Shown here: positions 1 to 35,691 of the stretch, one piece after another
Layout: every line of letters starts with the position of its first letter
Position numbering within the stretch: position 1 is the stretch's first letter
Source: Planctomycetota bacterium
GTDB taxonomy: Bacteria > Planctomycetota > Phycisphaerae > Sedimentisphaerales > Anaerobacaceae
NCBI GenBank assembly: GCA_012719085.1
Contig: JAAYBA010000486.1
Span: 1-35,691, forward strand
Direction of reading: 5' to 3'
DNA length: 35,691 nt
Notes under the pieces: generated by a model
Seen by the model: only the letters and a program-made list of their open reading frames with translations
The model's database searches: none
Told to the model about the DNA's origin: nothing
Translations under genes and position numbers: made by a program

Positions 1-166
1 GAACGGCATGGGCCCGATGCAGATGGAAGCGATCGCTATGCTGGTCGACAGCGTCCTGACCAAAGTCGAGCCCACAGGAGGCCGGGAATACCGCCTCGAC
101 GACCGCCTCCGCCTCGAAACCAAGCACCAGGTCGAAGACCTCTGCGCCCGCTTCCCCATGCAGTGA
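1..166 (+). CDS. glyA: Serine hydroxymethyltransferase, C-terminal fragment
   Basis: The window opens inside this gene; the reading frame starts at base 2 and ends at TGA 164-166, giving the last 54 residues. The fragment reads NGMGPMQMEAIAMLVDSVL near its start and ends RLETKHQVEDLCARFPMQ. A GMGPxxM-x-x-IA segment followed by a final helix ending in LCxRFP is the usual end of bacterial SHMT, the PLP enzyme that converts serine and tetrahydrofolate to glycine and 5,10-methylene-tetrahydrofolate in the cytosol. The active-site lysine lies outside the window. Its product is the one-carbon donor for the thymidylate synthase encoded about 5 kb downstream. A hairpin lies 93 bases after the stop. 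The fragment is short, but the family match is specific. Confidence 0.8.
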   Translation, partial: NGMGPMQMEAIAMLVDSVLTKVEPTGGREYRLDDRLRLETKHQVEDLCARFPMQ

Positions 167-258
167 GCGCCGACCTGTCCAAGCCCACATCGCGCGAATG
201 GTCCCAGATCTGAGCAGCTCCGGCTCGACCGACGGGTCCGCGTCGGCGCATGAAAAGA

Positions 259-283
259 GGCCATAAGTTGGCAGCTTATGGCC
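259..283 (+). terminator. Hairpin downstream of glyA, probable terminator
   Basis: A perfect 9-bp stem (ggccataag 259-267, cttatggcc 275-283) has a 7-base loop and begins 93 bases after the glyA stop. The tract after it is only weakly T-rich (tgttggctt), so intrinsic termination may be inefficient. The stem is almost symmetrical and could also act on the minus strand, below the small gene at 335-523. Confidence 0.5.
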
Positions 284-334
284 TGTTGGCTTGTAACCGA
301 TTATTGTCGTACTGTGATGGTGTGTTTGATCGGC

Positions 335-523
335 TCATTCGCCGGGAGGCGGGGGTCGGATATGGCCGGCCACAGTCCAATCTCTGTGGGGAGGGTTGGG
401 TGTTCTGGTTGTAGGTTGGCTAATGCATTGGCTGATTTCTTCCGTTGGGTCCGCCGATTGCGGACAGATGCACAGCCCCAGGAACAACCACAGTACTTCA
501 GCGACGAACATCCGTGTCTTCAT
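335..523 (-). CDS. Small exported or membrane-anchored protein, 62 aa
   Basis: A 62-residue frame starts at ATG 521-523 and is preceded by GAGG with 8 bases between it and the start, a good ribosome-binding site. The N-terminus has a basic start (MKTR), then a hydrophobic stretch (VLWLFLGLCIC) and a PQSA segment resembling a signal-peptidase site at about residue 24. The rest is proline- and threonine-rich and polar. I do not recognise the family. The gene lies downstream of the polyprenyl synthase gene on the same strand, about 300 bases away, so it could be read from that promoter or from one I could not identify. Short frames arise by chance in GC-rich DNA; the case rests on the binding site plus the signal-like N-terminus. 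Confidence 0.42.
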   Translation of the reverse strand: MKTRMFVAEVLWLFLGLCICPQSADPTEEISQCISQPTTRTPNPPHRDWTVAGHIRPPPPGE

Positions 524-830
524 CTGTCAGTCCTCAAGGTTCCGTACGCCGTATCGACCCGTCGTGCGTTTTTTCCTTAGCCGATTTTCGGGGTGAATAC
601 CCTGTTCGGATATCGGTGAACGGGAGCATTATCGGGCCATCCGGGCTTGCCAGTGCGACAGAGCAGATTTTTTCGGGAGTCGCCTTGAAGAGCCGCTCGC
701 CTCGGTCTGCGAGGCTGCGTTATCAGCACTGATAGGGGCCACATCCGGCCCGGCGAAAGAAAAATCTCTGTGGGCGGTTTTTTTCTCAGGATAGTGCGGC
801 CCGGCGTGGGCGGAAATGGTGATCGCGGGA
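524..830. other. Intergenic stretch without a convincing gene
   Basis: These 307 bases separate the polyprenyl synthase stop from the small gene's ribosome-binding site. I see no frame with a start signal and recognisable protein features. It contains one near-perfect palindrome (721-734, listed separately) and several A/T runs. It is probably the 3' untranslated region of the synthase transcript and the leader of the small gene. Confidence 0.5.
721..734. repeat. 14-bp palindrome (tatcag-ca-ctgata)
   Basis: Two 6-base arms, tatcag and ctgata, are separated by two bases, giving an inverted repeat in otherwise unstructured DNA about 100 bases past the synthase stop. The size and symmetry suit a dimeric regulator's site, but no promoter is evident beside it and no T-run follows, so a terminator is unlikely. 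Function unknown. Confidence 0.35.
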
Positions 831-1736
831 CTATCTGTCGCGATCGAGCAGGGCGAGGGCGAGGCTGCGCAGCACATCGGCACGTGGACCGAACGGCTCG
901 ACGGCCGCCACGGCCTCCTCAGCCAGCCTTCGTTCCAGTTCCCTGGACCGGTCGATTCCGAGCAGGGCAGGATAGGTGCACTTGGCGGCCTTGACGTCCT
1001 TGCCCGCCGTTTTGCCCAGTTGTTCGCTGGACGCGCTGACGTCGAGGATGTCGTCGGCGATCTGGAAGCCCAGACCGATCTTCAGGCCGTATCGGGCAAG
1101 GGCATCGAGTTGAGCGGCGTCGGCACGGCCGCAGAGGCCGCCCATCGCCGCAGCGCAGCGGAACATCTTGGCGGTCTTATGGATGTGGATGTATTCGAGG
1201 GATTCGATGCTGCCGGCGGTATTCTCCGCTTTGAGGTCGGCGACCTGTCCGGCGATCATCCCCGCTGCACCGGCCGCCTGCGCCAGCTCGCGGACCAGGG
1301 CCACGGCGGTGCCCGCATCGTCGATCCGCTCGGCCAGCAACTCAAACGCCAGCGTCAGCAGGGCGTCGCCGGTGAGGATGGCGGTTGCTTCGTCGAACGC
1401 CTTGTGGCACGTCGGACGACCCCGCCGCAGATCGTCGTCGTCCATCGCCGGCAGATCGTCATGGACCAGCGAATACGTGTGGACCATCTCGATGGCGGCT
1501 GCCGCCGTCCAGGCGTTTGGGTTCTCCCGCCCGCAGACCAACTCGCAGCACCAGAGGACCAGCATCGAGCGGATGCGCTTGCCGGGGGCCGACAACGTGT
1601 AGACCATCGCCCTTCGCAGATCGTCCGGGATTCCCGGCTGTTCCGCAACGAGGCGTTCGAGAAGCTCGTTGATCGCGGGGACCTTGTTGTTCATCAAGGT
1701 GCGTAAATCGGAGTGGTCTGTCTTGCTTGCTGGCAT
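831..1736 (-). CDS. ispA: Polyprenyl diphosphate synthase (farnesyl/geranylgeranyl type)
   Basis: This cytosolic enzyme condenses isopentenyl diphosphate with allylic diphosphates to make C15/C20 precursors of quinones, carotenoids and undecaprenyl carriers. From ATG 1736 it has 301 residues, the usual length. The first aspartate motif is DDLPAMD at about residues 93-99 (DDxxxxD, the bacterial IspA spacing), followed by RRGRPTCH. The second is GLGFQIADDILD, with DDxxD at about 228-232. The PGKRIR and KTAKMF substrate-binding segments are also present. An in-frame TTG at 1785-1787 would extend it by 17 residues, but it sits almost on the predicted transcription start (TATAAT at 1799-1794), so I prefer the ATG; a second ATG at 1694 is possible. 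No strong Shine-Dalgarno sequence precedes any of them. Product chain length cannot be read with certainty, so the symbol is approximate. The gene is divergent from miaA. Confidence 0.9.
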   Translation of the reverse strand: MPASKTDHSDLRTLMNNKVPAINELLERLVAEQPGIPDDLRRAMVYTLSAPGKRIRSMLVLWCCELVCGRENPNAWTAAAAIEMVHTYSLVHDDLPAMDDDDLRRGRPTCHKAFDEATAILTGDALLTLAFELLAERIDDAGTAVALVRELAQAAGAAGMIAGQVADLKAENTAGSIESLEYIHIHKTAKMFRCAAAMGGLCGRADAAQLDALARYGLKIGLGFQIADDILDVSASSEQLGKTAGKDVKAAKCTYPALLGIDRSRELERRLAEEAVAAVEPFGPRADVLRSLALALLDRDR

Positions 1737-1769
1737 ATGGCACGAGCGACTTGGCCGAGGGATCGGGTT

Positions 1770-1799
1770 TTGCGTACGGGTCGACAAGCGGGTATTATA
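1770..1799. promoter_or_regulatory. Bidirectional promoter between ispA and miaA
   Basis: The 7-mer TATTATA at 1793-1799 reads TATTAT on the plus strand (1793-1798) and a consensus TATAAT on the minus strand (1799-1794). The plus-strand -35 is TTGCGT at 1770-1775 with a 17-bp spacer. No good minus-strand -35 is visible. It lies 30 bases before the miaA ATG and 58 bases before the preferred ispA ATG, so one symmetrical -10 box could fire both ways. Confidence 0.6.
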
Positions 1800-1828
1800 C
1801 CGGACATCGGGGGATTGTGCAGGAAATT

Positions 1829-2752
1829 ATGAACGGCAAAATGGTCATGATTTTGGGCGTTACCGCCTCGGGCAAGGGGCGGCTGGCCTTCGAGCTGGCC
1901 CGGCAGATCGATGCCGAGATTGTCAGTATCGACTCGATGAAGGTCTACCGACGCATGGACGTCGGGACAGCCAAACCCTCTCCAGAGGCCCGAAAGCAGG
2001 TCCCGTACCACATGATCGACATCGTCGAGCCGAGTGAGTCATTCAGCGCCGGGCTCTTTCTGGAGCGGGCCTCGGCGGCGATCGATGAGATTCGAGGTCG
2101 TGGCAAGTCGGTGGTCGCCGTCGGCGGGACCGCCCTCTACAGCAAAGCCTTGCTCTACGGGCTCTTCGAAGGGCCCGCCGGCGACGAGCGGATTCGCGAC
2201 GAGCTGCGGGCCAGGGTCGAGTCGGAGGGGCCGGCGGCGCTGCACGCAGAGCTTTGCCGGCTCGATCCGGCGGCGGCCGATCGCATCAGCCCCAACGATG
2301 CCAAACGCATCGTTCGGGCCCTGGAGGTGCATCGGCTGACCGGCAAGCCCATATCGAGCCTGCAAAGGCAGTTCGATGCGGCACGCCCCGTGCAGAACTG
2401 GACGATCATCGGGTTGCGCCGAGAAAAATCGGTCGAGAGCGGGCGGATCAACGCACGCGTCAAGAGAATGGTCCAAATGGGCTTGGTCGAGGAGGTTCGA
2501 TCGCTGCTGGCCGAGGACAGACCGTTGAGCCCACAGGCTCGCTGCGCGATCGGCTACGCCGAGATGATCGAGCACCTTGAGGGCCGGCGGTCTGTCGATG
2601 AGGCTGTCGAACAGATCAAGAAGAACACGCGACGGCTCGCGAAAGGCCAGCGGACGTGGTTTCGGCGGTTCTCCGGCGTCGTCTGGATCGATGTCGGGGC
2701 CGATGAATCGGTTGAGAGCGTGCTCGACCGAGCGATGCAGCGGATCGACTAA
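1829..2752 (+). CDS. miaA: tRNA dimethylallyltransferase with atypical P-loop
   Basis: MiaA transfers a dimethylallyl group to N6 of adenosine-37 in tRNAs reading UNN codons. The ATG at 1829 is preceded by AGGA at 1821-1824 and gives 307 residues, the normal length. Family signatures are the P-loop region GVTASGKG (10-17), DSMKVYRRMDVGTAKP (about 36-51), PYHMID, GGTALY, the RALEVHRLTGKP segment, and the C-terminal TRRLAKGQRTWFRR. The oddity is residue 17: the Walker A Thr/Ser that coordinates Mg is glycine (codon ggg, 1877-1879), while everything around it is conserved. Either the family tolerates this in the lineage or activity is altered. The stop overlaps the stop of the convergent ATP-cone gene by sharing the bases ctaa. 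Isoprenoid substrate comes from the pathway of its divergent neighbour, a plausible but unproven link. Confidence 0.93.
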   Translation: MNGKMVMILGVTASGKGRLAFELARQIDAEIVSIDSMKVYRRMDVGTAKPSPEARKQVPYHMIDIVEPSESFSAGLFLERASAAIDEIRGRGKSVVAVGGTALYSKALLYGLFEGPAGDERIRDELRARVESEGPAALHAELCRLDPAAADRISPNDAKRIVRALEVHRLTGKPISSLQRQFDAARPVQNWTIIGLRREKSVESGRINARVKRMVQMGLVEEVRSLLAEDRPLSPQARCAIGYAEMIEHLEGRRSVDEAVEQIKKNTRRLAKGQRTWFRRFSGVVWIDVGADESVESVLDRAMQRID

Positions 2753-3330
2753 CGGGCGTGCAACTCGCGTTCGGCCCGGAGCATGGCGGCGGCTTCCCCC
2801 AGCACGAGCTGCTTGATCAGGCTCAGCGGGACCATGGTCATCTCCATGCGAAAGACCTTCTCCTCAACGCCGGAGGCCACCGCGCGGGCGATCCGGCGCG
2901 GCACGCCGAATCGGTCGGTCAGATCCCGTACGATCCGGGCCTTGTCCCAGGCGGTCCGTTCGGCGGCGCCTTCCGTCAGAAGGAGCTGCCGGGCGTCGGC
3001 AAAGTCCCGCATGTGCACCGCAAGGACTTCCGTTCGCGATCGCTTGAGCCGTCGTTCCAGGGCATGTCGGGCCAGCGCCAGCGCCGCCTCCTCATGTCCT
3101 GTCGCCGCCAGGATGGCCTTGATCATGGCAAGGATCTCGTTGGAGCTGACCGTGGCGCGACCATGCTTGTTGTACAGATAGAATGTAACGACCTCCGTCA
3201 GGTCTTCGGCCATGACGATGTCACCCTGCCCGGAGGCTGTCAGGGCGTTGTTGATCGCCCCGAGGACCTTGGTGTGCAGATAGGCCTCCGTGCCGCCATC
3301 GGCTTTGGTCACTCTCAACTGCCTGTTCAT
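2749..3330 (-). CDS. Stand-alone double ATP-cone protein next to nrdR
   Basis: This 193-residue protein has no catalytic domain that I can see. Residues 1-95 form an ATP-cone: RVTKADGGTEAYLHTKVLGA, then ALTASGQGD, then a helical part ending in LARHALERRLKRSR. ATP-cones bind ATP or dATP and set the activity of ribonucleotide reductases or of NrdR. The C-terminal half (about 125-190; TAWDKARIVRDLTDRFGVP, later LSLIKQLVLGEAA) resembles the second cone-like segment at the N-terminus of NrdD-type reductases. It lies 99 bases downstream of nrdR on the same strand, so the two are probably co-transcribed. Start ATG 3330 has GGAGG at an extended distance of 13 bases. Its role is inferred: a nucleotide-sensing partner of NrdR or of a reductase encoded elsewhere. 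The stop overlaps the miaA stop. Confidence 0.8.
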   Translation of the reverse strand: MNRQLRVTKADGGTEAYLHTKVLGAINNALTASGQGDIVMAEDLTEVVTFYLYNKHGRATVSSNEILAMIKAILAATGHEEAALALARHALERRLKRSRTEVLAVHMRDFADARQLLLTEGAAERTAWDKARIVRDLTDRFGVPRRIARAVASGVEEKVFRMEMTMVPLSLIKQLVLGEAAAMLRAERELHAR

Positions 3331-3429
3331 CGGTCAGTGGTTGCCTCCATGCAAGCCTTCACCGTCCCTCGGGACGAACGTCCTGGCCCGGCGTCATGTC
3401 GATTACCTGCGCCGCCGGTCTGATCGTAT

Positions 3430-3921
3430 CTACTGATCGAAGAGCTTCAACTGCTCGGCCGTGTCCGTGTCCTGGATGGCCCGCGTCACTTCATCGAGCA
3501 ATTCGCCGGCGTCGCGGAAATCGCGATAGACGCTGGCGAAACGGATGTAGGCCACCTTGTCGATCGAGCGCAGATGCTTCATCACGCACTCGCCGATGAA
3601 GGCGCTGGTCGCCTCCTTGTCGAACCGTCGGAAGATGTCCTCTTCGGTCTTGTCGGCGACCTGCTGAATCTGTTCGGCCGAAACGGGCCTCTTGTAACAG
3701 GCCTTTTGCACGCCGACGATGATCTTGTCGCGGTCGTAGGGGACGCGAGACTTGTCCTTCTTCACGACGTGCAGTTTGAAACTCTCGCTGGTTTTTTCGT
3801 AGGTGGTGAAGCGCCTCTTGCAGGCCAGGCACTGACGTCGCCGGCGGATGACGCGGCCGGAGTCGCTGGAGCGAGAATCGACAACCTTATCACTGTCTTC
3901 CTTGCAGAAAGGACACCGCAC
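3430..3921 (-). CDS. nrdR: Transcriptional repressor NrdR
   Basis: NrdR senses dATP/ATP and represses ribonucleotide reductase genes. From GTG 3921 the product has 163 residues, close to the family norm. The N-terminal zinc ribbon has CPFC at residues 3-6 and CLAC at about 31-34, with basic DNA-contacting residues between (SGRVIRRRRQC). The ATP-cone follows (KKDKSRVPYDRDKIIVGVQK, then ACYKRPVS) and ends in YIRFASVYRDF, which is characteristic of NrdR. An upstream ATG would add 29 residues without zinc-ribbon character. The perfect AGGAGG 10 bases before the GTG decides the start. It is the first gene of a two-gene operon with the ATP-cone protein and has a good promoter at 4026-4053, bracketed by an inverted repeat. 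Confidence 0.96.
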   Translation of the reverse strand: MRCPFCKEDSDKVVDSRSSDSGRVIRRRRQCLACKRRFTTYEKTSESFKLHVVKKDKSRVPYDRDKIIVGVQKACYKRPVSAEQIQQVADKTEEDIFRRFDKEATSAFIGECVMKHLRSIDKVAYIRFASVYRDFRDAGELLDEVTRAIQDTDTAEQLKLFDQ

Positions 3922-3931
3922 GACCTGACAA

Positions 3932-3937
3932 CCTCCT
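3932..3937 (-). promoter_or_regulatory. Ribosome-binding site that fixes the nrdR start
   Basis: A perfect AGGAGG (cctcct on the plus strand) lies 10 bases before GTG 3921. It favours the short GTG-initiated NrdR, beginning directly at the zinc ribbon, over the longer frame that begins at 4008. Confidence 0.8.
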
Positions 3938-4002
3938 GCTATGACAGCTCCGAGAGCCCCTTGCCTCACCGAGACGTCCTGTACTTGGGGCGTCACAGGT
4001 GA

Positions 4003-4047
4003 CCCCACATTTAGTTACGCATGTGATTGTAGCCTCAACATGTGGGG
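4003..4047. promoter_or_regulatory. Inverted repeat bracketing the nrdR -10 box, candidate operator
   Basis: CCCCACAT at 4003-4010 and ATGTGGGG at 4040-4047 are perfect 8-bp inverted arms 29 bases apart (37 bp centre to centre). One arm occupies the promoter spacer next to the -35 box; the other lies just after the expected transcription start. The placement fits a repressor that loops across or covers the promoter. The arms do not clearly match the published NrdR-box pattern, so the regulator is unknown. A stem-loop in DNA or RNA is a less likely reading given the long loop. Confidence 0.45.
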
Positions 4048-4053
4048 CGTCAA
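4026..4053 (-). promoter_or_regulatory. Promoter of the nrdR operon
   Basis: On the minus strand TTGACG (4053-4048) and TACAAT (4031-4026) are separated by 16 bp, each one base from consensus. Transcription would start near 4018, about 97 bases before the nrdR GTG. Confidence 0.7.
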
Positions 4054-4107
4054 CAGAAATGTGCGAGATCGACGTGGAACTTTCCAGCAGGTTTGCCGGC
4101 CGCAATG

Positions 4108-4139
4108 AAAAAGGCCTCTGCGTCAGGGACGCAGAGGCC
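4108..4139 (-). terminator. Intrinsic terminator below the isomerase operon
   Basis: A perfect 12-bp stem (4113-4124 with 4128-4139) with a 3-base loop is followed on the minus strand by TTTTT (4112-4108). It lies about 300 bases after the isomerase stop and just before the nrdR promoter, insulating the two minus-strand units. The 300 bases between stop and terminator hold no gene that I can support. Confidence 0.88.
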
Positions 4140-4442
4140 CACTCGGAAAGAAACTCACATTGCCCCCCCAATAGACTGTCGTACGTGACGCAGCGAGAAT
4201 TCCGAGTTCAGTACACAGGTCGAGCCTGGGGTCCTTGTCTTTCCTGGTATTGCTGATGCTGTCCGGCTGCCGCTTTGCATCCGCTCGGCGGCGTTGCCGT
4301 CCGGCTATCCAAAGTCTAATACAAAAACCGGCCGATGCAAATTCGACGCCCTTCTCCGGGCCGTTTGCAGGGCTTGCGGGAATCGTCAAAAGGGCCTCTC
4401 TTGACGTCCGATGCGCAGTGCTCTCAGAGGACGCGCCGCCGG

Positions 4443-5300
4443 CTACACCTCTTCGATGGTCGCCTCGGTTCGAAGCCCATCGAGGTAGTCGCCGAGCGCC
4501 TGTTCCCTGAGTTGTTCCTGTACTTCCTCGGTCACCTGCTTTCGAACCTCTTTGAGCTGCGGGATGCTGGGCGGACGCCGGTCGTAGACCTTGGCGATAT
4601 GGAACCCGAAACGCGTGCGAAACACGTCGCTGACCTGGCCGGGGTTGAGATGGAAGATGACGTCTTCGAACTCCTCGACCATCTGCCCTCGCATGACGTA
4701 ACCCAGATCGCCGCCGCTGTCGGCGCAGTCGGTGTATTGGTCCACGACCGTCTCGAAGGGCATGCCGCTGCTGATCTGATCGTGCGCTTCGTGCATCACC
4801 CGCATGGCGGTGGCTTCGTCGGTTTGCCAGTTGACGTATTTGACGATATGGGCGACGCGAATCTGCTCGTCCGAGCGGAACTTGTCCTTGTTCTCCTCGT
4901 AGTACAGGCGAATCTGTTCCTCAGACGGCTTGGGCGCCCGGGCGTAGATCTCGCCGATCTTGCGCTCGGTCTTCATTTGAAGCTCGATCGTCTGACGCAC
5001 CTTCTCGTCGCTGTCGACGTCGAGCGCCTTGTGGATGGCTTCGGCGTCGTCATATTGCTCCTTCAGATGCTTGAAGGCCTCTTCGATCTGTTCCGGCGGA
5101 ATCTCGGCGCCGTCGTTCTTCGCCTCCTGTCGAAGCAGGACGCGCTCGATGACGTTGTCTCTGGACCATTCCTGCAACTGGGCTTCGCGTTCGGCAGGGT
5201 CCTTCTCGGCAAAGACCTCCTCATACCGCGGCCGCAGACGCTCGATCTCCTGCTGAATCTCTCTGTCCTCAATCTTCTCGCCGTTGACGACAAGGGCCAT
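4443..5300 (-). CDS. Parvulin-type peptidylprolyl isomerase without signal peptide
   Basis: The ATG at 5300 is preceded by GAGGAG with a 6-base gap and gives 285 residues; an upstream in-frame start at 5333 lacks such a site. The N-terminal 110 residues are charged and helical, like the chaperone part of SurA/PrsA proteins, beginning [15 protein letters not shown]. The parvulin domain spans about residues 145-245: IRVAHIV, later [18 protein letters not shown], then NPGQVSDVF and RFGFHIAKV. Unlike SurA or PrsA there is no signal peptide or lipobox, so it should act in the cytosol as a proline isomerase/chaperone, perhaps for the neighbouring products. It is the last gene of an operon with the thymidylate synthase (29 bases upstream) and a membrane protein. 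Assignment to the PpiC/parvulin fold is firm; the substrate is unknown. Confidence 0.88.
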
Positions 5301-5329
5301 GCGATACTCCTCTGCGTGTGAATGCGAAC

Positions 5330-6220
5330 TCAACCTCTGGCCTTGGCGAACCAGTCGGGGTCCCGGGCCAGCTTCTCGCGGGCTTCCAGGGTCATCATTT
5401 CGAACGCCGGGTGGGTGCTGTCCCAGGCCCGCTCGGAGAATGGCGTCCGCCGCATCTTCTCGATCTCGACGGACGCCTCTTTGAGATAGCTGCCGTAGAT
5501 GTGCAGCGAATCGCTGATATCGACGTAGCGCCCAACACGCACCGGCTCACCTCGCTTGGCCGCGATGCCATCGGCAATGATCTGCTGGAGGTTCGTCAGG
5601 GCGTAGGCGTTCATGAACCACGCCTTATACAGATCGCGACTGCGCCAGTGCGTGTTCATGTTCAGCGTCCATTGCCCGTCGTCGTCGGCCAGCAGGCGGC
5701 ACCAGATTCGCTGGAGGCAGGGCGGGTCGTCGGTCTGCGGATCGGCGGTGGGCATCCAGGTGATCGCCTGCGCCCTGCGGGTGTGCCCGGCCCGGGCCAG
5801 AGAGTCGATGATGTACTGAATTTGGTCGACCGCGATGAATGGCTTGGCGGTCTTTGCATCGCGCAGGTCCGCCACCGGGCAGTACGAGAACAGCCTCTCG
5901 TGGTACGTGTAGGTCCACTTGCCGGCGGCCGGATCGATCCAGTGGTCGTGAATGCCCCCGACGACTTCCTGCCGATAGGCTTCCAACTCCTCCGGTCCGC
6001 CGGGGAAGTTCTTGTGAATCCGCGGCTCGTTGAACGGATCGGTCACCGCAATCATCACCGTGGCGTCCTTGCTGGGCGGATCGTCGGGCTTATCGTACTG
6101 CGTCTTGACCTCGTACCCTCGGTCCCACACGGCCAGGACCGCCTTCTCCCATGCCTCGGGCAGACAATCGGCGGTGATCGAAATGACGGGAACGTTCGCG
6201 ACCGACTCGGCGGTGGGCAT
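5330..6220 (-). CDS. Thymidylate synthase-family protein of unusual type
   Basis: The 296-residue product starts at ATG 6220 with AGGAGG 9 bases upstream. It keeps the hallmarks of thymidylate synthase: a catalytic Cys168 in DPPCLQR, the phosphate-binding RSRDLYKAW (193-201) with Asn204 after it, and DSLHIYGSY (237-245), equivalent to the nucleotide-binding D-x-HIY. The context is not that of the common ThyA (which has PPCH and longer conserved blocks); the CLQ after the catalytic proline pair recalls the methanogen-type enzymes, which use tetrahydrofolate or tetrahydromethanopterin, and related hydroxymethylases. Likely reaction: methylation of dUMP to dTMP with a methylene-pterin donor; nucleotide hydroxymethylation is the alternative. 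Neighbours are a membrane protein upstream (29-base gap) and a parvulin downstream. nrdR and glyA nearby fit a dNTP-supply role. Confidence 0.75.
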
Positions 6221-6249
6221 CTTCGGGTTCCTCCTTGCTGGGCGGTGGG

Positions 6250-6762
6250 CTATTTGTAGAAACTGCTGACGTCCGTTTCCTGGTCCGTGACGTCGTACAT
6301 CTTCTTGTATCGATCAGGAATGTCGGCCAGCATCCGTTTGGCCTGGAAGGCATACTCGCTGTCGGGCCACCGCTCGATGATCTGGCGGCAATAGTCCACC
6401 ATCAGCTTCGGCGTCATCATCGGCAGCCTTGACCGCTTGCGCTCCTCGAGCGCCATCGAATGGAGCTTTTGCGCCTGGATCTCCTCCTCGATCGACAGCT
6501 TCTCGAAGGTCGGCTGTGCGTCTTGTGCCGCCGGGGCCTCCTCAGCCGCAGCGATTTCCTCGACGGGCTCTTCGCCGGCCTTGTCCTGAACGCCGAACTC
6601 CCTGTCATCACGCTCGAACGAATCGTAGACGGTCTTGGGTGGGTCTGCCGGCTCGGACGAGGCCGACGGCCCTGGCTTGTCCGACATGAATCGGCTGCCG
6701 ACGATCAGAACCACGACGAGAGCGACCGCCACGGCCGCTATCTTCAACCAGATCGTGTTCAT
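6250..6762 (-). CDS. Single-span membrane protein, unknown function
   Basis: The ATG at 6762 has AAGGAG 8 bases upstream and gives 170 residues. Residues 6-24 are a clear membrane span (LKIAAVAVALVVVLIVG). An acidic, Ala/Pro/Glu-rich linker follows (about 30-95), then a short charged domain with KLMVDYCRQIIERWPDS and YAFQAKRMLADIPDRY, resembling one tetratricopeptide-like unit of the kind seen in outer-membrane assembly and tol-associated proteins. N-in/C-out topology is expected, with the domain outside the cytoplasm. It is the first gene of the operon with the thymidylate synthase and parvulin, but nothing in it suggests nucleotide metabolism. A longer frame from 6891 reads into the repeat element and has no binding site. 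I do not recognise the family. Confidence 0.75.
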   Translation of the reverse strand: MNTIWLKIAAVAVALVVVLIVGSRFMSDKPGPSASSEPADPPKTVYDSFERDDREFGVQDKAGEEPVEEIAAAEEAPAAQDAQPTFEKLSIEEEIQAQKLHSMALEERKRSRLPMMTPKLMVDYCRQIIERWPDSEYAFQAKRMLADIPDRYKKMYDVTDQETDVSSFYK

Positions 6763-6845
6763 ACCATTGACTCCTTCTGCTGCTGACAAGGCAGGGGGTA
6801 TCGTATCAGGTACGGTCTCGTTGCGAAAGGGGAATCCGGCACAGT

Positions 6846-7111
6846 CCGAGGCCGGGGGCGCACTGCGTGTTTGTAGGTAGGTTCCTGCCAAGTCCAGGAA
6901 AGAATCTTGTCTTTTCGACTAAGAGCTTGCCCCGAGCGCAGCCGAGTGGGGCGAAGCCCGCACGGAGAAATCTGGCCGAAGATAAGGCAGTGTCCCATTC
7001 GCAGCCAGATTCCTCCACTGCGCTGCGCTCCGGTCGGAATGACAAAGTCGATTGCAGAGCCCCCGTGGGGATCTACCTGCAAACACGCAGTGCACCCCGA
7101 GGCCGGGGGCG
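6846..7111. repeat. MITE-like element with inverted ends and flanking direct repeats
   Basis: Left (6860-6882) and right (7071-7093) ends are 23-bp inverted repeats matching at 21 positions. A 15-bp direct repeat, ccgaggccgggggcg, lies outside them at 6846-6860 and 7097-7111. The interior has a segment reading agattcctccactgcg followed by ctccggtcggaatgac (about 7007-7042), of a style I recall as a dispersed palindromic repeat in environmental bacterial genomes. No transposase frame is present. It sits between the divergent membrane-protein operon and ribE, and the ribE promoter begins 14 bases past its right end. A non-autonomous mobile element is the simplest reading. Confidence 0.6.
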
Positions 7112-7124
7112 GTGCCACAATTGT

Positions 7125-7152
7125 TTGACAGGTACGGGGCGGCGGGTATAGC
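7125..7152 (+). promoter_or_regulatory. Promoter of ribE
   Basis: A consensus TTGACA at 7125-7130 and TATAGC at 7147-7152 are 16 bp apart. Transcription should begin near 7159, about 50 bases before the ribE start. The leader is too short for an FMN riboswitch and shows none of its motifs. Confidence 0.7.
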
Positions 7153-7209
7153 ATGAACGGCGGTACGCTCATGGAGGGGTGGCGAATGGTTCCCGAGGAA
7201 TGACTGGGT

Positions 7210-7857
7210 ATGTTTACCGGGCTTATTGAATCGGTTTGTCAGGTCAAGTCGCTTTCCGCCGGACGAGCCTCCAACGGCGGCGCGCTGGCGGTCGATCTCG
7301 GTGCGCTCGCCGAAGGTGTTCGCCTGGGCGATAGCATTGCCATCAACGGCGCATGTCTGACGGTAACGCGACTGGAAGGGGCGGTGGCGACGTTCGCGCT
7401 GAGCCCCGAGACCCTGGCGAAATCGACGCTGGCAATGCTGAAACCGTCGTCGAGGGTCAATGTTGAGCGAGCGATGCTGGCGACCGATCGCTTCGGCGGC
7501 CATATGGTTCAGGGCCACATCGACGGAGTCGGCACGGTCCGGGCGGTCAAGAAGCTGGGCGAGTTTGCCGATATCGAGTTCGGCGCCTCGGCCGAGTTGC
7601 TCGATCAGATGGTCCCAAAGGGTTCGGTGGCCATCGACGGCGTGAGTCTGACGATTGCCGAGGTGGGCAGCGCCGGCTTTCGCGTGGCGGCGATCCCTGA
7701 GACGCTGGGCAGAACGACGCTCGGCTCGGCCCGTATAGGGGACAAGGTCAACGTCGAAATCGACGTCATTGTGAAGGTCGTCCGCCGGCAATTGGAGAAT
7801 ATCCTGCCCAAATACGAGAGTCTGACCGTCGAGCGGCTCAGGCAGATGGGCTTCTGA
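7210..7857 (+). CDS. ribE: Riboflavin synthase, alpha chain
   Basis: The 215-residue enzyme dismutates two molecules of 6,7-dimethyl-8-ribityllumazine to riboflavin and a pyrimidinedione; it normally works as a cytosolic trimer. Two homologous lumazine-binding domains are visible. The N-terminal half has MFTGLIES at the start and GDSIAINGACLTV; the C-terminal half begins around GGHMVQGHIDGVGTV and has KGSVAIDGVSLTI and IPETLGRTTL. Length and both domain signatures are standard. A GAGGA element lies upstream of the ATG. It appears to stand alone from the rest of the riboflavin pathway; pdxA follows after 52 bases and may be co-transcribed, grouping two cofactor genes. Confidence 0.96.
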   Translation: MFTGLIESVCQVKSLSAGRASNGGALAVDLGALAEGVRLGDSIAINGACLTVTRLEGAVATFALSPETLAKSTLAMLKPSSRVNVERAMLATDRFGGHMVQGHIDGVGTVRAVKKLGEFADIEFGASAELLDQMVPKGSVAIDGVSLTIAEVGSAGFRVAAIPETLGRTTLGSARIGDKVNVEIDVIVKVVRRQLENILPKYESLTVERLRQMGF

Positions 7858-7909
7858 AAGTAGGGCAAAAAACGCGGATATCAGTACTTTAGGCCCGGTT
7901 TTCGGTGTC

Positions 7910-8986
7910 ATGAGAAACAAAGCCAATCACAATTCGATCTCCGACCAAATGGTCATTGGCGTGACCATGGGCGACGCCGCGGGCATCGGGCCGGAGGTGG
8001 TGGTCAAGGCCCTGGCCGATCCGGAGGTCCGCCGGGCGGCCAAGTTCATCGTCTTCGGCATGAACGAGCAGCTCTGCTACGCCGCCGACCGCGCCGAGAT
8101 CGAGCCGTTCTGGGGCCGGCATCAGCACGAGAAGATCGGCCGCGACTACCCGTTCAAGGTGGTCGTCGCCGACTACGACGAGTACAGCGTGCCGCCCTGG
8201 CTCAAGGCGCCCAGCCAGGTGGCGGGCGAAGCGTCGCTTCGGTTCTGTCTCGATGCGATCGAGGCCGAGAAGATGGGCGTCATCGACGGGATCGTCACCG
8301 CGCCGATCAGCAAAGAGAGCTGGAAGATGGCCGATTCGGCCTGGCCCGGCCACACGGAGATGTTCGCCCAGAAGTACAAGGCGATCCGCAAGGCCATGAT
8401 GTTCGTCAGCGGGCCGCTGAAGGTCGCGCTGGCGACGATCCACGAGGCCCTCTTCGAGGTGCGGCACAAGTTCAAGATCGGCTGCGTGTTCGAGCCGATC
8501 GATTTGCTCAACGACGCCCTGAAGGAGTACTTCTCCATTGAGAACCCGCGTATCGGGGTCGCGGCGCTCAACCCCCACGCCAGCGAGAACGGCCAGTTCG
8601 GAGACGAGGAACAGCGCATCATCGCGCCGGCGATCCTGCTGGCCCAGGAGCAGGGGATCCACTGCACCGGCCCGATCCCGGCCGATTCGCTGTTCGTGCG
8701 GGCCGTTCGCGGCGATTTCGACGCGGTGGTGGCGATGTACCACGATCAGGCGATGATCCCGGTCAAGCTGCTCGACCGCGACCATGCAGTCAACGTCACG
8801 ATCGGGATTCCGGCGGTGCGGACCTCTCCGGCCCACGGGACGGCGTTCGACATCGCGGGACGCAACGCGGCGAATGCTTCGAGCATGAAGTCGGCGATCC
8901 TGACGGCGGTTCGCATGGCCCGGGTCCGACGATCCTGCCTCGCGGGGGCGGCTGCGAACGGACGGCCCTCAGGGCCTCCGACATAG
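7910..8986 (+). CDS. pdxA: 4-hydroxythreonine-4-phosphate dehydrogenase
   Basis: PdxA oxidises 4-phosphohydroxy-threonine in the DXP-dependent route to pyridoxal 5'-phosphate. The 358-residue product shows the family pattern: VIGVTMGDAAGIGPEVVVKA near residue 15, APISKESW, the metal-binding GHTE, LATIHEAL and MYHDQAMIPVK histidines, and the closing IGIPAVRTSPAHGTAFDIAG. The last 20 or so residues (from ARVRRSC) are an unconserved tail that makes it a little longer than typical. No strong ribosome-binding site precedes ATG 7910; ATG 7949 (MVIGVT) is an alternative start that would match the family start more closely. rsmA follows after 23 bases, the same pdxA-rsmA neighbourhood found in enterobacteria. 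Confidence 0.95.
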   Translation: MRNKANHNSISDQMVIGVTMGDAAGIGPEVVVKALADPEVRRAAKFIVFGMNEQLCYAADRAEIEPFWGRHQHEKIGRDYPFKVVVADYDEYSVPPWLKAPSQVAGEASLRFCLDAIEAEKMGVIDGIVTAPISKESWKMADSAWPGHTEMFAQKYKAIRKAMMFVSGPLKVALATIHEALFEVRHKFKIGCVFEPIDLLNDALKEYFSIENPRIGVAALNPHASENGQFGDEEQRIIAPAILLAQEQGIHCTGPIPADSLFVRAVRGDFDAVVAMYHDQAMIPVKLLDRDHAVNVTIGIPAVRTSPAHGTAFDIAGRNAANASSMKSAILTAVRMARVRRSCLAGAAANGRPSGPPT

Positions 8987-9009
8987 CGTCCGACAGGGCC
9001 TGTTCCCCT

Positions 9010-9924
9010 ATGCAGACCAAACGCCAGATCCATCAACTGCTCGCCTCAGCGGGCGTCGTTCCCAATCGCAGGTTCGGTCAGCATTTCCTCGTGGATCTGA
9101 ACCTTCTGCGGCTGGTCGTCGATGCGGCGCAGATCGATCCGCACGATGTCGTGCTCGAGGTGGGCTGCGGGACCGGCTCGATGACGGCGGCTCTGGCCGA
9201 GCGGGCCGGACGCGTGGTGGCCGTCGAGGTGGACCCGACGCTGGCGGCCATCGCCCGGTCGCAACTGGCCGGTGTCGACAACGTTGAACTCATCGAGGGC
9301 GATGTCCTGTCCAGCAAGGGCAGCTTCAATCCGGCTGTTGTCGAGGCGATTGGTGTTCTTGGGTCGATAAAATCAGGCGTCTCTGTGTCGCAAACGGTCT
9401 CTCGGCTGCTACTGGTCTCGAACCTGCCCTATGACGTGGCCTCGGCGGTCATCGCCAATCTGGTCAACGGACCGCTGGTGGCCGACGCCATGGTCGTCAC
9501 CGTGCAGAAGGAGGTGGCCGAGCGGATGGCGGCCGCGCACGGCGGCAGGGAGTACGGATCGCTGAGCATCCTGCTGGGCGCCACGGGCGACGTGGAGGTC
9601 CTTCGCATTCTCAAGCCGGGTGTGTTCTGGCCGCCGCCGGCGGTCGATTCGGCCATCGTTCGATTCGTTCGCAACGACGACAAGAGAGATGCGATCGATG
9701 ACATCGCGCTGTTCGGTGACGTGGTCGGCCTGTTCATGGGCCATCGCCGCAAGATGCTCCGGGCCTGCGCCAAACATGCGCCCGCCCATCTGGGAGATCA
9801 TGACCTGTGGATGGGGCTGTTCGAGCACTGCCGGATCGACCCCACCGCCCGACCCGAGGAACTCTCGCCGGGCCAGTACGTCGAGTTGGCGAACCGGTAT
9901 CGTCCTCATGCGCCGGGACGCTGA
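9010..9924 (+). CDS. rsmA: 16S rRNA (adenine-1518/1519-N6) dimethyltransferase
   Basis: RsmA/KsgA dimethylates two adjacent adenosines in helix 45 of 16S rRNA late in small-subunit assembly. The 304-residue protein has RRFGQHFLVD at about 20-29, the SAM-binding EVGCGTGSM at about 50-58, VAVEVD, EGDVL, the catalytic NLPYDVAS, and PPPAVDSAIVRF. The stretch between EGDVL and NLPY (about 30 residues, including GSFNPAVVEAIGVLG) is longer than in E. coli. The C-terminal helical domain (GHRRKMLR, later RPEELSPGQYVELANRY) is complete. It is 23 bases downstream of pdxA and probably shares its transcript. No terminator is evident after it. Confidence 0.95.
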   Translation: MQTKRQIHQLLASAGVVPNRRFGQHFLVDLNLLRLVVDAAQIDPHDVVLEVGCGTGSMTAALAERAGRVVAVEVDPTLAAIARSQLAGVDNVELIEGDVLSSKGSFNPAVVEAIGVLGSIKSGVSVSQTVSRLLLVSNLPYDVASAVIANLVNGPLVADAMVVTVQKEVAERMAAAHGGREYGSLSILLGATGDVEVLRILKPGVFWPPPAVDSAIVRFVRNDDKRDAIDDIALFGDVVGLFMGHRRKMLRACAKHAPAHLGDHDLWMGLFEHCRIDPTARPEELSPGQYVELANRYRPHAPGR

Positions 9925-10075
9925 GCGTCGGGCCTGCGGTGCGAAGATGGGCTGTAAATGGCCGATTGCATGTCTCTTGGGACGGAATTGGCTGTTTTAT
10001 TCGGACGTTCCGTGGGGCGGGTGCCTGCGTAAGATTTGTTAGAATAGGAGGTTAGGGAGATTGTTGGGTTTTGGT

Positions 10076-10104
10076 TTGCATGGGCAAATTGCTTTGGTTA
10101 TAAT
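10076..10104 (+). promoter_or_regulatory. Promoter of the first pseudopilin gene
   Basis: TTGCAT at 10076-10081 and a consensus TATAAT at 10099-10104 are separated by 17 bp. The start would be near 10111, leaving a leader of about 130 bases that holds a hairpin. Otherwise the 315-base gap between rsmA and the pseudopilin gene shows no gene. Confidence 0.72.
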
Positions 10105-10149
10105 AACATCCGTATCCGTCGAAGTGCTATCTCCATACGAAAAGGCCGA

Positions 10150-10173
10150 AATCAGCGGAACAGGCCGCTGATT
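10150..10173 (+). other. Leader hairpin upstream of the first pseudopilin gene
   Basis: A perfect 9-bp stem (aatcagcgg / ccgctgatt) with a 6-base loop lies inside the predicted leader, 67 bases before the start codon. No T-run follows, so it is not an intrinsic terminator; RNA stabilisation or a regulatory site is possible. Confidence 0.5.
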
Positions 10174-10239
10174 GGGTGCATCATTGGATGTGGGTTTAGG
10201 GGCGTTCCAGCAATTTGTGTGGGTGAAGGAGTTTCCGCT

Positions 10240-11070
10240 ATGACCAAGCGACGTGGTTTTACACTGATTGAGCTGCTGGTGGTGATCGCGATCATCGCCA
10301 TCCTGATGGCGATCCTGATGCCGGCCTTGAGGCGCGTCAAGGAGCAGGGCTATATGATCGGGTGTCTGGGCAACCTCAAACAATGGAACCTCCTGCATGC
10401 GATGTACCTTCAGGACAACGACGGGAAGTTCTACAGCGGGGATGGCGGCACTGCCTTCTGGTGGATTGTCCAGTTGGAGGAGAAGTATCAGAGTCGGTTG
10501 AAGAATGACTTGTGGTTCTGCCCGAAGAATCAAGGCCCTGTACAGGATGAGAACGGAATCACCAACAACAAGCTTCCGTTTCAGGCGGCGTGGGGCATCT
10601 TCACGCGGGCCAATGGCGACTCACGACTCTGTGCCGATGGGATCGCAGGCAGTTATGCCATCAACGGGTACACGCTCGGCCTGACCGGCGCGACCGGTGC
10701 GATGTCCGAAGGCAGATTCGCCGAAGATCATTGGAAGTCGCCGCAGGTCAAGGGCGCCGCCGAGATCCCGCTGATGGTTGAGGCGCTGCGCTTCGATATC
10801 TGGCCTCAGCCGAATCAGGCGCCTTTCGCCAGTGAAGAAGCGGCTTGGTCTACAGATGGCTCCAATCACATGGCGCGTGCGTGCATGAACCGTCACACGG
10901 GGTTCGTGAACGTCTCAATGTGTGATTTTTCGGTGCGGAAAGTGGGACTGAAGGAGCTCTATACGCTCAAGTGGCACAAGAATTTCAACACGATGGGACC
11001 GTGGACGAAGGCCGGCGGCGTCGAGGGCGGCGACTGGCCGCAGTGGATGCGCAGGTTCGCGGAGTATTGA
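10240..11070 (+). CDS. Pseudopilin-like secreted protein (first of three)
   Basis: ATG 10240 has AAGGAG 8 bases upstream and gives 276 residues. The N-terminus is a class III (type IV pilin) signal: basic MTKRRG, cleavage before [16 protein letters not shown], with Glu at the fifth position of the mature helix. After the helix come [10 protein letters not shown] and [10 protein letters not shown], the usual planctomycete continuation. The C-terminal globular part has [20 protein letters not shown] and then [16 protein letters not shown], a module shared with the third gene of this cluster. A prepilin peptidase (not in the window) would process it. It could be a minor pseudopilin of a type II secretion system or a cell-surface protein; the family is highly expanded in planctomycetes and its role is not established. 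It has its own promoter and terminator. Confidence 0.9.
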
Positions 11071-11094
11071 TTGCTCGATGACAGAGATAGGAGC

Positions 11095-11123
11095 ATGGCC
11101 GGCCTTCGAGGGCTGGCCATTTT
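11095..11123 (+). terminator. Terminator after the first pseudopilin gene
   Basis: A 10-bp stem with one G-T pair (11095-11104 with 11111-11120) and a 6-base loop ends in a run of four T. It begins 24 bases after the stop codon. Confidence 0.68.
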
Positions 11124-11168
11124 CATACCATCCATAGGGTGTTTGTGCCGAAACTGGGAGGCCAGAGA

Positions 11169-11996
<828 letters not shown>

Positions 11997-12036
11997 GACC
12001 CGTGCGCGGTTGGACGAGGGAACGAATCTGCAATCG

Positions 12037-12071
12037 ACCGGACCGTCACAGTGGGCGGTCCGGTTTTTTTT
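12037..12071 (+). terminator. Strong intrinsic terminator after the second pseudopilin gene
   Basis: A perfect 9-bp GC-rich stem (accggaccg 12037-12045, cggtccggt 12056-12064) with a 10-base loop is followed by eight T (12064-12071). It lies 40 bases after the stop and 43 bases before the next start codon. Confidence 0.9.
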
Positions 12072-12114
12072 CTGTTTCTTTCGCTCGCGAGGAATCTTTG
12101 AGGAGTGTCCCACG

Positions 12115-12897
<783 letters not shown>

Positions 12898-12934
12898 CCG
12901 GTCTGCCGCCGGCGTCCGGCTGATTGCTCGCAGG

Positions 12935-13798
12935 TCACAGGATCGCCGTCTTGTGGCGATGGCTGTGGCACTCGATGTTGACCGCCACCGGGAGCGAGGC
13001 GATGTGGCAGGGGGCCGTTTCGATCCGGACGGCGAGGGCCGTCGTATCGCCGCCGAGGCCGAGCGGACCGACCCCCAGCGCGTTGATCGCGGCCAGCAGT
13101 TCGCTCTCCATCTGTGCGTAGAACGCATTGGGATGGGGCTCGGCCAGGCCGCGCAGCAGGGCCTTCTTGCTGAGCAGGCAACTGAGCTCGAAGTTGCCTC
13201 CGATCCCCACACCCACGACAAAGGGCGGACACGCATCGGCGCCGGCCGCTTTGACGACCTCGACGATCCAGTCGGCGACCTCGGACGCTTCGACGGTGGG
13301 ACGGAACATCCGGAACTGACTCTTGTTCTCGCAGCCACCGCCTTTGGCCATGACGGAGATTCTCAGTCGGTCGCCGGCCACGAGCGAGTGATGCACGATG
13401 GCCGGTGTATTGGTCCCGGTGTTGACCCGACCGTTCAGCGGATCGGCCACGACGCTCTTTCGCAGGAACCCCTTCTCGTAGCCGGCCCGAACGCCTTCGT
13501 TGACGGCATCGATGAGCGTGATACGATCGTTCCGCCCGGTGTCGGCCAGGGTCACATCAGCGCCCTGCTCGACGAAGACGACGGTCAGTCCGGTATCCTG
13601 GCACAGCGGGATGCGTTCGTCGGCCGCGATGCGGGCGTTGTCGAGCAGTTGCGCCAGGACCTTTGCCGCCGCCGGATGGGACTCCTTCGCGGCCGCCGCT
13701 TCGAGGGCGGCCCGAACGTCGTCGGGCAACTCGTAACAGGCCGCGATGCAAAGCGACTCAACGGTGCGGCTGACCTGCTCGAATCCTATGGTTCGCAT
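12935..13798 (-). CDS. Class I fumarate hydratase, alpha subunit
   Basis: This 287-residue protein is the iron-sulfur half of two-subunit fumarase (or L(+)-tartrate dehydratase). ATG 13798 has GGAGGAG 10 bases upstream. Three cysteines suited to bind a [4Fe-4S] cluster are Cys66 (PLCQDTG), Cys156 (AKGGGCENKS) and Cys190 (DACPPFVVGVGIGG), each in its family context. It also has VNTGTNTPA and the closing LPVAVNIECHSHRH. The beta subunit normally encoded next to it is missing: downstream is a convergent pseudopilin gene, upstream a beta-propeller gene. The beta chain must be elsewhere. It is the last gene of the S55/propeller operon, 28 bases after the propeller stop, an unexpected grouping of envelope and TCA-cycle genes. 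Tartrate dehydratase (TtdA) cannot be excluded. Confidence 0.92.
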   Translation of the reverse strand: MRTIGFEQVSRTVESLCIAACYELPDDVRAALEAAAAKESHPAAAKVLAQLLDNARIAADERIPLCQDTGLTVVFVEQGADVTLADTGRNDRITLIDAVNEGVRAGYEKGFLRKSVVADPLNGRVNTGTNTPAIVHHSLVAGDRLRISVMAKGGGCENKSQFRMFRPTVEASEVADWIVEVVKAAGADACPPFVVGVGIGGNFELSCLLSKKALLRGLAEPHPNAFYAQMESELLAAINALGVGPLGLGGDTTALAVRIETAPCHIASLPVAVNIECHSHRHKTAIL

Positions 13799-13826
13799 GA
13801 CGGCCACGCTCCTCCGGCTCGTTGGG

Positions 13827-16109
13827 CTACTTGCCCAGCACACTGACCTCGAAGGTCTTGTATGTCGTGTTGCCGGCGCCGTCGCTGATCCGAAGCGCCA
13901 GGACATGTTCGCCCGGAGTCAGTTCCTCGGTGACGATCGTGAAGCTCTCGTCGGTGGTGTCGAAGATCAGGTCGTCCGGCAGCGTGCTCTTCCACTGGGC
14001 GTTGCTGTTGATCGTATATTCGAGTTTGTTGATGACGCTCAGTTCGTCCGTGACCTGGAGCTTGAGCGTGGCGGTCCGCCCCGTCTTGTCGAGGCTGTAC
14101 TTGCGAATCACCGGAGGGGTGTTGTCGACGACGATCGGGTCGCTGATGCGACTTCCCGTCAGCTTCGTCGAAGGGCTGTTGCTGCGCTCGTCGCTGGCGA
14201 TCACGCGGACCTCATACCGGCCGTCCTCGACGGTCCGGCCGTCCCACTCGCGGCTGTCGTCATCGACCTCGTCCTCGAGCTCGATCCACATGTCGCGGCC
14301 GATCTTGCGGAAGTCGATTCTGTAGACGAGCGTGTCGTCGTTCTCGTCGCCGGCCTTGTAGCTGATCTTGAAGCTGCCTTCCTTGCCGGAGCTGGTCAGT
14401 CGGCTGATCTCGACCGACTCGACCACGGGCGCCAGGTTCGGGATCGTGCTGGCCACGGCCACCTCGCGGATCAGCGGCGTTCTCTTGCCGTCCGGCGTCT
14501 GCAGCGTCAGTTTGTACTGGCAGAAGCGTCCAATGGGACATCGCAACTGGATCGGCTCGGTGATCTCGACCTGTTCGGTCCAGTCGGAAAACGTCGGGTC
14601 GTTGGCGTCCTTGACATTTCCGCTGCGGCTGGAGATCAGGATCTTGCCGCCACGAGGGATGTCGGCGTCGATCTGCAGCTTGCCCCACCGGGCAGGCTGA
14701 TCGGCGTCGATCAATCCGGAGATGTATGTGCCTTCCGCATTGTAGTCCGGGGACAAGAGGACGAGTCTGGCGGGATTGGCCGTCCCGATGTAGACGTCCC
14801 CTTCGATTGTGGCCAGCGCCGTGATCTGGGCGGCCCGTTCGTCCTCGTAAACGATCGTGTTGCGCTCGGCTTCAGGATCGATCGAGTAGAGCTGACCGCT
14901 GTTGCCCGAACCGAGAAGGATATTGCCGTCCTGTTCGGTCAGACAGAGAAAGACCGCCGATTCGCTGAACAGCTCGGTGACATAGCCCTGTTTGGAGATT
15001 CGGTAGAGGTAGCTGGCCGTGCCCGGCTTGCTGCCTCGGGCGACGGGCGCGGGTCGTGCGGAAGACTTCTTGTCGGTTTCGGCCTTGGTGTTGGGAATCT
15101 TCAGTTGCAGACCGCCGTTGCTGTCGGTCTTGCCGCCGCCGTCTTCCTCTTTGGGCTCGGGCCGTCCGGCAACGGTTTGGTCGGCGGCGAACTTCTGCTC
15201 GTTCTGAACGACCTGGGCCGATGTCGCCGTGGCGTACAGGTATCCGGCGTCCGCCGGCACTCCTCCGGCGAAGAGCAGCGCGCTGATCTCCGGCTCGTCG
15301 CTGTCGTAGAGGATCGTGGCGGACTTGTTGCGGGGGTTGATCTTGTAGACCAGGCCGCGGGTGTCGCTTCCGGCGTAGACGAAGCCGTCCTTGCCGGCCA
15401 CCAGCGACAGGATGTTCTTGTCGGGGCTGTCGTAGACGAGCTGCGCGACCTTGCCCGACGGATCGAGCACGTAGATCTTGCCCTCCGGGCCCGTACCGAT
15501 GTACAGGTTGCCGACGCTGTCGGCTTCGATGGCGAAGATGTACTTGGCATCGTTCGGCTCGAAGATCGTCTCCATCGCGCCCGTTTCGTAGCGGCAGAGT
15601 CGGCACGTCTCGCCGCTGATGCCGACGACCAGCCGGCCGGCCACGTCGACGGCCATCGCGAAGATGTGCTCGTTGGAGAACCGCTCGTCCTGCTCCACGG
15701 ATTCGCCGTCTTCGCCGTCGGTCGGGGCCTTCGGCACGGCCGGGCGATCCTTGTCGATCGTTACCTCGGCCTCGGTCGGATAGATTTTCGTCAGGGCGCC
15801 CAGGCGGTACTTGTAGATGCTGCCGTCCGGACTGGTGCCGATGTAGACCGAGCCCCCGCTGGCCACGATGCTGTTGACCGACCAGACGTCGTCGAAGTTG
15901 GAGGCGAGCACCTTGGCGGCCCGGCCCAGTTGGATGGTGCCGCGCGAGCTGATGACGACGCCTTCGGTTTTGCCTTCGAGCAGTTGTTTGCTGGTGGCCT
16001 GTCGCGTGATCTTGCTGGTGACCGCTCCACTGGGGCCGGCGAGCAGGCCGATCGTCAGCATCAATGCGGCCAGCCGCAACGGATTCGAACAGCGAAATTC
16101 CATTCTCAT
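13827..16109 (-). CDS. Secreted beta-propeller protein with C-terminal beta-sandwich region
   Basis: From ATG 16109 (GGGAG 5 bases upstream) the protein has 760 residues; a second ATG at 16103 is possible. Residues 1-29 form a signal peptide (basic start, then LRLAALMLTIGLLAGPSGA). The body has repeated strands of the form VYIGTSPDGSIYKY, LYIGTGPEGKIYVLDP, VYAGSDTRGLVYKINP, LLGSGNSGQLYSIDPEAE and VYIGTANPARLVLLSP, a WD40/quinoprotein-like propeller with about six or seven blades. A Lys/Glu/Pro-rich insertion interrupts it (about residues 325-365). The last 230 residues look like fibronectin/Ig-type sandwiches (APVVESVEIS, then DGRYEVRVIASDE, then DNTPPVIRKYSLD). No enzymatic motif was seen. 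It lies between an S55 protein upstream and fumarase downstream on one strand. Function unknown; an envelope scaffold or binding role is inferred. Confidence 0.85.
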   Translation of the reverse strand: MRMEFRCSNPLRLAALMLTIGLLAGPSGAVTSKITRQATSKQLLEGKTEGVVISSRGTIQLGRAAKVLASNFDDVWSVNSIVASGGSVYIGTSPDGSIYKYRLGALTKIYPTEAEVTIDKDRPAVPKAPTDGEDGESVEQDERFSNEHIFAMAVDVAGRLVVGISGETCRLCRYETGAMETIFEPNDAKYIFAIEADSVGNLYIGTGPEGKIYVLDPSGKVAQLVYDSPDKNILSLVAGKDGFVYAGSDTRGLVYKINPRNKSATILYDSDEPEISALLFAGGVPADAGYLYATATSAQVVQNEQKFAADQTVAGRPEPKEEDGGGKTDSNGGLQLKIPNTKAETDKKSSARPAPVARGSKPGTASYLYRISKQGYVTELFSESAVFLCLTEQDGNILLGSGNSGQLYSIDPEAERNTIVYEDERAAQITALATIEGDVYIGTANPARLVLLSPDYNAEGTYISGLIDADQPARWGKLQIDADIPRGGKILISSRSGNVKDANDPTFSDWTEQVEITEPIQLRCPIGRFCQYKLTLQTPDGKRTPLIREVAVASTIPNLAPVVESVEISRLTSSGKEGSFKISYKAGDENDDTLVYRIDFRKIGRDMWIELEDEVDDDSREWDGRTVEDGRYEVRVIASDERSNSPSTKLTGSRISDPIVVDNTPPVIRKYSLDKTGRTATLKLQVTDELSVINKLEYTINSNAQWKSTLPDDLIFDTTDESFTIVTEELTPGEHVLALRISDGAGNTTYKTFEVSVLGK

Positions 16110-16268
16110 CTCAACTCCCTGTTTTGTCATGCCGCCCCAACGATTCGGTCGGATGCCCGTTTCGTTGAACGGAGACCTCTTTTGTCCACTCTTGCCTCTG
16201 TGATACCCCGTCGGGCTGAAATCCAATGTATGACTCGGCCGGTCTTGTGCCGAGGTGCGCCGATCGGA

Positions 16269-18149
16269 TCACTCTTCCACAACGATAGGTATGATCTCTC
16301 TGTCACCGATGACGGTTCCCGTTTCCACGATCTTCTCGATCCAGTGCGGGTACGGCTGGACCCGAAGCGCTCTCTTGTCGCTCTGGAGCACAAGGCTCTT
16401 GGTGCCCGGCAGGTCGGGCAGTTCGGCCCGGTCCAGTGTGATGCCGCCCGGCGGCAGTACGAGAACGCCATAGAGCTTCGTACGTGGGATATTCAAGGCC
16501 ATATTCAGGGCGTCCACGAGCGTCTGGTAGTTCGTGGCGATAAACCGATGGGGGACTGTCTTGGCGAGGAAGCGTTCGTACTCCGGCGCCCCGCAGAGCA
16601 TCAGGGCATATTTGCCGGCCGCAACTGTCTTCGGCACAGGCATCGCGATGCGGTACTTCTTCTTCTCGGAGAGGTACGATTCGACGATGACATCCACCTC
16701 GATGTCGCCGCCGGCCTTGATCTTCGGGGTGACCAGGTCGACGGACCAGATGTGCGACGAGATGGCGTCGGATCGGATCCGGGCGCCGAAATCGAGTGAA
16801 GCGACCCTGGCGGACCCATAGGGGTTGTTCATCAACAGGGCCAGAGCGCCGATGATTTCGGAAACGGGTTCGGCCAGCCCCGCGCTGGCCGAGACGTTGC
16901 CGAAGCGGATGGATTGTCCGTCGTCCATGTGGATCGCGGCGGTGTAGTCGATCGTGTGTTCCGGGGGCAGGGGACCCAGTCGCAGGGCCGCTCCGGCCAC
17001 GGCCGCACGCGTCAGAGTGGCCGTCAACGTCTCGTTGTAGGCGAGCCGGCAGTTGTAGACGCGCGGCTCGCTGTCGTTGTACCGCTCGATGCGAATCGAC
17101 AGCGGCACCATGTTGGGCTCGACGCCGATCCGTCCGGAGACGGCGGTCATCTCGTCGGTCGTGATTGTGCCGACGATCTTGCCCGGCGTGCCCAGCTTGG
17201 ACGAACGCATCACGCTGGAGATCACCGTGTGAATCCTGCCGCCGGCCATCGGCAGATTGACCGCGCCGTACCCCAGGAAGCTGTGCCCGAATGCGTACAC
17301 GCGATCGCCTCGGATTTCGGTCACGGTGCCGAGCACGCTGACGCTGATGTCGCCGGTGACCAGGGGCATGGCCAGCGTGCCCCCGGGTTTCAGTTCGGGG
17401 GTCTCGTCGTCGCCTGTCGCGGCGGCTGTGCCGCTGAGACCGGGGATGGCAGCGAATCCCATCGCGTCGAACTGCGAGGCAAGTTCCTGACAGGCCGCGG
17501 TCGACAGACCGGAGATCAGAAGCGGGCAGGGCAGGACGCTGGCGCCGCCGGCGCCGGCCGGTCCGATGACCCTGTGGCCGAGAACCTGCTCGCTGATCCG
17601 GCTGACGTTGATGGGCTGGGAAAAGTCGAAGGCGAAGGCCGACGCCGGCGCGGCCGATCGCGCTGTCATCGCCGGGTTCGTCCGTCCGACCTCGAGCATC
17701 TCCCGGATGGGCGTTACGCCGTACAGCGGGTCTTTCGCAAACTGCCAGCCGAAGGCCAGCGCCCCGGCCAGGCGGCCGTCGATATAGACCGGAGATCCGC
17801 TGCAGCCGCCCACCGGCCCGGTGTGCTTGAAACGCTCGTCCAGGCCCATCACCAGAATGGCGTCCTGGCCCGGATCGATGTCATAAACGACGTCCAATAC
17901 CTTCAATGCGAATTTCTCGATGCCGCCGTCCCCGTAGTCGGTCAGGCAGTACGCGTCCATGCCGGGCTTGATCTCATCGACATCGATATACCGCTCCGGG
18001 TCCCAGGAGACGTCGTTGGAGGCATGTCCGTCGGAGGCCAAAGCCACAGCGCAGACCAGGGCGAGAAGGCCGATGACTCCCCTGAGACGTCGGCCGAAAC
18101 AGGTGGGTCGTTTCACGTTCCGGCGTGGCTTTGCGTCCATCCCCAGCAT
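16269..18149 (-). CDS. SpoIVB-like S55 peptidase-domain protein, exported
   Basis: The start is taken at ATG 18149 because AAAGG lies about 6 bases before it; ATG 18155 is the alternative. The product has 626 residues with a signal peptide (LLALVCAVALASDGHA, cleavage near residue 43). The S55 signature is GPVGGCSGSPVYIDG with GCSGSP at 115-120, matching the GxSGSP nucleophile segment of SpoIVB-like serine proteases, but with Cys where many members have Met. Other family blocks are KPGMDAYCLTDYGD, YGVTPIREML, YAFGHSFLGYGAVNLPM and VEPNMVPLSIRI. The C-terminal 250 residues are uncharacterised. Whether it is an active protease is uncertain; the His of GHSFLG could serve, but the full triad cannot be assigned by eye. 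The propeller gene follows after 159 bases and is probably part of the same unit. Confidence 0.85.
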   Translation of the reverse strand: MLGMDAKPRRNVKRPTCFGRRLRGVIGLLALVCAVALASDGHASNDVSWDPERYIDVDEIKPGMDAYCLTDYGDGGIEKFALKVLDVVYDIDPGQDAILVMGLDERFKHTGPVGGCSGSPVYIDGRLAGALAFGWQFAKDPLYGVTPIREMLEVGRTNPAMTARSAAPASAFAFDFSQPINVSRISEQVLGHRVIGPAGAGGASVLPCPLLISGLSTAACQELASQFDAMGFAAIPGLSGTAAATGDDETPELKPGGTLAMPLVTGDISVSVLGTVTEIRGDRVYAFGHSFLGYGAVNLPMAGGRIHTVISSVMRSSKLGTPGKIVGTITTDEMTAVSGRIGVEPNMVPLSIRIERYNDSEPRVYNCRLAYNETLTATLTRAAVAGAALRLGPLPPEHTIDYTAAIHMDDGQSIRFGNVSASAGLAEPVSEIIGALALLMNNPYGSARVASLDFGARIRSDAISSHIWSVDLVTPKIKAGGDIEVDVIVESYLSEKKKYRIAMPVPKTVAAGKYALMLCGAPEYERFLAKTVPHRFIATNYQTLVDALNMALNIPRTKLYGVLVLPPGGITLDRAELPDLPGTKSLVLQSDKRALRVQPYPHWIEKIVETGTVIGDREIIPIVVEE

Positions 18150-18179
18150 GTGCATCCTTTCAATGAGTAGCGACGCAAA

Positions 18180-18208
18180 ATTCTACGTTCACGAAGGTTG
18201 CATTGCAA
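18180..18208 (-). promoter_or_regulatory. Promoter of the S55 gene
   Basis: On the minus strand TTGCAA (18208-18203) and TAGAAT (18185-18180) are 17 bp apart. The start would be near 18173, about 24 bases before the S55 ATG. It overlaps the -35 region of the divergent plus-strand promoter. Confidence 0.6.
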
Positions 18209-18225
18209 GCCGAATTTGTTACCAT
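18198..18225 (+). promoter_or_regulatory. Possible promoter of the TPR membrane protein gene
   Basis: TTGCAT at 18198-18203 and TACCAT at 18220-18225 are 16 bp apart, each a partial match. Its -35 box touches that of the divergent S55 promoter, so the two could compete for polymerase. Confidence 0.4.
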
Positions 18226-18293
18226 AAGGGCTTGTCTTTAGGATGGCCCGATAACCGGGCCGGTGTGCCCAGGCGTGGACATGGAGAACGATA

Positions 18294-19094
18294 ATGAAAT
18301 CGGATCATCGGCATGAACTGAAGACCAACGAGCTGGCCGACTGGCTGGCGCACTTCCCCCAATGGGTACAGGAGAACCGTACGACGCTGATCGGCGCCGG
18401 CGTGGTCCTCGTTCTGGTGATGGCCGTGTATTTCGTACGGTTTTATCGGAAGGACGTGGTTTCGGTCCGGCATCAGGTGCAGTTGACCGGCCTGGTGACG
18501 CAGATCCCGTCGCAGAAGATGACCGTCGCGCGGTCCGCCAGTCAGGGAGTGGACCAATCGATTGCCTTGCTTCCGATCGCACAGGAGTTGAAGGCCTTCG
18601 CCGAAGGCAGCCGCAACGATCGCATGGCGGCGTTGGCGTGGATCAAACACGCCGAGACGCTCCGGGCCGAACTGCACTATCGCCCAACGGGCGGCGGCGG
18701 CGAAGAAGTCGCCAGGCAGATCGTCCAGGCGCAGAACAGCTATCAGGAGGCGCTGACTCGCGCGTCCGACGTTCCGGCGCTGGCTGCCACGGCGCAGTTC
18801 GGTATGGGATTGTGCGAGGAAGAGTTGGGCAATTTCGAGCAGGCCAAGGCGATCTACCAGAAGGTGGCGCAGAACGCCGAATACGACGGCACGGCCGCGC
18901 AGGCCGCCGCCGCCAATCGTCTCGCGACGGTCGATGACTACCGCGGCGCCGTCGCGTTCAAGCCGGCGCCGGCGCCCAAGCCGGAAAGTGCCTCGACGCC
19001 ACAGATTCAGATCACGCCGGGCGGCCCCAACTCAACGTCCGACGATGTCTTCTTCGCGTCGCCGCCCGAGGCCAACGCGCCGGCGAGCCACTGA
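18294..19094 (+). CDS. Membrane-anchored TPR protein, YfgM-like
   Basis: ATG 18294 follows GGAG by 8 bases. The 266 residues begin with a cytoplasmic segment (ELADWLAHFPQWVQENRTT), one membrane span at about 32-50 (LIGAGVVLVLVMAVYFVRF) and a long helical region. The helical part has TPR-like units: DRMAALAWIKHAETLRAEL, then YQEALTRASDVPALAATAQF, and GMGLCEEELGNFEQAKAIYQ followed by KVAQNAEYDG. The Pro/Ala/Ser-rich C-terminal 45 residues are disordered. The architecture resembles YfgM, which works with the SecYEG translocon and periplasmic chaperones, and similar proteins of unknown role. The RluD gene starts 10 bases after its stop and is probably co-transcribed. Function inferred from architecture only. 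Confidence 0.82.
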   Translation: MKSDHRHELKTNELADWLAHFPQWVQENRTTLIGAGVVLVLVMAVYFVRFYRKDVVSVRHQVQLTGLVTQIPSQKMTVARSASQGVDQSIALLPIAQELKAFAEGSRNDRMAALAWIKHAETLRAELHYRPTGGGGEEVARQIVQAQNSYQEALTRASDVPALAATAQFGMGLCEEELGNFEQAKAIYQKVAQNAEYDGTAAQAAAANRLATVDDYRGAVAFKPAPAPKPESASTPQIQITPGGPNSTSDDVFFASPPEANAPASH

Positions 19095-19104
19095 CAGCCG
19101 TACC

Positions 19105-20091
19105 ATGTGCGAGTTGCCCGAAGTCTACGGTCAGCCGGTGACGCTTCACGTGGGTGTTTCACTGCGTGAGCGTCGGATCGACAAGTATCTACACGGCCGC
19201 TTCCGCAATCTGAGTCGGCACTTCATCCAGAATGCGATCCGGGCCGGCTCGGTCAAGGTCAACGGCGAGCCGGTCAAGCCCAGTTTCAAGCTCAGCCATC
19301 GCGACGTGATCGAGTTCGTGCTGCCCGAGCCGGAGAAGAAGGAGATCGAGCCGGAGGACATCCCCCTCGACGTCCTTTACGAGGATGATGACCTGATCGT
19401 CCTGAACAAGCCTCCCGACCTGATCGTGCATCCGGCCCGGGGCAACAAGCACGGTACGCTGGTCAATGCCTTGGCGCACTACTCCGAGCAGCTTTCCAGC
19501 GGACTGGGTGAATTCCGCCCGGGCATCGTCCATCGGCTTGACCGCAATACGACGGGCGTGATGGTGGTGACCAAGCACGATGTGGCGCAGTGGAAGGTCG
19601 CCAAGCAGTTCGAGTTGCGGCAGGTCCAGAAGAGCTACCTGGCGATCGTCCACGGCACGCCCGAGCTGACGGCCGACCGGATCGATGCACCGCTCGGGGT
19701 GCATCCGAAAATTCGTGAGAAGTACGCGGTTCGCTCCGAGACGGGCAAGGAAGCCGTCACATTCTATGAGGTGATCGAGGCGTTCCGCGGGTTCTCACTG
19801 ATCCACTGCAAACCTCGGACGGGGCGGACGCATCAGATCCGCGTACACTTGTCACATCTGAAGCATCCTATTGTGGCCGACGACATGTACGGCGGCAAGC
19901 TCGTCTATCCCTGGCAACTCGCCGATACAGAGCCGGCCGTTGAGGAGCCCGCCATCGCCCGCTGCGCCCTGCACGCCTGGACCCTCGAATTCACGCATCC
20001 GACCACCGAGCAGCGGGTCCGTTTCGAGGCGCCCTTGCCGGCCGACATGCAGACCTTCCTCGACCTCCTCCGCCAATATCGCGCGGAATGA
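19105..20091 (+). CDS. 23S rRNA pseudouridine synthase, RluD family
   Basis: The enzyme isomerises uridine to pseudouridine in large-subunit rRNA. From ATG 19105 it has 328 residues: an S4 RNA-binding domain (RRIDKYLHGRFRNLSRHFIQ, then AGSVKVNGEPVKPSFKL) and the catalytic domain. The catalytic aspartate is Asp146 in GIVHRLDRNTTGVMVV (HRLDxxTSG pattern with Thr for Ser). NKPPDLIVHP at about 101-110 and KPRTGRTHQIRVHL complete the family pattern. No strong ribosome-binding site is present, so translation may be coupled to the TPR gene ending 10 bases upstream; longer frames overlap that gene and lack S4 similarity. RluD and RluC/RluA subtypes are not safely told apart here, so no symbol is given. 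It converges with ktrA, leaving 36 bases between stops. Confidence 0.94.
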   Translation: MCELPEVYGQPVTLHVGVSLRERRIDKYLHGRFRNLSRHFIQNAIRAGSVKVNGEPVKPSFKLSHRDVIEFVLPEPEKKEIEPEDIPLDVLYEDDDLIVLNKPPDLIVHPARGNKHGTLVNALAHYSEQLSSGLGEFRPGIVHRLDRNTTGVMVVTKHDVAQWKVAKQFELRQVQKSYLAIVHGTPELTADRIDAPLGVHPKIREKYAVRSETGKEAVTFYEVIEAFRGFSLIHCKPRTGRTHQIRVHLSHLKHPIVADDMYGGKLVYPWQLADTEPAVEEPAIARCALHAWTLEFTHPTTEQRVRFEAPLPADMQTFLDLLRQYRAE

Positions 20092-20127
20092 TCCTCGGGC
20101 CAGGTCAGGGGATGTTGTTGTGGCAGA

Positions 20128-20808
20128 CTATTCCTGCGGGAGTCTGGCGAGGTCGGCGTCGGAACCGGCGATCATCAGGATATCGTCGGCATAGACAATG
20201 GTATCGGGCATCGGGATATTGATGATCGATTCCTTTTCGTCCTTGCGGGCTTTGGCCTCGTCGCTGCGTTTGATGATGACCAGGTTGACCTTGTACTTCT
20301 GACGCAGTTGCAGGTCCATCACGGTCTTGCCGTCGAAGCTGGACGGCGCCTTGACCCGCGCCAGGCTGTAGCCCGGCGCAAAGTCGATCTTCTCGCCGAT
20401 CTGTGGAGCGATGAGCTTGTACGCCCAGCGCTGGGCCGATTCGATTTCCGGATAGATCACCTCCGTCGCGCCGACCTTGGAGAAGACTTCGCCCGCCAGG
20501 AGGCTCTCGGCGCGGGCGTAGATCTGTTTGACGCCCATCTGGCGCAGGTTCACGACTGTCAGGATGGCCGCCTCGAAGCTCTCCTGGCCGAGCGCGATGA
20601 TGGCGACATCGGCCTTGTCGACGCCCTGGGCCTTCATGGCCTCTTCATCGGTGCTGTCGAGACGGACGGCGTGGCTGACCTGGTCCCGAATCAACTCGAC
20701 CTCGTTTCGGTCCCGGTCGATGGCAATGACCTCCGAGCCGCTCATCGCCAGTGCGATGGCCAGCTTCTGACCGAAACGGCCCAACCCTATAACAGCGAAT
20801 CGTCTCAT
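20128..20808 (-). CDS. ktrA: Potassium uptake regulatory subunit KtrA/TrkA
   Basis: This 226-residue cytosolic protein gates the Ktr/Trk potassium channel. Residues 1-135 form an RCK_N Rossmann domain: FAVIGLGRFGQKLAIAL at the start with the GxGxxG nucleotide loop, AIDRDR at the end of the second strand, and DVAIIALGQESFEAAI. The C-terminal RCK_C domain begins near LARVKAPSSFDGKTV and ends with TIVYADDILMIAGSDADL. It is a single RCK module, as in KtrA, not the duplicated TrkA of enterobacteria. AAGGA lies 9 bases before the ATG. It follows ktrB after 12 bases on the same strand, so the channel and regulator are co-expressed. Ligands are likely ATP/ADP or NAD(H), and c-di-AMP control of RCK_C is known in some relatives. 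Confidence 0.95.
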   Translation of the reverse strand: MRRFAVIGLGRFGQKLAIALAMSGSEVIAIDRDRNEVELIRDQVSHAVRLDSTDEEAMKAQGVDKADVAIIALGQESFEAAILTVVNLRQMGVKQIYARAESLLAGEVFSKVGATEVIYPEIESAQRWAYKLIAPQIGEKIDFAPGYSLARVKAPSSFDGKTVMDLQLRQKYKVNLVIIKRSDEAKARKDEKESIINIPMPDTIVYADDILMIAGSDADLARLPQE

Positions 20809-20820
20809 GCCATCCGTTCC

Positions 20821-22611
20821 TTACCCGACAATGATTGCCTCGTCCGGATAATTGTACCGGATCGGTTTCAGATTGAACGTCAGCGCCGCCAGAAGGGTCA
20901 GCGGTCCCAGTCGCCCAATCAGCATGACGACAATGATAATAAGCTTCCCCGCGGTTGTCAAAGTGGGCGTCACCCCCGTGCTGAGCCCGACGGTCCCCAA
21001 CGCCGAGGCCGATTCGAACATGATATCCAGCATGGTGAAGTCCCCGGAGAGGGGCCCCTCCGTCACGCTGAGCGCCAGCATGGTTGTGAACAGGACGACG
21101 ATGAACAGCAGGGCGACCGTGATGGCGCGACCGACCACGACCAGCCGGACGCTGCGTCGAAACATCTCGACGTCCCCGCGCTTGCGCAGCGTGGCGAATA
21201 CGGTCATGACGATGACAGCCAGCGTGACCGTCTTGATCCCGCCGGCGCTGGAGCCGGGCGAGCCCCCGATAAACATCAGCATCATCAACACGATCTTGCT
21301 CGACGGGGTCATTGCGGCGACATCGACGGTATTGAAGCCGGCGGTCCGCGCCGTGACCGACTGGAACAGCGCGCCCAGCGCATCGAGTCGCCGGCCGGCG
21401 GAGGGCTCGCCCGCATACCGCTCAAACACCAGGATGGTGAGCGTACCGAAGACGATCAGCAGGCCACTGACGCTCAGGGCCACCTTGGCCTGAAGACGCA
21501 TCCGCTTGGGGACCTCCATCTGAAGCCGATGCGGCCGGCCGAAATGGGTCTTGAAGAACCGCTGGATTCGATTGCCGGCCATGTTGGCCAGGTTGTACAG
21601 AACGCTGAACCCCAGTCCGCCCAGGATGATCAGCGGGCAAATGACGGCGTAAACCTGCCATTGTCGATTGTAGCGAATGAGGTTGTCGTTGAAGAGGCCG
21701 AAGCCTGCGTTGCAGAACGCGCTGATCGAATGGAAGATGCTGTAGAACCATTGCGCTTGGGTGTCGCCCTGCCACCCGGGGACCTTGTCCCACATGGGAT
21801 ACAGCAGCACGGCCCCAAAGGTCTCGATCGTCACCGTGGCCACGAAGATGAACAGGATCATATTGCCGATGCGGCTGAGCGTTTGCGCGCTAAGCACGTC
21901 CTGCATGGCGACGGACTCGCGAATGCTGAAAGCCTGCCCGAGCAGCAGGGCGAAAACGGCCCCAAACACGACGATGCCGAGGCCGCCGAGTTGGATCAGG
22001 ATCAGGATGATCAGTTGCCCCATGAAGGTGAAGTCCCGGCCGGTGTCTTTGACCACCAGGCCGGTCACGCATGTGGCGCTTGTGGCGGTGAACAGGGCAT
22101 CCACGAGACTCAGAGGTTCGGTCGTCGAGGCCTGCGGCAGCATGAGCAGGCCGCCGCCCGCGACGATCAGGACGACGAAGCTGGCGACGAGGGTCTTGGT
22201 CGGGTTTGCGCCCGATGCGGCCAGTCGCACCGAGGCGATACAGACCTTCACGATGACCTCGATGATCAGGTAGATCCCCACCGCCAGATGGCGCACGCGA
22301 TCAGGTTCGGTCTCGCTGAACCATCGGCCCGAGCCAAGGACCGCCATTCCCAACGCAAAGAGTATCGGGATCTCGAACCAGTTGGCGACGAGGTACTCTT
22401 TCTTGGACTCGGCATTGAAGAAGCGGATGACCTTGCCGACCAAGAAGATGCACAACATAGCGATCTGCACGCCGAACAGAATCGGCAGGGGGATGAACGG
22501 TTTCTCGAAACCGAAGAGAATCACGAAGGACGCCACGACCACGGCGGAGGCGACGGTCTTGACGATCGTGAGGATCCTCTCGATTGTTTTGTTCTTATAT
22601 GCGATCCGCAT
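20821..22611 (-). CDS. ktrB: Potassium channel subunit KtrB/TrkH with N-terminal extension
   Basis: The 596-residue integral membrane protein forms the ion path of a Ktr-type potassium uptake system. All four selectivity-filter loops are visible: TCVTGLVV (180-187), CNAGFGLF (300-307), RTAGFNTV (422-429) and GTVGLSTG (539-546), each in one pore repeat. The intramembrane loop of repeat 3 reads GGSPGSSAGGIKT (449-461). The first 150 residues carry about four extra hydrophobic segments (ASAVVVASFVILFGF, FGVQIAMLCIFLVG, IPILFALGMAVLG, LAVGIYLIIEVIV) that short KtrB proteins lack. No Shine-Dalgarno sequence precedes ATG 22611. ktrA follows after 12 bases. Sodium coupling, typical of KtrB, cannot be decided from the sequence. 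Confidence 0.95.
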   Translation of the reverse strand: MRIAYKNKTIERILTIVKTVASAVVVASFVILFGFEKPFIPLPILFGVQIAMLCIFLVGKVIRFFNAESKKEYLVANWFEIPILFALGMAVLGSGRWFSETEPDRVRHLAVGIYLIIEVIVKVCIASVRLAASGANPTKTLVASFVVLIVAGGGLLMLPQASTTEPLSLVDALFTATSATCVTGLVVKDTGRDFTFMGQLIILILIQLGGLGIVVFGAVFALLLGQAFSIRESVAMQDVLSAQTLSRIGNMILFIFVATVTIETFGAVLLYPMWDKVPGWQGDTQAQWFYSIFHSISAFCNAGFGLFNDNLIRYNRQWQVYAVICPLIILGGLGFSVLYNLANMAGNRIQRFFKTHFGRPHRLQMEVPKRMRLQAKVALSVSGLLIVFGTLTILVFERYAGEPSAGRRLDALGALFQSVTARTAGFNTVDVAAMTPSSKIVLMMLMFIGGSPGSSAGGIKTVTLAVIVMTVFATLRKRGDVEMFRRSVRLVVVGRAITVALLFIVVLFTTMLALSVTEGPLSGDFTMLDIMFESASALGTVGLSTGVTPTLTTAGKLIIIVVMLIGRLGPLTLLAALTFNLKPIRYNYPDEAIIVG

Positions 22612-22690
22612 GGGTGCCGCTTCGTTCCGGGCCTTCGTCTTCGATCAGTTCACAGCGGCCTTTTACACTCTTTTTCGACAGACTTCCAGC

Positions 22691-22729
22691 AAAAACCGCG
22701 TCCGCGTCGAGGCGGTCCGTGAGGCGGTT
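22691..22729 (-). terminator. Possible terminator between recG and ktrB
   Basis: On the minus strand an imperfect stem (AACCGC 22729-22724 with GCGGTT 22699-22694, and GC-rich pairing inside) is followed by a T run at 22695-22691. It lies 28 bases after the recG stop and would separate recG from the potassium genes. Confidence 0.4.
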
Positions 22730-22756
22730 ATGGTCTGACGGAGACGCCATCGAGGG

Positions 22757-24925
22757 CTACGCGATATCGGCCAAACCGAGTGCGTCGCCGAATTTGGCCA
22801 GCAGGGTCCGGCGGAGATGGCGATTCGGGGCCTCCGCGAGCATCGGGTCACGGGCCGCCAGCGCGAAGGCGTGCTTGCGGGCTATCACCAACAGGTCGGA
22901 ATCGTCGACGATATTGGCGATCTTCAGATCCGGCAATCCATGCTGGCGGGCGCTGAACAGTTCGCCCGGCCCGCGCAGACGCAGGTCTTGCTCGGCGATT
23001 TCGAAGCCGTCGCGGGTGCGCGTCATCACGTCGAGCCGGCTGCGCGCGATCTCGTTGTCCGTCTCCGCAAACAGCAGGCAGTAGGACTTGGATTCACCTC
23101 GTCCGATCCGGCCCCGAAGCTGATGGAGCTGGGCCAGGCCGAACCGGTCGGCGGCCTCGATCACCAGGATCGTCGCATTGGGGACATCGACACCCACTTC
23201 GATCACCACGGTGGAGACCAGGGCATCGATCCGGCCTTTGCGGAACTCCGTCATGACGCGCTGTTTTTCCGCCGAAGGCATCTGTCCGTGCAGCAGGGCG
23301 ACGTGAAACTCGGGAAAGACCTTCTCGGCCAGTTCCTTCCATGCGTCCGTGGCCGCGCGGATGTCCTTGCCCGTCTCCTCGACGGCGGCAATGCGCGGAT
23401 AGACGAAATAGGCCTGCTTTCTTGCCTTCAGACGCTCGCGGATGAAGGCATAGGCATCCTGGCGGTGGCCCGGATCGACCCATCGCGTGATGACGGCCCC
23501 GCGTCCGGGCGGGGCATGCCGGAGAATCGAGACGTCGAGATCTCCGAAGGCCGTCATTGCCAGCGTCCGCGGGATCGGGGTGGCGGTCATCACCAGGCAG
23601 TGCGGCGCGCCGTCCTTGCGAAGGTCCGCCCGCTGATGGACGCCGAACTTGTGCTGCTCGTCGATGACGGCCAATCCGAGTCTGCGAAACCCGATGTCCT
23701 TTTGGAGCAGGGCGACCGTCCCGACGACGATGTCGATCTCTCCTCGCTTGATCTGTTCGAGGAGCTCGGTGCGTTTCTTGCCCGTCAGACCGCCGGTAAT
23801 CAGCACGCGCCGAACGTGGCTGTTCTTGAGATATCGCTCCATGCTGATGAAATGCTGCGACGCCAGAATCTCCGTCGGGGCCATGATGGCCACCTGCGTC
23901 TTGTTGGCGACCGCCAGCAAGGCGGCGTACAGCGCCACGACGGTCTTGCCCGAGCCGACGTCGCCCTGGAGCAGGCGGTTCATCGGTACGGTGCGTCCCA
24001 TGTCCGCGACGATCTCGGCGATGCACTCATTCTGGTCCTCCGTCAACAGGAAAGGGAACCGCCTGCGAATCCGGCTGTCCACCTCCTCCGCGCCGGCACA
24101 CGCCACCGCCGAGGCAGAGTGCTGAATGCGATAGCGACGCAGGGCCAGCCCAAGCTGCATCAGGAACAGTTCATCGTACTTGAGCCGGCGCCTGGCCTGG
24201 GCGAGCTTCTCCTCATCGGGCGGCATGTGAATCCACGCGAAGGCTTCTTTGCGGCCGATCAGGCGGTTCTCCTTGCGGAAGTCCTCCTCGTAGAACTCGC
24301 AGACCAGATCGTCGAGCTTTTCGAGCAGCGGGACGATGATCCGTTTGATCTGGGCGCTGGACAGGTGGGCCGAGGCGGGATAGACGCCGCCGCTGAAATA
24401 CAGATCGGCTTGGGCATGGGCCTCGTCGAGCACCATGAACTTCGGATTGGTCATCTGGAGCTGGTGCTTGAAGAGCGCGACTTTGCCCGAGAGCATGACG
24501 ACCTGCCCCGGCTGGAGCTGGTTGCGCAGGTAGCCGCCATGGAACCAGACGACTCGGCATGTCTCCGTGTCGTCGCTGACCATCGCCTCGAAGAGGGGCG
24601 GACGCCGATAGTCCTGATAGTCGGTGGACTCGACCAGGCCGATCACGCTGGCGGTCTCGTTCGGTCGCAGTTGCGCGATCTTCACGGGGCTCGGCGCGAA
24701 GATCCAGTCGCGCGGGTAGTACTCCAACAGGTCGCCGACGGTCTTGACGCCCAACTGGTCGAAGGTCCTGGCCCGGGCGGGACCGACCCCCTTGACGTAT
24801 TGAACCGAAGTGGAAGGCGAGATCGCGCCCCCATCGTGACCGTATACAGCGTCTCGCACGGTCTCGATACGGCTGTCGTCACCGGCTGCCGTGCGCTCTT
24901 CTTGTGGGTGTTCTCCTGCCTTCAT
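22757..24925 (-). CDS. recG: ATP-dependent DNA helicase RecG
   Basis: RecG reverses stalled replication forks and processes Holliday junctions and R-loops. The 722-residue protein has the N-terminal wedge/OB region ([20 protein letters not shown] at about 40-59, [20 protein letters not shown]), then the helicase core: Walker A GDVGSGKT at 321-328, [21 protein letters not shown] beginning at 422 (Lys for the usual Arg), [12 protein letters not shown], and the second RecA domain with [23 protein letters not shown] and QLRGRIGRG. The RecG-specific C-terminus ([17 protein letters not shown], then RQHGLPDL) is present. Length is typical. The first 35 residues are poorly conserved and there is no clear binding site for ATG 24925, so the true start may be slightly downstream. 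pcm lies 53 bases upstream on the same strand. Confidence 0.97.
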
Positions 24926-24978
24926 AGTGATCGGTCATCTTATCGACTTTGCCAGTGGCAAGCCAGCGGGACTTGCCC

Positions 24979-25641
24979 TCATTGATGGAAGCCGTGCATA
25001 CCGATGAGTCGGACGAAGCGGCAGCCGCAGACCACCCGCTCGATCAGCTTGCCTCGGTATTTCTCCGCGACGACCAGCGTCTGGCTCGAACCGCCGCCGA
25101 CCGGGGCGACGAGCACGCCACGCTCGGCCAGCTGCGCCACCAAAGGCGCCGGAAGACTCGGAGCGGCCGCTGTGAGGATGATGCGATCGAAAGACTGCGG
25201 CTCGGGCCAGCCCGCGCTGCCGTCGCCGACCCGGAATCTGACATTCTCGATCGCCTGCTTCCTCAGCACGTCCTGGGCCTGGGAAGACAGCTCGTCGTAT
25301 TTTTCGATCGTGCAGACCCTCGCCGCCAGACGGGCCAGAATTGCCGTCTGGTAGCCGCTGCCCGTACCGATTTCGAGTACCTCGCACTCCGGATCGAGAC
25401 GCAGCAGTTGCGTCATCAGCGCAACGATATAGGGCTGCGAAATCGTCTGGCCGGCCCCGATCGGCAGCGGGCCGTCCGCATAGGCCTGGTGGCGATATCC
25501 TTCCGGGACGAACGCCTCGCGCGGGACCTCCATCATGACTCGCAGAACCCTCGGGTCGGTGATATCCCGGCCTCGCAGGTCGTTCCGGAGCATCCGTTGC
25601 CTGGCCTGATCCAGCATGTCCTGTTCGCGTTGCTCGTCCAT
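24979..25641 (-). CDS. pcm: Protein-L-isoaspartate O-methyltransferase
   Basis: PCMT methylates L-isoaspartyl residues formed by protein ageing so that they can revert to aspartate. The 220-residue cytosolic enzyme shows the pattern REAFVPEGYRHQAYADGPLP, then GAGQTISQPYIVALMTQLL (the substrate-binding block), and the SAM-binding VLEIGTGSGYQTAIL. It then has CTIEKYDEL, VRFRVGDGSAGW and FDRIILTAAAP. The final part, GVLVAPVGGGSSQTLVV, is the usual last strand pair. Length is standard. No clear Shine-Dalgarno sequence precedes ATG 25641. The gene sits between a TauE/SafE permease upstream (53 bases) and recG downstream (53 bases), all on the minus strand, so one transcript is plausible. Confidence 0.96.
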   Translation of the reverse strand: MDEQREQDMLDQARQRMLRNDLRGRDITDPRVLRVMMEVPREAFVPEGYRHQAYADGPLPIGAGQTISQPYIVALMTQLLRLDPECEVLEIGTGSGYQTAILARLAARVCTIEKYDELSSQAQDVLRKQAIENVRFRVGDGSAGWPEPQSFDRIILTAAAPSLPAPLVAQLAERGVLVAPVGGGSSQTLVVAEKYRGKLIERVVCGCRFVRLIGMHGFHQ

Positions 25642-25694
25642 GCGATTCGTGGTGGTTCGCGTCGGCCCTTTCTACCCTGATTGCTACGTCGGTT

Positions 25695-26435
25695 TCAGAA
25701 CAGCAGTTTGATCGCGGCCGCGGCGGCCAGGATCTGCATGACGGCGTTGAAGGCTCTCTGCGGGATGCGCCGCAGCAGGAAGATGCCGAGGACGGCGCCG
25801 AGGGCGATGACCGGCAGCATCATCAGATCGAGTGTGAGCGATTCGCGCGTCATGATGTCCAGGCTCATACTGAACGGGACCTTGAGCCAGTTGACGACGA
25901 AGAAGAACCACGCGCTGGTTCCGACGAAGGCGACCTTGGGCAGCTTCATGGCCAGCAGGTAGATGACCATGATCGGTCCGGCGGCGTTGGCCATCATGCT
26001 GGTCAGGCCGGCGACGAAGCCCAGGGCGGCGGCGAACCACCACTGCGTCGGAACGTGCAGATTCTCGTCCCGGGCTCGGGTCCGCCAGTAGTTCAGGGCC
26101 AGCATGACCAGCACGATCGCGCCGATGATCGGCTTGAGCTGCCGGTCGTTGATGATTTTCATTGCGAAAAACCCTGCGACGATGCCCGCGAACGCCGCGG
26201 GCAGCAGGCGGATCATGTGGGACCACTCGGCGTTGCGCCGGTGATAGGCGGCGGCGAACACGTCGCCCAGGATGAGGATGCCCAGCAGCAGGCCCACCGA
26301 CTTCTGGGCCGGCAACACCAGGGCCATCAGGATCGTGGGCAGGATGCCCACGCCCGGAATCCCCGTTTTGGAGATGCCGACGATAAGGGCCGAGAGCGTG
26401 ACCACGAACCATGCGATGGGCTCCAATTCGGGCAT
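25695..26435 (-). CDS. TauE/SafE-family membrane permease
   Basis: The 246-residue protein has about eight hydrophobic segments, beginning IAWFVVTLSALIVGISKTGI and ending AVMQILAAAAAIKLLF. The family pattern is clear: GISKTGIPGVGILP in the first repeat and GFVAGLTSMMANAAGPIMVI in the second, the two inverted halves of a TauE/SafE fold, followed by KVAFVGTSAWFFFVVNWLKV. Members export or import sulfur-containing and carboxylate anions such as sulfite, sulfoacetate or taurine derivatives; the substrate cannot be read here and the neighbours give no hint. AGGA lies 8 bases before ATG 26435, and a consensus TATAAT -10 lies just upstream. It is divergent from a lipoprotein gene. Confidence 0.9.
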   Translation of the reverse strand: MPELEPIAWFVVTLSALIVGISKTGIPGVGILPTILMALVLPAQKSVGLLLGILILGDVFAAAYHRRNAEWSHMIRLLPAAFAGIVAGFFAMKIINDRQLKPIIGAIVLVMLALNYWRTRARDENLHVPTQWWFAAALGFVAGLTSMMANAAGPIMVIYLLAMKLPKVAFVGTSAWFFFVVNWLKVPFSMSLDIMTRESLTLDLMMLPVIALGAVLGIFLLRRIPQRAFNAVMQILAAAAAIKLLF

Positions 26436-26457
26436 TTCTTATTCCTGCATAAGCGGC

Positions 26458-26487
26458 TATTATACTCCACCGTGTGTGGGTCGTGCA
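26458..26487 (-). promoter_or_regulatory. Promoter of the TauE/SafE gene, with symmetrical -10
   Basis: On the minus strand a consensus TATAAT (26464-26459) has a weak -35 TGCACG (26487-26482) 17 bp upstream. Together with base 26458 the box is TATTATA, which also reads TATTAT on the plus strand, towards the divergent lipoprotein gene. Only 23 bases separate the box from the permease ATG. Confidence 0.5.
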
Positions 26488-26520
26488 CTGTAGCGGTTCT
26501 GCCCCTCGCTCGCAAGCCAC

Positions 26521-26549
26521 TTTCCCATCGCCGGCAAAGGTGGTACAAT
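26521..26549 (+). promoter_or_regulatory. Possible promoter of the lipoprotein gene
   Basis: TACAAT at 26544-26549 is one base from consensus; the -35 candidate TTTCCC at 26521-26526, 17 bp upstream, is poor. The leader would be about 75 bases. Confidence 0.35.
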
Positions 26550-26631
26550 GCTCTCAGTTGCTTGGATCGGCGTATTGTCTGCCATCCCGAATGATGTTCG
26601 ACCACGATCAAGCGAGCGAAGGAGTCTGGAT

Positions 26632-27267
26632 ATGAGAGTGAAGAAAGCCCTGTTTTACGGTTTGGCGGTCCTCCTGGGCGGCTGCGTCCCGGTCATCTCA
26701 TTGCAGCCGCTGTTCACCCAGGACACGCTCATCTTCGACACGCAGTTGCTCGGCACGTGGGTCGAGAACCCCAGCGACGTGCGCAGCGCATGGGTGTTCA
26801 CGCGTCTGGGCCCGGACGGCGCCGATACGCTGCCTGACACGCTCAAAAACAGCGCCGAGAAGGTCTACCACCTCAGCATAACCGACCCGGAGGGACGCAA
26901 GGGTTCGTTCTTCGTATGCCTGGTGAAGCTCGACAACGACATCTTCATGGACGTCTTTCCTGATGTGTTGCCGTCAGGGGCGGACGATCCCGACAAGGTC
27001 GAGCTGTTCTACAACGCCTTCTTCTTTGTGCGCGCTCACACCTTCGTCAAGGTGAACCTCAGCGGCAACCGCATGTCGATGTGGCTGACCAACGACGACA
27101 AGATCCACGATCTGCTCGAATCGCAGGCGAGCCCGATCGCGTTCGAATCGGTTGACGACCGGCCCATCCTGACGGCCTCGACAAAGGACTTGCAGGCGTT
27201 CGTCTCAAAGTACGCCGACGACGACCGCGTCTTCGCCGACGAGATCATCCTCGAGCGGCGTCCGTAA
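26632..27267 (+). CDS. Predicted lipoprotein, unknown function
   Basis: ATG 26632 has AAGGAG 7 bases upstream and gives 211 residues; the frame continues upstream to 26548 but without signal character. The N-terminus is a lipoprotein signal: MRVKK, the hydrophobic ALFYGLAVL, then the lipobox LLGGC with Cys18 as the lipidated residue. The mature part starts VPVISLQPLFTQDTLIFDTQ and GTWVENPSD, a lipocalin/DUF-like opening in which a compound's effect or a component's amount is evaluated, and continues with alternating beta-type strands (GSFFVCLVKLDNDIFMDVFP, then FFFVRAHTFVKVNLSGNRMS). The C-terminal ASTKDLQAFVSKYADDDRVF suggests a closing helix. Attachment to the periplasmic face of a membrane is expected. 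I do not recognise the family with confidence. Confidence 0.8.
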   Translation: MRVKKALFYGLAVLLGGCVPVISLQPLFTQDTLIFDTQLLGTWVENPSDVRSAWVFTRLGPDGADTLPDTLKNSAEKVYHLSITDPEGRKGSFFVCLVKLDNDIFMDVFPDVLPSGADDPDKVELFYNAFFFVRAHTFVKVNLSGNRMSMWLTNDDKIHDLLESQASPIAFESVDDRPILTASTKDLQAFVSKYADDDRVFADEIILERRP

Positions 27268-27390
27268 TAAGGGCCGTGGGGGTGTCGAGCGAGAGATTCT
27301 GCCGGTCTCATAGGACCGATGCGACCTGTAGCACCTGTGGGTGAGCCGGCCGCACAGACGCGGGCGCAATCACATCGTCTTCTTGTGGGT

Positions 27391-27418
27391 TTGCAGGGCG
27401 GGGGTTTTTCGGTATGAT
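27391..27418 (+). promoter_or_regulatory. Promoter of nadB
   Basis: TTGCAG at 27391-27396 and TATGAT at 27413-27418 are 16 bp apart. Transcription would begin near 27425, about 70 bases before the nadB ATG. No NAD-sensing riboswitch motif was seen in the leader. Confidence 0.55.
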
Positions 27419-27496
27419 GGCCGGCCTTTGCCTGTGAAGGTGTTTGTTTTTCGCTGCTTCTTATCGGGGCGGCTGATTCTGGAAGGCCATGGGATC

Positions 27497-29158
27497 ATGA
27501 AGCAAAGCAACAAGAGCAAGGGCACGACCGAAGCCGAGCGAGTCCGTTTTGGGGAGCCCCGGCGGTATCTCGTCGATGTGGACTCGATCTCGACCAACCA
27601 GCTCTTTACCGACTGCGTGGTTGTCGGGGCCGGTCTGGCGGGCCTGCGGGCGGCGATCGAGGCCGCGGGCCATCGCAACGTCGTGGTCGTCTGTAAGGGC
27701 ACCCTCGAAGAGAGCAATACTTGGAAGGCCCAGGGCGGCATCGCCTCGGTGCTCGGCAAGGACGACACCTTCGAGTCGCACATCAGCGATACGTTCAAAA
27801 CCGGAGGCGGCATCTGCGACGAGCAGATTGTCAAACTTGTGGTCGAGCGGGGCCCGGGACTGATTCGCCAGTTGCAGGAGTGGGGCACGGCGTTCGATCT
27901 CGTCGACGGCCAGGTCGACATCACGCTCGAAGGGGGCCACTCCCGCGCGCGAATCCTGCACGGGCACGGCGACGAGACCGGGCGGGCGATTGCCGAGGCG
28001 CTCATCGACAAGGTCCGGACCACGCCGAGCATCAAGGTCATCGAGAATTTCTACACCATCGACCTGCTGACCGATGAAGACCATCGCTGCGTCGGCATCA
28101 TCGGATACGACCGGCAGCGAGGACTACAGATCCTCTGGGCGGCCAATACGGTTCTCGCCAGCGGCGGCGGCGGACAGTTGTATCGCGAGACGACCAACCC
28201 GTCCGGGGCGACGGCCGATGGGATCGCGATGGCCTATCGGGCCGGCGCGGTGCTGCGCGACATGGAGTTCGTGCAGTTTCATCCGACGACGCTGTACATC
28301 GCCGGCGCCTCGCGGGCGCTGATCACGGAGACCTTGCGGGGCGAGGGAGCGTATTTGTTGGATGTGAACGGGCACCGCTTCATGGCCGAATACGACTCGG
28401 CCGGCGAGCTGGCGCCGCGCGACGTGGTGAGCCGTGCAATCCTGGACCAGATGCGCAAGACCGAATCGACGCACGTCTTGCTCGACGTACGCCACCTGAA
28501 CAAAGAGTATTTTGCCCGGCGGTTCCCGATGATCAGCGATCTATGCGAGAGCTTCGACATCGACGTGAGCCACGACCTGATCCCGGTGCGTCCCAGCGCG
28601 CACTACATGGTCGGCGGCGTGCTGACCGACACACTCGCGCGGACGAGTATCGAGAATCTCTACGCGTGCGGAGAAGTCGCCTCGACGGGCCTGCACGGCG
28701 CCAATCGCCTCGGCAGCAACTCGCTTCTGGAGGGGCTGGTCTTCGGGACGATCGCCGGACGGGAGGTGGTGCAGAGGGCCCGGGCCGATGTCGCCACCAG
28801 CCTGAAGCACCCGCTCATCAAGTACAAGATCCCGCACTCGGGTCGCAGTCAGCTCGATGTTCCCGACGTGCGCAATTCCCTTCGCGCCCTGATGTGGCGC
28901 AACGTGGGCATCACGCGCACCGCCCAGCCGCTGACGGAGGCCGAGGAGATCATTCGATTCTGGCACCGCTACGTGATGGACAAGATCTTCGATTCGCCCG
29001 AGGGCTGGGAATGCCAGAACATGCTGACGGCCTCGCTGCTGGTTACCTGTGCGGCCCAGCTTCGCAAGGAGAGCCGAGGCGTCCATTATCGCGTGGATCA
29101 CCCCAAGACGGACGATGCGAACTTCAGAAAGCACGTCGAAATCGTCAAGGCCAACTGA
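27497..29158 (+). CDS. nadB: L-aspartate oxidase
   Basis: NadB oxidises L-aspartate to iminoaspartate, the first step of de novo NAD synthesis, using FAD with oxygen or fumarate as acceptor. From ATG 27497 (GGAAGG about 10 bases upstream) the protein has 553 residues. It has the FAD-binding CVVVGAGLAGLRAAIEA with GAGLAG at 44-49, NTWKAQGGIASVLG, GHSRARILHGHGDETG, VLASGGGGQLYRETTNP, QFHPTTLY and the closing GLHGANRLGSNSLLEGLVFG, all typical of NadB in the succinate dehydrogenase/fumarate reductase flavoprotein family. The HGANRLGSNSLLE block and the lack of a neighbouring iron-sulfur subunit gene favour NadB over SdhA/FrdA. An N-terminal extension of about 35 residues precedes the FAD domain. 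nadA and nadC are not in the window. RNase P RNA follows on the same strand. Confidence 0.95.
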   Translation: MKQSNKSKGTTEAERVRFGEPRRYLVDVDSISTNQLFTDCVVVGAGLAGLRAAIEAAGHRNVVVVCKGTLEESNTWKAQGGIASVLGKDDTFESHISDTFKTGGGICDEQIVKLVVERGPGLIRQLQEWGTAFDLVDGQVDITLEGGHSRARILHGHGDETGRAIAEALIDKVRTTPSIKVIENFYTIDLLTDEDHRCVGIIGYDRQRGLQILWAANTVLASGGGGQLYRETTNPSGATADGIAMAYRAGAVLRDMEFVQFHPTTLYIAGASRALITETLRGEGAYLLDVNGHRFMAEYDSAGELAPRDVVSRAILDQMRKTESTHVLLDVRHLNKEYFARRFPMISDLCESFDIDVSHDLIPVRPSAHYMVGGVLTDTLARTSIENLYACGEVASTGLHGANRLGSNSLLEGLVFGTIAGREVVQRARADVATSLKHPLIKYKIPHSGRSQLDVPDVRNSLRALMWRNVGITRTAQPLTEAEEIIRFWHRYVMDKIFDSPEGWECQNMLTASLLVTCAAQLRKESRGVHYRVDHPKTDDANFRKHVEIVKAN

Positions 29159-29199
29159 GCGCGGTCGCCCCGAGCCCCGATGCCTATCTGAGCTTTGGC

Positions 29200-29228
29200 T
29201 GGAAAAGGCGGGGGCAAGTCGATACAAT
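29200..29228 (+). promoter_or_regulatory. Possible promoter of rnpB
   Basis: TGGAAA at 29200-29205 and TACAAT at 29223-29228 are 17 bp apart. A start near 29235 would leave about 48 bases to be trimmed from the RNase P RNA precursor. A 10-bp direct repeat, atcatcaata, lies between at 29249-29258 and 29263-29272. Confidence 0.4.
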
Positions 29229-29424
29229 CGAACCACGCCTTGGGCTGAATCATCAATAATCGATCATCAATAGGAACACGTCGATTCCGAGAGTGGGTTG
29301 GGCGGTCGCTCGGCTTCGCATCGTGCGAGGCCGAGAGGAAAGTCCGAGCAGGACAGGGCACGGTGGTGGCTAACGGCCACCGGGGGCGACCCCAGGGAAA
29401 GTGCCACAGAAAACACACGGCCGA

Positions 29425-29439
29425 TCCGCCTGTGGCGGA
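29425..29439 (+). repeat. Short palindrome inside rnpB, copy 1
   Basis: tccgcc-tgt-ggcgga, a 6-bp stem with a 3-base loop, sits in a peripheral part of the RNase P RNA. It has the same arms as the copy at 29565-29579. Confidence 0.6.
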
Positions 29440-29564
29440 GGCAAAGGTGAAAAGGTGCGGTAAGAGCGCACCGCGACGGCGGCGACGTCGTCGGCAGGGT
29501 AAACCCCACCGCCTGCAAGACCAAGCAGCCGGTCGGCTTCGGCCGCACGTGGCCCGCGTGCGAG

Positions 29565-29579
29565 TCCGCCGCAGGCGGA
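29565..29579 (+). repeat. Short palindrome inside rnpB, copy 2
   Basis: tccgcc-gca-ggcgga, with arms identical to the copy at 29425-29439 and only the loop different. This suggests one small repeat family has lodged twice in the variable hairpins of the RNA. Confidence 0.6.
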
Positions 29580-29726
29580 TCGGCCGGTGGGTAGGTCGCT
29601 TCCCGCTTCGGCGGGAGAGCCGGTCGGCAACGGCCGGTCCAGATAAATGATCGCCGCCCGTCGTCAGACGGGCACAGAACTCGGCTTACAGACCCACTCT
29701 CGGAATCAACGGATCGCCGGCAGGTG

Positions 29727-30335
29727 TTACTGAGCCGGCCTCTTGTCGGCCTTGCCTTCGGCTGAGACCCCCGCCGTCAGCACGAACTGCATCGCCCGAT
29801 CGACCGTCATATCGACCGGATGAATCTTGTCTTTGGGGACCATGATCGTGAAGCCGCCCAACTGGTAGCTCATCGGCAGGTAAACGGCCACCGTTTGGTC
29901 GTCCCCGATGCCCTCGGGCAGATCGTCGAAACTCTCCCTTGTCACCAGGCCCATCAGGCGGGTGTTCTCGTCGCCGACAGCGACCATGACGGTCTTGTCG
30001 AAATCCTTCTCTTTCGAGGAGTCGAAGAAACCGACCAGGTCGCGAATGGAGCCGTACAGTGACTTGATCCCGGGGATCTTCTGCAGCAGCGCTTCGCCCA
30101 GCGAGAAGACCTTGCGGAATAGCCAGAGCTGAAGGAGCACGCCGATGCCCAGGGTGATGAGGAATCCGAACAGCACGCCGAGGCCGGGAACATAGGCATC
30201 GCCGATCACGTACCGGATGACCGCGCCGAGAACGGATTCCGCCGATGTGGCCAGCCAGTAGATCAGATAGAGCGTCAGCGCGATGGGAAGAATCGCCATC
30301 AATCCATGAACGAAACGCTTGCCGATCCATTTCAT
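29727..30335 (-). CDS. DUF502 family membrane protein
   Basis: ATG 30335 follows GGAG by 8 bases; the product has 202 residues. Two membrane spans occupy about residues 10-30 (GLMAILPIALTLYLIYWLA) and 50-72 (PGLGVLFGFLITLGIGVLLQ). The cytosolic or peripheral remainder carries DUF502 hallmarks: IPGIKSLYGSIRDLVGFF, TVMVAVGDENTRLMGLVT, TVAVYLPMSYQLGGFTIMVP and VDMTVDRAMQFVLTAGV. The family is widespread in bacteria and plants (LIKE COV proteins) and its molecular role is not known. The Asp-box protein gene lies 67 bases upstream on the same strand. The last ten residues are an unconserved charged tail. Confidence 0.92.
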   Translation of the reverse strand: MKWIGKRFVHGLMAILPIALTLYLIYWLATSAESVLGAVIRYVIGDAYVPGLGVLFGFLITLGIGVLLQLWLFRKVFSLGEALLQKIPGIKSLYGSIRDLVGFFDSSKEKDFDKTVMVAVGDENTRLMGLVTRESFDDLPEGIGDDQTVAVYLPMSYQLGGFTIMVPKDKIHPVDMTVDRAMQFVLTAGVSAEGKADKRPAQ

Positions 30336-30402
30336 CTCTTTGTCTCCATGTGGAACGTCTCGATTCCAGTGAAGCGCCTCATTGTCTTATCAGACCACGC
30401 GC

Positions 30403-31524
30403 TCATCGCGATGACAGCCAATCTCTGGAGATGGCCAGGACCTTGAGCCGGTTCAGTCCGCCGACCTTCTTGTCGCCGGCGCAGTAGGCCAGAAGCATCC
30501 GATCTTTCACGAACGCCATCGCCGTGTAGCAATACCAGCCGTCGGGATTGGCCTCGATGACGTGCGAGGCGCCCCACGTCTGGCCTTCGTCGGTGCTGAT
30601 GGTCACGCACAGGGGCGTGCGTCGGCCGGCCGGGAACGGGTGACGCCCGGAATGATCGTTCCACACGCAGACCAGATCGCCCGTCCAGGGAATGCGTTCG
30701 ATGGAGGCCGGGCTCAGCGGCGAGGCCAGTTCGGAGGGCCGGGGTTTCGACCATGTGTCCCCGCCATCGGTCGAGTGGCAGACGTACTGGCTGCCGGCAT
30801 CGGTCCGTATGAACATCATCAGCCGGCCGTCGGTTAGCTCGACCACGCCGGGCTCCTGCACGATGATGCGATTGCCATCGGGATCGTAGCCTTTGAACGA
30901 GTCCGTGCTGCGCCGCCACGTGACGCCGCTGTCGTCGGACAAATAGCACATGATGACGCCCGCGTTGTCGCGCGGCTTGCCCGGGCCCTGGTGCCAAGCC
31001 ACGGGCAGAATGATCCGCCCCGACTTCAATTGCACGGCCCGATCGTTGTTCAACACGTAATAACCCACCTCATCGGTGATGCACACCGCTGGCTCGCTCC
31101 ACGTGCGCGTCTCGTCGGTCGAGACGCACATCATCGGCCGGCAATCTTCCCGCGACGTCTTGCGCAAATAGAACAAGGCGATCCGCCCGTCCTGCAATCG
31201 CAGCAGCGAGACCGACATCACGTTCAGCCCGCCCGTCGGACGGACCACGACCTCCGCATCGCTCCAGCTCGCGCCGCCGTCGGCCGAGGCGCGCTTCACC
31301 AGATCGGCCCCCGCATGGTCGCCGCTGCCGCCGGTGAACCGCGTATAGATCAGACCGAGCCGCCCGTCCTTCAGCTCGATGATGTCGCCCTCGGAATGAC
31401 GTGGGTACTCCTCGCTCGGCTCAACGGCCAGCAGCGGCCACAGCGGCACATTGCCGGCCCCGACCGCCCCGCCCAGCAGCCCGGCTGCCATCGCCACCAT
31501 CCACATCGTCCTGATGTCCATCAT
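30403..31524 (-). CDS. Exported Asp-box (sialidase-like) protein
   Basis: ATG 31524 has AAGGGG 5 bases upstream, and a second ATG follows immediately. The product has 373 residues with a signal peptide (MWMVAMAAGLLGGAVGA). Five Asp-box motifs of the S-x-D-x-G-x-T-W type are visible in order: SADGGASWS, STDETRTWS, SDDSGVTWR, STDGGDTWS and STDEGQTWG, marking a six-bladed sialidase/BNR propeller. The opening HSEGDIIELKDGRLGLIYTR is the pattern of the BNR_2 family found in planctomycetes and Bacteroidetes. A sialidase FRIP arginine motif and the Tyr/Glu catalytic pair were not located, so true neuraminidase activity is doubtful. A glycan hydrolase of another specificity or a binding protein is as likely. 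It is followed by the DUF502 gene and preceded by the ldh terminator. Confidence 0.87.
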   Translation of the reverse strand: MMDIRTMWMVAMAAGLLGGAVGAGNVPLWPLLAVEPSEEYPRHSEGDIIELKDGRLGLIYTRFTGGSGDHAGADLVKRASADGGASWSDAEVVVRPTGGLNVMSVSLLRLQDGRIALFYLRKTSREDCRPMMCVSTDETRTWSEPAVCITDEVGYYVLNNDRAVQLKSGRIILPVAWHQGPGKPRDNAGVIMCYLSDDSGVTWRRSTDSFKGYDPDGNRIIVQEPGVVELTDGRLMMFIRTDAGSQYVCHSTDGGDTWSKPRPSELASPLSPASIERIPWTGDLVCVWNDHSGRHPFPAGRRTPLCVTISTDEGQTWGASHVIEANPDGWYCYTAMAFVKDRMLLAYCAGDKKVGGLNRLKVLAISRDWLSSR

Positions 31525-31618
31525 CTGTGCCCCTTCCACATCCGAAGCCACGACGCTATCTTCGTGGCGACCGGCGTCACGAAACCGCCGTAGCATAACG
31601 GATCCGGTCCATCAACGC

Positions 31619-31647
31619 AAAAGCCCCCGATTGAAGAGATCGGGGGC
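31619..31647 (-). terminator. Terminator of the ldh operon
   Basis: A perfect 9-bp stem (gcccccgat 31623-31631, atcgggggc 31639-31647) with a 7-base loop is followed on the minus strand by TTTT (31622-31619). It lies 37 bases after the ldh stop. Confidence 0.85.
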
Positions 31648-31683
31648 ACTATCGAGAACCGCGGCGAACCGCGGGTTGGCTGT

Positions 31684-32631
31684 CTATACCGACACGCTAT
31701 CGAGAACGCCGCGCAGGATCTGGGCCGACCGCTCGAGGCCCTCCTGCTCGGCCGCCGGCAAGCGGGCGGCGATGATCCGCTCGACGCCGTTTTCCCCCAC
31801 GATGCAGGGAACGCTCAGGCAGATGTCCTTCAGGCCGTATTCCCCTTCCAGCAGGGTCGATACGGTCAGCACGCTGTGCTCGTCGCGGAGGATGGCGCCG
31901 GAGATCCGCAGCAGCGAAAGTCCGATCCCGTAGAACGTCGAGCCCTTGTAGTCAATGATATGGTACGCGGAGTCGCGGACTTCGCGGGCGATTTCTTCGT
32001 GATGCCTCGGGTAGTCGCAGACCTTGCAGATTTCGCAGTACTCGCGGATCGGAATGCCCGCGATGTGCGTCATGCTCCAGGCGGGCACCTCGCTGTCGCC
32101 GTGCTCGCCGAGGATATAGGCGTGTACGTTTCTGGCGTCGATCCCGCAGTGCCGGCTCAGCATGTACTTGAACCGGGCGCTGTCCAGTACCGTGCCCGAT
32201 CCGATGACGCGGCCGCGCGGCAGTTCCAGGTGTCTCTGGGCCACCTGGGTAAGCGTATCGACCGGATTGGTCACCATGAGCACCACCGCAGTTGAGCCAG
32301 AACCGCGAATCTGCTCGCAGATCGACCGGACGATCTGGGCGTTCTTCTGGATCAGTTCGATGCGGGGCTGCCCCGGCGTCTGTTTGGCGCCGGCGGTGAC
32401 GACGATCAGGTGGGCATCGGCGCAATCATCGTATGTACCGGCCTTTACGGAAACCGGCGGAATGAATGGCAACCCGTGCGACAGGTCCATGATCTCGCCT
32501 TCGACCCGCTTGGCGTCGAGGTCGATCAGAGCGATCTCACTGGCCAAACCCGTCTGCAGCAGAGCGTAGATGTACGTCGTCCCCACCGATCCGGCTCCAA
32601 TGACAACCACCTTGCGATGCGTCTTGACCAT
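31684..32631 (-). CDS. ldh: L-lactate dehydrogenase
   Basis: The cytosolic enzyme interconverts pyruvate and L-lactate with NAD. ATG 32631 follows AAAGGA by 8 bases, giving 315 residues. The NAD-binding loop is VVVIGAGSVGTTYIYAL, with Asp37 (LIDLD) selecting NAD. The mobile loop reads GAKQTPGQPR (81-90): Gln84 stands at the position that is Gln in lactate and Arg in malate dehydrogenases, favouring lactate. Other blocks are VTNPVDTLT, GSGTVLDSARFKYML and the catalytic GEHGDSEVPAWS with His178. A strong terminator follows. Upstream on the same strand are a zinc-ribbon protein (45 bases) and a site-2 protease, suggesting a shared transcript. Lactate fermentation fits an anaerobic or facultative host, an inference only. 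Confidence 0.93.
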   Translation of the reverse strand: MVKTHRKVVVIGAGSVGTTYIYALLQTGLASEIALIDLDAKRVEGEIMDLSHGLPFIPPVSVKAGTYDDCADAHLIVVTAGAKQTPGQPRIELIQKNAQIVRSICEQIRGSGSTAVVLMVTNPVDTLTQVAQRHLELPRGRVIGSGTVLDSARFKYMLSRHCGIDARNVHAYILGEHGDSEVPAWSMTHIAGIPIREYCEICKVCDYPRHHEEIAREVRDSAYHIIDYKGSTFYGIGLSLLRISGAILRDEHSVLTVSTLLEGEYGLKDICLSVPCIVGENGVERIIAARLPAAEQEGLERSAQILRGVLDSVSV

Positions 32632-32676
32632 AAGGCCCGTCCTTTCACCATTCCGTGTCGATGCGCGGATCGAAGG

Positions 32677-32895
32677 CTATTCCTTTCCGATCAGCGACTT
32701 GACCTTCTGGACATCGCAACTCAGAGCGATCGTTCCGCAGTCCAGACACAGTCGTGCCTCCACATCGACGTCGGCGGTCTTCAGTTTCAGGAACTTGGCG
32801 CCCTGGGGCCGGAAATGTATCGCTCCCGTCGAGCGAAGCGCTCCCGATTCCAGATGGGCGCCGCCACAACGCAAACACGTCATTTCTGCATTCAT
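32677..32895 (-). CDS. Small zinc-ribbon protein
   Basis: A 72-residue product starts at ATG 32895 with GGAGG 7 bases upstream. Two CxxC pairs, Cys7/Cys10 (TCLRCGG) and Cys50/Cys53 (LCLDCGTIAL), would bind one zinc across a 39-residue middle rich in beta-type residues (FRPQGAKFLKLKT). This layout is common to small nucleic-acid-binding or scaffold ribbons and resembles no enzyme that I recognise. It sits between the site-2 protease gene (33 bases upstream) and ldh (45 bases downstream), so it is expected to be made with them. The strong binding site and the conserved Cys pairs support a real gene. Confidence 0.8.
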   Translation of the reverse strand: MNAEMTCLRCGGAHLESGALRSTGAIHFRPQGAKFLKLKTADVDVEARLCLDCGTIALSCDVQKVKSLIGKE

Positions 32896-32928
32896 AGGAA
32901 GACCTCCAAACAGGGTTCCGGTTGCGGT

Positions 32929-34059
32929 CTATCTGCTTTCAAGATCGATCTTGAGAGAGAGAAACCTGAGCATATCCTTAAGCGTTACGATGCCCACCAG
33001 GCGGTTTTCGTCAACGACCAGAAGGCGGCTGTTTCCGGTCCGGTTCATCATGGACAACGCCTCCACCGCATCGGTATCTGTCGAGATCGTGTTGTCCTTC
33101 GAGCATGAAACCGTCAGCTCGCCGACGTTGTGTCGGCTCCATTGCTCTCGGGGCAGTCCCCGGACCTGCTTTGCTGTCACGCACCCGACAAGCCCCTCGC
33201 CGTCGGTCACGGGGAACATCCGGTGATGAAAGCGATAGAAATAGTCGTTCACCAGTTCTTCGATAGAGAGAGTCGGCGGCACCGTGACGGGCTCTGGCTG
33301 CATGAACCGTCCGATCTCCTCGCCGCCGAGTGCGTTACGGATCAGGACCTGCTTGTAGGACATCCGGGAGGCGTTTCGGATGAACCAGCCGATAAGAAGG
33401 TACCAGATCCCTCCAACCAGACTGCCGCTGAAGAAAACGACGACGCCCAGAACGATCAGGGCCGTCCCAAACGCCGAGCCGAGAACCGATGCGATGTGCG
33501 TGGCCCATCGCAGATTGCCCTTGGCCTTCCAGAGAATCGAACGCAGGACGCGGCCGCCGTCCAGAGGAAACGCGGGGATCATGTTGAAACCTGCGAGGAT
33601 GGCATTGAGAAACGCCAGGTACAGAAGCACCGCGTTGACTGCCTCCGGCCCTCCGGCGTAGCGGCCCAATTGGCCGGCGCCGTACAGGATACCCCCCAAC
33701 ACAATGCTCGAAATCGGCCCGGCGATGGCCATGAGAAACTCCGATTTCGCACTGGGAGGCTCTTCGGACATCTCCGCGACGCCCCCGAAAATGAACAGCG
33801 TGATCCCCTTCATCGGCAACCCGAATCGCCGCGCCACGAGCGAATGGCAGAACTCGTGGAACACGATCGAGACGAACAACCCCAGCGCGCCTCCGACACC
33901 CATCCACCAGTAGATCGATGACGGCATACCGGGGAAGTAGTGCGGAAACAACCCCGTCGCCAACGACCAGACCACCAGCAGCGCCAGCAGAATCCACGTC
34001 AGATCGATGCCAACGTCAAATCCAAAGAGCGTGAACAGATGGATCTTCTTTCCAAACAT
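32929..34059 (-). CDS. Site-2 protease (M50) with two CBS domains
   Basis: This membrane metalloprotease cuts transmembrane substrates. The start is ATG 34059, where the protein begins MFGKKIHLFTLFGFDVGIDL, the usual opening; a frame from 34119 adds 20 residues without clear support. It has 376 residues. The zinc motif is HEFCH at 68-72 (HExxH) and the second motif is NMIPAFPLDGGR at 159-170 (NxxPxxxLDGG). Several hydrophobic segments surround them (TWILLALLVVWSLATGLFP, LGGILYGAGQL, TALIVLGVVVFFSG). The C-terminal 130 residues hold two CBS domains (about 240-300 and 315-370; DYFYRFHHRMFPVTDGEGLV, then TGNSRLLVVDENRLVGIV), which bind adenosine nucleotides in related proteins. The substrate is unknown. 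A zinc-ribbon protein and ldh follow on the same strand. Confidence 0.94.
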   Translation of the reverse strand: MFGKKIHLFTLFGFDVGIDLTWILLALLVVWSLATGLFPHYFPGMPSSIYWWMGVGGALGLFVSIVFHEFCHSLVARRFGLPMKGITLFIFGGVAEMSEEPPSAKSEFLMAIAGPISSIVLGGILYGAGQLGRYAGGPEAVNAVLLYLAFLNAILAGFNMIPAFPLDGGRVLRSILWKAKGNLRWATHIASVLGSAFGTALIVLGVVVFFSGSLVGGIWYLLIGWFIRNASRMSYKQVLIRNALGGEEIGRFMQPEPVTVPPTLSIEELVNDYFYRFHHRMFPVTDGEGLVGCVTAKQVRGLPREQWSRHNVGELTVSCSKDNTISTDTDAVEALSMMNRTGNSRLLVVDENRLVGIVTLKDMLRFLSLKIDLESR

Positions 34060-34210
34060 GCCTCGTCTCACATAGAGCTTCTCGATGATCCGGCACGCAA
34101 AGTGCCCGTCTGTATCCATACGAAGCGGCGGAAAGCGAGTTTGCTCTCCTCTGTCCGGAGAATCCTCTAAAGAGATGGGGGATATCCCCGCGGCGGCCGC
34201 AAGCGGGTCT

Positions 34211-34717
34211 TCAAGGAACGGCGGGACCGCCGCCGTTGTTGCGACGCTGGCGGAAGAAGTCCTGAAGCAGGGCGGCGCATTCGTCGGCCAGGACCCCGGA
34301 GGTGACTTCGAGGCGGTGGTTGAGACGTTCGTCGCGGACGATGTCGTAGAGGCTGCCGCAGGCGCCGGTCTTCGGGTCCGGGCAACCGTAGACGAGCCGG
34401 TCGAGCCGGCCGAGCACCAGGGCGCCCGCGCACATCGGACACGGCTCCAGCGTAACGTAGATCGTGCAACCGTGCAGACGCCAGCTTCCGATGGAACTGG
34501 CCGCCTGCGTCAGCGCGATGATCTCCGCGTGGGCGGTCGGGTCGTGGAGCTGCTCCCGCTGGTTCCAGGCCCGCCCGATCACCTGATTCCGGTGAACGAT
34601 GACCGCTCCAATGGGCACGTCGCCGTTCTCCTCGGCGATCATCGCCGCATCGATCGCCCTGCGCATGAACTGCTCGTCGGGGTCGATCAGCGCAGATTCA
34701 CCATCGCGGTCGAGCAT
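34211..34717 (-). CDS. tadA: tRNA-specific adenosine deaminase
   Basis: TadA deaminates adenosine-34 to inosine in tRNA-Arg(ACG). The 168-residue protein has the zinc-binding deaminase motifs: HAE at 63-65, with Glu65 as the proton shuttle, and PCPMC at 92-96, plus the typical opening [20 protein letters not shown] and the [20 protein letters not shown] segment. The closing [15 protein letters not shown] is characteristic. ATG 34717 has no clear Shine-Dalgarno sequence; an internal Met at residue 18 (MRRAID) is an alternative start. It lies 151 bases upstream of the protease gene and about 50 bases downstream of tRNA-Glu on the same strand. Confidence 0.95.
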
Positions 34718-34770
34718 GGGGAGGGAAGGACCTATAATCGCCCGTCAATCACTAACGAAAAGTGAAAAAG

Positions 34771-34843
34771 TACCCCCTAGGGGAGTCGAACCCCTGTCTC
34801 CAGGATGAGAACCTGATATCCTAGGCCACTAGACGAAGGGGGC
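34771..34843 (-). tRNA. tRNA-Glu (anticodon CTC)
   Basis: The minus strand folds as a standard 73-base tRNA. The acceptor 5' strand is GCCCCCT (34843-34837). The anticodon stem is TCAGG/CCTGG with loop TTCTCAT, placing CTC at positions 34-36, which reads GAG. The T arm is AGGGG-TTCGACT-CCCCT. The 3' acceptor strand is AGGGGGT followed by discriminator A73 at 34771, so the first pair is G1-U72. No CCA is encoded. It lies downstream of tRNA-Met, from which it is separated by a small hairpin. Confidence 0.95.
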
Positions 34844-34874
34844 ACAAAGCAAACAGAATCGTGCAAAACCCATC

Positions 34875-34893
34875 AAAAAACGCCCATCGGGCG
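34875..34893 (-). terminator. Small terminator-like hairpin between the two tRNA genes
   Basis: On the minus strand CGCCC-gat-GGGCG (34893-34881) is followed by TTTTTT (34880-34875). The stem is only 5 bp, so it may terminate only part of the tRNA-Met transcripts or act as a processing mark. Confidence 0.5.
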
Positions 34894-34906
34894 AAAAAGA
34901 CTCCAA

Positions 34907-34980
34907 TAGCGGCGGGTGGACTCGAACCACCGACCTTAGGCTTATGAATCCCACGCTCTAACCAACTGAGCTACGCCGCC
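34907..34980 (-). tRNA. tRNA with CAT anticodon, probably tRNA-Met
   Basis: The minus strand gives a 74-base tRNA. The acceptor 5' strand is GGCGGCG (34980-34974), the D arm is GCTC-AGTTGGTTA-GAGC, and the anticodon loop TTCATAA carries CAT. The T arm is GGTGG-TTCGAGT-CCACC, and the 3' strand is CGCCGCT with A73 at 34907. The first pair is again G1-U72, which distinguishes it from an initiator tRNA of the usual C1-A72 type. Elongator tRNA-Met is most likely; a lysidine-modified tRNA-Ile cannot be excluded by eye. No CCA is encoded. Confidence 0.93.
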
Positions 34981-34999
34981 GTTTCAGCCAAGTCGGGTC

Positions 35000-35029
35000 A
35001 GTATAGTGCCGTACCCGCGATCCTGTCAA
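35000..35029 (-). promoter_or_regulatory. Promoter of the tRNA genes
   Basis: On the minus strand a consensus TTGACA (35029-35024) and TATACT (35005-35000) are separated by 18 bp. Transcription would begin near 34993, about 13 bases before the tRNA-Met 5' end. This is one of the best promoter matches in the window. Confidence 0.8.
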
Positions 35030-35506
35030 GGCGGATTTCGTCAAAATCATCGCTGCCCTTCTCGAAATCCGGCAAGGGAGCACAGAAGTAGTACGCGGCG
35101 AGAGTGCCTTCTTGCGGCGGTTCAGGCCGACGGTCGGCCCGGCGGCAGTCTCGTCGTGGGCCCGATCCCCGTCGCCTCCCGGTCTACCCCAATTTCTCGT
35201 GGGACCTCGTGATAGACAAAAAGAAGATGCCGGCTGACCACGGGATTGTCGCCGGGCCGATAACGAAAGACGGGTGCAATGTATCAGCATTGTTACCGCA
35301 GGACAGGCCACGGCGACACCTGCCACTGTCTTGTCTGTCGGTTGGATCCGACGCCTGAGGCTTGGCGAAATGGCCTCCATAATCTCTCAAGAATTCGTCG
35401 GGCCGCTGCCGAGATAGGCGGAAACGATCTGTGCGGGACCCCTTTCGCCAGGGGCCGTGACATGAGTGTTGACAGACAACAGTCCGTTTATTGTGGAGGA
35501 CTTGCA
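35030..35506. other. Non-coding stretch before the surface protein gene
   Basis: These 477 bases contain no frame with a start signal and recognisable features. A small hairpin (about 35438-35459, cccc/gggg arms) lies near the 3' end. A TTGACA at 35469-35474 has no acceptable -10 partner. No known riboswitch motif was seen. It probably holds the promoter and leader of the gene starting at 35507. Confidence 0.5.
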
Positions 35507-35691
35507 GTGGTCAGGAAACGAATGGCTCTCGTGGTGGCTGGTGTCGTATTGTGGACCGTCCTTGCAACGAATGCCGCCGTCACCGTCTGGACCGGACAAG
35601 GGGCGGGCGAAGACCAATGGAGCAATCCCGATTACTGGAGTGCGGGAGTGCCCGGTGCCGCCGACACGGCGCAGTTCGGGCCGCTGGCCTA
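35507..35691 (+). CDS. Surface or secreted protein, N-terminal fragment
   Basis: The start is GTG 35507, with GGAGG 7 bases upstream; the frame stays open to the window edge, giving the first 61 residues. A signal peptide is clear: VVRKR basic start, MALVVAGVVLWTVLATNA hydrophobic core, cleavage after about residue 24 (ATNAA). The mature protein begins VTVWTGQGAGEDQWSNPDYW then SAGVPGAADTAQFG. The pattern WTG...WSN..YW..G.P...DTA.FG is the start of the autotransporter-associated beta-strand repeat seen in large planctomycete surface proteins, often ending in PEP-CTERM or dockerin signals. The rest is outside the window, so its size and role are unknown. Confidence 0.8.
   Translation, partial: MVRKRMALVVAGVVLWTVLATNAAVTVWTGQGAGEDQWSNPDYWSAGVPGAADTAQFGPLA

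Follow-up and report, generated by a model that had tools for sequence, protein, structure and literature searches.

Why should two ATP-cones without a reductase be encoded directly behind nrdR? ATP-cones are known in ribonucleotide reductases, in NrdR and in a few kinases, and the usual view of NrdR is that it senses nucleotides unaided; we know of no free double cone. The question is raised by the window, a stretch of 35,691 nucleotides from a Planctomycetota bacterium of the class Phycisphaerae (contig JAAYBA010000486.1), the features of which are collected in Table 1. A sequence-only reading of this DNA had described a 193-residue protein with one clear ATP-cone, a second cone-like half and no reductase domain, and had proposed HMM searches against the ATP-cone and NrdD families, structure prediction and a survey of nrdR neighbourhoods as checks. 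Elsewhere in the window, a 244-bp element (6855-7098) with 31-nt inverted ends, 87% complementary, occurs in the genome in six near full-length copies at 76-100% identity and in many partial ones; it looks like a small non-autonomous mobile element.

Table 1 Features of the window, with positions counted from its first nucleotide.
Feature	Position	Strand	Basis or remark
Free-standing gene for a double ATP-cone, 193 codons and stop	2749..3330	-	ORF, Pfam ATP-cone, structure models, dN/dS 0.14-0.25
Cone 1, residues 5-99	3034..3318	-	PF03477 match; K9, D11, G12, R93, R97 conserved (nucleotide site)
Cone 2, residues 100-192	2755..3033	-	Degenerate, without KxDG lid; hhalign, half-alone structure, conservation
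nrdR, encoding the repressor (Zn-ribbon and ATP-cone), about 163 aa	3430..3921	-	TIGR00244 (159 bits), PF22811, PF03477
Promoter-like TTGACG-16-TACAAT, reading into nrdR and the cone gene	4026..4053	-	Match to consensus only; 1 site against 0.3 expected
NrdR-box-like pair, outer half-sites CCCCACAT and ATGTGGGG, 31 bp between centres	4003..4047		Geometry agrees with the boxes of PMC12176259
Bacterial class A RNase P RNA	29290-29704	+	Rfam
tRNA gene	34771-34843	-	Rfam
tRNA gene	34907-34980	-	Rfam

The protein consists of two tandem ATP-cones. The ATG of its gene is preceded by a GGAGG at 13 nt. PF03477 matched residues 6-94 with 28.6 bits (Pfam cut-off 25.8, E 2.1e-6) and was found at E 0.01 or better in all 65 aligned relatives. 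PF13597 gave no match in Pfam and the frame stops after cone 2, so that the first cone and the lack of a reductase domain are both borne out by the HMM searches. Neither PF22811 nor TIGR00244 matched, indicating that the Zn-ribbon is absent as well. A Pfam search alone misses the second half, and a PDB sequence search with the single 193-residue protein returned no match. A weak match to Usp fell below the cut-off of that family and was not common to the relatives; this assignment was dropped.

Evidence for the second cone came from structure prediction. The whole protein was modelled by AlphaFold2 from 65 sequences with a pLDDT of 90.7 and a pTM of 0.78. In the model, residues 6-99 follow the order strand-strand-helix-helix-strand-helix-helix, and residues 101-192 the order strand-strand-helix-helix-strand-helix, with an extra helix (110-118) inserted between the first and second strand of the latter; this secondary structure is that of the ATP-cone fold, a four-helix bundle capped by a three-stranded sheet. 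The structural matches of cone 1 had Z scores of 13.9-12.9 and comprised modelled NrdR (13.9, 1.6 A over 87 residues), NrdB (13.3) and Pseudomonas aeruginosa NrdA (12.9). When residues 98-193 were modelled alone (pLDDT 90.8), the ten best matches were all cones of NrdR, NrdA, NrdB or NrdD, with Z from 8.8 to 6.6, a modest margin over unrelated helical proteins, which begin at 6.2. Both halves thus resemble ATP-cones above all else, and the cone-like second half of the earlier description held when modelled in isolation. A direct hhalign comparison of stand-alone cone 2 with stand-alone cone 1 failed (probability 0.7%). The homology of cone 2 rests instead on NrdD intermediates, in which cone 2 matches NrdD cone 1 with E 1.5e-5 and the NrdR cone with E 2.4e-5, on the alignment of stand-alone cone 2 in register on the NrdR cone by hhalign, and on structure, with which the succession of its strands and helices agrees. 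Over the whole length, the best Foldseek match was the doubly coned P. aeruginosa NrdA (5im3, 187 aligned columns), the N-terminus of which likewise carries two tandem cones with a degenerate second one. There, however, the cones are fused to a class I reductase, whereas here they are free and belong by sequence to the NrdD module.

The residues of cone 1 are consistent with a nucleotide site. K9, D11, R93 and R97, which we paired by hand alignment with K7, D9, R87 and R91 of P. copri NrdD, are kept in 61-65 of the 65 aligned relatives. In the P. copri enzyme, K7, R87 and R91 lie near the triphosphates and D9 is part of the lid (P. copri NrdD paper), and cone 1 therefore retains the lid and triphosphate residues. 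The arginine of its KRDG lid, R8, has given way to A, S or T in 61/65 relatives, and mostly His or Tyr occupies the position of the outer-site tyrosine; the replacement of R8 and the histidine at the outer site suggest that nucleotide binding may differ from that of known cones. Residue 67 (window positions 3130-3132), which we take to align with H59 of Escherichia coli NrdA, is H in 20 and F, L or Y in 45 of the 65 relatives, a difference that may alter ATP/dATP discrimination. In cone 2, W128 is present in 126/127 and E156 in 127/127 sequences drawn from three groups. We know of no nucleotide role for either residue. Free drift is ascribed to the inner cones of other reductases (PMC9669993); unlike them, cone 2 is held at these two positions, which suggests a contact surface.

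The arrangement of the locus points to expression together with the repressor. The start of nrdR was placed at a GTG on the basis of the frame and an AGGAGG, and a gap of 99 nt separates nrdR from the double-cone gene on the same strand. No terminator-like site was found in this gap by a simple scan, and with a promoter-like site 5' of nrdR the two genes are likely co-transcribed, as far as sequence features indicate. From the opposite side miaA converges on the double-cone gene, and the two genes share their end point. The NrdR-box-like pair overlaps the promoter-like site, and its spacing is that expected of two 16-bp NrdR boxes with a 15-bp linker, 31 bp from centre to centre (PMC12176259). 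Scored on sequence, a model of the box pair exceeded the 99th percentile of shuffles before nrdR in 69 of 76 loci. With a shuffle p of at most 0.02, the model also scored in 28 of 31 distinct loci upstream of the cone-less nrdJ, C179 of this genome among them; of the two results, that for nrdJ is independent, as the nrdR sequences had served as training set. Box-like pairs are found at both promoters, and by sequence the pair about 31 bp apart before nrdR marks its operon as a putative member of an NrdR regulon. No such pair was found at the cone-bearing NrdJ (C634) or the NrdD (C384) of this genome.

The linkage to nrdR proved stronger than could be known from a single stretch of DNA. From a scan of public species genomes, the best 80 of 117 relatives were taken, yielding 79 named loci, almost all titled Planctomycetota, Phycisphaerae or Sedimentisphaerales. 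The double-cone gene lay directly downstream of nrdR on the same strand in all 79 (from the best 80 of 117), as the sequence-only reading had placed it in the window, and also in 50/50 whole-genome loci, a set that overlaps the 79. The next gene, miaA, is often elsewhere in these 79 loci. Among genomes sampled from the same genus, family and order, 125 of 148 encode the protein, at identities from 93% down to about 38%, and 23 do not, and the frame is open in almost every genome that has it. The free form also occurs in families f13, f101 and f97 of the class, where 15 of 16 sampled loci adjoin nrdR. Pairwise dN/dS among close relatives was 0.14-0.25. A search of 11,776 ORFs from the collected loci revealed no fusion of NrdR with the double cone. 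The double-cone gene is no local remnant; it is kept under purifying selection across the class Phycisphaerae. A truncated reductase remnant confined to this genome, named beforehand as the result that would overturn the idea of a free two-cone protein, is correct only in its first part: the protein apparently descends from the N-terminus of a reductase, but it is conserved class-wide and under selection.

The reductase in question appears to be an NrdD, the anaerobic class III enzyme. A search of the phylum with the double-cone profile matched 202 of 391 genomes. In genomes from outside Phycisphaerae it mostly fell on the N-terminus of frames of 600-900 residues, with some of about 840 aa. 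These longer frames are NrdD, with nrdR directly before them. The cones of the stand-alone and nrdR-linked forms were aligned by hhalign with E 8e-14 for cone 1 and E 4e-19 for cone 2, and sequence comparison supports well that the free double cone and the NrdD N-terminal module form one family. The linked Planctomycetota NrdD thus shares with the free form the same double-cone module in the same place behind nrdR; the free form differs in lacking the catalytic barrel and the glycyl-radical domain and in forming its own tree group (support 100/99).

Two states of the linked NrdD were observed. In 18 sampled loci the body is intact, with a CCRL or YCSSHSL motif and, where the C-terminal end is covered, a CxxC...CxxC pair, with the R-x-x-G-Y motif in 11/16. 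In 45 sampled loci the body lacks the barrel cysteine motifs; the cones persist in all of these and adjacency to nrdR in 42. Such proteins, judged by their kept cones and lost catalytic motifs, are probably inactive as reductases, and we refer to them as dead NrdD. Of ten that were scanned with PF13597, six failed or gave no match and four (L144, L149, L152 and L237) were above the cut-off, though well short of the 383-432 bits that intact linked copies reach. The C-terminal CxxC pair is kept in four dead copies (L237-L239 and L284). The dead nrdR-linked NrdD-like set comprises L144, L149, L152, L162, L229-L248, L278, L280, L284, L285 and L287-L303. L237-L239 (genomes G252, G335 and G222) lie away from nrdR in the stretch examined and retain the C-terminal CxxC...CxxC, a different fate.

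Dead copies occur in more than one place on the unrooted trees, and NrdD decay appears to have occurred more than once. A single branch with support of 100/99, also on an unrooted tree, sets the free form apart, and an intact nrdR-linked NrdD persists in families f92 and f98 of the class Phycisphaerae. Since NrdD is spread widely and the free form is confined to a single class, we infer that the free form derived from NrdD and not the reverse. Descent and the linkage to nrdR are well supported, and in much of the class Phycisphaerae only the cones remain of the nrdR-linked NrdD.

Family searches provided an inventory of the other reductases in these genomes. Another large subunit (PF02867) was found in 23 of 24 genomes with a dead copy as against 7 of 14 with an intact copy (Fisher p 0.0017, a value that ignores kinship and depends on genome completeness for its absence calls), which may account for the loss of the catalytic part. 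Of 43 sampled genomes of the class, six have NrdD and all have a large subunit of class I/II type, and most sampled genomes with the stand-alone form have no NrdD and cone-less reductases only. The main reductase here is a class II NrdJ of 1024 aa (PRK06556, 1344 bits) without an ATP-cone. The same genome also encodes a cone-bearing class II NrdJ (L250, G000:C634) and a single-cone NrdD with an NrdG2-type activase (L251, G000:C384). In genome G213, a 339-residue frame (L262:1217-2233, minus strand) combines one ATP-cone with a P-loop domain of the AAA_33 type and resembles cone-bearing kinases. Three sampled f4 genomes have NrdR, a cone-less NrdJ and box-like sites at nrdJ but no double-cone protein, which argues that NrdR does not strictly depend on it; the f4 NrdR sequences, three only, revealed no tell-tale change at the interface.

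We consider it somewhat probable that the protein is a freed NrdD regulatory module, retained after loss of the catalytic part, which binds nucleotides and, as a partner of NrdR, adjusts the oligomeric state of this repressor and the repression it exerts. NrdR passes from an ATP-loaded dodecamer to a dATP/ATP-loaded, DNA-binding tetramer via cone-cone contacts (PMC9110341). On this model, the protein would act as follows. Cone 1 would most likely bind ATP or dATP, and the double cone would most likely dock cone-to-cone on the NrdR of its own operon, where a soluble protein of this kind could join or cap NrdR assemblies. Docking would shift NrdR between the DNA-binding tetramer and inactive larger oligomers and would thereby tune how strongly NrdR represses its own operon and the cone-less class II nrdJ; the box-like sites of the operon would make the double cone self-limiting. 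Because the three f4 genomes keep NrdR and box-like sites at nrdJ without it, the double cone would be a modulator of NrdR and not an essential part. NrdR itself has the ATP-cone fold and shares the operon, but it carries one cone rather than two and has a Zn-ribbon DNA-binding domain that the 193-residue protein lacks. Gene order favours NrdR as the partner, although linkage of co-regulated genes is not proof of physical contact.

The main rival, which we hold to be unlikely, is that the protein acts in trans as an activity subunit of the cone-less class II NrdJ, binding this enzyme and conferring dATP inhibition and ATP activation on it. The missing cone of the main NrdJ and the prevalence of cone-less reductases in stand-alone genomes agree with such a role, and a cone-less reductase in every genome examined around that of the window is compatible with an adaptor to a reductase. 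A cone can moreover act from a partner subunit, as in NrdB of Leeuwenhoekiella blandensis (PMC5794259), where it likewise sits on a polypeptide other than the catalytic one; that cone is nevertheless fused to a reductase subunit, and no reductase part is present here. Against an NrdJ subunit, the double cone adjoins nrdR and never nrdJ in the loci read, dead nrdR-linked NrdD are found alongside varied other reductases, f4 has a cone-less NrdJ and no double cone, and class II enzymes mostly lack cones (PMC9669993).

Slightly less probable again is a nucleotide sensor with another target, such as DNA replication, a kinase or nucleotide buffering, that is co-regulated with nrdR only through dNTP supply. 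The near-invariant W128 and the invariant E156 suggest a surface for another partner, but the linkage to nrdR persists through the enzyme, dead-enzyme and free forms (the neighbours checked being nrdR and miaA). That the gene is a decaying reductase fragment without function we regard as very improbable: its common family with the NrdD N-terminus and its absence from 23 of the 148 sampled relatives could be read in this way, but the dN/dS values contradict decay, as do the invariant residues in 65 sequences and a frame that stays open in nearly all carriers from several families of the class.

The ATP-cone, its doubled form and NrdR have all been described before, and a limited search of the open literature found no description of a stand-alone ATP-cone or of a dead nrdR-linked NrdD. 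The wider proposal, which we advance tentatively and with a little less confidence than the partnership with NrdR itself, is that an nrdR-linked reductase gene has repeatedly become a regulator in Planctomycetota, as a dead NrdD and then as a bare double cone that would be a subunit of NrdR and share in its sensing. An enzyme's allosteric domain would thereby have been built into the repressor of that enzyme's replacement. If true, a reductase-derived partner of NrdR would add a layer to dNTP control, and the locus would represent a rare, traceable case of an enzyme turned regulator of its own pathway, with the dead NrdD series as ready-made intermediates.
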